Below, in pieces: positions 1 through 64,000 of a stretch of 64,000 nucleotides of DNA (positions within the stretch are counted from its first letter, which is position 1; each line of letters opens with the position of its first letter). The position numbers and the translations under genes are program-made. Source of the stretch: Tetradesmus obliquus (Eukaryota > Chlorophyta > Chlorophyceae > Sphaeropleales > Scenedesmaceae); contig CP126192.1 of NCBI GenBank assembly GCA_030272155.1, positions 2,514,501-2,578,500 of the forward strand. The letters run 5' to 3'. Under the pieces are notes generated by a model. The model ran no database searches. It saw nothing but the letters and a program-made list of their open reading frames with translations, and was not told the DNA's origin.

Positions 1-1395
1 ATCAACCATGGCAGCAATTCTATTGTCGACACGTGCAGAAACCTCACCGGCGCAACAAACATGATGTAATCCTCACCAATACAAGCAATGCAGTGCTTCA
101 AAGGTGCAACTGAAACTGCAGCTGCTGTGCAGACTTGAACAAGGCCGGTGGCCACATGCCAGCAGGCAGTTATGCATTGTACTTTGTCATATGACATGCG
201 CATTGCTATGACCTGCTGTTTCTGTGACAGTGCTCCTACAGCATGAGTGATACAGCATTTGGCATGACAAGAACATGCACAGCAGCATGCAGATGCTAAT
301 ACACCTTGGTGACACAGGAATCGTTCTTCAGCTGTCCATTCCAGTTGCAACATCACAAAGGACTTACGGAAATGATCCAGCACGCGATAAGCGCCAAAGC
401 TGAGCAGCAGGATGATGCCAAGCAGCCCAGTCAGCCCTGGACAATCATGCATTGCAGGAGAGCAGCAGCATCAGTCACAAGGCCGGATGTGGCTCGAGTG
501 CTTTGGGCGCTTGCTGGACACCACATATTGAATGCTTGACACACAAGAGGCACCTGTGTGCCTGAACCTGTGCTGGGTTCTTTGCCAAGGTGCGCTGCTG
601 TTGTGGCGGACTATGCTTTCATGCAATGCGGCACCTGGCATGTCAGCAATGCATGTAGTTGCAAGCTGCACAGCAAGGCAACACTGCATGCAGCACGCAG
701 CCCGCATCATGGCCTACCCCAGTCAACATCCTTCAGTGTGAAGGGTTTCGTGCCCTGCCACTCCTCTCCTGCAGCCTTGCTGCTGCTGTCCTCTTCCCAG
801 CTGTGGGTCTCCTGCTGCTGCACTGCTGCAGCAGCTGGCGGGCTGGTGCCATTGCTGCTAGTGTTTACAACGTTTGCATGTAGATCTATTGAGCCTTCTG
901 GTTGCGTCACGGAGCTCGGCACGGCATTGCACACGTGTATCGGCACACTCGGCTGCAAGCAGAGTGGCCCACGCTGCTTCTTTGGCGTACGTAGAACTGT
1001 AGCATATGTAAAAGGTGGAAAAGTATGGCTATGAAAGACGGCTGAGCTTCTCCGAATCAGTTGTGCGCAGGTCATTGTGTGCACGCATGCGGGATTGACA
1101 ATCAAGCGACACGGCATTCTTGATCAACAACATATTAGTCAGCAGCGGTCGCTGTGGTGTCCCTGTAGCGTCCGTGGTGACAGCCAGCATCGGTCACCCC
1201 CCCCCCCCCCCCCCCCCCCAGGGTCTTGCAAGACCCTTGACTGACAGCCTGTCCAAGTGTGGTGCCCTTGAGGTGTGGCTGCTCAGCTGCAGACTCTTTA
1301 CAAAAACACTGTAAACGAATGAACTGGAGCAAAGAACCACATAAAGTGCGAAAGGTCTTGTACACACTCTTTCGAGCAGCAGCAGTTGGACAGCC
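1..1395. other. Gene-free left flank
   Basis: I see no coding exon here. Open frames are short, overlap on both strands and are rich in Cys, His and Trp, as expected from chance reading of this DNA. The only structural landmark is the poly-C run near 1.2 kb. The last part presumably holds the promoter and 5' UTR of the starch-binding gene, but I recognise no core promoter motif. Confidence 0.6.
1197..1219. repeat. Poly-C homopolymer run
   Basis: About 23 consecutive C residues, about 180 bp before the first ATG of the downstream gene. Such runs are prone to length errors in assemblies, so the exact length is uncertain. A shorter C run occurs in the cpSRP54 gene near 19.21 kb. Confidence 0.9.
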
Positions 1396-3977
1396 ATGCA
1401 GACTTCACTGCAACACCGGCGCAGCAGCACTATAGTAAGGGCTTCGCTGGACAAACGTCAGGTCCAACTGAGGTCACAGACAGTGCGTCCACCAGCCCCC
1501 CACCGCCCACTCAACAGGGAGCAGAAGCAGAAGCTGGTGTTCTTCAGCCAGGTGCGTGGTGGCCTGCTTGCTGCTGCAGGACGTTCACCGGTATCTGAGT
1601 TCAAAACTGACTCGGTTACGCCTCTTGCTGCAGCACTGGCTACCTCGCCTGTTGCAAACGGTGAGTGCCTCCCCGAAACTGCCGGTCAGCGGTCACCCGC
1701 CGCACCTCTAGCTCACACGAGACTTTTTGTACTGCAGCAAGAAGACGCGCATGAGACCTACACACGCATCTCCGGCTTTGGCGAGGTGGGTAGGGCGGTG
1801 TTGGCCAGGCAGTCTGTGACGTTGCCTAGGGGCTCGATCTCATGTGCTGACAAACGTTCATCACGTTATCCTGTGCAGCTGCTGGCGACAGAGGTCGGCA
1901 AGGCCCAGAGCAGGCTGTCGGAGGTGATGCAGGGAGTCTTGGCGCCCTTCGCTGCGGATCTGAAGAACCAGGTGCGCTGGGTTGCCGCGTAATATCAGAA
2001 AGATTCAAACTTAAACTTGGTTGTCAGTGCATGCCGGAAGCGCTGCAGCGTTTGCATTTTGTCCCCTCCTGCTGTTTGAGCTGCTGCTGCCAATGTGCTG
2101 GTTGCCTATCCCAGGTCCGCCAGTTTATGCTCAGCAATGTTAACTAGTTTGAGTGCGCAGACAATGATGGGACAGTTCCCATGGGCATGCATGGCAGGCT
2201 TACCTGGTCCGTGTGGACTTTTCAGTGTTGTGCAACTACCTGGCAGTTCGCGCCTGATGGTGCGGGCAATTGCAGTCCTGCACGAGGCGTGCTGCGCTGA
2301 CTGGGTCCGCTGCTGCTGCGCCTGCAGAGGCCCGGCTCAAGGCCCCGCAGCCCGCTGCTGCAGGCTTTGCAGGACCCTGCCCGCCTGCGCGAGCTGTCAT
2401 CGCCAGAGGGCCTGCCAGACGAGCTGACAGGCATTGTGGCGCAGATCCAGGCCACCAACCAGCGGCTGCGGGAGCTGGAGAACAACTACCAGGCGGTGGA
2501 CAGCAGCCTGCTGGTGCTGCAGGTGCGCTGCGCTGCACTATCTGGCAGCTGTTGATGACTCACATACAGCACCTTTCCACGAGTCGGGGACAGCAGTCGT
2601 TGACCAGCTCAGCAGTCGCGCTGGCAGTTGTTACTGGAAGGATTGCATGTGGATGCATGTTGCTTTCATGCATCCACATGCCAGCAGGATACTGGTACAC
2701 CTTGCAGCTGTGTTGAGGAGCTGCTCCGGCTGCTGTGGGTGCGTCTGCGGCTTGCAGGAAGGCGCTGAGATGCGGGACCAGGAGACGATGGCGTACAGGG
2801 ATGCGCTGCTGCAGCTGGCCGAGGACTTGGAGACGCAGGAGCGCGAAGAGGCAGCACGCGTGGCTGAGGCTGCGCGCATCGCAGCAGAGGCGCGCAGGCT
2901 GGAGGAGATGCGCAGGTGCGGCTGCGCGCAGTTTTCACAATGTGGCAGCAGCAATGTGGCGCAGCAGTTTTGACTTGGAGCTAGCTTGCGCAGCGCGCAT
3001 GTCCACAGCATGCACCTCAGCTTAGGCATGTTCATAGCACTGGCATGCAGCGGCGTCTGCCTGCAGTGCATGATTCCCCTGCCTGTGTGCCAACGACCGT
3101 GCTGTGCCAACAAGTCATGCACGCTGTCGCGCTCTGCCGCTGTGCCTTGCAGGGATGAGCAGCTGCGGCGTGAGCTGGAGGAGCTGGTGTCAGCAGCGTC
3201 AGCGGTGCAGGCCACTGAGGCCAACCTAGCAGTGGCACAGACCAGCGCAGACGCGCTGCGCGGCGCACCACCCATCAAGGTGCGGCGCATGGCTGCGGCT
3301 GTCCTGGGACAGGATGTGTCATCACGCACAAGCAGCGGCAGGATGTCTGGGCACCAGTCTTCTTTGTCCTGCAGCAGTGTGCGGCGAAGCCATCAAGCAG
3401 CAATAGCAGTAGTAGCGCCTCCCAACTGTCTGGTCACATTGCTTGCAAACTGGCGCAGGTGGAGGTGGGCGTGCAGCTGCAGACCAAGCCCGGCCACAAC
3501 GTGGTGCTGGTGGGCAGCCACCCCAGCCTGGGCTCATGGAGCGTGGACGATGCGCTGCCCATGACGTGGAGCGATGGGCATGTGTGGAAGGCCAGCATCG
3601 AGCTGCCGCCTGACAGCATGGACCTGGAGTACAAGGTGGGAGGGGCAGCAGCGCTGCGGTGCTGGTGCTGCTGTGCTGCGCCGCAGCACACGCAGCACAC
3701 GGGTGGCGGTTCTGCGGATAACCATCTTGGGTAGCAGGGATACAGGCCGCAGCAGATGAGACCTTCAGCAGCTGTGCGCTGCATGCTGTCCTGCTGTATC
3801 TGCTTTGTGTGGGTGCTATGTTGCTGACCTGGTCTGCCCTGTGTGCTGCTGGTGTGGTTGCTGCAGGCTGTACTGCGCAGCAGCAGCGGCAAGGACGTGT
3901 GGGAGAAGGGCACGAACCACAAGGCTGACCTGCAGGGCAGCTGCGACATCTCCCTGTACCATGTGTTCCAAGCTTGA
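1396..3977 (+). CDS. Plastid coiled-coil protein with C-terminal CBM20 starch-binding domain
   Basis: Predicted 342-aa protein from eight exons: 1396-1551, 1738-1785, 1879-1971, 2364-2522, 2758-2915, 3153-3279, 3459-3635, 3867-3977; phases match at every junction. The start gives a basic, Ser-rich N-terminus ending IVRA|SLDK, a typical algal plastid transit peptide. Residues about 70-247 are long, charged and helical (E/R/A-rich, e.g. a RVAEAARIAAEARRLEEMR stretch), predicting a coiled coil. Residues 248-342 are a CBM20 domain: the LGSW turn, the VWKASIELPP strand, the EYK motif and WEKGTNH match the family's starch-contact sites. Known CBM20/coiled-coil algal proteins (SAGA1 type) organise starch around the pyrenoid, but there the CBM20 is N-terminal; here the order is reversed. 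There is no catalytic domain, so a scaffold or tether to the starch surface in the stroma is inferred. CBM20 is secure; role and pyrenoid link are not. Confidence 0.85.
2645..2681. repeat. Perfect 15-bp stem hairpin in intron 4 of the CBM20 gene
   Basis: GCATGTGGATGCATG at 2645-2659 and its exact reverse complement at 2667-2681 flank a 7-nt loop (TTGCTTT). It lies inside the 2523-2757 intron. The stem has no mismatch. I know no function; it would fold in both DNA and pre-mRNA. Confidence 0.9.
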
Positions 3978-6900
3978 GTGGCGTGCCAGCAGCACGGCAG
4001 CCAGCACACATGGCACTGTGGGCAGCACAGAGCAGCAAGCCAGCAGCGGTCCAGTGCAGGCAGGCAACCAAGGGTTTGGCAGCTGGCTATCGCTCTTGAC
4101 ATGGTGCTGCAGAGCATGGCGGCATCAGCGGCAGATCAGCTGGATGCTATGGTTTGGAAGAGTAAGAGCAAAGTGGGCGAAGCTGGGGAAAGGTTGAGCA
4201 TCTGGGTCGTCATAAAGGCTGTCGAGTGCCTTGGCGGAGATCGGCGCGTGACCTGGCGGCTACCTAGCCTACATGGCGTCACTGCTCGGTGAAGTACGAG
4301 TTGATTTTCAGTTTGGGTCCTAGCTTCTTGGTTTGAGTGCTGCAGTTGGTGGCGTGCGGGCCGTGGAAACGAGTACACGAGATAAGGGGTGTCCTCAGCA
4401 GTGCAGCATGGAAGCACGCACCTGCAGTCAGCAGCGCTGCTGCTGAGGGCAGATTTGCAGCAGTCTGGATGGAGGAGCGTGCACTGCAGCAGTGTTCAGC
4501 CATGCAGAATGCTTCACTTTTTTCCGTCACACAACTGCATTGGCTGTGCCTCCTGCTGTGCTCTGAAAGCTGTATGCGCAGCAGTCGCATCATGTGACCT
4601 GCGCCACCCACATGTAGTTGCATCGCATAAACTATGCTGTGTTATTCATCAGGGACAAAGGGCATGATTAGAGTTGTGCGGCTTAGAGCGTAGGCCGTTC
4701 CTGTGGTTGCGACATTGCATCAGTTAATAGGACAATGGCTTGTAAGCTGCTGTACCATCACCGTTGGCTATCAGTGCCGTCCTGTGTAGGCCTGTCGGGC
4801 GTGCTGACATGCTTGCTATGCACCAGCTTCTCCCAGCTCTGTGTGAGTGTGCGGAACTAACATGCATGTGCTGGGTGCATTTGGATGTCCTGCCCTCTGT
4901 GTTGCTTGGGCTCATTGGATGTGTCTCAGCAGCTATGGTGTTCGTATAGCTATGCCATGTCAGCTGCTAGGCAGGCGTTGGTGGCAGCGGTGCATGGCTG
5001 TGCTGAGTTTGCATTGTGTTTCAGCACAAGCCACTTCAGCCTACCTTGCCTGAAGCACCAGCTTCTTGCAGGTGGTGTGGTTGCATGCCTGGCTGTGGAC
5101 ATCCTGGCTGTACTCAATCGTGTCACGTTGCTTTCTCGGGTGTGTTCACTGCATCGCTGCCTGCTGGCAACACATTGCCAGCAGACACCTGATGCTGTAT
5201 TGACCAGGCAACTGGTGCTACAGCAGCAGTGGTGGCAGGGGTGCCGTGCAGCAGCGTCTGTTGCTTGACACAATACGGATGACAAGGAAAGGTTGGTGTC
5301 GATGGACGACAGCCAGCTTTGCTACGTATGTCATGACATACAATGGCGGTAGTGACTCATCTTGTGTTGGTCTTGACACTGCCGCAGCTGCGAGCCAGGG
5401 CATCATGTTGGGGCTTTGACCTTTGCTTAGGGCAGTGGCGGTGTGTAAGTGATGTCGAATGTGGGGGTGCGTAGGCCGTAGGCTGTAGAACAGGCGCCTG
5501 CTAGAGCAGCGCTGTGTATGTTTTGTGCACGCCAGCTGCACTCTTGTTGCCCGGGTGGGTGCTGGAGCCCAGCTGTCTTCATTTGCTAGCATGCTGTACC
5601 AACGTGTATGTATTTTTCTTTCTGTTTGGTGCTTTTGGTGTGCTGAGTCGTCGACCAGCCTGGTGCGCTGCGGGTGGCAGTGTATGCTCTGCATGACTGC
5701 TGCGCGGTCAGTGAGGGTGGAAGTGGAGAAGAGATGGTCCGTTGCGTGCGAGCCTGAGTGAGCAATGCAATGTTGTTGATGCCAGGTGGCTTGGCCGTGC
5801 GCTCTGGCGGCACTGTGTCCTGTTGTTTTGGTGATACTGTGCCTCGATGATGGTGCCTCCAGAGCTGCTGTGATAGAGCATGCTGTGTGATACATGGGAA
5901 GTATAATGCGTAATGGATCTCGTTTGGTGTTTTTGTCACGTGGTTTTGTCTACGCCCAGAAGGCAGCAGCTACCTGAGAATGGTGGCACCTCCTGCTTGC
6001 GTTTAGCATGTATGCGACAACAGGGTGTTGTGCGTTACCTGTTTGTGTCTCCCCACAGGGTGTTTAGCTGAACGTGTTATGTCTCAGGGTGGCTCTACAT
6101 ACTTTATATACTTTACATGGGCCTGCACCTTACTTGTGCTGTTGTCAGAACACAGCAGGACACTGCTGCATGGTGCCGACTGGGTCCTGACACCAACATT
6201 GGACGCCAGCCTGCATGTCGGCTGGAGACAGTGCCTCTGTTGTAGCTTGCTGTGTGCTGTGCGGCTGGTGAAGCACCCATCATTGCTGTCTGCAGCCAAG
6301 GACAGGCACACATGTATGTCCTTTGACTACTACAAACATCGTGTTGTCCACATCCTTCATGCTGTGTTGTGTATGGCGACTTGGTGTGTGTCCTGCTGCA
6401 CAGTGGAGGTGGGTCCTCTGACGTCCAGCAGCTTCATTCTGACTTAGAAGAGCAGTGCAACACTCGTTGCGCACACTCTATACGCACGCCTGTGGGTAGC
6501 AACCACAGCTTGGTCTGGGACGCGCTGGGACTAGAAGCAGCGCTGCTGTTCTTGCCCACAGGTGGCAAAATGCATGAACAGGCACGAGATGTTTTGTGAC
6601 GATCTCAGTCCAGTGCGTGTCAGGCTTTCATGTGGACATGACTTGTTTCTGGACTGCATCCTTGATTTAAAATCAGCGTCATTGCTGTTTGCTTGCCACA
6701 GCCCCAGTGAGGATTGCACACGTGCTGGCCAGTGCCTTGCATGCTACTGCTGTGCCACGTGACGCACAATTGTTGCTTGACCCTTGCTGGCGCAGCATCT
6801 GCAGACAGATTGGGCGGTGCATCTGAGAACGATGTCACCTGACAAGGCCCGCGTGTGTTCACGTACTCTTGCATCACGTTGTAAAACAAGCTTTCAACGT

Positions 6901-7544
6901 CTTCCGATCAAGCAGTGATGACACTGGTGCCGCACCACTGATGCAGCGGTTTTCTCAGGACTCCTGCCACACATTGCCAGAGTGACCTGATATATCGCGT
7001 TCTTATGTCGTCATTCGTCTATCAAACCTTAACACAAACACTTGTGCCAATCACGCATGCACACGAGTGCTTCTAGGTGTTTTGGGCTCTGCAAGCCAGC
7101 AGGAACAAGGAACCAAGGTTAGCTGACAGCAGATGGTACTGCAGGTGGTGGCTGCAACTGCTGCGCATCACCCAGCGTACGCACATATTCAAACAAGCGT
7201 TTCTTCTATGTTGAACGAAATGGATCTGTAGCAGCACACATACTTGCGTGAATTGCTGGGACCCCTGGGCCATGCCTGAAGCTGTCCATTATGGCCGCAT
7301 AGCGCAGATCAAGCCGCGAAGCTGTGTTGCAACAGAATTTGTTCAAGTAACCAGATGACGAACACTTTCAAGTGCTGTTTGCTTTGTCCGAGGCAGAAGC
7401 TGGCACACGCCTGGTAGTCGTCTTGCAAACTATCTGTACACTTTCACGTTCGCTTTGCAGCGCAAGAAGACGGGCTTGCGAGAGTCCGCTTTTTAAAGTA
7501 CGTTCACAGTGGTAGACGTGGCGTGACATATGCCCATTGCTAGA
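3978..7544. other. Long gene-free stretch after the CBM20 gene
   Basis: No exon chain with consistent phase could be built on either strand. The plus strand is T/G-rich and the frames are rich in Cys and Trp, which fits a long algal 3' UTR followed by intergenic DNA. A TGTAA element, the usual green-algal polyadenylation signal, occurs at 4741-4745, about 760 nt after the stop, but a 5-mer alone is weak support. The 3' end of the stretch presumably carries the aminopeptidase promoter. Confidence 0.5.
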
Positions 7545-9334
7545 ATGCACCACCACAACAAGCAGCAGCAGTGCAGCAGCTGCGTAAAGACATTGCTGCT
7601 CCTCAGCTGTACCTGGGCAGTAGCAGCAGCAGCAGCAGCAGCAGCAGACATCAGCATTGCAGAAGCTTCCGAAGGAGGAAAGAAGATAACAGTAAGCACC
7701 TGACTTCTTGTGTGCTTCGCAGCAGTGCCATTGCTGCAAGCAGTACAGACATACCTGCAGGAGTGCGCTTGCTGCACGCATGACCCTATGCTGTCCTTAA
7801 CAATGCTGCATCATCAGAAGCTTGCAGTGAGGAAAAGCCTTACATCAGGAACGCAGCAATTGTTTATAATCATGCGCTGTTGTCGTCCCAATGTGCACTG
7901 CTATCCGCGCTTCATGTGCTACTGCAGGTTGGCACCGCAGCGCTCATCTCCATCAACAGCACCAGCAGCACCAGGCAGTACCGAGCCTGCTACACCCCGC
8001 CAACACACCTCATCCCTTCCACACAGCTCTCTTTCAACATCAATGGCGATGACGTAACCGTCACCAGCACCTTGACAATCAACCCCAATTTGCAGTGGCG
8101 CGGCTTCCTGCGCTCGCCAGCTGCAGCTGCAGCAGCAGAGCTTGGCTGCGGCAGCTTGCCCGGCGCTGCCAGCAGCACAGCAACAGCAGGCAACAGCAGC
8201 AGCGCCAGGAAACAAGAGGCTGCTGCTGAGGGGGCTGTGGTGGTGGCAGCCAACCAGGTGCCACCATTAGTGCTGAATGGAGAGGGGCTGGAGCTGCTAG
8301 ACATACGGCTGGACGGTGAGCGCCACCTTCACGTTTTGGCCCAGCATCGATATGATGGTATAATATGTAATTCAAGGCAAAATCTACAGCCAGCAGGCCC
8401 CTTGGGGATCAGGAACTTCATTACCATCCTCCCCCTTAAGTGACACTCTCACAGGTGACCTGGCATCCGCTGCCGATGGCTCTTGGAGCAAAGTCCCCTA
8501 AGAAGAGCATGCCGCTGGGCCAGAGCAACCGCCCACATGCATCCCTGCCTTGCTCTTGCATAGAGCTCTGTCATTGATCATTACACTCTATACTGCTGCT
8601 GCTGCTGCCGCTGCCGTCCTTGTGATCTTCCCACAGGCCAGCCCCTTCCTCAGGCCTCCTACACAGTCACCGACAGCAGCTTGGCCCTGCTGTCCCCACC
8701 CGAGCGCCAGTTCACACTCCAAACCACCAGCCGGCTATCTCTGCGCTGGGCCACAGGCTCAGTGGGGCTTGCCAGATCAATCAGTGGTACTTACATCACG
8801 CAGTGTGAGCCGGAAGGGTTCAGGCGGCTCACATACTTTTTGGATCGGCCAGATGTACGGTCAAACTTCACTGTGAGGGTTGAGGCGGACGAGAGGGAGT
8901 GCCCGGTGCTGCTGAGCAATGGGAACCTTCGGGGCGCAGGCACGCTGCCTGGTGGGCGGCACTATGCTGTCTATGAGGTGCGAGCAATGTATGCTTTTGT
9001 ATGCTTTTGGCTACATTGTCAAGATGCTTTTAGTAAATGAACGCCCTCGGGTGCCTTGCTGAGCCCTAGGGATCAGTGAGGATGGTAGGAGGTGTGAAGG
9101 CGCATGGGGTATCCTCATCGTCACACACACACACTCCTTTAACTTACGGGGGTGGCGAGTTTTAACACACCACGCGTAGCTCATTCATGCATTCATTAGT
9201 AAATGAATTGGTCAGAAGATGCAGCAGCCCCGGCTTGAAGCGTTTTGTCAAGGTGCAACCAGCAAGCCACAGCCACCCGCGTTGCCTGCTCACCACTGTA
9301 CCGTTTGTGTGCACGCATCGCTGTTGCTGCTGCC

Positions 9335-9368
<34 letters not shown>

Positions 9369-11183
9369 CTGCTGCTGCTGGCAGGACCCTCTGCCAAAGC
9401 CCAGCTACCTATTTGCCCTGGCAGCAGGCCCCTTGGTGCTGGGTGCTGAAGGCAGCTTCAGCAGTGCCATCACAGGCAGGACTACGGCACTGCGTGTGTA
9501 CGCGCCATGGGGCTATGCAGATCATGTGGGTCCGCCAGCACTGCATTGATGGAGTCTTGGGGCCTGCAAGTCTTGGAGTAATTACCCAATGCATTCTGCA
9601 CCTGCAGGATCTGCAGGTGTTGAAGTGCGCTGTAGACCTGCAGACTGTGTGTTGAGTGCAGATGTAGCTGGCTCAGCAACTAGGAGTGTGCTGCTGCCGT
9701 GCAGGCAGTTGGCAATAAGAGGCCGCCTTGTGTCGGCTGCCCTGGCTCTGCTCTGCCTGCTGCCATCTGGCTGCACTGAAACGACCGCAAACTTGTTTCT
9801 GACAAGCAACACGGTTGCTTAACTATCTAGTGCCTGTCTGTTGCTGCTTGCACCCGCAGGTCACGTTTGCGCTGCACAGCCTGCAGCAGAGTATGGCGTG
9901 GGATGAGGCCATGTTTGGGCGGCACTTTGACCTGGTGAGGACCCAACAGCAACGCCTGCTGAAGTAGGAGCAGCAGCAGACAGCAGCAGCAGCAGCAGCA
10001 GCAGCAGAGCAGGCTGGTGGGTGGTGCTAGGCAGCAGGTCCCGTGTGGTGGTCCCACACCGTTGTACCGGCAGCACATGCGGGTGTGCTGAGCACGTGCA
10101 GGCGTACACCTGTTCCGACACTGTTGGGGGCGCTAGCAGTGTTCAGAAGGCCAAATTCAAACATCACTTACAGCTGTCCAACCCCATAAGCATGCAAACC
10201 AGGCTGTTGCCTGTGATGCTGAAGGCTCATCCTACCGCAGATGGCATTGTACAGCCTGTACAACTTGTATAGGCTCATGATGAGCACGTCGACTTGGTGC
10301 CTGCACTTCCATTATGTGGTGTTTCATGCAGGAGGTGTACAGCTTGTGATGTTGAAGGGTCATTCTACTGCGTATGGCGTTGCACAGCATGCCGACTTGG
10401 TGCCTGCATCTCCATGTTTATGCTTTGCAGGAGCTGTACAGCATGGTTGCCACGGAGTACTTCCCGCCGACAGGCATGGAGAACCAGGGGCTCAGCTTCT
10501 ACCAGCTGTCAAACCTGGCTGCGGCACTGGACACCCACACAGACAGCGAGGCGCAGGCAAACCAGCAGCTGGTGGCACACGAGTTCCTGCACGAGTGTTC
10601 GGGTGGGTGCTTGCTGCACTCCTGCAGGACACCGCAGTTTTTGCTGCTGTGCGTCTTTCCTTTTGTCCTAGCATGCTTCTCGCAGTGGTAGATCGCAGGA
10701 CACAGTGGTGCGCCGATGACTGCTGTCTGCTGTGCTGCCTAGTGTCTGATGAATTTATATGTTGATGTTTGGTGCAGGCAACCGCGTGACGCTGCGCGAC
10801 TGGTTTGACCTCAGCCTGAAGGAAGGCCTGACGCAGTTCAGGCAGCAACTGTTTGCAGCAGCTGTTGACTCAGCATCCATGGCAGCAGCAGCTGCTGTTG
10901 CTGCCCCTGTCAGCAATGCCAGCTCGCCCCTTGACGCACTTCTAGTTGAAGCACTTGCTGAAGCAGAGGCTGCAGGCAGTGCCAGCAGGTTAGCAGCTAC
11001 CAGCAGCAACAGCACCGCTGGCAACGCATCCAGCAACAGCAGCAGCAGCAGCAGTGATGATGATGACTGTGAAGAACAAGACGCTGCCTCCAGCAACAGC
11101 AGCAGCGGCAGGAAGCTACTGGCCCTTGACACTGCAGCAGCACGCAGCAGACCTGCAGCTTCTAGGGCCTTGCAAGCAACTTC

Positions 11184-11217
<34 letters not shown>

Positions 11218-13294
11218 GCGCCCGCTGCCTCCCTACAGCCGCAGGTGCTGCAGCTGCTGCGCGGCTACTCACCCAGCTCGCCAGCTGCTGCTGCTGCCGC
11301 ATCTGGCTGGCAGCGGGTGCTGCATGCGCAGCGGCTGTGGCAGACGGGCAGCTTGTTTGATGACCTGCGGCCTGACAGCTTCAGGTCTCCCAGCATGCTG
11401 TACACGTCCACAGTGTATGACAAGGTGGGAATTGATGCAGTATGCAGTGTGCGAGGAGAGATGTAGGAAGAGACAGAAGTTTTGCCAGCATTTTTTGTGA
11501 TGTTGTGCAGATTATGCCAGTTTTCATTGTGGTGTTTTCAAGCCGCGCCAGTAGGGTTAACCCCACCTGCAATGCGCACCTGATGGATGGACACTCTGTT
11601 GTGCCAGGTACGGCACACTGATGTTGCGCCGCTGTCGCTCTTTGTGCTCTTCATTTCTTCCACACCTCACCCACGGCTTCTGCTGCTGCGCGACTTGCAG
11701 GGTGCCGAGGTTGTACGCATGTACTACACGCTGCTCGGGGTGGAGGGCTTTGCGCGTGGCCTGCGCAGCTTCTTCGACACACACGATTTGCAGGTGCGCT
11801 GCGAGGCAACCACAGGGCACATATATACACCTAGTACGCAGCGAACTGGGTGGCTCAGCTTGAAACAGGCGGTGGGCACTCTCGGGGCCACTTGTGTCTG
11901 CCACGTACGCTATATTGGCCTGCCTGCCACTCTTGCGCTCCGCATCATCCGACTGCCTTCTAGTCTGGAGGTTCCAGCAATGCCACAGCACTGCGTCTTT
12001 GCCATGCAAAATTGTCGACATGCATTGCAACAGTATCACAGCTTCAACAGCTGTGCCATCTCTGCCTGTATCTGCCCTGCGTGCAGTCTGTTACTTTAAA
12101 TGAGCTGCACGCCTCACTGGCAGCAGCCAGCCCAGGCACCAACCTGACTGGGCTGCTGCCATGGCTGGCAAATGATGCCCCTCCAAGGCTGACTGTCAGT
12201 AGCAGCTGGGACCAGGGCAGCGGCATGCTTAGCGTCACTGTGCAGCGTAGGACGCGCCAGGAGGATGCTCCGCTAGTGCCACTCAAGGTGTGTATGTGTG
12301 TGAGTGTGCATGCCACGGCATGGCCTGGCAGTTATTATTGCGATACCATGCTGCTGCTGTGCAGAACACTAAGCAAGGTCAGGTGGCTTTCATGCAAAAA
12401 GAAGCATGCACTTTGGCGTGCCACAGCTGCCAGCAGTGTTCGCTGCTGAGCATCCTCATAGCTCTGCTGCTGCTGCGGCGGCTGCTGCTGCCGCTGCCGC
12501 CACATGGTATAGGTTGGCCTTCTGGATGCAGCCGGTAATGACATACCCCTCACTGTCAGTAACACAACAGCAGCACCTCCTGCTGGCCCCTTGCTGATGC
12601 TCCCTGGTGCCACAGCTGCCCTCAACAGCACACATTACGGCAGCAACACCAGCGGCAGCAGCAGCAGCAGTGTGGTGCTATTGGTGTCGCAGCCCAGTCA
12701 GACGTATCGCTTTCAGCTGGGCGCTGCAGGCAAGCCTGCTGCTCTGAGCCTACTCAGGGACTTCTCTGCGCCTGTAACTGTTGATGGGGATGCTTACGAC
12801 AGCAGCAGCAGCACGCAATTCCTGGCACGGTACGACAGCAACCCCTTTGCCAGGTGGGTGCAAGCTGCATCATACCTTTGGAAGTATAATCAATGTTGTG
12901 GTATCTGTGTGGCCACAGCACCGATGGTGCGTTGCGTGGTATGAGCCATTAGCAATCCCTCTTAAAGGTGCGGCAGGCGTCACTCCAGGAGCATCGCCAC
13001 AGCCTGCCTGCCTGTATACGAGAGAAAGCCGTTAGCCCATCTGCACGCCAGCCATCAGCACAGCACATGTGAGGCAGTTCTGCCATGGTGGCGGTCAAGC
13101 ATTCATTTGCATCATCTGATGTGTCCCCTTCTTCAACAATCAACCGTTGTTGTGCATGACAGTCTGCTGCCTCACTTGTGCTGCAGGTGGGATGCCGTGC
13201 AGCGGCTGGCCACTGGCCTGCTGCTGAAGCTCTTCGATGCGGCAGACAGAGCAGGCTCGGCAGATGATGCAACACTAGCTGCTGCTGCTGCTGC

Positions 13295-13327
<33 letters not shown>

Positions 13328-15800
13328 AAATGACAGCGACAGCAACAGCAGCAACAGCAGCAGCGGCAATGGCGAGGCTTTGGCTGCTTTGGTTGCAGCG
13401 CTGGAGGCTGTGCTGGATGACAACACCCTGGATGGGCAGTACAAAGTGAGTGTGGCTCCCCGCACGCATGGTGGTGGTACTGCTTCTTAATATCACTGTA
13501 CTATTTATGAGCGTCGATTGCAGGTGCAGATCAATCTGATGGGAACCAACAGATAATATGGGAACTCGCTGCATATGTGACATTTTATGTATGTGGATGC
13601 TGACCACGCATTGGCTGCTCGTGTGGCACATGTGCCGCACTGCTGCTGCAGCACGTCTTGGTAGCGGTAGCAGAAGGCCTCCTTAGCTGTGGTTGTTTTG
13701 CCACTGACCACCGAACGTAGTCTGATAGTCACTGCCAAAGCGACACTGCTTAGGGACATGAATATTCTCTCTTGCTCTCGCTACTGTGACGAATGTGGTG
13801 TGTGGTTGTTGTGTTGCAGGCCCAGCTGCTGCAGATCCCATCTGTGTCCCAAGTGTCACCCCGCACATCACCAGAGAAGCCACTCCTGATGCACCAGGTG
13901 GGCCCCTGCAGCTGCAACCATTGAACATATCATAATCGGACTTACCTGTATAGCGGGGCAGCGCAACTGAAACAAAACACAATAGGGCTCTGTATGCATG
14001 CATGCCACACACGTGCTGCTGCTTGGTGGCCATGTGCGCAGGTGCGTGTTTGGCTGATGAAGCGGCTCGCTTCACAGCTCAAGCCCCAGCTGCTGTCCAC
14101 AGTCCTGCAAGCAGACAGGCAGCTGGCAGCTCTACGCGCAACTCAACAGCCCGCCTCCCTTCCCGCTGCAGCAGCAGCGTCAGTACCAGCAGCAGCACTC
14201 CTACAAGCCAAGGTTTCCGGCCGCAGATCCATCTTGCAAACGTTTAGCAATTCAACACCGGGTAGCGTTGTTGCGGCAGCTGGCGCTGCGCCTGTTGCGG
14301 CAGCACTGGCAAAAGTTGCTGGCCCGGGTGCTGCTGATGGCTTCTCCCCGCCTGCTGTGAAGGCGCGTGCTGCGCGTGCTGCTGCGCTGGGCATGTTGGG
14401 CTTCCTGCAGGATGCCAGGCTGCAGAGACACGTGGAGGCAAGGTGGGGCGAACTTTGCAAGCATGCTAAATGCAGCAGTGCTTCTGCGGATGTAATATGA
14501 CTTACATGCTGGCAGCAACTGCATACATGAAGCCAGGCTGCAGAGACACATGGAGGCCAGGTGGGGCGAGCCTTTGCCCACTGCTGACTTGGTGTGTTTT
14601 ATTTCTGAGATGCCTTCTGCAATAGCAGTGCCTGTACCACTGCCAAACCTGCATGTGCTGCAGAGACACATGGAGACCAGGTGGCTTGGAGTGGCGCTGC
14701 TGTGTGGTGTGACCCATATGACGCCCAACAGTGTGGGCCTAATAATGTGGCTTCAAGCTGAGGCGCTGCTGTGTGCTGTCTGGTGTGACGTAATGCGTGA
14801 GTTGCCAGTGATGCCAGATGCCAGTTGCCAACAGAGAAGCATAGCCAGCAGCCTGGGCATGGTGGTATAACATAACTCTGACATGTCATCTCGTGTCGCG
14901 CCGTGCTGTGTTATGTTGTGGCGCACTATGTGCATTTGCTTGCACAGGTACTACAATGCCAGCAACCTGTCAGACCGCCTGACAGCTTTTGAAGCCTTGG
15001 AGGGCACCCCTGCCTACAACCGCACCCTGGCTCACTTTGAGTCAACCGACAGCAGCAAGCCCATGGCCCTGGCAAAGTGGTTCAGGGTTCAGGCCAGCTC
15101 CGATCAGCCAAACAACACGAATGCTGTGCGCGGCCTGATGCAGCATGCGACATTTGATGCGAGCGAGTATGCAATCTGCAGTGCGGTGCTCATGGGCTTT
15201 TCAGACAGTGTGGTGAACTTCCATGCAGCGGATGGCAGCGGCTACCGCTTCCTGGCTGATGCTGTGCTGCAGGTGAGGCACAATGGAAGGGCTGTTTGGT
15301 TAGCTGCAAGCTGCTGGTGCTGTGCTGTGCACACTGTTGCTACCATCTTATCCTCATATGTAAGGCAGATATATGAGGCTGCCCGATTAGTTGCGAGCTG
15401 GTGGTGGTGCGGTGTGCACGCTGTTGAATGGGATCGCTCTGCTGGTGGCTGCAAGCTGTAGGCGTCTGCAAAGCAGCGAACGGGTCACCTGCTTCATCAT
15501 TGCTGGCTAGCTGCAGCTCACCTTCCTTGTATAACCAACAGTTGGGTTTCACCATGTTCCGACCCTTCGAATAACTCCCTGCTGGTATCTCTGCCAATGG
15601 GATGCTTGCAGGTGGATGACTCAAACTCCTTTTGCGCTGCTCGTGCCGTGCGAGAGCTGGGCGACTGGTCAAACTGCGCAGAGCCCCACAGGCGCCTGAT
15701 GTGTGGCCAGCTGGCTCGGCTTGCTGCATCAGCCTCATCACTCAGTGATGACACGGCTGACGCTGTCAAGTCGGCAGCTGATGGCTGCCCCACCACATGA
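7545..15800 (+). CDS. Secreted M1-family (PepN-type) zinc aminopeptidase
   Basis: Predicted 1265-aa metallo-aminopeptidase, 15 exons: 7545-7691, 7928-8315, 8637-8977, 9385-9525, 9860-9934, 10431-10602, 10778-11424, 11701-11793, 12087-12287, 12513-12853, 13187-13445, 13820-13897, 14042-14442, 14948-15272, 15612-15800; all junction phases agree. The start gives a signal peptide (basic n-region, TLLLLSCTWAV plus eight Ala). The PepN N-domain follows (QCEPEGFRRLTYFLDRPDV). The zinc site is HEFLH at 414-418 with Glu437, exactly HEXXH-x18-E; the substrate-anchoring GAMEN box reads TGMEN at 378-382; the transition-state Tyr is Y635 in TVYDKGAEV. The PepN C-terminal helices end with FHAADGSGYRFLAD. 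Large Ser/Asn/Ala-rich insertions (about 450-580 and others) carry many N-x-S/T sequons, which fits a secreted glycoprotein. The first exon is the least certain part. Confidence 0.9.
9321..9380 (+). repeat. CTG-type microsatellite at a 3' splice site
   Basis: An interrupted (CTG)n tract runs up to the GGCAG acceptor of exon 4 of the M1 aminopeptidase (exon starts 9385). It occupies the place of the polypyrimidine tract and is CTG, not CAG, in the sense strand. Confidence 0.9.
10209..10441 (+). repeat. Duplicated intron/acceptor segment in M1 aminopeptidase intron 5
   Basis: Two imperfect tandem copies of a roughly 100-130-bp segment. Each contains GTGATG(C/T)TGAAGG, a later GACTTGGTGCCTGCA stretch and a CAG acceptor followed by GAGSTGTACAGC. 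The second copy supplies the real acceptor of exon 6 (exon starts 10431); the first has a decoy acceptor at about 10331 followed by a decayed copy of the exon start. Confidence 0.8.
14411..14692 (+). repeat. Exon 13 donor end and two downstream copies
   Basis: The end of exon 13 with its donor (CTGCAGAGACACGTGGAGG...AG|GTGGGG, about 14411-14450) recurs in the intron at about 14530-14570 and, shorter, at about 14658-14690. Both copies keep a GT at the donor position, so they are potential alternative donors. Frame continuity into exon 14 (AG|G TAC TAC) supports the first copy as the one used. Confidence 0.85.
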
Positions 15801-17830
15801 CCAGCTGCTGCTCCAGGCTCCAATGCAGCAGGTGTTGCTGTCTTGCTGGTGTGTGGGTTGGTTGCCACACTGGTCCTGTCTTGGTGACGAAGCCCGCACC
15901 ATGAATTGTGCTGCAATCTGGTGCCTTGCTGTGCACTGGGGAGCACTAGCCGCAATACTAGGCCTCTGCGCAGAGACTGCAGTGCTTTCAGCATGGCGCA
16001 AGCAGGCACCTCGCCCGGCTGCTTGGCGTGAGACATGCGGTGTACCGCGAGAGGCTGCACCACCACCCCTAATAACTCTCCTTGCAGCAGGCAAGGATGA
16101 GGCAGGTGCATGGTGCTCTCAACGCCATAAGAGATGCCAATTACCTGTTCAGTGGGACTGTTGCTGCAGTCGCTGCTATACGAGTGTCAAGCTATAGTGT
16201 AGGATATGCATGATGCGTTGTTGCTGCAGAGGGCATGCTTGTGCCTATGTGCAACGCAAACGCCAAAGCGTATGCATTTTCCTGTTGGTACTGGTTCCAT
16301 GTGCTTATGTGTTGCTGTTGCATTGTTCAGCGCGGCAGTGCTGAGGGTTGAACAGCCCGGTGAATGACACTGGCGCGTAATGCACTGACTATCATGTGCA
16401 GAGTTCTGGCTGTTGGTAGAGATTGTCCCAGGAGAATCTAGAGTATCCTGCAGTTGCAACTATCATGTGGCACAGCATGCTGCGCAGCAGGTGGCGAATG
16501 CCGTGAGTGGTACTGTTGTGGCCTGTGGGATTGAGGACTGGAGTGGTGCCTATCAATGATTGGATGACTGGGCTGGCGTGTGAGGCAGAGTTCGGTCCTG
16601 AAGGTGTTGTGTTGTTTGCACCCATACGTTCTTGAACGCCCCCACTGAATGGACATCTTGCCAAGCAGTTGCCAAATGCTTCGGTTTGCTGCTATCAGTA
16701 CTGCGTGTAGTATTAATCATGTCCATAGCGTGCTGCTGCCATTGCTTGTCATGGGTATGCTGGGAAGTGCCTCTTCTGTGTGGTTTGGCAGACTGTCCAT
16801 GGTATTGCTGTGCATTTCTGCAAAGGTATATATATTCTGCAAAGGCGGGGTGTGTGCTGCTGAGCTGTGCGCATCGCATGTGTGCTGACAGCGTATTGCC
16901 GCCATGGTGGCCCCGATCTGTGGTGCTGTTCAAAGCAGGCAGAAGCAAGTTGCTTCAGCAAGGCACAGTGCTTGCAACCGACCCTGTCCTAGTATGGGAG
17001 GTGCAGGTGAATGTGCGGCAACCTCCGGAGTGCAATCTCATGTGAGGGTATGTACTTCTGTTTCTGTGTCAAACAGGCAGCCATCTTTGACTGCCGCACT
17101 GAGGCACTGGTTGCACTATTTGCACTATATAGAGTTGCAGACATGACACTGTTAGACAGCTGGGCCCCGGGCCATGTTGCAGTAGTTTGATAATTGCGCG
17201 GGCAGGCAGTCTGCACAGAGGGAATTGGCTGGTGGCCTGGCATGCATCAATGGCACTGCCATTGCCTGCAGGTTGCGCAGCATGGTTGCTGCGAAGTCCT
17301 GCACTGGCATAGCCGTCCCATGTCAGCAGTCAACGCATGCCATATTGGGTAACACAAAGGTCGTATGATACTCACGGTTGTTACCTTGAAGTTCAGCTGC
17401 ATCCCAAGGCCAGAAACAAACGCAGCGTGCGCAGGCTTGAGGGCTCATGCATGTGCGTCGATCAGTGGTCCTGCTCACTACAAACCAACATGCTTTGTCA
17501 TCATGTGATGCCAGCTGGCTGCAGCTGAACTGTTTTACCCCTGTACTGCTACCGCAGCCGGTCACGGTGACAACCCCAAGAACAACCTGCTGCTCAGCAG
17601 ACATGCCAATAGCAGGTGCAGCCACCCAACACCCATTGTTGCGGCCCAGCCAACCTCGAGATGTGTCCGCGACACATCCTCACACATGCACAGACGCAAC
17701 GACACACCTCTCACAACCCGAATCATCCACTATTGCCAACTTTGCTGACAACCGCTTCTGTAGGTGTCCTTGCCACACGCAACAGCATATTCTCCACCTT
17801 CAAACAATCTACACAAAGCTTGCCAGGGCG
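15801..17830. other. Gene-free stretch between convergent genes
   Basis: Lies between the stop codons of the aminopeptidase (+) and cpSRP54 (-), so it should hold both 3' UTRs. No exon chain, RNA gene or sizeable repeat was recognised. Confidence 0.55.
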
Positions 17831-20188
17831 CTACCGGGTCTTTGAGCTGGCAAAGCCCTTCGACTTGTCCAGCGGCCCTGCACGCTTGGCTCCCGCATCC
17901 ACCTTCTTCCGTCGCACCTTGCCTGCTGCCACCGGCCGCTGTGCTGACTTTATGAGCTCCTTCATCTGACGCTCAGCATCAGCGCCGCCTGCAGCCACAG
18001 CACGTGAAGATCATAGCAGTCAGCAGTGGTTGCATGTCAGCAGCGCAGGTAGCACAAGCAGCACATGCGACAGCACCAACAGCAGCAGCAGAGCGCACCA
18101 GAAAACACAACGAATTGATGCCTTAGGCCTAGTCCAATTTGACGCAGAATATTTGCAGCTGCCATGCTGCTGGGCCCCACCCAAATTCACGGGGCATGTG
18201 CGCTGCTCACACATCTGCGCATAGCCACAGGCAGCATCCACCAGCGTTTACCCATGTCTACGCACACACACACTTAATGCTATTCAACGTGCAATAAGAG
18301 TGTCATACAGTCTGCCCAGCCCGACCAACCAGCCTGCCCCCCCCCTCACCCTGGCCCAGCTTCATGATCTTGCTCATCTGGCTCGTCTGCGCCTTCATCT
18401 GCGTGAAGGCCCCCATCAGCTCAGCCACGTCCTGCTCGCTGCGCCCGGAGCCCTCCGCCACGCGCCGCCGGCGGCTGGGGCTGGAGATGAGCAGCTGAGG
18501 GTTGGCGCGCTCCTGCAGCAGCGGCAGCAGCAATGCGATGAGGATGAATGCATGGGGCGAGACGCCTTGCTGTGCACAGCAGCAGCAGCAGCAGCCGCAG
18601 CAGCAGCCGCAGCAGCAGCAGCACAGGGCCGATCATTGCCTCACCTCCTCGGTCATGCTGGTAATCATGCCCTCGTATCGCTTCAGTTTCTTCTCCACCT
18701 CGTACAGCTGCTTTTCGCTCACGCCGCTGAAGCCGGGCATGAGCTTGAGCATCTGCAGGCCGCCCATGTTGTTCATGCGCTTGAACTGGTCCAGGAAGTC
18801 GTTGAAGTCAAAGGCATCAGCCTCCAGCCGCTTCTGGAACGCCGCCACCTCGTCTTCCTGCAAGTATATCACACAGAAACATAACTTATGGACGCTTTGC
18901 GAATTGCTAACCAAGTACATGATGTTGAAGTCAAAGGCATCCGCCTCCAGATGGCACCACCTCATCCACCTGCAGGCACTTGTTGCAAATGCGTTGTCAC
19001 AGCCAGTACATAACCAATAATAACAGGGGTTTAGATAAGCCTGTACCACTGCAACTGCCAACAGCTCGAGCTTGGTTCCATCCTGATCTAATGCTGTTGC
19101 ACTCACATCCCGCCCGCCTGGGTGCCCTCTTACGCCGATCCAGCACTAGAACTGCCAATGCCTGAAGCTTCATTTTCAACCTGATCTCACTGCTGCCGCA
19201 GCCGCCGCCCCCCCCCCCCCTACCTTGATGGCCTCCTGCGCCTTCTCGTACAGCGTGAGCATGTCGCCCATGCCCAGGATGCGCTGCGCCATGCGCTCCG
19301 GGTAGAAGGGCTCCAGCGCGTCCATCTTCTCGCCCGTGCCCACAAACTTGATGGGCTTGCCACTGACCTGCGGCCGCATGCATGACACACACGATCAAGG
19401 ATGGTGATAATGAATGGTGGTCGCAACGCTGGCTACAACACGGCAAATCAGGCCTTCAGGACACAATGGTGCAGTTGAATGTGACGATCGAAGCAACGGT
19501 CCACACGCATGCGGCCCTTTGGGTGGCAGACTAGTGTGTGCTATATAGACTTTGGTCGCATCAATGTGAACTATCATAACAAAACCATCAGCTGCAAGGC
19601 AGCGTGTTGTTTTGGCAGACGCTGCTGCTGCCGCTGTTGCTGCCGGCTGCTGCTGCTTACCTCACGCACTGACAGCGCAGCTCCACCCCTGCTGTCGCCA
19701 TCCATCTTGGTCAGGATGGCACCTGCAGGGCAGCGCAGCCAGCAGCACATGTAACAAGTTTGTTCAACTGTGATCACCAGACGCTGTGCTCACGCACATG
19801 CCGCAAGCACATGCTGTGGCGTCACCATTGAGCCTCACTCTGCGGCTTTACTGTCAGGCATCAACCACCTGAGGAGTCCACCTGGTCGTTTGTGGTCTTG
19901 ACGAGCGTGATGATGTTTGTCAAAATTACAGCATCCACACCACCGGCCCTTCACCTGAGAGGTCCACCTGGTCGTTGAAGGTCTTCACCAGCGTGTTGAA
20001 CACTGTTTCAACAAGCAAATCACCGGCGCCGGCCTCACACTTACCTGACAGGTCCACCTGGTCGTTGAAGGTCTTCACGAGTGATGCCGCCTCCTGGCCT
20101 GTCATGGCATCCACCACCAGCAGCGTATCAGTGGGGTGCACCGCCGCCTTGATGTTCTGCAGCTCAGCCATCAGGTTCTCGTCAACCT

Positions 20189-20226
<38 letters not shown>

Positions 20227-22403
20227 CACGCACACGGCAGCAGTGATATGTCACTCATTGATAATGCAACATACAGTGTTGGGCAGCTTGTGTTGTGACG
20301 AACGCTGCTGACACTGGTATGCTACAGTCGTGAGATGCCTTCTGCAACAGCACTGCCTCCACCACCGCCCACCCTGCATGTCAAACGTCCTACAACACAC
20401 CCCTACTGCTCCAACACACAGCAAGGGCACCTGCTGTCCTCTCACACCACCTCTGCCACCTCAATCATCACACCACCGCCGCGCAGTGAGTCCACATCCC
20501 TTACAGCCCCACACACCCTCCAGCTGCCTTCCCAACACAGCCACGCACCTGCAGGCGTCCCGCTGTGTCCACAATCACCACATCGATGCCCTCCGCCTTC
20601 GCCTTGGCCACGCCCTGCCTCGCAATCTCCACAGGGCTCACTGCCGTGCCCAGCTCAAAGACAGGCACGTCAACCTTGCTGCCCAGCTTCACCAGCTGGT
20701 CAATGGCAGCAGGCCTGTACACGTCTGTCGCCACCATCAACACCGACTTGCGGCGCTTCTTGAGGAACGCTGCCAGCTTGCCGCACGCGGTGGTCTTACC
20801 CACGCCCTGCGCATACAATTTTTTTGGCAGTTCGTTTGTTGCAGGGGATGCAGGGGTATAACGAACTGTGCGCTGTGTCCAGTGGGGACACGCGATTTCA
20901 TACATGCACTCAGGCATGCGAACAGCCAAACCTTGCAACACCTGGTCAGCTGCTGCCGTGCATGCATGCATGCCATGTGGCTCCTGCTGGCAGCTGCTAC
21001 CACATACATACTGCACATGCCCTCCAAAACCCCGCCCCGACCCTGCCCCAAAACCCTGCCCTCGAACCCTGTGCTTCGCACCTGCAGTCCCGCCATGAGG
21101 ATGACCTGTGGCTGGCCGGGGTTGAGGTCTTTGCTGCCCTCCGCACCCATCAGCTGCACCAGCTCGTCACTGACAATCTTGACAAACTGCACCTGCGGCG
21201 TCACACCCTCCAGCACCTGGCGGAAGCAGCAGAGCAGCAGCAGCAACAGCAACAGCAGCAACGCCAGTGAACGGCTGAATACACGCAGCACAGTTCAACA
21301 AGCAAAGCGAGACGGCTTCAGCTACACACATCGTGCGCCCAGAGTGCTGGAAACCGCAGATAGCAGGCGCCCGCTTCACACAATGTCCTTGACAAGGTGA
21401 AATGCGCAGGACAATGATAAGACATTGCTGCATCTGACGCGCACATATAACAATGAAGGTGCGAATGTACTGCTGCAGCGTGCTGTACATCTCGTATTCG
21501 GCGAAGGCTCACCTCCAGGCCCAGCGCGCGCTCCTCCACCTTTTTGATGAAGCGCCGCACCACAGGCAGGCTCACGTCGGCCTCCAGCAGCGCACGGCGC
21601 ACGTCACGCAGCGGGCCCTGCGGGGTGATGCGGGCAGAGCCGAGTTTATTGTGAGTTTGTGTCATGCTTTTGTGCTTGGTTTTGGTTTGCACCACCCCGC
21701 AGCAGGGTGCAGGGTGCGGGTGGCTGATGCAGCCTCATGCAGCTGCGTATTGTTCTTGCTGGCCTCGCTGATAGGATACGTTACGCCCACAAGCGAATGT
21801 TTGGCTGCTGGCACTGGCCGACCTGCTGCTGGCCATGCCTGCTATGTATGCGCACTGACGCAGCGTGCTGCAAACAGCCAGCTGTCCTGCAAGCCGGCAC
21901 AGTGTGCTGCTAGCTGCTGCAGCACCGAGCACTGCCAGCCAGCTGCAGTGGCTGCCGTGCCGCACCTTCATGTTTTCTGCTGTCAGCTTGGCGTCTGCGT
22001 TGAGGGACTTGAAGGCGCTTGACAGCGATGCCGACAGCGTGTCAAACATGGCTGACGGCACCAGCAGCGCGCCGCGCTCCTGCTGCTGGGCCTGATGGCA
22101 GCATATGAAGCAGCAGCAGCGCAGAGAGGGCATGCAGTGGTGAGGCACGCAGGGCCAGGCTAAGCCAGAGCAGGCATAGCAGCTGGTTCATATTGTGGCA
22201 CAGCATATGTGGTTGAGAATGTTGGTCATGAAGCAACCGGCCTGCACAATTCCAGTCATGCACAAATGCTGCCATGTGTGCCGTGTACAGGACGAGCAAT
22301 GCACATGTTGCAACGTCCTGTACGTCATTGGCAGCACAAAGCAACACAACCAACCATGCACAACAGCCACAGACAAGCAGCTTCAGGCCCAGGATGTTGC
22401 ACA

Positions 22404-22451
<48 letters not shown>

Positions 22452-22685
22452 TGCCCTCACCAGAGGTGCATGTGGCCTGGCCACCAGCGCTGGCATGCGT
22501 GGCTGCACTGCTGTTGCTGGCCAAGCAACACATGGCTCAGATGTGGTCCTGAGAGCGTTGGTAGCTATCCTGCTGCGGTGTGCTGCACGCCCTGCTGTTG
22601 CACATGGCTGAATCTTGACAGCCTGCTGCTGCCTTGCGCCAATGCTGCCGGTGGACGCGCCATGCTGGCCCAATGCGGGCAACAT
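17831..22685 (-). CDS. Chloroplast signal recognition particle 54-kDa protein (cpSRP54)
   Basis: GTPase of the stromal SRP that binds light-harvesting proteins and nascent plastid-encoded chains and docks at the thylakoid. Predicted 576 aa from eleven exons in transcript order: 22461-22685, 21966-22091, 21513-21617, 21082-21216, 20549-20806, 20045-20186, 19661-19722, 19224-19367, 18645-18857, 18350-18512, 17831-17988. A 75-aa transit-like exon is followed by the N domain ([20 protein letters not shown]), the G domain (G1 [40 protein letters not shown]) and the Met-rich M domain with SPSRRRR. This follows plant cpSRP54 closely along its length, including the [20 protein letters not shown] segment that marks the bacterial/plastid branch. 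The tail is basic (KVRRKK) where land plants carry the ARRKR site for cpSRP43. The start is uncertain: an in-frame TTG reaches 22847. Introns contain duplicated exon ends. Confidence 0.93.
18918..18953 (-). repeat. Partial exon copy within a cpSRP54 intron
   Basis: A copy of the coding segment for ADAFDFN (real sequence about 18785-18835) lies in the adjoining intron. Identity is high over about 30 bp and then stops abruptly. It does not form a usable exon. Confidence 0.75.
19869..20090 (-). repeat. Three tandem copies of a cpSRP54 exon 3' end
   Basis: The end of the exon coding [10 protein letters not shown] with its donor is at 20041-20090 (read on the minus strand). Two diverged copies follow in the intron at about 19951-19999 and 19869-19912, each ending in CAG|GT. 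Only the first copy restores phase with the next exon ([10 protein letters not shown]), so the other two are decoy or alternative donors. Confidence 0.85.
20191..20225 (-). repeat. (CTG)n tract at a cpSRP54 acceptor
   Basis: About 12 triplets, CTG in the sense (minus) strand, directly precede the CTGCAG acceptor of the exon starting at 20186. Confidence 0.9.
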
Positions 22686-22957
22686 GATGCGTAAGTAAGA
22701 TCTCACTGCTAAATGTGATTGATAAAGCAATTGAAGCCCGCAGGTGGGAATCAGGCTCGGGACCGTGGTGAACAGACACGCCCGATATCTGAGTCGATCA
22801 ATACATAGAGGCAGGACGGACAGAGTCAGCAGCAATCGACGCCCCAATGTGTCATTTTACCGACATCATGTGCTCGAGTGACAGAAGTGTGGCAAGCTGC
22901 AGAACCAGCAGCTCAAGTGCCTAGCAGCGCGATGCTCACCCTCATTGTTTTTTAGTA

Positions 22958-23307
22958 CTAGCCGATTTGCTTCTTGTCGTCGCCCAGCGGCATTTCTCGA
23001 GGGACACGTACCTCCTGCACCACACCACCAAACACTCCCACAGTCACCCACACAATGCTGGCGAGGCCTGCGCACTGCATCGCCCCCCAGAGGCCGGCAG
23101 CGGTCTCCAGGCGTGCAGTAGTAGTGAGGTGTGAGAAGAAGAAGGCAAGTGCCGAATCCAGAGCAGAGCTGTGCTGTGTGTGGCAAGTGTCAGCTGCCAG
23201 GCTCTGCCTGCAAGGCAGCTTCCAGAACAAGCCTTGATTGATCTGTACTTTGAACAGCGCACCTGAATCATACCTTGAGTAAGTCCACGAAGCAGTGCTG
23301 GTGGCAT
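22958..23307 (-). CDS. Small single-helix membrane protein, function unknown
   Basis: Two-exon model, 23263-23307 and 22958-23104, giving 63 aa: a short basic N-terminus (MPPALLRGLTQGMIQ), one hydrophobic helix (about residues 25-45, with GLASIVWVTVGVFGGVV) and a charged tail ending DDKKQIG and a TAG stop. It is divergent to the first SDR gene, with starts 90 bp apart. Size and layout resemble small accessory subunits of organellar complexes, but I do not recognise the family. The acceptor (CTGGAG|ACC) is not canonical in its upstream tract and a strong GTACGT donor lies inside exon 2, so the 3' half could be spliced differently. Confidence 0.45.
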
Positions 23308-23397
23308 CTGCCGGCTTAGACAAAGTCCTGCACCTGCAAACCGTCAGCCCAGGCATCACCAGCTCAGCTGCAGTGCAACCACTGCACCTACCATGGC

Positions 23398-24871
<1,474 letters not shown>

Positions 24872-25936
24872 TGAGTGCAGTGCTTTGAATTCAAACAGTT
24901 TTTGGCAGCTGGTCACAGATATGTGCAAAGCCTGGACTGTGGGCCTTGCTATGGCGTGGTATTCGCGAGTGCGAATGGTATGGACGAGCAGTGCATGAGC
25001 ACATGCAGGCAACACCCAACAGGTTGGCCTGAAAGCGCTGTGCGGGGTAGACCAGGAGGTTGCATAGGATGTGGCGCAGGCCAGGAAGCTTCAAGCAGCA
25101 AAGGCAGTACAAAGCAGCTGGCCATGCCACGTGGTGCTGAACTTCAAGTTCACTTGGGCTTATGGGTGCAAGCATGCGTGGCTGCTTAGTCACTGACACG
25201 GTGTCAGTGGCTGCTGCTGGTACAGCGGTACCTGCTGTTCATGCCGTTGACGCTCAGCATGGTACTAGCATTGACAGTGGCAGTGACTGCGCACAATCTG
25301 CCACTGATGCCATGATCAACCACCCATCCTGCCAGTGGCAGGGATGCAAGGCGACTGCGCCAGCATGTCACATGGTGGTGGCTGCATTGTTTGACAGTTC
25401 AGCATCGCATACCGGGCCTGAACACGTTCTCAGCGTCACATCATTTTGTCACAGCTGTTATCGCTATCTTGGGTCCTTGCCAGGGTCGATCGAATACGAT
25501 TTGATGCTTGTGGTGCAGCTCACTTGCGGCGGTTTGCGGTTCATGTGCTTTTCATGATTCAGTTAACATGTGGCCTGTGGCAGAGAAGTGCACCCGGACG
25601 ATGCAATTTAGACGGGTTGCACTGACTTATACTTGCATTCTCAATCAGTAACGCGCACATCTTTCTGCTACATCTGGCTGCTGCCCCAAGAAACTGTTCC
25701 GAAACCACATCAGCTACAGCAAACACAAGCGCGCCGAATTGTTTTGAACTGAAGTCGTTGTCTGATTGTCGGAGGGCATCATGAAGGTGAGGCGTTAGCT
25801 CGTGTTCTTGACGTGCATGCGCGCAGGCAACGTGTACATGTGCCTCATTCAGCGCATTCGCCCTTGATAGCGTTGCTGGGTGTGATATTGCAGTTACCAT
25901 GCTATCACTGCTGTCTGTGTAGATGCTAGTGCGTGC
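24872..25936. other. Spacer between the tandem SDR genes
   Basis: Holds the 3' flank of copy 1 and the promoter of copy 2. No gene seen. It contains the short palindrome at 25191-25209. Confidence 0.6.
25191..25209. repeat. Odd-length palindrome, 9-bp arms
   Basis: CACTGACAC, one central G, then GTGTCAGTG. Perfect arms with a single-base centre, in the spacer between the SDR genes. Confidence 0.9.
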
Positions 25937-28219
<2,283 letters not shown>

Positions 28220-29277
28220 GGTATCAGGCATGATGATGGCGGCGGGGCAGACAGGTGCTGCTCTTGAAACCTGTACCAATTTCACATCCGTGTATGGCAT
28301 ACATGGCTGGACAGTCGGAATAATCGTGCATGGTGTTTCAGGCACGTGCTAGGCGAGCAGAGCTTGGCGGTGAGCTTTGAGGGTCTGGTGGGCGACAAAG
28401 CGGTTGTGTTGCCATGCGCGGGCACAGCACGTTGGTGAATCTGGAATTGCTTGATCGTCATATGATGATGATGGTGATGGCCAAGCGTGTGAACAGGCGA
28501 CTTCGCAGCAATGTGACAGGACGCAGGTGCACGTGCCTGGCGAAAGCAGCTGCAGAAGTGAGACACTTCAAGTGTCAAAATAGATCTGTTACTGCCAATG
28601 CCAGCGACACTGGGTATGGGTGATGCTAGCTGTTTGGATCGTCGTGATGTGCAGCGGCTGTACCCAGTGAGCCCATGGCCACCCCGGCGCGCCTCTGCTC
28701 TTTGCAATCTTAGCCTAAGACCGGGTGTACCGCACTGCTGGTTGGTGACTGTACTCATGAGCACTGAACAAAATAATTGGATGTCTAGCGACTGAACAGT
28801 GGAGTTGCTTGCTTATCACCGGCGCAGCTGTCAACTTACTCGTACAACGTGTAGGATTAATACTTATACAAACGACAAACGACTTGAAAAACGAACGTGA
28901 CGGAAAGGCGGGGTGCCATCGGCACGGCACGACCACGAAAAAAGGCACGAGCTTCAACGTGAACTTAGGCAATCATGCCGTGTCAACTGCTCTAATCAAT
29001 CAAAACAAATGGGTATGGTTGAATTATATATGACAAAACAAAACCGAACAGCTGCAGAGGTTCCTGTTTCATGAAAACATGCACCCTAGGACAACAGCCC
29101 AGGGCATGGCTGTGTGTCAAGCGATCACCACGTGCATGTACCATTTTGTTCAGTAGGAGCATAAACACGGTTTTGGTCGTGGCACCTACGTAGTAGCGCT
29201 CACAGGTCTGCGCCTGGTGAAATGCGTGGACAGAATCGCCAATGTTCAGCCTTCAACACACCTGAGACGTTTGTCTG
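28220..29277. other. Gene-free stretch
   Basis: 3' flank of SDR copy 2, then a noticeably more A/T-rich segment (about 28.8-29.1 kb) before the Q-rich gene. No exon, RNA or repeat family recognised. Confidence 0.5.
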
Positions 29278-30281
29278 ATGCACTTGGTGCATGTTAATCG
29301 GGTCGGCTTTCTAGCATTGGGGTCCTGCAGCGATGGGCTGGCACTCAGGTGCGTGATCACGCTCAGCGCCAGCGCCGACAACTTGATATTGGATCGATTA
29401 GTGTTTCAGCTATCCATTTCAGAAGGCTGTGTGTGCTCTTGCCGATGTGTCAGCCGGCAAGGCATCGGGAAGCACTTCGAGCAGCGACATCTTTTCCTCT
29501 GTGCTGCGCGTGCTGCAGATGACGATGCAAAGGGAAAGGAGCCGGCGAAAAAGCCCGTATTCGGGATGCGTAGCGGTCATGGGCGCAGCAGCCCGCAGCA
29601 GAGCAAGAGCAGCAGCAGCATCCTGAAGCTGTACAGGCCAGCAGGCGCCATTGCCAAGCAAAAGGCCATGACAGTGTTCAGGCCGGCGTCACGGCCTGCA
29701 CCAGCCACGGCTGCTACCCCTGGCATTCAGGTCAGCAACAGCATCAGTACATCGCTTGCGCAGAATCGGTTGCATGCGCGGCAGCTGCAGACCAGCAATG
29801 TGTCACCTGTCACAGCGCCTCCCGTGCCGCTGCTGCAGCAGCTGGAGCAGGTCAAGCAGCAGCAGCAGCAGCAGTTGCGGCCGCATCAGCATGCACAGCG
29901 ACAGCAGCAGCGGCGTCGCTTCCAGCAACGAGAGCACGAGGTGAAGCGGGCATTACAGGAACGCTTGCTGCACGTAGCACAAGGCAAAGCAGCAGCAGCA
30001 TCACCTGCAAAGGCAGCCACCAGCAGCAGCAGCCTGCTGAGGACTTTGTCACTTGCATCAGACAACTCCGCCACAGTCAGCCCAGCCCTGGCTGTGCAGC
30101 TGCAGCCCCAGTCCCCGGCAACTGCTGCATCTACAGCAGATACCTTGAGGATGCTGCTGCTTGGTGCACAGCAGCAGCAGCAGCAACAGCAACAACAACA
30201 GCCGCCTGTGCAGCCGCCACCAGCAGAGCAGCGGCAGCAGCAGCAGCAGCAACTGGTGCAGTTGCTGCGGCAGTTGCTGCC

Positions 30282-30342
<61 letters not shown>

Positions 30343-31559
30343 TCTAGGCTCACGGCCCCCATGCAGGCCAACCCATTGCTGCCGCCACAAGCCTCTCCCC
30401 AACAGAATTTGCCACCATCTGCGATGGTCGCACATAGGTTGCTGCAGCAGGTAGGCACCTCGAATCAGCCTACGTAGTATGTGGGTGACTGAAGAGGGTG
30501 CCATGGGCCACTCAATGCATTCCTGCTGCTGAAGATGCCGCTGAACCCGGACGCCCTCACTAGATGCCTGCTTGACTTGCAGTACCACGGGATCGCTTCT
30601 ATAGAGCTCACAGCCGTTCCATCTGTTGCTTGAGAACACCCAAGCAAAGGCTTCTGTTCCTCCCGCCTTTGGCACCACATCGCATCGTAAAGATGGACAG
30701 TCTAACATGAAAAAAGCAAATCTGCGCACCTTCAAGCAGTGCTTGTCCAGGAGACCCCCTGCCCAAGCATTGTGTCCTGATGGAGCCGGCACAACAATGT
30801 TTGCTTACCATTGTTCACATGCTATGTTGCTTGAAGGTGTTGTGCCCCGCCTGCCTCTCCCGCAGGCCGCCAGCCAGGTGTCACCCGAGCTCGCAGAGCA
30901 GCTGCGGCAGCATGTGCTGGCCCAGGTGGAGGCGGCAGCGCTGCTGGCAGCAGCAGCAGGGACGCCCTTTGACATGGCGGCAACAATGCACCAGCTGCTA
31001 CCTGACCTGGCGCAGCAGGTGAGCCCTCTGCACGAAGAAGTTTTGTCAGCTGCTGCATCTTGCAGAGCAGCTGCTTGTTTGCGTCAAAGCAGAGCAATGC
31101 ATAAAGGTAGCAGCAGGATGGGGCTGCTGCTGCCAAATATGCCACATACCAGCAGGGTCAGCTGTTGCTGCACAACTACAGTGCCAGGCGTGCTGTGCCA
31201 CTCACAGCAGGATAGCTATCCTGCCAGACTGCAGTACAGCTTTTGTACTGGACATTCAACTGTACCACCATGGCTGAGCCCTGTGCGTCCTGGAACTTGA
31301 AAACTGCACTGCTGGCTCCACAGGTGCAGCAAGCGTGTGTTGAAAGCGTGTCGTGCAAAGCCGCAGCAGCAGCCATTGCTAGTGTCACCTCAGCACAGCA
31401 CAATGGCTCTGCAGGGCTATCGGCAGAGGCCATCACTGCTGTCGCGACGGAGGCAGCAGCGTGCGCAGGGCGTGCAGTAGCCTTCGATACCTCTCTAACA
31501 ATGAGTGGCTACCAGCTAGCTGCTGGCAGCGGCAGCAGCAGCTGCATGGCAGGTACAGA

Positions 31560-31596
<37 letters not shown>

Positions 31597-32115
31597 CTTC
31601 CTGTACAGGGCCAGACAGCCTGTCAGAGCTTGCCACATCCTGCAGCAGCACTGGATGATGGTGCCGGCACTGCATCTGCTGCAGCCACACCGCTTGCTGG
31701 TGCTATAGACTTCCCTGCAGCTGCTGCTGCAGCAGCAGCAGCAGCAGCAGGGGCCAGCTCACCTCACAACGCAGGCGCCGACAGCTGCTGGCTGCAGCTC
31801 ATGCAGGCATTGACTGCTGCTCGCTTCAGCAACAACAACAGCGGCAGCAGCAGCGATGGCGCAGCACCTGCTGCAGGTGTGGCTTCAGATGCTTCAGCAG
31901 CAGCTGCCGCAGCAGGCCCCAGCGTGGTGCAAGGCGCTGCGGCTGACAGCTGGCAGCAGCCTGCTGCTGCTGCTGCTGCAGAGCGCTCTCGTGACAGCGG
32001 GTGCAAGGACCTTTGTGGCACTGCTGCAGATGTTGGAGTTGGCAGCGATGCAGCAGCAAGCGAGGTGCTTCAGGCAGTTCTTGCTGCTTTGCAGCACCTG
32101 CCCACGCGCTCTTAA
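29278..32115 (+). CDS. Q/A/S-rich protein of unknown function
   Basis: Three exons with matching phase: an exon ending at 30450, 30866-31018 and 31324-32115 (TAA stop). Taking the first in-frame ATG (29278) gives about 705 aa, but the true 5' end is uncertain; a CTGCAG at about 29518 could be an acceptor. Early on there is a basic segment (GMRSGHGRSS...ILKLYRPAGAIAKQKAM), then long polyQ blocks including about 19 Gln near residues 336-354, then a helical Ala-rich C-terminal half with polyA. No catalytic motif or known domain. PolyQ plus basic patches would suit a nuclear regulator, which is only a guess. It is convergent with another Q-rich gene at 36.9 kb. Confidence 0.55.
30283..30339 (+). 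repeat. Pure (CAG)n tract coding polyglutamine
   Basis: About 19 uninterrupted CAG codons inside the Q-rich open reading frame, flanked by further CAG/CAA-mixed Gln runs. The pure CAG block is the part most likely to vary in length. Confidence 0.95.
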
Positions 32116-34962
32116 ACGTGTGCGAGTGTTGTGAGTGCATCTAGTGTGGCCCTACTGGGGTGGGTGCATTATGGAGTCGGAGCTGCAGTGTGCTGGCAGC
32201 TGCATAGCTTGAACCTGGTGGCAGGCAGAGGGTGTGCAGCCACATATGTTCTAGTGTGCGTGTGATGTCGTGACTGGTTGGCGTTGGGATGCATCATGCT
32301 GCTTGCATTAAGTAATGCCTGCCTAAAAACTGGTGACGGAACTAATTGCTATTTCATCTCAAGTACTGCTGAGACAGCTGCTGAGACGAGGAAGTGCAGA
32401 TATCGGCTGTGGTGGACGCTGACTGTTTGAGCTTGCAGTTGTGCAGACCACGTGTGACAGCCCCTGCTCTGTTTCAGTATGACGGTTCTCTGGGGCCAGT
32501 ACTACACACGCAATCACCCCGGGAGGACGCCCTGCTGCTGCGCTGCTTGGCGCTGCCGCCACTCAAAGTGTGTGTTGCGCTTGTGGGTGTTTGCATCAAC
32601 AGCTTGGTTGTTGACTTGCGCCCATGCGCGCAGAATGCTGCTTCGTGGCGACACTGCTGGTGCTGTGACAACACTTTTGTCGGCTTTATGCATGGTAAGC
32701 AAAGGGACGCCTGTGTGCAATGAAAGGCAGTTGGGCTGTGATGCGTTGACAAACAGCACTCTGAGCCAGAAAGCCTAACACTGTGCTGGTAGTTGGCCCT
32801 GTTTTGCTATGAGTTTTGAGATTTGGCACTTGAGTCACTCTGTACTGAGCGGTACTGGCAGGTTTGTCGGCCTGACTATTGCCAGCAGCTTGACATGGCA
32901 ATGCACATGCACGCTGCGCGTATGTGCTGGGTGTTCCATGGATCTTGTGATGTACAGCACTGTGTGTGTAGAGGGTATCATTAGAGCTCAGGGTGTGCAC
33001 CTTCCTCACACAAGCTGATGCTAGCACTGTTAGCATTCATCTGGGGGTTCTGGCTGTTGCAACAGACGGATGAATTGAGCATGCGGCGGAAAGGCTGTTG
33101 AACTACAGCAGCTGATTATTATGTTGGCGGAGGGCAAGCATCTTCAAGATAATGTTCATGCATGCATATGTGGTTCTGAGGAGGTTCTACTGGCAGCTGT
33201 ATCTGTCGGCATGCCTTCCACTTTGGCTGGGGCACTGATATGACACCTGTCACCAGCAAGGGTTTGACTTCTGGGGTTGTCATTGGCTGTTGAGGGCAGC
33301 TGCCAACCTGCATCAAGCTACTGTACAGTGCACATGTGTATCTGTCAGTGCGGAGTATGCTTGTCGGACAAATCGGTGCCGATCGTGTGTGTGCGTGGTT
33401 TGGTTGTTGAACAAATCGGTGTCAATCTTGTGAGCAAAAACCGTGTGCGGCTGCCATATGTGTTGCTGTTTGTACCTGGGCTTACGCATCGAGGCAGCAC
33501 ACCATGCTGTGGGGCAGAGGAGGCTGTTGGGTGAGGCTTTGTGCATGGCGGCACGCGCTTTTTGCAACCTGATATGCTTAACTGTTCATGTCGAGGTGAT
33601 GTGGTGCAGCCGCTGGGCAAAGTTTGGGAGGTAGTGTTGTCTGGTTTTGCTGGCATTGGTTTGACCTGCATGTTTGGAATGCTGCAGCAGTTGAGCAGCT
33701 GCCAGGCGACTCAACCAGCCCTGATCTAGCAGTGCTGTACACTGCATGAGTTGTTCGCGATGCTGTGTTCTGTCTGCTGTGCTGCCATGCATGTCGAGCA
33801 TGCCGCCGTATGGGCTTGAATGACGTGGCAGCATACCAAGTGCTGCAGGGCGTGGCACCCCTTGCCCACTGCTGTGCAGCGCCTGAGGCATGCACAGAGG
33901 CGTGCCTCTTATGAAGCCGCCTCAGCCATGTCCACTGCACCTGCACTGATAAATTAGTCAACCATAGCACCAGCTGCAGGCACTTGCATCATCAAGGGCC
34001 GGGCTGTATCCAGTCAAGCTCTGGCATCCTTGTACCTGTGCCTGGTGTGCATCACATGCGTACATTTGTATTGTTGCCCGTCTGAGGGGAACTCGACATC
34101 TATCTAATGCTACACTGCCAGCACTGCTACAGCAAGTGAAGATGAGGGCTGCCGGCTGCTGGCTCTGCAGCCGAGCGGGCTGTTTTTGGTCGTGCTCTAA
34201 TTGGGGCTCTTACCGCATGCACATGCCCACTGCTCGCTCAAGATGATGAAAGCTTACTATGCTAGTAGCTGCACCTGTTCATATGGTGTATGGTTGTTCA
34301 CAGTACACAAAACTACTACTTTGGGCAGGGTTGATGCATGTCTGAGGGGGAAAAGTGCCGGTCTTGTTTGTAGAGAGTATGCAGTACTACTAGTTGTACG
34401 GGCAACCGTTGCGTCATCATGCATGGTGTATAGTGTAATTGTTTCGTGTTGTTGTGGATAGGAGCAGCAAGGTCTTCCCATTGAAAGCACATCACTTTAA
34501 AGAAGGATGCATGTCACCCTGCACTGCACCTTGCCCGCAATGTTTCAAGCGAGTGTTTGCGCTGTGCATGCTAGCGGACCAGCCTGGGCAGCACTGCAGC
34601 GGTTTGAAGACTGTGCCATAGCAGGCTCCATCATAATTAAATGCCCGAAGCAGTGGTTGCATCCTGTGCATTGCTTGCCAAGCAGTGTGTGCCATGACAA
34701 AAGTTTCTTACCATGGCGCACCATGAACTGGGCAGGCGGCATGCCACAACGTCCCTGCCGGGACCCTGCTCAGGCGTTTGCGCTTGTCCTGCAAAGCTGG
34801 ACTATCTGCAGCTACAGCTCTTGGCGTGACATGTGCAAGCATTGCCATGCCATAACAGAGGATGCAACTGAGTGCTCTTGTGTAAGGCTGCAACTAGCAG
34901 TGCTTGCAAGAACTTCCAGTTGCAGGATCAGTCATAAGCTTGCAGTTGGCCTGGCCAGGGCC

Positions 34963-35142
34963 CTGGCTTGCGGACAGGCCATGTATAGCATCTTGGCTTG
35001 CGGACAGGCCATGTACAGCATCTTGGCTTGCGGACAGGCCATGTACAGCATCTTGGCTTGCGGACAGGCCATGTACAGCATCTTGGCTTGCGGACAGGCC
35101 ATGTACAGCATCTTGGCTTGCGAACAGGCCATGTACAGCATC
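34963..35142. repeat. 30-bp minisatellite, 6 copies
   Basis: Unit reads CTTGGCTTGCGGACAGGCC plus ATGTACAGCAT, six copies head to tail with only two or three substitutions in total. Because 30 is a multiple of 3 it keeps frames open on both strands (ILACGQAMYS on +, MLYMACPQAK on -), which explains the spurious open frames. Confidence 0.95.
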
Positions 35143-35706
35143 TTGGTGCCGGCTGATAAGTCAGGATCAGATGGCATGTACCTGGGGTAACAGGCTTAGG
35201 CATCACTGTTGGTATCACTGTCGGTAGTGTCACACTCTCGCTGGGAAGGTTCCGGCGGACACTTGTTACAGTAGAGTAGAGCAAGTCATGGTGACACCAG
35301 CCAGGGGGTAACTCAGCCAATGCTGGTGCTGCAGCCGCTATCAGTGACGCTGCACACAACGATCACAGGCAAAGTGCAATCTCTCTGCCAACAGCTTCGC
35401 ATTACCATTCAGTGTTGCCACCACATGTCGATGCTGCACAGCATCAGCGGGCACAACCGTAACAAATGCATCACCTAAGCTGTGTGGCACGGCGGTGCAC
35501 TACAGCTGGTTTGATCAAACCTCATGAGCATAACCGTAAAGCGTGTCCAGACAACACAGAACTTGAAACCGACAAATCATACACATGTTGATGCTGTGGC
35601 TTGATGGGTAACATGATGATGATGAGAACTTTAAACCGACAAAACATACACATGTGCATAGCTGCAGGGAGGCGTATGCTGTGAGAGCCCAGAGGTCTCG
35701 CCAGTA

Positions 35707-35826
35707 GCGCTGTGATCATCACAGCATGAGCGGCGCTGTGATCATCACAGCATGAGCGGCGCTGTGATCATCACAGCATGAGCGGTGCTGTGATCATCAC
35801 AGCATGAGCGGCGCTGTGATCATCAC
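35707..35826. repeat. 26-bp minisatellite with an internal palindrome
   Basis: Units start at 35707, 35733, 35759, 35785 and 35811 (last partial). Each contains GCTGTGAT, a central C, and ATCACAGC, a perfect 8-bp inverted repeat with a one-base centre, followed by ATGAGCG. The array therefore presents five evenly spaced small cruciform-capable sites. Confidence 0.95.
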
Positions 35827-35847
35827 TGCTGGGCATGATGCCCAGCA
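35827..35847. repeat. 21-bp odd palindrome beside the minisatellite
   Basis: TGCTGGGCAT, central G, ATGCCCAGCA: perfect 10-bp arms with a single-base centre, directly following the 26-bp array. Confidence 0.92.
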
Positions 35848-36887
35848 AACAGGGCAGTGCAAGAGCCTGCTGCCTCGTGGGTCAACCAAATGAGGGAACA
35901 TGATCCACAGCCATGATGCGCGCACAACAAAAAACAAAGGGTCCAGCCATATAATGAAAAGAGTACCGTGTTATGACACCGGCTTTTTGAGTGCGGTGCT
36001 TTCGTCAAGGCCACATGTGTTGGACGCTGAACAGGCAGTGCCTGCTGGAAAATCAGACAAGGATGTGGGAAACAGGCAGGATCTGACTCGACATGACAGC
36101 AACATGCCCATAGCACCTGAATGTGATGTTGCTATGGATTGCTAGGCACCACGCTGAATACAACGGTATCAGCATCTTCACAACAAACAGGCATACGATA
36201 CTTCCAATGCCTGGTGTGAGTCAGCACACGCCACACTTCCATACAAAACAAGTTGAAGCAGTTGATGCGGGTGCTGTACAGATGAAGCCATCCCTGCCCG
36301 TCCATCCTCGAACAGCAAGTACCAACTGTGATAGCATCGACTGCCAGTGGTACCACAGTATGGACAGGGCAGGCCAGGCAAAGAAGCAGATGAGGGCGCC
36401 GTGCCACACAAACAATCTGGCCTGCCTGGCAGGCAATAGCTGAGCCATTATGACATCACGATCCAATCAAAACGCACCCCGAACAGAGTTGCAACCCAGG
36501 TCCGCAGCAAGGTGGCTGCAGTGTACATGCCAACCTTTCTAGGCTGTGATTTAGAGGCACAGGGGCTCAGAGTGCCACCTGTGTAGGTGGTACACGTCTT
36601 CAAAAAGCAACCAACCACATCCGTAGCTTAATGTCCAAGCACCAGAAGTTGCCCTCAACCAGTGTACGCATTGGATGCATAGGCTGGGCTGCTGCTACCA
36701 GCCCTGCCTACAACCAGTGCGAAACAAACCAGGAAGAAACACGCTGTAATCTATGTATGCTGTGCTAAGGCAACGGCAGCTTTGAATGCTCACACCCTCA
36801 AATGCCAGCTGCTATTTTGTCTGCTGGACCATCGGCAAGGGTAGCTGTCGTGCGGTGTCACTCTCAATGTATCCGTATCTGTCTCTG

Positions 36888-38250
36888 TCACGAGCGGATT
36901 ATGGCTGCGACCAGCTGCTGCAGGCCCTGTAGCGCCTGCCGGCTGCTCTCCGACCTGCCTCTTCCATCAGCTGCCATCTGTGCCTGCGGGCCTGGCGGCT
37001 GCAGTGCTGCTGCATGCAGCTCGCTGACGGCAGTCACTACAGGCTCCACAAGCGTCATCATGCGCAGCGCAGCTGCAGTCGCCTCCGTGGCCGCAGCAGC
37101 CACCGCCTCGGCCCACGACGCACTGCCGGCCAGGCCACGTGCGGCGTTCCTGAGCGATGCATCCGCAGCACGTGCTGCTGCTGCTTTGCTGCATTCGCGG
37201 ATGACGTCATCCTGCAGGCGCGGCAGCCGCTGCTGCATCTCCCCTGCAGTGTCCAGGTCTCCTGCAAAAGCGGCATGCGCGGTGGGCTTGCGCATGCTCT
37301 GCATCAGCTGCTGCTGCAGCTGCTGCGCCACTGCAGGCGAGGCGTGCACTGCTGCCAAGCTGAGCAGCGCCTTAGTGGCTAGGCTGGCTGCTTCAAAGCG
37401 CGTGGCGGTGCTAGCGTGTGCACTGCACGCATGTGCTGCCTGCTGGTTTGGCTGCGGCTGCTGCAGGCTTGCGCGCGGCTGCTGGTGCTGCGCTTGGGAC
37501 TGCAGTGTTGCCTGCCGCTGCAACTGTTTTTGATGATTTTTGTGCCACAGCAGGAACCCCTGGGTTGAGGCGTCACTTGAGGCACTGCTGGCGGGGGATG
37601 TCACAGGGCTGGCATGGTGAGGGTGGCAGTGCTGCCCAGCCTGCTGCTGCTGCTGCTGCTGCTGCTGCACCATCATCAGTGGCAGTCTAGGGCCAGATAA
37701 GGACGCTGATACTGTATGGTTTTGTGTACTTGCCGCCGCAGCCTCCTCCTGCTGCTGCTGCTGCTGCTGGTGTTGGTCGTGTCCAAGCAGCTGTGTAAAG
37801 CCCTGGTGGTGGTGCTTGCGGCCCCGCCAGGTCCTTTTCTGCACGGCCTTCAGCAGTGGAATGCCACGGCGCCTGTACACGAGAGGCCCGCTGCTGGCAG
37901 CAGGGAGACACGATTGAGGCCGAGCTGGCTCAACACCTGCAAAAGACAGCGGCGTGGGCTGTGGTCACGACAGAGGACTTCATGCATTGATTATCCACAC
38001 TCGGAAGAGCTTTCGGCTAGTGGAGAGCATCAGTTACATATTAGAAATAGGTAGGCCGAGCGACAGAGCTGCTTGTTGGGGCAGCAGAACACAGGCTCGC
38101 GAACTGTTCACACCACCATATGGATGCTGTCACAGTCTCGATTGCAGTCTGTTCAAGTTGATCACAAATATTTGATATTGCCGTGGTACCTGTAGACGGG
38201 GTGAGGCCCTGGCCAGCATCAACAGACAGCAAGTCTGCTTTATGCTGCAT
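36888..38250 (-). CDS. Q/A-rich protein with basic N-terminal segment, function unknown
   Basis: Two-exon model, 38190-38250 and 36888-37936, 369 aa; the donor (ACAG|GTACC) and acceptor (TTTTGCAG|GTG) agree in phase. The N-terminal part has a compact basic segment, PLVYRRRGIPLLKAVQ followed by KRTWRGRKHHH, the only region that looks like a conserved domain. PolyQ blocks follow, then an Ala-rich helical C-terminus (about 170 aa) ending AAIIRS. I do not recognise the family. The frame stays open upstream of the chosen ATG, starting from a TTG at 38394 and including VRWIKGYSKTDIK, so more N-terminal coding sequence is possible. Confidence 0.55.
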
Positions 38251-40425
38251 GGCCGCAGCTGCTGCTGAACTACGCGTCCTATCTTGCTTGATATCTGTTT
38301 TACTATAGCCTTTGATCCAGCGAACACGAGGGCTGATACACCAGGAGTGTTGCTGCTGAATGCGCTGGCCCGCCTTGACGGCTTTTTGAGTCAACTTATA
38401 ATCAATGGTTCATCCAACAGCCATACTGCACGTCATCAGCCGTTCCAACAGGCTGTGCACAAAAGGTACGCCGCAGCTTCTGTCACTGTGACGAGGGTGT
38501 CACGTATAATACCATCTAATCAATAGCTGCCAAGCAACGAATGTCGCCCTGGAAAAAAATCGAACAGCCAAACAGCGGCAGCTGCTTCAGCTGCTGATGC
38601 CGTATGAGTGTTCACCCTGAAACTCGCCACGCGATTCAGCTCACTGTGATTGAGAAGTTCAGCTGTGCAGACGAACATTCTCGGCCACGATATGTGCGGT
38701 TGTTTGCAGACTCAACATGGAAAACGTTTACTTCACAAAATTAAATGCTGAAGTGTAGCGGCAGCATGCTGCAGCACATCGGGGCCGAGCCCTAGTAACC
38801 CTCATAGCAGAAGCAGTCTCGTCCTATCTCGAACACGCACGATCATCGTGCGTGTTCGAGCGGGACCATCGGATGGTCCCGTCGTGCAAAGCAAGAAAAC
38901 CAAATTTCAGCCGACACTTACAAAAGTTGTCAAGCATACCGGTAAGCGGGGAGCAATGTGCTTTGCATGCAAGCAGCTGGTGCAGCAGAGCAAAAGTTGC
39001 ATCAGCTCCGCTTGCATCAGCAGTGCACTGCTAATTGTTAAATCACGCTGCGCGAGTGGCTCAGCTAATAGTATAATGGCAGCGCAACAGTCAAGTACAG
39101 CAGCAGGGCGGCTCTGCTGTGGCACTGTGACACGTGCACTGCAGCCCACAACTTTTCTCCGACCATGCAGGCGCTGTGGGATGGCATGCACGACACATGG
39201 CACTGGCATGGCGCCATAATGCCGGGAGAGTGGCATGCTTTCCTGCAGGGCTCACACCAGCATGCCGACTGTTGAGCATCATGCGGCTTGATGCCACAAC
39301 AACCAGCATGCATGTGCGTCGCTGAATTACAAACATGCGAATGCGCCGTGCATATGCCCCTCATGCCAGCGCCACCAGAAACCAGTTTCAAGCATTGCTG
39401 TGCCATGCTGAGCACTGCTGCAGACACACCAACAGCCACCAACAGCCACAATAGCAATGCATGCAGTGCGCAAAGCATGCTGCTGCAGAGCCCTCAGCAG
39501 GCAAGCATGCAGCACACAGCATGCATGCATATGGCTGCAGCAGCGCATGGCACAGCCCACGCGCAAGCCTTGATGCATGCAAAAGTACTGCTCAGCATCA
39601 CTTCCAGCTCAAACTTAACCGACGCCCACCTTTGGCTTCCGTTGCGCACCAACTATTCCGGCAGACAACACGTGCAGCCGGCAATATGCCAAGCAGCTTC
39701 TCTACACTAGTGTACAAACCAACTAGCAGTTCATCTAGTCCCAGCTAGAACAGCTGCATCACACAAGATCTGCCTTGTCGACCATGCGCCTGTGTGCTGC
39801 TTGTAGCTGGTGCAGTGTGCAGTGTTCGTCACTCTCGACAATGCTAAACAAACACATGCACTGGTGGGCCAGCCTTGCACAGGACAACACGCCACTGCAT
39901 TGATAGAAGCAGCAGTGCACAAGGGTGCAGCACAGCCAGCTTGATTGTGGCAGCGCTGCAGAGAGCAAAGTCACGCTCCGCCTGAACCTAGTCCAACTCC
40001 AAGTCAAGTCTGCCTAGTTGCTTGAGCAACAGCCAACACTGCTACTAGAGTCATAGTCACCATCCGATGGGTGGACGGACTCACACAGACACAAACGCTG
40101 TCAACAAGCTTAGCGGGCAGAGCCACAGTATCAGTGAACCCAATGCTCAGCAACCAACAAGCTAAGAATCTTGATCTTATGCAGACATGCTGCCTGGGCT
40201 TGCTCAACTTGCACAACGGCACAGGCTGGCTGAGCGACTGTCCTGGCCTTGCTCATCCACTGATACACACAATGCATTCATTCCATTCAACTGCAAACAT
40301 ATTGTTGCAGCATGAGTACACTGCATTGTCAGCACCTAAGCTGCTTGAACCTGAAGCTACCCACCAGCACTCATCTCACATGCAGTGCACGCATCACAAG
40401 ACACACTGCAGCAGCGCAGCGCCGG
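38251..40425. other. Gene-free stretch with double palindrome
   Basis: No convincing exons. Contains the paired palindromes at 38828-38880 and a region around 39.3-39.6 kb rich in GCATGC/CATGCA motifs. It probably includes the promoter of the Q-rich gene on the left and the 3' flank of the NAD(H) pyrophosphatase on the right. Confidence 0.5.
38828..38880. repeat. Two adjacent perfect palindromes with one-base centres
   Basis: First: CTCGAACACGCACGAT (38828-38843), C, ATCGTGCGTGTTCGAG (38845-38860), 16-bp arms. Second: GGGACCATC (38862-38870), G, GATGGTCCC (38872-38880), 9-bp arms. They are separated by one base and neither has a mismatch. Confidence 0.95.
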
Positions 40426-44546
<4,121 letters not shown>

Positions 44547-45711
44547 GCTCTTTCAGTAGGCGGGCAGCAGTTTACATCGGTTGGTTGTTGTGCGTGGACG
44601 ACGACACTTATTGCACGCTATGTATGATCTTGCAAGTAGCAATTAAAGCAGCCATAACGTCCCCTGTGCCACTTGAAACTCCCCTCGTGCGTCACTCGAA
44701 GCCCTCAGTTCCTGTTTGCGCCTGATCGTTGTTGCAGGCAGCTGCAGCCGTGATGGACACAAATTTGACATTGAGCTAGAGCGAGGTTTCATATCACAGG
44801 TCACGCCCACCATGTGCCGGCTGCCGCGCAACACAGTACAGGTCAGTACTGCTGATTAGCAGCCTGATGCATGAGACGCAGTGCCAGCTGGTGTGAGCGA
44901 GAACTGCAAAGCGTACACCAAGCTCGCAACTGTATGTAACTCAACAGGTGCAACAAGCACATTGCAGTCATTGCAGTACTCACATGCGGTAGTGGAAGCC
45001 TACGTGACACCAGCGAATGGTTGATGTGCATTGCAATTTGACTGCGATGCATTGCCACCTGCTGGTCAAAACAAAAGCCACACAGAATGCACTAGTTGCT
45101 GCGACCGACAAAGTAAAAGCACGTGCACAGTGCAAAGCAGCACTGCCAGAGGTGGGTTCAGCTGTCCATACTAAGCGTCTTAACCCTCTGTTGCAGAACA
45201 TGGTTGAGTGCGGACAAGGTGCAACACCACAACAGCACACATCACACATGCTTTGCCAGCCCAGATCGCACTGACGCTGCCGCCACTGCCGTAGCTCCAC
45301 ACACTATAGCTATTAGTACGTGTGATCTGTGCGTTCCACAGAACTACCAGCTGGCTGCAGCATCGACTCTGGGCCACTGGCAGCCTTGGCAATGGAACAC
45401 ATGCACGACCACAAAACTTGGCGGCTGTGCGCAGCTTCAAGTGCATGCTGCATGACGGGAGTCTTCACGCGCTGCACACAGGCACTAGGTGTATGCCAGC
45501 ACACGAGATTCAGCAAGCACACAGCTCCACGCCAGGCTCACAATGATGCGAAGCTGGCAGCGCTACAACCAGCAGCTTGCATGTGTACACACACATAAGC
45601 TCGCATCTGAAAAAGAGCACAAACTTAGGACGCACATTCACACCAACACCTCAGGCATACACCACAGCCGCACGCGCATGCCAAGCTGTCGACATCATTC
45701 CCCCAGCACCC
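44547..45711. other. Spacer between two minus-strand genes
   Basis: 3' flank of the double-NAP gene and 5' flank of the pyrophosphatase. No exon or RNA recognised. Confidence 0.55.
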
Positions 45712-48032
45712 TCACCGCTTCGACTTGAACAGGCCGGCCATGTCCAGGAACACAAACAGCTCAGCCAGCAGCATCAGCACCACAAAGCCAATCAGCACGC
45801 TCGCCTTTGTCAGCTTGAAGCCTCCCTTGTCTTTGGCCTTGGCCCTGCGCGCAGCAGCGCGGTGAGCCGCCTCCCCCTCATCATCACTGCCCTCTCCCTC
45901 CTCCTCCTCCTCTTCAGACTCTGCCGCGCCCGCTGCCTGCCACGCTGCTTTGTCGCCCGCCTCGCTGTCGTCGTCTGCCCAGCCCTGCGCCGCTGCTTCG
46001 CTGTAGGCGGAGCCGGCGCGCAGCAGCAGCCTGCCGTGCAGCTCCATCAGCAGCTCCACCTCCAGCTCATTGGCCTCAGCCTGGCAGCGCAAGTGACAGG
46101 TTGATTGAAAGATCCAATGTCAGTGACACAGTTGTGGGTTCATAGCGCAGGCAGCAGCTGATGCTGAAGGTCTCACACGCACACACGGATGGCAGGGGGA
46201 GGCGCAAGCCTGGCACGACAGCTGACACACCAGACACTGGCAGGCGTATCGCTCACTTGATGCGCTACTAACCGCGCCGCAACACACAGCCTGCCTCATT
46301 GCAGCACACCCTCAACGCTACCTCATCCAACTCTACTTCACCAGATGCTGCCCATACAACACGGCAGCTGCCACTGCTTGCCCCACGCACCTGCACCTCC
46401 TTGTCGTCTCCCGCCAGGTTGAACGCGTACTTGCCGCCCCCTTGCCTGAAGAGCTGGAAGAAGCTGCTGGCTGGCCGCTGCTTGCCGTCCCTACCCGGCT
46501 TGTGTGTGGGGTCCAGCGCCGCGCTGGCCCAGGCCGGCGCTGCAGCAACCTTGCTGTGCAGCAGGTAAGGCTCGCCGCCAGGCGCCACCTGCGGAGGCAG
46601 CAGCAGTGCGGTCAGCAGCAGCATTGCAGCTGCAAGCAGAAAGGTTTGCTAGACAGCTGTTGTTTGACAGCTGGCAAGGACATGCAGCGGTACACTCGAC
46701 GGAGGCTTGCTGCTGTGTGTGCTGCTGAGCGTGAGGCGCCCTCCCACGGTGCAAGGCAGTGGGCAGCATGCAACATGGCACCTAGCCTGCCAGCTGTGTA
46801 TAACAGTAAGCAGACTCCAGGCTTGCTGCATAGCATTAACACGCCTAGGCGACATTGCAGCCTGGTGATGCTCACCTCAAAGGTGTACTCCTTCACAAGC
46901 CTGCTGCAGCTGGCTGCCAGGTGGGGGTTGGGCAGGAACTCCAGCTCCACTGCACAAGCACAACCGGGAACATGACACAAAAAACGTTGCGCATGAACGC
47001 CAGATGACGTCAGACAAATGCATGAGTGTTGTGATTCCAACATTTGGAGTTTGGCAGTGTGCAGGCAGATGCAGAACGTGCTCCCAGCAGCAAGCATTGC
47101 TAGCATACACTGCTGCATGAATGCATACGTGCAGGCAACATGCGCACAGAAGGCGCAGCAACTGCAGCGCCAAGCTGTGCCAACTCACGCTTGCCAAGCA
47201 GCTCCCTGCTTGCGCCAATTTCCGCTGCGCTGCTGCTGCTGCTGAGGCTGAAACGCACATCAGCCAGGCTAGCCAGCGCAGCAGCATCCCGGCTGCTGAT
47301 GGCCAGCGCTGCTGCGTCAGCGCTGCGCAGCACGCGCAGCCAGAAGCGCGGCACGCTGGTGCTGCTGCTGCCGGCCGGCACCAGCAGCTCCCTGCAAGCA
47401 GCAGCAGGCCGCCAGACACGCATGGCGAGGAAATAGTATTGACGCAGCAATAGTATTGACGGCACCAGTTGTTCAGTATCAGCCGAAGGTTCCAGAACAC
47501 ATTCCTTTCCTCGCATCCACACAACAAGCAATACACTGAAATTGATGATGCACCCCTTGTCGTACAGTACAACCTTGAAGTAACGACACTTGAAGTAACA
47601 ACTTTCGCATAGTAACGACACGTCAGGCTGTCCCAAAAGTGCCCAAAGTGCCGCAAAACTGTCTCGAAGTAACGACAAACACATAGTAACGACATTTTAG
47701 GCTGTCCCCAGTGGTGTCGTTACTTCGAGGTTTTACTGTATAGGACCATGGCATGCTGAAGTCTCAACCGCCGGCATGCATCACACAGCCACCCACCTGC
47801 GCTTGCCAGCCAGCTCCAGCCGCAGCTTATCTTCCTGCGCATTCACGCCGTCCCGCTGCTGCTGCCGCTGCGCTGCCAGCGCATCCAGCGCCGCCTGGTT
47901 GTGCCGCAGCGCTGCCAGCAGGCCCTGCACTGGCCCAGGCAGGTCTGCGGGGCTGCCTGCTCCAGCATGCACCACCTGAAAGTCGCCCTCCTCCTCATCT
48001 GACAGCGTCTGCGGCAGCGCGGGGGGAGCGAT

Positions 48033-48084
<52 letters not shown>

Positions 48085-49278
48085 GCAGAGGGATTGTCAA
48101 CGCGATGAATCACGGAGACCAATTGAATGGCAGACAAGACAAAGGCTGCATCGCTGGCCTAATCCCACAGGGTGCCGCAGCTCGTTGCGTGCATTGGTTG
48201 GCAGGGTTGTAACAAGTAAGAACATGCATGGCAGGTGGCATTGAGCAAAGCATCACCAGCCAGAGCAGCGCTGCAGCCCCCACCACCAGCACTAGCACTA
48301 GCACACCACCACCAGCGTAGCGCTGCAGCGCCCACCTGCAGCGGCCCTGCCAGGTCACTCCTTTGACACTTAACATTGTTACATTGTTGAGATTGTTGGT
48401 CACATAAATCCAGTGCTGCAGCGCCCACCTGCAGCGGCCCTGCCAGGTACAGCTCAGCTGCGCGCGGCAGCACCTGCTCCGTCAGCAGCGCCATCAGCAG
48501 CTCGTCACGCTCAACCTTGGCTGACTTGGCGCCACCCTCAGCACCCGCCTCATCCTGCAACCAGGTAGCAGCACATACGATGAGAGCGGTCAAAGCACGG
48601 TGTAACTCCCAGGCAACATTGTGTGCGAGCCACACATATGGCAGTGTTTGTTCCTCTGTACGGATCTGCCAGGCATGCCTGTCAAGCTCCCTACTCCTGC
48701 GACAACCTCGTCAACAGAACCTTGGCATGCCTTGCAAGCCTGTGCAGAGGACGTGCTGGAAGCAGCTGCCCACCATGCCCCCACAGCATAGCGCAAGCAT
48801 ACCCTGGTGAACACATAGCACACCCTGCCAGCCAGCACCACAACACGCTGCTGCAGCGGCACCACAGCATCAGAGCACCACACCAGTGGCCTGCAGCAGC
48901 TGCATACAGTGCTGTGTTGGCAGCTCAGCCCCAGTCCTGCCTCACCTCATCCTCCTCCTCATCCTGCAGCGCTGTAGGGTCATGCAGGTGCTGTGGCACC
49001 TTGCCGCCCCTGCTGCTGCTGCTGCTGTCAGGCAGGAAAAAGCGGAAGAAGCTGGGGCAAGGCTTCAGCCGCACGCTGCTGCTGCTGCTGGCTGCTGCAT
49101 CGCTGCCGCCTTTGCCTTTTCCGCCCTTCTTGCCTTTGCCGCCTCCCTTGCGCACTTCCTGCAAGCAAGCAGAAGCACTGTGACTGGTTGGTTTCCATGT
49201 ACTGCTTGGCAGTAGAGGCTGCCGGGTACGAGAACAAAACAGCCTGGCCACCCTGTGCCTGCGCAGTGCTCAAAACCC

Positions 49279-49317
<39 letters not shown>

Positions 49318-49669
49318 AACAGGGCTGCCCTGCAGGCGCCAAGGCATCCTTTGTGCACTACTTCAAAACATGGTAGCCCTATGCACTGCTTCAGACCAGC
49401 CGTTGCTGCCATTAGCTCTGCTGCAATTTCAACCGCATACATGCACGGTCCAGAAAACAAACACGCTGAGAAAACACAAAGAAATGCAACACAAACCGCC
49501 GCAGGCACACACCTTAATGGTGAGGTTGTGGCTGCTGTCCTTCCACTGGATGTCTGTCGTGACTGCTTTCGCGCCGCTCTCCGCATCCCCAAGGCAGCGC
49601 CGCAGCGTGTTGCTGCTGAAGAAGGGGTTGGAGGAAAAGCTCATCTCGATAGTGGGCGGCCCTTCAGCT

Positions 49670-49702
<33 letters not shown>

Positions 49703-50525
49703 GCAGCAAAGCGCAGCAGCAGCACAGCACCAGCCCTGTTGCGCCAGTGCTATGGGCAGCGCAGGCGCGGCACTAGCTACTCATGCGTGGTAGGCATGTC
49801 TGTTCTCCGCATCCAGGCATTACTGGACTGCAGCAGATTGGGACTGCAGGGCTGCGTAATGTTTTTCACCTGCTGGGTACACAGCCTTCACACTGGTGCA
49901 GTACGCCAGCGCCTGCCTGTCCCTGCTGCTGATTTCCTCTGCGAGAGTGTCCTGGTTGCACAGCGCGTTGAGCCAGAAGTATGGCACGCCAGCCTTGGCT
50001 GACGCTGCTGCTCCGTGGCTGCCATCACCGGCTGGCACGTATCCTGCAAGCTCCTCTGAGGTTGGCGTGGCCTTGCCAGACACAAGCTCTTGCCTGTGAC
50101 CAGGCAAAGCAGCGCACCAAAGCAGCACCATTGGCAGCAGCTGTGTGAACTGACAGCAGCCAGCGCATGCATGCACAATAATACGCTCCATCGCACATTA
50201 GATAAGCTTGTGAGACAGGTTGTGCACTGACCATCTGCTGCCCGGCGGGTTGGCTGAGTTTCAACTGCTGCTGCTTGCTGCGGCAGGTGCGTGTCCCACC
50301 TTCTTTTAAACAGCTTGTCACGGGCCTGCAGATGCTCTTTTTGAGAGCTTGAATACTGTTTCTCAAGACTTGCAAGCTGCTCAGCCACTTGGCTCTGCAG
50401 GGAGACCAGGGAAAGAGCGGGTCGTTTGAGCTCGGTCCGACCAAGGTACAACTACCGCTCCCCGCCTTATGCTGCAAAACAGCAAATACCTCGATCTCAA
50501 TGACGTTGCTCAGCACGGACGCCAT
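45712..50525 (-). CDS. Tandem double-NAP-domain protein with C-terminal membrane anchor
   Basis: Predicted 634 aa, eleven exons in transcript order: 50490-50525, 50300-50394, 49870-50093, 49513-49667, 48946-49158, 48429-48554, 47797-48008, 47189-47391, 46876-46949, 46391-46588, 45712-46080; all phases agree. NAP proteins are histone chaperones. First NAP unit: helix ending KRRQELVSGKATPTSEE, GVPYFWLNALCNQDTLAEEI, SSNPFFSSNTLRR, IQWKDSSHNLTIK, then a GK-rich block and CPSFFRFF. The second unit begins at about residue 284: LPGPVQGLLAALRHNQAALD, SVPRFWLRVLRSADAAALAI, LEFLPNPHLAAS...LVKEYTFE, RPASSFFQLF. Next come an acidic stretch, a basic patch and a hydrophobic helix at about 605-624 (ASVLIGFVVLMLLAELFVFL) with a 10-residue tail. 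No Met or promoter-like gap separates the units, so one fused gene is favoured. A membrane-anchored NAP protein is unexpected. Confidence 0.85.
47565..47738. mobile_element. 174-bp pogo/Tc1-mariner-type MITE in the double-NAP gene
   Basis: The left end reads CAGTACAACCTTGAAGTAAC and the right end, reverse complemented, CAGTAAAACCTCGAAGTAAC; both continue GACAC, so the terminal inverted repeats match at about 23 of 25 positions. A TA dinucleotide flanks each end (47563-47564, 47739-47740), the expected target-site duplication. Subterminal CATAGTAACGACA and GGCTGTCCC motifs repeat inside. There is no coding capacity. The CAGTARAACCTC start is typical of pogo/Tigger and related families. It sits inside the intron 47392-47796. 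Confidence 0.88.
48033..48083 (-). repeat. (CTG)17 tract in a double-NAP gene intron
   Basis: Sense-strand CTG tract about 25 bp upstream of the CCGCAG acceptor of the exon starting at 48008. Confidence 0.92.
48318..48450 (-). repeat. Exon-end/donor duplication in the double-NAP gene
   Basis: The real exon 3' end with donor (CCTGGCAGGGCCGCTGCAG|GTGGGCGC, read on minus, 48414-48450) recurs nearly identically about 95 bp into the intron (48318-48358), donor included. Use of the second donor would add intronic codons. Confidence 0.88.
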
Positions 50526-52182
50526 GGTGCTGCAGTGGGCCCCACTCAGGCCGCTATGGGGCCCCAAAGGCAACTGGTAGAGGTACTGCACAGCAGGTGA
50601 TGGTGATGGACTGCAAGAGGGACTGTAGAGCACGTACCTATCCTCTTGCTATCACCACGAGTTTGTGAGGTGGGTTATTGTCTGCGGTGATGTAGCAGAC
50701 GTACAGCGATCAACGACTGACTCGCTGTATGGGGTGTGGGGTGTAGGTTGTATGCATGACGTGTTACATGTTGTGACACATGCTGTTTCAGGACTAAAAT
50801 TACACCAGGTGACCACTATGTCGCAGCCATACTGGGAATACCAAGCACCAGCGCACAACACATGTGTTGCTGTGTGCAGCGCATACTTCCAAGCCGTCCA
50901 ATGGTCTGCAGGTCACCTCAGTGACCAGCAGCATACGCATTGGTAGGCAGCAGATGTGCCACAATCACGGTGCGTGACGCTGCAAGCAACATGCAGCACC
51001 ATAATTTCAACTGGCATATTCCCAGGTGTCTGCTCTTTGAACATGTCCAGCTTGGGGCATGTTGCATAGAAAGTGGCATCAGGTTGGCAGTGACAGGGCG
51101 CCCCCAGGGCTTGGGTGCACTGGCTAGTGTGCACGCTAGACAACTGCATACCTGCTGCACACCATCAGGTTTGTGCGCCTTCACAGCGTCGACCCCACCC
51201 GGTGGGCCAGCTTGATCCCTAACGCTTCTTGCGTTTACGCAACGTGAACTTCACGGCTGTGTCGAACACAGCCAGAAAGGCTCATTGAGCAACCGGATCC
51301 AGCAACCTCACAGGGAGATCATTTGAAATCAGCCATGCAGCTGAGGCCTGCTAGTGCTGACACACCACAGGCAAGCCTGCATTGATAACAGCTGTTCATT
51401 CGATGGTGAGGCTGGCCTGTTTGGCCAACGAGTTGTGCCAGAGCAGCATTGTTCAACAGCATACATGGATGGCGCCTCCAGCTGCCTGCTGTCATGTTGA
51501 CAACCAAAAGCATGCATGTCACTAGCACAACGCCAACGCACGACCCCTGGCCAGCAGTGGGTGCCCATTCCTACCGGTAGTCCCGGGATGGTCTGATACG
51601 TGCTGGTCAAGGTAGTTGAACAGCATAGCATAAGTATGTAGCGGTTTTACCGGCTGCAAGTCCAAACCATGCCGTGATGACCCATTCCTGGCCAGCGGTA
51701 AGTGCTAGCAGCTCTACCAGGACTGCAACATTGGACTGCGGCAGACGGCTGTAGCTCAAGGCATGTCGGTCAGAAAGCACAATGCAACAACGCAGAGGCT
51801 GTCGAATCCAGAGTGGACCTATTTTGTGGTGGGTCCGTGCTTGTGTGTCCGGGCTGCCATCTTTGCAGCAAAGCTGGGGCATGTGGTGTGCTTACACCCC
51901 GTTAGTACCGCTCCCACACCCGAGAACCAAAACAAATAACAGACACCAAACATGTGCAAAATAAAACATGAAGCCTGCATTATGTCGTCGCAGAGCGTGT
52001 GTGTTAGATGTGTGTGGGTACAGTCACCCGTCATGAAGGCGAACGTCTACGCTACTTACAGAGGTCCGTCTGACGCTGCTGCTAGCAGCGATCTTTACAA
52101 GTTGTAAGCCTTTTGACGGCCAACTTGCGCTCACTGCTCAACTGTCGTTGGCAACAACGCCTGTGCAACACAGACCAGCAAG
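50526..52182. other. Divergent promoter region
   Basis: Separates the start of the double-NAP gene (-) from the TIC21-like gene (+). Long, overlapping chance frames only. No repeat family or RNA recognised. Confidence 0.55.
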
Positions 52183-53169
52183 ATGCTCCTCGCAAAGCGC
52201 TCAGTTGTTGCGTCTGCAGCGTCTTCAAGGAGCGCTGCTTTTGCGAAGGCGTTCCCTAAGGTAGCACTCGGACAGCAGCGCCAGGTGAGTGATGTCTAGA
52301 TCAAGGCTTTACGGGTTACTCAGCGTTGCATGCATGTTTACAACACTCAAACTTATCCCATGGTTCAACTTGACGGAGTTGGGGCCTGCTTGCGGCCCTA
52401 TCGGAACACGCCGGGGAAACACTCGCTACCTCGCCCGTACACAGCAGCCATTGCTATGCTGCCTACTTTGTTTGACCTTATCGAAAATGTTTCCTACAGT
52501 TACGCTTGCTGCCTGCATGCAGCACCAGGAAAGTGGCGCCAAACAACAAACTGCCCTGCTACTTGAACTTGGTCTGCCAGCTGGCAGGGGGGAGAGCAAG
52601 TAATTCAGCGATGCGTGCATAACCAACCATCATTCTGTTTTAATTCTTCGTCCTCTTGTCACGTGCTGCAGGTGGTCTGCTCTGCTGCCAGCAGCGAGAA
52701 CTTCCAGAAGGCTGCCAACCAGGCTGCCTCAGCTGCCAAGGATGCTGCCAGTGCCGCCAAGGACGCAGCATCTGCTGCTGCCAGCGCAGCAGCAGACGCA
52801 GTCAAGAACCTCAAGGTGCCTGACATGGCCATGCTGGACATCGACATCAAGAAGACGCTGACCTGGAACTTCCTGGCTCAGCTGGCGCTCACTGGCGTGT
52901 CATGGGCCATCGCATTCACCACCAGCCACGCTGCAATGGCAAAGGTGTGACACGCTGCTTACACATGTACTTAAATTCAGCGTTTATATTGCAACGAAAT
53001 CGATTGCCACCTGTCTCACCTGTATTCCGTCACTCTGCATGATGTAGTACCAGCACTAGGGCGCAGTCGGGACAGCAACGTGCGCCCTTCGCCCTCGCTG
53101 GCGCACCACCATTATGCAAGCCTCTTGTGGCCCCCAACTTTGCTACATCAAACGCTGCTTACAATATCC

Positions 53170-53210
<41 letters not shown>

Positions 53211-54040
53211 GCAGGGCGCCAGCATCCACCCCACCACCGCGCTGCTGATGGTGGGTGTGCTGCTGTCCGGCTACAGCGCGTACCTCTCCTACACCTACCT
53301 GGTCAAGGTCAAGGGCGAAGGCCTGAACATCCTGCAGGGCTGGACGCAGCTCAAGGCCTTCAACGAGCACCTGCTCATCAATTTTGCGGGCGCAGCCGCC
53401 ACCACGCTGGCGCTGCAGGCGGAGGTCGGCACCATGATGGTGGGAGGCATGACCAAGGCGGCAGGCAGCCTGGGCCTGGCTGCGCTGGCGCAGGTGAGAG
53501 GACTGAGGGCGGGTGTGCGTGCGTAGTAGCTGATGTGGTGCAGCTGTGTGTTGGCACGCATGTCAAGTACAAGTGCCTGCTTGTGGTACAATCGCTCCGC
53601 CTTCCCTGAGGCTGGGCGCGTGGTGCCTGTCGCGGCGGCGTATGTTTGCACGGGTGTGGCAAGTGTTTGCCTGCATGCGGTGCTGATCACTGTTTTCTTG
53701 GATGGGGGAGCGGAAGGGCTATTCAATCCTGCTGCTGGTGGTTTTGACCAGCCTGTGCAGCACATGCTGGCATTGACAATTGCATGGCTCTCTTGGGTTG
53801 CTGGCGAGTGTGCATCCAGCTTCCTTCAAGGCCACCCACTGCTGCAACGCGCTGCTGCTGCCCTCCTGCTGCCGGCACCCCACCTGATGCAATACGCGCC
53901 GCCAGGCCTCCACCAACACGCTGTTGGCGCACCTGGTCAGCATTGTGTTCCTGACATTCATGATCCGCAAGATCACCGCGGCGTACCAGCGCGTGCTGGA
54001 GTGGGGCGAGAACCTGTCCAAGAGCATGCCGCGCCTGTGA
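52183..54040 (+). CDS. TIC21/DUF3611-family plastid envelope protein
   Basis: Predicted 262 aa from four exons (52183-52284, 52672-52944, 53215-53493, 53906-54040), phases all 0. The N-terminus MLLAKRSVVASAASSRSAAF is a plastid transit peptide; the mature start is probably near VVCSAAS. An Ala-rich amphipathic segment is followed by four hydrophobic helices: LTWNFLAQLALTGVSWAIAF, ALLMVGVLLSGYSAYLSY, LLINFAGAAATTLALQ, and NTLLAHLVSIVFLTFMI, with the family's ASTNTLLAHLVS signature at the last helix. Plant TIC21 (PIC1/CIA5) is an inner-envelope protein linked to protein import and iron uptake; which applies here cannot be told. It stands alone, divergent from the double-NAP gene. Confidence 0.88.
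53171..53210 (+). repeat. (CTG)13 tract at an acceptor of the TIC21-like gene
   Basis: CTG tract in sense orientation ending in GCGCAG, the acceptor of exon 3 (starts 53215). Confidence 0.92.
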
Positions 54041-55507
54041 GCAGCGGAACAACACCAGCCCGCTGCGCTGAGGCAAGACAGGCCTGCAGCACACCTGCTG
54101 CAGCAGCTGGCGGCAAGCTGCTGGTGTATTCAGCTGCAGCTGGTTGCTAGGGGTCTGTGAGCAGGGATGCAGAAGGAGGCTGTGTTTGTGTTTGTATATG
54201 CCAGGGACGTCAGCAGCGTGTGTGTTCCCTTGCTGGGCATTTATGTCTGTTGTGCCTGAATTGTGACCTGTTGCCTTGACGGTGCTGAGTGCTGAGCTAA
54301 GGGACTGCAGTACGGCTGTGTTCTGGCAAAATGAGTGTTGCAAGCGAGCGCTTGGACTCAAGTTTCACACACCAGCCAGAACAGGGGTTGCTTGGATTAG
54401 ACACAAGGGTTGTTGGGGGTTCGGCAGGCACCTGTTGCTGGTGGTGTTGATGTGCATCAAGTGTTAACTCAACACTCCATGTTGAACATGGAGTTCATGT
54501 GCATCAAATGTGAAGGGCGTATGAGGTGTATCGCTCCACAGGCTGCAGCTGCACCCAGATGGCCGGAGCATGCCTTGCATGCTGGTTTGCTTGTTGGAGA
54601 GGTGCAGTCGCACAGTGGGCAGCGTTCCGCCTGTGTCGGTGCATGGTCATGAGTGTGACAATCCATACCTGCATGAACTGTCAGCGTCACAACGATTCGT
54701 CATCAACCTATATGGCCTTGCTGCTTTGTGGTGTACATAGATTGCGCAGTGTGGGTGGCGCACAACAAATGCGAAAGATGCATTGTGCTGTTGAGATCAT
54801 GTGAAGAGTGAGTCATGTGCAACTGGGTGCTGAGCCCACTGCTTTCTATCAATCAAGAAGTTGCAACTACTGCTGTGGTGCATGCTGTGCTTGTACTTGT
54901 GACACTCGCCAGCGAGTCAGAGAATGTTTGCGGATGGCTTGCCACTCAGTTATCTGTAACACAATTCAGACTCAAGACAAATGTGTGAGATAACATAGTT
55001 TTACAGTGAACGCCATTCTCTATTTGTGCGTTGTAATCAGTTCATCCGCGAACGCAATTGCTGCTGGCAGCGCCACCACAAAGCTGATGTTGCTACAGTA
55101 TCATTGCACAAGTGGCATGCGACCAAAACTCTACGTTGCAACCTGTAGAACATAAATAATGAAGTCACAATAGCCAACTAAAATTTGTGACAAGTGCTCA
55201 TCCCTCAAGTAAGCCTGCCAGTGCAACGTGAGATTCTCACCACTGCCTATGCCAGCAGCTGTGCTGAGTTGACACAACAAACATTTCAACCATTACAGGA
55301 CTGCAGTATGTGCACGCTCCACCACAGTGGCACCCATTTGGCACTCATTGGCACCCCCTGGCACCCATTTTGGCACCCATTGGCACCCCTCTGGCACCCA
55401 TTTTGGCACCCATTGGCACCCAGCTGGCACCCATTACACACACTCTCTATTGCATGTCTGCAGGTGTGTTTTCAACAGCTACTAAAAAAGCAACTACTAG
55501 AAACAGC
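54041..55507. other. Gene-free stretch; probable left border zone of the mobile element
   Basis: 3' flank of the TIC21-like gene, turning into more A/T-rich DNA at about 54.9-55.2 kb, then the iterated GGCACCCA repeats. The left end of the recombinase/primase element must lie somewhere here or just inside; I could not find a terminal repeat or a copy of the tRNA 3' end marking it. Confidence 0.5.
55327..55436. repeat. Ten iterated TGGCACCCA motifs
   Basis: About ten copies of TGGCACCCA (some with one change), spaced 10-12 bp, i.e. roughly one helical turn, ending about 70 bp before the ATG of the PHD-finger frame. Regular helical phasing is typical of arrays bound by a DNA-binding protein, such as iterons or promoter operators. 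Function is inferred only. Confidence 0.85.
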
Positions 55508-56131
55508 ATGACCAGCAATTATGACGATGACGACCCGTTCTGCCAGATATGCAAGCAAACCACTGCACAGGACATGCTGCTGTGCAGCACATGCAACTCT
55601 GGGAATCACACACACTGCGTGGGGCTCACATGCATCCCCGAGGATGAGTTCTATTGCTCTGAGTGCTGCAGGCAGCTGGCAGAGCTGCAAGTGGGCAGCA
55701 CAGTCATCACAGAGTCCCCCCAGCCCCTGTATGTGGATCCCAGTGTGCCGCACCTAAGCCAGGGCTTATTTAACAACATAATAACCAACTTGGGGCCTGT
55801 CCAGCTGGCAGACTTTGCGGCATATCGTGAAATCACTACTCTGTGCAACAAAGCCCCAATCAAAGACAGCATACGCATGTACAGCGCCAATTACCCGCAC
55901 AGGCAGCTGCTACGGCTGCACTGGGAGGTTACAAAGCCAGTTGCGCTGCTCTACCAACAGCCAGGAGCAGAGGCCTGCAGCTACCGCCTGGTCACAGCCA
56001 GGTACCGCCAGTTTGGGACTCCAGCAGCTGTTCAGAACTTGGCAACAGAGGCTTGGGCAGCTGGGCCTTCTGCTGCAAAGGTGGCCATGCAGGATCTGGT
56101 GGCTAGCAAGCCTGCAACTGCAGCAGCACGG

Positions 56132-56178
<47 letters not shown>

Positions 56179-57136
56179 TGTTAGCATGGCTAGCAGTGAT
56201 TCAGGAAGGGCCAATGGGGGTCAGCATGTAGCAAGCGGTGACCAGCAGCAGCAACAGCAACAGCCAGCAGATGACAATGGCACTGGCTCAGCAGCAGGCT
56301 TACCCCATGGTGGCCCCAGATTGCGCCCAAGACGCCAGGCAGCACAGCAGGAAGACTCTTCTGACAGCGATGTGCCTCCAGAGCCTCCCACGGCGCAACT
56401 ACAGCAGCAGCAGCAGCAGCCACCGTCAGACTCGGGTGTGCTGCAAGCTTTGTAGCAGCCACAACAGCAGGCTGTCACTTTGCTGGAGCAGCTACTGCAG
56501 CTGCAGGGGGGTCAGGTGCAGTCTGTAGGTGGCCTGGCACAGCTGGCCCACGTTGGCGGAGGCCTTGGGCAACTGTTGCCACCCCCGCAGTTGATACAGC
56601 CTGCGCAGCTGCAACTGCTGCTGCAGTTACTGCAACCAGCTGCGCCCCAGCCCTCACTGCTGCAGTTGCTGCAACCAGCAGCGGCCCAGTCCTCACTGCT
56701 GCAGTTACTGCAACCTGCAGCGCCACAGGCCTCTCTGCTGCAGCTGCTGCAACCAGCAGCGCCCCAGCCCTCACTGCTGCAGCTGCTGCAGGGGCAGGGA
56801 GCTATGCCAGCAGCTGCTGGTAATGTGCAGGCTGCGCTGACACCAGCTGCTCCACAGCCCCGCCAAGCAGGACGTGGGGCAGCTCAGCACAGCAGCAACA
56901 AGAAGTCAAGGGGCCAGCCAGCTGCTAGTACTGGCCTCAGGTTGCAAGAGGAGCTGGAGGAGGCTGCCAGGCTGGGTGGGGAGCTGACAAGCAGTGACAC
57001 CAGCGATGATGACTGGATGTTGCCGGGGCAGCAACAGCAAACGCCAGCGGCTGCAGCAGCAGTTGTGGCAGCGGCAGCAGAGCCAGCAGCAGAGCCAGCG
57101 GGGGTCAGCAGTGGGCCTACCAGGGTTGTGTACAAG
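55508..57136 (+). CDS. PHD-finger, Ser/Gln-rich protein frame interrupted by one TAG
   Basis: From ATG 55508 the frame runs 543 codons to a GTGTGC donor at 57137, open except for TAG at 56453-56455. Residues about 11-56 form a PHD zinc finger: CQIC...CSTCNSGNHTHCVG...FYCSEC (Cys4-His-Cys3), a fold that usually reads histone H3 tails. A globular segment follows (SVPHLSQGLFNNIITNLGPV, YPHRQLLRLHWEVTKP), then polySer, polyGln, the TAG, LLQLLQPA repeats and an acidic SSDTSDDDW patch. It is probably the N-terminal part of the downstream recombinase gene or its partner, perhaps steering integration to certain chromatin (inference). The TAG is followed by CAG CCA, the tobamovirus-type leaky context; a C-to-T nonsense mutation of a Gln codon is the plain alternative. 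Confidence 0.7.
56130..56175 (+). repeat. (AGC)n polyserine tract
   Basis: AGC repeat read as polySer in the PHD-finger frame; the same triplet repeat is read as Gln a little downstream. Confidence 0.9.
56618..56794 (+). repeat. 39-bp coding tandem repeat (LLQLLQPAAPQPS), 4.5 copies
   Basis: Four full copies and a partial one of a 13-residue unit whose start is LLQLL, an amphipathic LxxLL-like helix. It lies downstream of the in-frame TAG yet keeps the frame intact, which argues that this part was translated at least until recently. Confidence 0.9.
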
Positions 57137-57489
57137 GTGTGCAAGTAAACTGCAATGGCCGCCAGTACATGGTGTACTGTTATAATGCTTTTGTACTAAG
57201 TGAATGAACACATGCAGCAGGCCAGCAGCATTGTCATGCAGCCATTGTGAAGTGCATGCATGTCTCCTACTCCAGGTGAACTGGTACAGTGCCTAACCTG
57301 CAGTAACTCACTGCCATACCTGTGATGATTGCAATCAGGTGCTGACCAGCCCACGGGTGAGAGGTAGCAGGATGCGGCTCAACCCCACACTGGCCAAACA
57401 GCAGGCTCGGGCTTGCTGTGCGGTTGGGAGTGCCACTCTGGAGGCATCTGATGGCAGCAGGCAGCAGCAGCAACAGCAGCAGCAACAGC

Positions 57490-59731
57490 AGGGTCAGGCT
57501 GGCTCCTCGTCAGCTCAAGGCCAAGCTGGAGGCATTCAAGGAGATGGGCGATGCCAACAGGGAGTTTATGGAGAAGCCGGAGAACAAGAACCTCCACACA
57601 CACCTGCAGTACATGCTGCAGCTGCTGAGCCCACACGACGACCGGCTGCTGATTGGGTCAGACATAGTAACTGATAGGTAGGGGCTGGGCACTGAGAATC
57701 ACACACACAGCAGTTGCCATGGCATGTGCACACCCTCACACCACATACCTGTTGGTGCAGGATGCTGGCCATGGAGCGCCTGTCAGGTGGCAGAGTCACG
57801 AGTGTCAACAATGCCTTCTCCGCTGTGCGTTGCGCCTTCAGACTGCTCTTTGGCAGGTCCCTGCAGCCAGGTGAGATAGGCATCACACAGTATGTGACAT
57901 TCGGCAGCAGGGATATGCAGCGTTTTGACTCACACACAGCAGGTAACACGTAGCAGTGTGGCTGTGCTGCTGCAACCAATTACAACCCTTGCGTGTGTGC
58001 GCATGTGCTGCAGGCATCGAGGCAGAACTCACCACAGTCAAGGTCAGCAACGACAAGCTCCGCATTGACTTGCACAGCCCACTGCCTGATGCAGCTGTGT
58101 CTGAGTACAAGACAGAGCTCAGCCTCAGGGGGACCCTTGCGCGTGAGGCCCAGGGTACCATCAGAAGCCTGGAATCAGTGCAGCTGCAGCTGGTGTATGC
58201 CCTCACAGCACTGCTGGAGCAACTGGATGGCCTCAAACGCTGGTGAGTGGTCCCCTGCAAGCACACATAGCAGCAGAGCAGTGTGAGAGGGTGCACCAGG
58301 GAGCTGTGAAAGCCCCCAGTACTGAGGCAGCGCCCCCTGGTAACAATGCATGTAACACTTATGTACACTGGGCAAGCTTACACAAAGAGCTGCAGAGGAT
58401 GTAGTGTTTATAACAACACGTGCTCACACAGCCCTGCCTCTGCCTGCCACCGCCCACACAGGCCTGCCCCAGACTTCATCCCGCCCCGTAGCCTGGATCA
58501 GGTCAACAGGTGGTCACAGCTGGTGCTGGCGCTGCTGTTTCGGGTGCTGTGCAACGAGCGGCCGTCCGACATCACCCTCTACCACCTCGGCTGCTTCAAG
58601 CTGGCAGCACCAGACCACAGCAGCACCCACCTGGCCTCCCTGGCCCTGGCTGGCCTGCAACAGGATGCTGTGCACCACATTGACGACATGCTGGAGGCCT
58701 TCAGGGGGGCCGGGGCAGTGCTGCTGATCAGTGCGCCCAAGTGCAAGCAGTCGGAGCGCAAGAGGAGCAGGGGTGGGGGCCAGCAGCAGCACGTAGACTG
58801 GCTGTCAGTGCGCAAGCACCTGCTGCAGCCTCAGCTGGCCCTGTGGGACCCCGCCAGGCTGGTGGTGCTGTGCTTGATGGCCAGCTGGTTCAGCAGGGGG
58901 TCCATCGCTGCCAGGCTGCTGCTGAGCAGGAGGTTCAGGAGCGCCACGGCAGCGCCCAAGCGGCAGCAGCAGCCTGACTTTCAGGCCGAGGCGACAGTAG
59001 GCTGCTGGAAGGTGCCGACGGCCGGTGACCTGCACGGCACGGCTCCCACACTGTACCTGGTGCAGCAGAGCAGCAGCAGGGCAGGTGGCAGTGTTAGCAG
59101 CAGCAGTGATGATGAGGTTGATGCTGCAGCAGTGGCTGATGCACGGGCGGCAGCAGGCACATCGGTCAGCACAGGCACAGGCGTTCAGGAGGGGGCCAGT
59201 GCACCAGCAAGCGGTGGCACAGCAGCGGTCAGTGACAGCCAGGGGCTTGTGTTGGTGCACAGAAAGCCCAAGGGCAGCAGCGTAGTGGAGCTGAAGGCAC
59301 TGACAGGCTATGATGTCAGGCACAGCGTGCAAAAGTGTGCAGTGCAGAGTGGCGTGCGGCTGTTGCTGAGTGCACAGCTGGCCTCACACAGCCCTGACAA
59401 AGCCCTCAAGTACGCCAGCAACTGCAGCTATGACCTGCAGCATGGCACAGCAGCCCCCATCAAGCTGGTGAGCAACTGCGTGTCTACGGACGCCGCTGCT
59501 GCTGCCCACCCCCTGCGTGTTGTCACAGTTACCCCCTATATAGAGAGCAACATGTGTAAAAAGGGGGCAACTGGCCACCCAGCAGCTGCTGCAGTTGCTG
59601 GGAGCTGTGCAGGGTCAAAGCACATGCACTTGGGCATCTCAGCAATGTCATCTGGTCACAGTGCTGCTGATGCTTGTCACAGTTACCCCCTATATATAGA
59701 ACAGCATGTGCAAAAAAAGGGGCAACTGTGA
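57490..59731 (+). CDS. Tyrosine recombinase (Crypton-like integrase), possibly decaying
   Basis: Exon ends with consistent phase: ?-57677, 57761-57942, 58014-58242, 58462-59731 (TGA). The catalytic half is in the last exon. Box I: LALLFRVLCNERPSDITLYHLG, with the Arg near 58559. Box II: GYDVRHSVQKCAVQSGVRLL (59306 on), matching the HxLRHTFAxxxxxxG pattern with Tyr in place of the first His; then ASHSPDKALKYAS, matching LGHSS..TT..Y, with the nucleophile Tyr codon at 59411-59413. About 240 residues of Ser/Asp/Ala-rich insertion separate the boxes. The first exon is read in a different phase from the upstream Q-rich frame; the switch falls inside a CAG/CAA tract (57462-57493), so either slippage broke the gene or this is a separate gene with an unseen start. 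The end of the frame runs into the first inverted-repeat unit. Confidence 0.65.
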
Positions 59732-59884
59732 CACTAGCAGCTGCTGCAGTTGCTGGGAGCTGTGCAGGGCAAAACACAATTTGGTATCCCCAGCGTTGCC
59801 TAGTGGTTGCAGTGCAGCTGGTGGTTGTCACAGTTACCCCCTATATATAGAACAGCATGTGTAAAAAGGGGGGCAACTGTGACA
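59521..59884. promoter_or_regulatory. Three tandem inverted-repeat units, candidate replication origin
   Basis: Units start at 59521, 59675 and 59826 (spacing about 150 bp). Units 2 and 3 carry a 59-bp inverted repeat: TGTCACAGTTACCCCC, a TATATATAGA-containing A/T-rich centre, then GGGG(G)CAACTGTGACA; unit 1 keeps the inner arms only. Each is followed by AGCAGCTGCTGCAGTTGCTGG. Two inverted boxes around an A/T core is the layout of herpesvirus oriS, where an origin-binding helicase binds the boxes; such a helicase is encoded 300 bp away. They also sit between convergent genes, where a promoter is less expected but a terminator hairpin is possible. Confidence 0.5.
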
Positions 59885-60185
59885 CTAGCAGCTGCTGCAG
59901 TTGCTGGGAGCTGTACAGGGGGGCAACTGTGTTGCTGGTGTGGTTCTGACGCCTGGTGCCAACAGCCGATGTTTACTGTATACTAAAACAGCGTATGGGC
60001 TTCGCATAGTAAAATCAACAGTCAGCTGCAGCAGTTGCCGCCCCTATTTGCTAGCAAGGCTGTAGTTTGAAAAGGCACTCCAGCCAATCATACAACAGCA
60101 ATGCTTGATGGCCAGCACTGACCGCTTTGTAAACACAACTCAGGGTCCGCAGTAGGCAGCATTTGCCTGGAATGCCCACGTATCA
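59885..60185. other. Spacer between origin-like repeats and helicase stop
   Basis: Contains a half copy of the right inverted-repeat arm (GGGGGGCAACTGTG near 59.92 kb) and a TTTACTGTA/CGCATAGTAA stretch that recalls the MITE termini at 47.6 kb but has no partner end. No gene. Confidence 0.5.
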
Positions 60186-63100
60186 TCATATGCTGTAAGC
60201 GCCGCCTGCCGTCTGCGCTGCGTACCTACTGTAAGGCCCGCTCAGCTGCAACTGCTCCAGGTAGTCTGCAACCTCGCCGCAGGCCCACATGCTGCGGTGC
60301 AGCCGCCCGTACTTGAGCTTGAGCAGCTGTGCCATACCTGACGTGCTGGCCTTCTCAAAGCCCAGCGTGTACATTCTGTGGCGCGCTGCGCTACCTTCCT
60401 GCCTTGCCTGCTTGCTGCTGGTCACCAGCGTGATGCCTGCGCCCGCCTTGAACAGGGCCGCCAGTCGCTTGGTGATGCTGCCCGCTGTCTTGAACTCGCC
60501 GCTGGCGCCGCTGTCGATGCCAAACACGCGCGCTGTGCTTCGGCTGCGCTCTGCTGTGTTGAAGGCCTGGCAGGTCCTGAGGGCGTCCAGCTTTTCAGCT
60601 GTGAGGGTGATGATGGACGGTGTGTTTGTGTCTAGCACGTTGGTGACCCCCAGGGCCTGCAGCAGCTCTGCGATCACCTTGGCATGTGCTTGCACCGGCA
60701 GTGCCATCTCTCCCCCGTCATCTGCCAATGACAGTGCCGTTGTGTCCATTGTCCTGCCGCAGGTCAGCGCTGCCTGCAGCACCCTCAGGGGGGCTGCACT
60801 GCTGTCTGCAGCGCTGTGGTGCTCAAAAAAGGCTGCATCAAGTGCGTGGTTGCTGATGCCCCAGGCCCTGCAGTAGAAGTAGCGCTCCAGTGCCTCCTTG
60901 TCTTCCCTTCTGAGCTGGTTGCAGAACTGCAGCGCTGTGAGCGCATCTGCCTCGCTGTCATCGCTGCTGTCAATCACGCGTGCGCCCAGCAAGACAGTCT
61001 GCTTGTTGTGATGCGGCAGGGCCTCCTCATCGCCTGCTCGCTTCTTCTCATGCCAGGTTCCCCTGCTCCACTTGTGGCCGGCGTGCTCGATCAGCTTGAT
61101 TGTCTCAGGCAGGAAGCGAGCCCTGCCGTTGATGATGCGTGCGTAGTTGTGGCTGGCCACCACCATGGCTGGGTGGGTGGCGCTGGGCAGGTTTGCCACC
61201 TCACCAGTCTCCAGGGTCTCCTCATCGCACGGCAGCTCCGCATGGAACCCCTCAGTCCAGGTGAGGTTCTCCTGCCAGCGGATGTGGTTGACTGCATCTG
61301 CAGGCGTCAACTCCTCAGCTGCCCCCTGCCAGCTGAGCCCCTTGCACATGCAGTGCACGGTGCTGTTCTCCAGCTGCCTGATCCTGCCAGACATCTGCAT
61401 CAGCCCCAGCGGTGTGGTGCTGTTGCACAGGTGCAAGAACAAGGAGTGGAAGTGCTGCTGGTCAAAGTTGACTCCTGCTTCAATGCATGGGGACCACATA
61501 ACCAGCCGCTTGATGATCCAGTCGCTGTTGACAAACTGCACCCTCTTCTTCAGTGCGTCATCTGCTGCTGAGTCGTACAGCAACACCTCATCCTCCTTGA
61601 GCAGTGCCAGCTCTGTCACCAGGTGCTGCTTCAGGCTGTGCAGCATGTTGGAGCTCATGCTGGCCATTGCCACGTTCTCCCCTGCTGCCAGTGCTTGCAC
61701 CAGTTTTTCCACCCACTCTTGCTGATCGTTGGTGAACACCATCGTGCGTGGCTGGGGCCTCCAGGTGTTGCGCACCACGCGCGCGTGCAGCTGCAGGCTC
61801 TTGAAGAAGGCCCGTGTCTCTGCCCCGAAAAAGGCGTCCATTGCCAGCACCCGCTTGCTTGCCTTGATGATGCTGCAGAATGTCCGGAAGGTGGTTGCCT
61901 GGCGCTCCCTGTGGGTCTTGGCGGTTGTGTGGTGCAGGGTGCTCTCAACCTCATCCAGCACCACCAGATCGTATTGAGGGATGATCTGCCCCTGCGCACA
62001 CCATGGCGATGCTGACCAGCTGCACAATGGCCCTGTCTGCTGCTGACAGGTCAGCCTTGTGCTCCTTTGCATCCAGGTAGTTCTCAAAGCCCAGCGCCTG
62101 CAGGTCGCTGAGCATGTTCAAGCTCAGCGACTGCCTGTAGGTTATGATCAGCACCCGCTTCGCCCGGTGCACCTCCTCCAGCTCCTGCACCAGGTTCGAC
62201 AGCAGGCATGTCTTGCCAGTGCCCATGCTGCTCTGTATGCCCAACACATGCGTGTGCATGCCCATGAGCTTGTCCAGCTCTGTGTTGAGCTATGTGGTGT
62301 CGGCGTCTGTACATGTGGTGCTCATGTACCTGTGCAGCGTCTGCTGGCCTCCTACCAATGTTGTTAGATTATCTTGCCGCCTCCTTGCCAGGTACCTGCA
62401 GTGCACCTCGACGTCTCCTGCTGCGCTGAAGTCGTCTGTGAGGCTGCCGATCCTGAAGGTGCGCCAGCATCCAAAAGCGTGCACGAAGGCCTGGCTGCCG
62501 GCAAACCAGGCCGCGTAGTTGTTGCTCTTGTGCGCCTTGCCGCACCAGCACTCCTCTGTTCTGTCTGTGTGGTTGAACCTCGGTGCGTTGTCCCTGTTCC
62601 AGACGTTTTTGCCGCTGAGCCTCTGCATGTAGGCTGTAGGGTGCTGCTGCAGGATGAGCTCCAGCATGCGCTCCTCGCCCTCAGAGTAGCTCACACCTGA
62701 CGGCGGTGCCGCGCTGCCCTTCCTCGCTGCTGTTGTTCGTATGCTGGCCTGCTGGCGCTCCACCGTGGGCAGCTGCAGCACGTGCGGCGTGCGGCCGCCA
62801 AAGTAGCTGACCATGGCATCTGCCAGGCTGTGGTTGGTTGCAATGCAGGCGGTGTTGGGGGTCCATGTGTCCATGCGCACTCCAGGCTTGGCCGGCTTGG
62901 TGGCACCTGGCAGGCGCATCTCCCTGTCCCGTGTGTAGATTGAGCCGTCTATCAGAGCGTGCTGCTCCACCTCAGGCATGACCTGCACCAGCCTGTTGTA
63001 AAAGTGCCTGGCGCCGTCGTGTGTTGCATGTGTTGGGTTATGCTGCGGCAAGCACAGTATCCTGCCGTCTGGCATGATGTGGTGCACGACCAGGTGTGCG

Positions 63101-63570
63101 CTGAACTTGACTGGGTAGTCTGTGAAGACCCACACAAATGACTCGGCTGGCAGCTGGACGCCAAACTCGGTGAGAAAGATGTCTGTGAGGGCATCCTGCA
63201 CCCTGCTGGTGAAGTCCTGCTTGCTGGCAAAGCATGCCGGCAGTCCGTCCGTGCCATCAAAGTCCATGCAAAGCTTGCACGGCTTGTCTTTGAGGATGAT
63301 CTCATAGGTGTGGTTCTTGTCAGCTGGCAGCCCAGGAAGAATCTCTAACAGGCGGACGGGGTCGTCAATCGCCACAAAGTGCCGCGTGTACGTGTACTCA
63401 ACAATGTCTGCTGGTGCCGGCTGGCGGCGCGGCATTTGCACCTGCAGCTGCATGGTTGCTCCAACCTCTGCGGCGTAGGCCTGCATGGGTGCTTTGGAGG
63501 CCCTGAAGCCAGCAAAGCCACACCAGTCCATCCCACGGTGCTGGCCAGGTGTATTCTGTGCTGCTGCCAT
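60186..63570 (-). pseudogene. AEP primase plus SF2 origin-binding helicase, one in-frame TAG and one frameshift
   Basis: Reading from 63570: 426 codons with archaeo-eukaryotic primase motifs: KLCMDFDG (Asp103, Asp105), KFSAHLVV (Ser157, His159), ALIDGSIY with a downstream RLPGA (Asp208), and a zinc-knuckle-like CWCGKAH...FVHAFGC. TAG at 62290-62292 interrupts the frame, which continues into an SF2 helicase of the herpesvirus-origin-binding/mimivirus type: Walker A SSMGTGKT (about 62206-62229), then a -1/+1 shift near 61.99 kb, then VVLDEVES (about 61.95 kb) and motif VI LMQMSGRIRQL. About 400 further residues to the TGA at 60186 have no clear motif. Primase and helicase in one chain would let the element start its own replication. 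The lesions suggest inactivity, unless readthrough or assembly error explains them. Confidence 0.75.
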
Positions 63571-63626
63571 CGTGTCTTCCTATCCTAGCACACCAGCAAT
63601 TCTGTGGCCTTAAGCCGCACACGTGT

Positions 63627-63872
63627 TCAGCAGCTGGCAGCAGCGGACATGCTGTCAGGCGCAACAGCCGCTGCCGCTGCTGTTGCTGCCTTTCTGGCGG
63701 CATACCTTGCCTGCCAGAGCCTCTTGTAATGGTCACGCCTGCTGTCAATGTAAGCAGCTGCCCTCTGGCGTTCTTTTTCACGGAATTCAGGGTCAGTGTT
63801 GCACCTGTTTCTGTAGTAACGGCTGCCTGCCTCCTTGCGGCTTGGTGTTGATGCAGCGGTTTGTTGTTCCAT
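63627..63872 (-). CDS. Small basic protein, Arg/Lys/Tyr-rich
   Basis: Predicted 81 aa, single exon. The core is SRYYRNRCNTDPEFREKERQ followed by an RRDHYKRLWQARYAARKAA helix, strongly basic and amphipathic, with an Ala-rich tail. Short YYRNR...DPEFREKERQ-type proteins are common in large DNA viruses and related elements, with no defined function. It ends 56 bp upstream of the primase ATG on the same strand, so they may be co-transcribed. DNA binding is a guess from charge. Confidence 0.6.
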   Translation of the reverse strand: MEQQTAASTPSRKEAGSRYYRNRCNTDPEFREKERQRAAAYIDSRRDHYKRLWQARYAARKAATAAAAAVAPDSMSAAASC

Positions 63873-63975
63873 GTTTGATGTATCACACCAGTGAGCTATG
63901 GTTTTTAGTGTGGCAAGCTAACACGCAATGCCGTCAGACATGACTTGTCTAAATCCAAGAGCAATGAGAAAGGTA

Positions 63976-64000
63976 TGACTCCGGCGGGAATTGAACCCAC
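63976..64000 (-). tRNA. 3' part of a tRNA gene, cut by the window edge
   Basis: On the minus strand: T-arm GTGGG/TTCAATT/CCCGC (one G-U pair), acceptor 3' strand CGGAGTC and discriminator A at 63976. The 5' half lies outside the window, so the anticodon is unknown; an acceptor beginning GACTCCG recalls some plant tRNA-Arg but does not prove it. The gene's 3' end faces the mobile element 100 bp away. Confidence 0.85.

What the first reader, a model, noticed from the sequence alone, without database searches (positions are those of the whole stretch)
55328..63872. A tyrosine-recombinase element carrying its own primase and herpes/mimi-type origin-binding helicase
Seen: YR boxes (RPSD, YDVRHS, HSPDKALKY), AEP motifs (MDFDG, FSAHL), SF2 motifs (GTGKT, DEVES, MQMSGRIRQL), a PHD finger and a small viral-type basic protein, all within 8.5 kb and next to a tRNA gene. 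Known: Cryptons carry YR without primase-helicases of this kind; virophages and Polinton-like viruses pair integrases with SF3-type primase-helicases; UL9-class helicases belong to herpes- and mimivirus-like replication. The combination in an algal chromosome looks new to me. Inference: an integrating, self-replicating element or a remnant of an unknown virus or plasmid lineage.
Basis: partly seen in the sequence, partly recalled or inferred. Interest (0 to 1): 0.9.

Follow-up and report, generated by a model that had tools for sequence, protein, structure and literature searches.

The report
Algal mobile element with virus-like replicase
Part of a green-alga chromosome is a decayed copy of a jumping DNA element that pairs a probable tyrosine-recombinase gene with a giant-virus-type primase-helicase gene, which matters because it suggests a self-replicating transposon of a little-known kind, although no activity has been shown.

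Summary
The window lies in Tetradesmus obliquus. Window 60,186-63,570 (minus) encodes one broken gene: PrimPol-like primase fused to a UL9-type helicase, a giant-virus-type replicase. Window 54,950-59,467 (plus) starts a mobile element with a PHD finger and a probable tyrosine recombinase (YR). The YR call rests on motifs and one weak profile hit; the fold test was inconclusive. No tRNA was found.
New here: a sharp left terminus. A 24-bp end motif has 12 matches in 104.7 Mb (control 0). Nine insertions were inspected; their flanks differ. Five of them run out to the right at different lengths (0.39-5.0 kb).
The replicase sits between inverted arrays of a 151-bp repeat carrying a 57-bp palindrome, found only here and at C10. 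Compared with five other loci, the YR gene's last exon is inverted and displaced beyond the replicase.
In another strain, YR and replicase genes have consecutive locus tags once and tags five apart once. A diverged replicase locus (C7) has the same terminus. Both favour one element; nested insertion remains possible.
Best reading: a Crypton-like YR element that acquired a giant-virus-type replicase. The window copy looks dead.

The parts
54950..54988 (+). Left terminus of the element (TTATCTGTAACACAATTCAG... motif)
   Evidence: 32 of 39 bases match the terminus shared by other copies; next best site in the 64-kb window 25 of 39; best scores of 30 shuffled queries 21-24
55320..55435 (+). GGCACCC-type simple repeat upstream of the PHD gene; GGCACCC runs also lie upstream of it at C12, C15b, C14, C6 and C9, not at C4a, C4b, C15a
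55521..56455 (+). First coding exon of the PHD-YR gene; PHD finger at about 55541-55666
   Evidence: Pfam PHD 2.3e-5; 10 further genomic places with this exon
57451..58249 (+). Middle exons (57451-57681, 57759-57938, 58007-58249), with the putative N-terminal core-binding part of the YR; a frame change lies upstream near 57.4 kb
   Evidence: exon-by-exon matches of P0051; weak match of relatives to the N-terminal part of a YR profile, at most 4.3 bits; frame change seen by comparing with P0050
58463..59467 (+). Putative YR catalytic exon: NERPSD 58553-58570, YDVRHS 59309-59326, HSPDKALKY 59387-59413; splice-donor-like GTGAGC at 59468
   Evidence: annotated as OEZ86_000305 (P0023)
59519..59920 (+). 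Left array, 2.6 copies of a 151-bp repeat; 57-bp palindromes at 59676-59732 and 59827-59883
   Evidence: Its inverted partner, 6.5 copies, lies outside the window at C2:2581097-2582076
60186..62265 (-). UL9-type SF2 helicase part of the PrimPol-helicase gene, in two frames (60186-62087 and 61951-62265)
   Evidence: fold matches of the relative P0016
62290..63570 (-). PrimPol-like AEP part of the same gene, ending at an in-frame stop near 62290
63627..63872 (-). Small basic ORF (81 aa) upstream of the AEP, conserved at C7

Best explanation
A DNA-mediated mobile element of the green alga Tetradesmus obliquus with a fixed left terminus (window 54,950). Its first gene encodes a PHD-finger protein with a probable tyrosine-recombinase domain and, at C15, a C-terminal MYND-like finger. 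Its second gene encodes a PrimPol-like primase fused to a UL9-type origin-binding helicase. Arrays of a 151-bp repeat, most complete units with a 57-bp palindrome around an AT-rich core, flank the replicase segment in inverted orientation. Proposed working (inferred): the recombinase cuts and joins at the terminus; the helicase binds the palindromic arrays as an origin, as UL9 does at oriS; the primase starts copying; the zinc fingers target chromatin. Shown: precise left end, different insertion sites, recent copying with introns kept, dN/dS well under 1, element-specific palindromes, and a last YR exon that is inverted and displaced in the window copy compared with five other loci. Inferred: that recombination between the inverted arrays caused this. 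The window copy looks like a broken remnant.
For: Terminus: 12 matches in the genome, control 0. Host sequence differs right up to it in the five copies first compared; flank identity to C12 is 0.25-0.33 in 7 of 7 compared. Recent copying: a copy whose 387 matching bases are identical to the C12 copy 8.9 kb away; C10 pieces 98-99% identical to the C2 element. Linkage of the two genes: in another strain OEZ85_003902 (YR) and _003903 (replicase) are consecutive, and _003905 (YR) and _003910 (replicase) are five apart, on a contig of the same length; C7, whose helicase pieces are 76-85% identical, has the same terminus at 21 of 24 bases, 6.6 kb from its helicase end. Arrays: 12 matches, only at C2 and C10; palindrome core 22 matches, all in these two loci, control 0; a typed example folds with z -5.2. 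Function kept during divergence: dN/dS 0.30-0.34 for AEP, helicase and YR exon. Replicase type. YR: PF00589 matches P0028 at residues 301-349 against profile 122-166 of 172. Its E of 0.069 is for 24,736 models, so by my arithmetic about 3e-6 for this one model and 7e-5 after 26 rows.
Against: Most terminus-bearing places lack a recognisable primase-helicase: searches find that gene only at C2, C7 and C10, and C15b has no nucleotide match to C2, C7 or C10 in the 3.8 kb held after its MYND exon. No right terminus and no target-site duplication were found. YR fold unconfirmed: model pLDDT 59, no YR among the matches shown; profile-profile tests against XerC/D, FimB/E and one alga YR not significant; on a small YR profile the window exon's score was reached by 177 of 500 shuffles, and unrelated replicase proteins scored up to 2.7 bits against 4.8 for the best family member. 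Unrelated Pfam families score as well as or better than PF00589 on the same rows (Reovirus_L2_4th 0.0028, Menin 0.036). The first His of the usual HxxR box is Tyr in this family, and H to Y is one residue shorter than in XerD. C7 shares the window's convergent order (terminus plus, replicase minus), so which orientation is ancestral is open. Pairings in the other strain are read from locus-tag numbers, not from its DNA. That the arrays are an origin is analogy only.
Confidence: 0.57

Rival explanations
1. Two elements, one inside the other: a Crypton-like PHD-YR element whose last intron was invaded by a separate palindrome-flanked primase-helicase element; the pair was then duplicated.
For: The primase-helicase with its inverted arrays sits between the YR exon and its C-terminal exon. 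At C12, C15b, C14, C10:141k and C10:184k the two exons lie a few hundred bases apart, with no room for it. Where compared, proteins of the other strain's pairs are mostly 95-98% like the window's (P0003's AEP 80%), so they could trace to one event. A gene nested in an intron could also bear the next locus tag.
Against: C7, a diverged primase-helicase locus without a match to this YR gene, has the same 24-bp terminus. In T. obliquus database proteins P0026 and P0051 the YR and C-terminal parts form one gene model, and the tail of P0034 matches the same exon's DNA in a frame of its own.
Confidence: 0.3
2. Remnant of an endogenous polinton-like virus or giant virus that carried YR and primase-helicase.
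For: The best viral structural matches of the replicase are giant-virus proteins (Bodo saltans virus 5.9e-34). Cryptophyte polinton-like viruses use YR and sometimes a primase-SF2 replicase.
Against: No capsid or known packaging gene among 19 proteins scanned from C2, C7 and C10 (not every ORF was scanned); no relative confirmed in viral contigs with three queries; inferred introns and zinc fingers suit a eukaryotic transposon. The Capsid_NCLDV search found nothing but is uninformative, since its 14 controls were silent too.
Confidence: 0.1
3. Ordinary host genes (PrimPol-like repair and chromatin genes) in a repeat-rich region.
For: dN/dS of 0.30-0.34; PHD and MYND fingers are common host domains (recalled).
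Against: Multi-copy with a precise left end and differing flanks; broken and truncated copies.
Confidence: 0.03

Closest known systems
Cryptons (YR DNA transposons)
   Same: DNA element with introns, probable YR, no target-site duplication seen
   Different: Carries a primase-helicase, PHD and MYND-like fingers and palindromic arrays; the words helicase, primase and PHD do not occur in the main text of the Crypton survey PMC3212892 (term search)
AEP plus SF2 (UL9-like) replicases of mimivirus R8, ASFV F1055L, Ostreid herpesvirus 1, some yaravirids (PMC11253617, passages)
   Same: Same two-domain architecture; long structural alignments to giant-virus proteins
   Different: In an algal nuclear mobile element without detected virion genes
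YR-bearing polinton-like viruses of cryptophytes, and the 20 with a primase-SF2 replicase (PMC12220804, sections 10-11)
   Same: The same two functional classes occur in one kind of integrating element
   Different: Those are viruses of 14-40 kb (abstract) with capsid genes; whether YR and the SF2 replicase occur in the same genomes is not stated in the sections read
Herpesvirus UL9 and oriS
   Same: Helicase family; palindromes with AT-rich centre in the element, like oriS (oriS recalled)
   Different: No shared recognition sequence tested; binding not shown

Membership tests
Crypton / YR element | Tyrosine recombinase domain with R..K..HxxR..H..Y | tested here: inconclusive
   Boxes in order; R to H spacing as in XerD by my count, H to Y one shorter; PF00589 only at E 0.069 for 1 of 26 rows; fold search without YR match from a pLDDT 59 model; H of HxxR replaced by Y
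Crypton / YR element | DNA-mediated, no reverse transcriptase, introns kept in copies | tested here: met
   Exons separated by introns at C12, C15, C10 copies; no RT among the Pfam hits of the proteins scanned
Crypton / YR element | Defined ends, no target-site duplication | tested here: inconclusive
   Left end defined; right end not found; no duplication seen by eye at four right-hand breakpoints
UL9 / giant-virus AEP-SF2 replicase | SF2 helicase of the Herpes_ori_bp family | tested here: met
UL9 / giant-virus AEP-SF2 replicase | N-terminal AEP primase fused to the helicase | tested here: met
   Fusion in P0002, P0014, P0016; PrimPol 5.6e-4; long viral matches. In the window copy the fusion is interrupted by a stop
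Polinton-like virus / virophage | Major capsid and packaging genes | tested here: inconclusive
   None among 19 proteins scanned with Pfam; capsid family search uninformative

The most novel reading that the evidence does not exclude
A eukaryotic transposon that copies itself by one-ended, replication-driven transposition: the recombinase joins only the left terminus, the element's own primase-helicase copies rightward and often stops early, leaving copies that start at the same point but end at different ones (0.39, 1.66, 2.5, 3.6 with an internal deletion, and 5.0 kb). The inverted palindromic arrays serve as origin and also let the replicase segment flip relative to the recombinase gene.
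Probability: 0.15. Interest if true: 0.88.

Novelty: new variant of a known kind. Interest (0 to 1): 0.62.

Why it matters
Eukaryotic YR DNA transposons are not generally known to bring a replication initiator of their own (recalled). One that pairs a recombinase with a giant-virus-type primase-helicase would link Cryptons, polinton-like viruses and giant-virus replication genes, and would offer a testable eukaryotic case of transposition coupled to element-encoded replication. The sharp left end, the element-specific palindromes and the left-anchored truncated copies are concrete handles for experiments.

Tried and rejected
Pfam and PHROGs on the window's YR and AEP ORFs gave no recombinase or primase match; NCBIfam gave only chance matches. 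Profile-profile comparison of the YR family with XerC, XerD, FimB, FimE and one alga YR was not significant (E 0.12 and 0.15; control 0.28), although it aligned the expected places. Hmmsearch with a five-sequence YR profile was mostly negative: for six proteins the observed score was reached by 3, 31, 113, 159, 177 and 226 of 500 shuffles, and replicase proteins used as negatives scored up to 2.7 bits. A PDB sequence search with the YR family profile returned histones H2B over residues 283-322, best E 1.8e-4, the others shown 0.15 or worse; I take this as chance, but it is a result against the YR reading.

The PDB fold comparison of the YR model showed mostly helix-turn-helix proteins and no recombinase among the rows shown; the model is weak, so absence says nothing.

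A second YR gene in the C7/C10 loci (motif GRPAECFRLRW) was dropped: not among the 12 best rows of 2067 ORFs on the YR profile, no Pfam hit. A direct-repeat att pair at C7 (2,075,707 and 2,097,359) was rejected: it is a 1.74-kb segmental duplicate that includes flank. A tRNA target was rejected. Literature: listings (at most 20 rows shown each, of up to 330 papers) showed no title or abstract start describing an element of this composition; that covers open-licence PMC text only. PMC10120064 was searched for terms only (Tetradesmus 0 times).

On re-checking I lowered the main confidence from 0.60 to 0.57 and raised the nested rival from 0.27 to 0.30, because one of the two locus-tag pairs is five apart, a nested gene could bear the next tag, and C7 shares the window's convergent order.
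Full report
Setting. The window is C2:2,514,501-2,578,500 of a 104.7-Mb, 17-contig genome. Window position p is C2 position 2,514,500 + p.

The replicase. ORFs at 62,290-63,570 and 60,186-62,265 on the minus strand are one gene: database relatives P0002, P0014 and P0016 are single proteins with an AEP half and a helicase half. The helicase is Herpes_ori_bp and its family profile finds herpes origin-binding protein structures at 2e-21; the AEP part finds human PrimPol at 5.6e-4. A model of P0016, weak overall (pLDDT 53.5), has HSV-1 origin-binding protein as best PDB match (3e-13) and giant-virus primase-helicases as best viral matches (Bodo saltans virus 5.9e-34). In the window the gene has an in-frame stop near 62,290 and a frame change near 62,000. 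Genome searches with the window's helicase and AEP find three loci: C2, C7 (helicase pieces 76-85%, AEP 77%) and a deleted piece at C10. Searches for more distant copies did not complete.

The recombinase gene. On the plus strand a multi-exon gene runs from a PHD exon (55,521) to an exon with YR-like boxes (58,463-59,467). PHD and part of the YR region occur in one metagenomic protein, P0049. The C-terminal exon at C15 ends in a MYND-like finger (E 0.00019, 21.8 bits, just under Pfam's cut-off of 22.7). The YR assignment is the weakest link. The boxes occur in order, and PF00589 matches one of 26 relatives at the right place, but unrelated families score similarly there, and the fold, profile and shuffle tests did not settle it.

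The border. Five copies of the PHD-YR gene (C12, C15 at 3.83 Mb, C14, C6, C9), about 89-99% alike per aligned block, begin within three bases of the same point, with differing sequence before it. The window has this terminus at 54,950 (32 of 39 bases). Genome-wide there are 12 matches with up to 3 mismatches, control 0. I inspected nine of these places with their flanks (C2, C4, C6, C7, C9, C12 twice, C14, C15); a tenth, the second C7 place, is a duplicate that includes flank; C3:7,817,846 and C7:688,206 were not fetched. At 60-160 bases inside, the window and C7 are only 21% and 30% identical to C12 without gaps, yet the terminal 24 bases are 92% and 88% identical, as expected of a functional end.

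Right-hand ends. Compared with C15b, the copies run out at 389, 1,659, 2,497, 3,589 (with an internal deletion) and 4,995 bases. The 387 matching bases of the shortest are identical to the C12 copy 8.9 kb away. I saw no target-site duplication at four breakpoints. Decay can explain this, but fixed left and varied right ends also suit one-ended copying.

The arrays. The replicase segment lies between inverted arrays of a 151-bp repeat, at 59,519-59,920 and at C2:2,581,097-2,582,076. The repeat has 12 matches in the genome, 4 at C2 and 8 at C10; C7 has two 76% fragments of about 70 bases. In the loci then held, 16 palindromes with arms like GTNACAGTT are counted, 8 at C2 and 8 at C10, none in C7, C12 or ten other fetched loci under the same pattern. 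The core pattern CTATATATAG-N-CATGTGT has 22 matches in the genome, 4 at C2 and 18 at C10, control 0. A typed 61-base example folds with z -5.2.

The displaced exon. At five of five other loci where both are found (C12, C15, C14 and two mirrored C10 copies that are not independent) the YR exon and the C-terminal exon lie on one strand, close together. In the window copy the C-terminal exon is at C2:2,580,447-2,581,061 on the other strand, beyond the replicase and next to the far array. Recombination between the inverted arrays would produce this; that step is inferred. Against it, C7 has the same convergent order of terminus and replicase as the window, so the ancestral orientation is open.

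One element or two. For one: in another strain OEZ85_003902 (YR) and _003903 (replicase) are consecutive, and _003905 (YR) and _003910 (replicase) five apart; C7 shares the terminus. For two: copies with both genes are mostly closely alike, most terminus places lack the replicase, C15b shows no nucleotide match in the 3.8 kb held after its MYND exon, and consecutive tags do not exclude a gene nested in an intron. I put one element at about two to one.

Selection. Pairwise dN/dS is 0.30 for AEP (423 codons), 0.34 and 0.31 for helicase (393 and 181 codons) between C2 and C7, and 0.34 for the YR exon (323 codons) between C2 and C12: these proteins were probably kept functional during divergence.

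Comparison with the known. AEP plus UL9-like SF2 fusions are known viral replicases (PMC11253617, passages). YR integrases and primase-SF2 replicases both occur among cryptophyte polinton-like viruses (PMC12220804, sections 10-11). The Crypton survey PMC3212892 does not contain the words helicase, primase or PHD in its main text (term search). So the ingredients are known; I found no description of their meeting in an algal element without detected virion genes, with zinc fingers and palindromic arrays, in the listings.

Noticed in passing
L056, L018, L019, L057 (C10:4039914-4068249): A large inverted repeat, blocks mostly 96.8-98.6% identical with one of 87%, surrounds the C10 helicase remnant and arrays; the arms carry an ATPase_2-domain ORF (1.6e-14) and genes shared with C7.
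   Followed up: partly
L054, L055 (C15:3071001-3091000): A recent tandem duplication of at least 8.5 kb with an 11.5-kb offset (99.75% identical) carries PHD-exon remnants.
   Followed up: no
L022, L023 (C10:139.8-143.3 kb and 183.6-187.1 kb): Two mirrored copies of a second YR subfamily (about 50% identical to the window's), matched exons without stops, about 44 kb apart.
   Followed up: no
L016, L068 (C7:2075498-2077237 and 2097150-2098889): 1.74-kb segmental duplicate (97.9%) that includes the element's left end and host flank.
   Followed up: yes
L001-L005 (C1, C3 three times, C17): Five other places match Phage_integrase over Pfam's cut-off; a separate YR family.
   Followed up: no
P0022 (protein record of unstated origin): A distant 1,106-aa protein (26% identical over 34% of the helicase query) has Herpes_ori_bp and aligns to the AEP half as well, so the architecture is wider than these algae or its source is a virus.
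   Followed up: no
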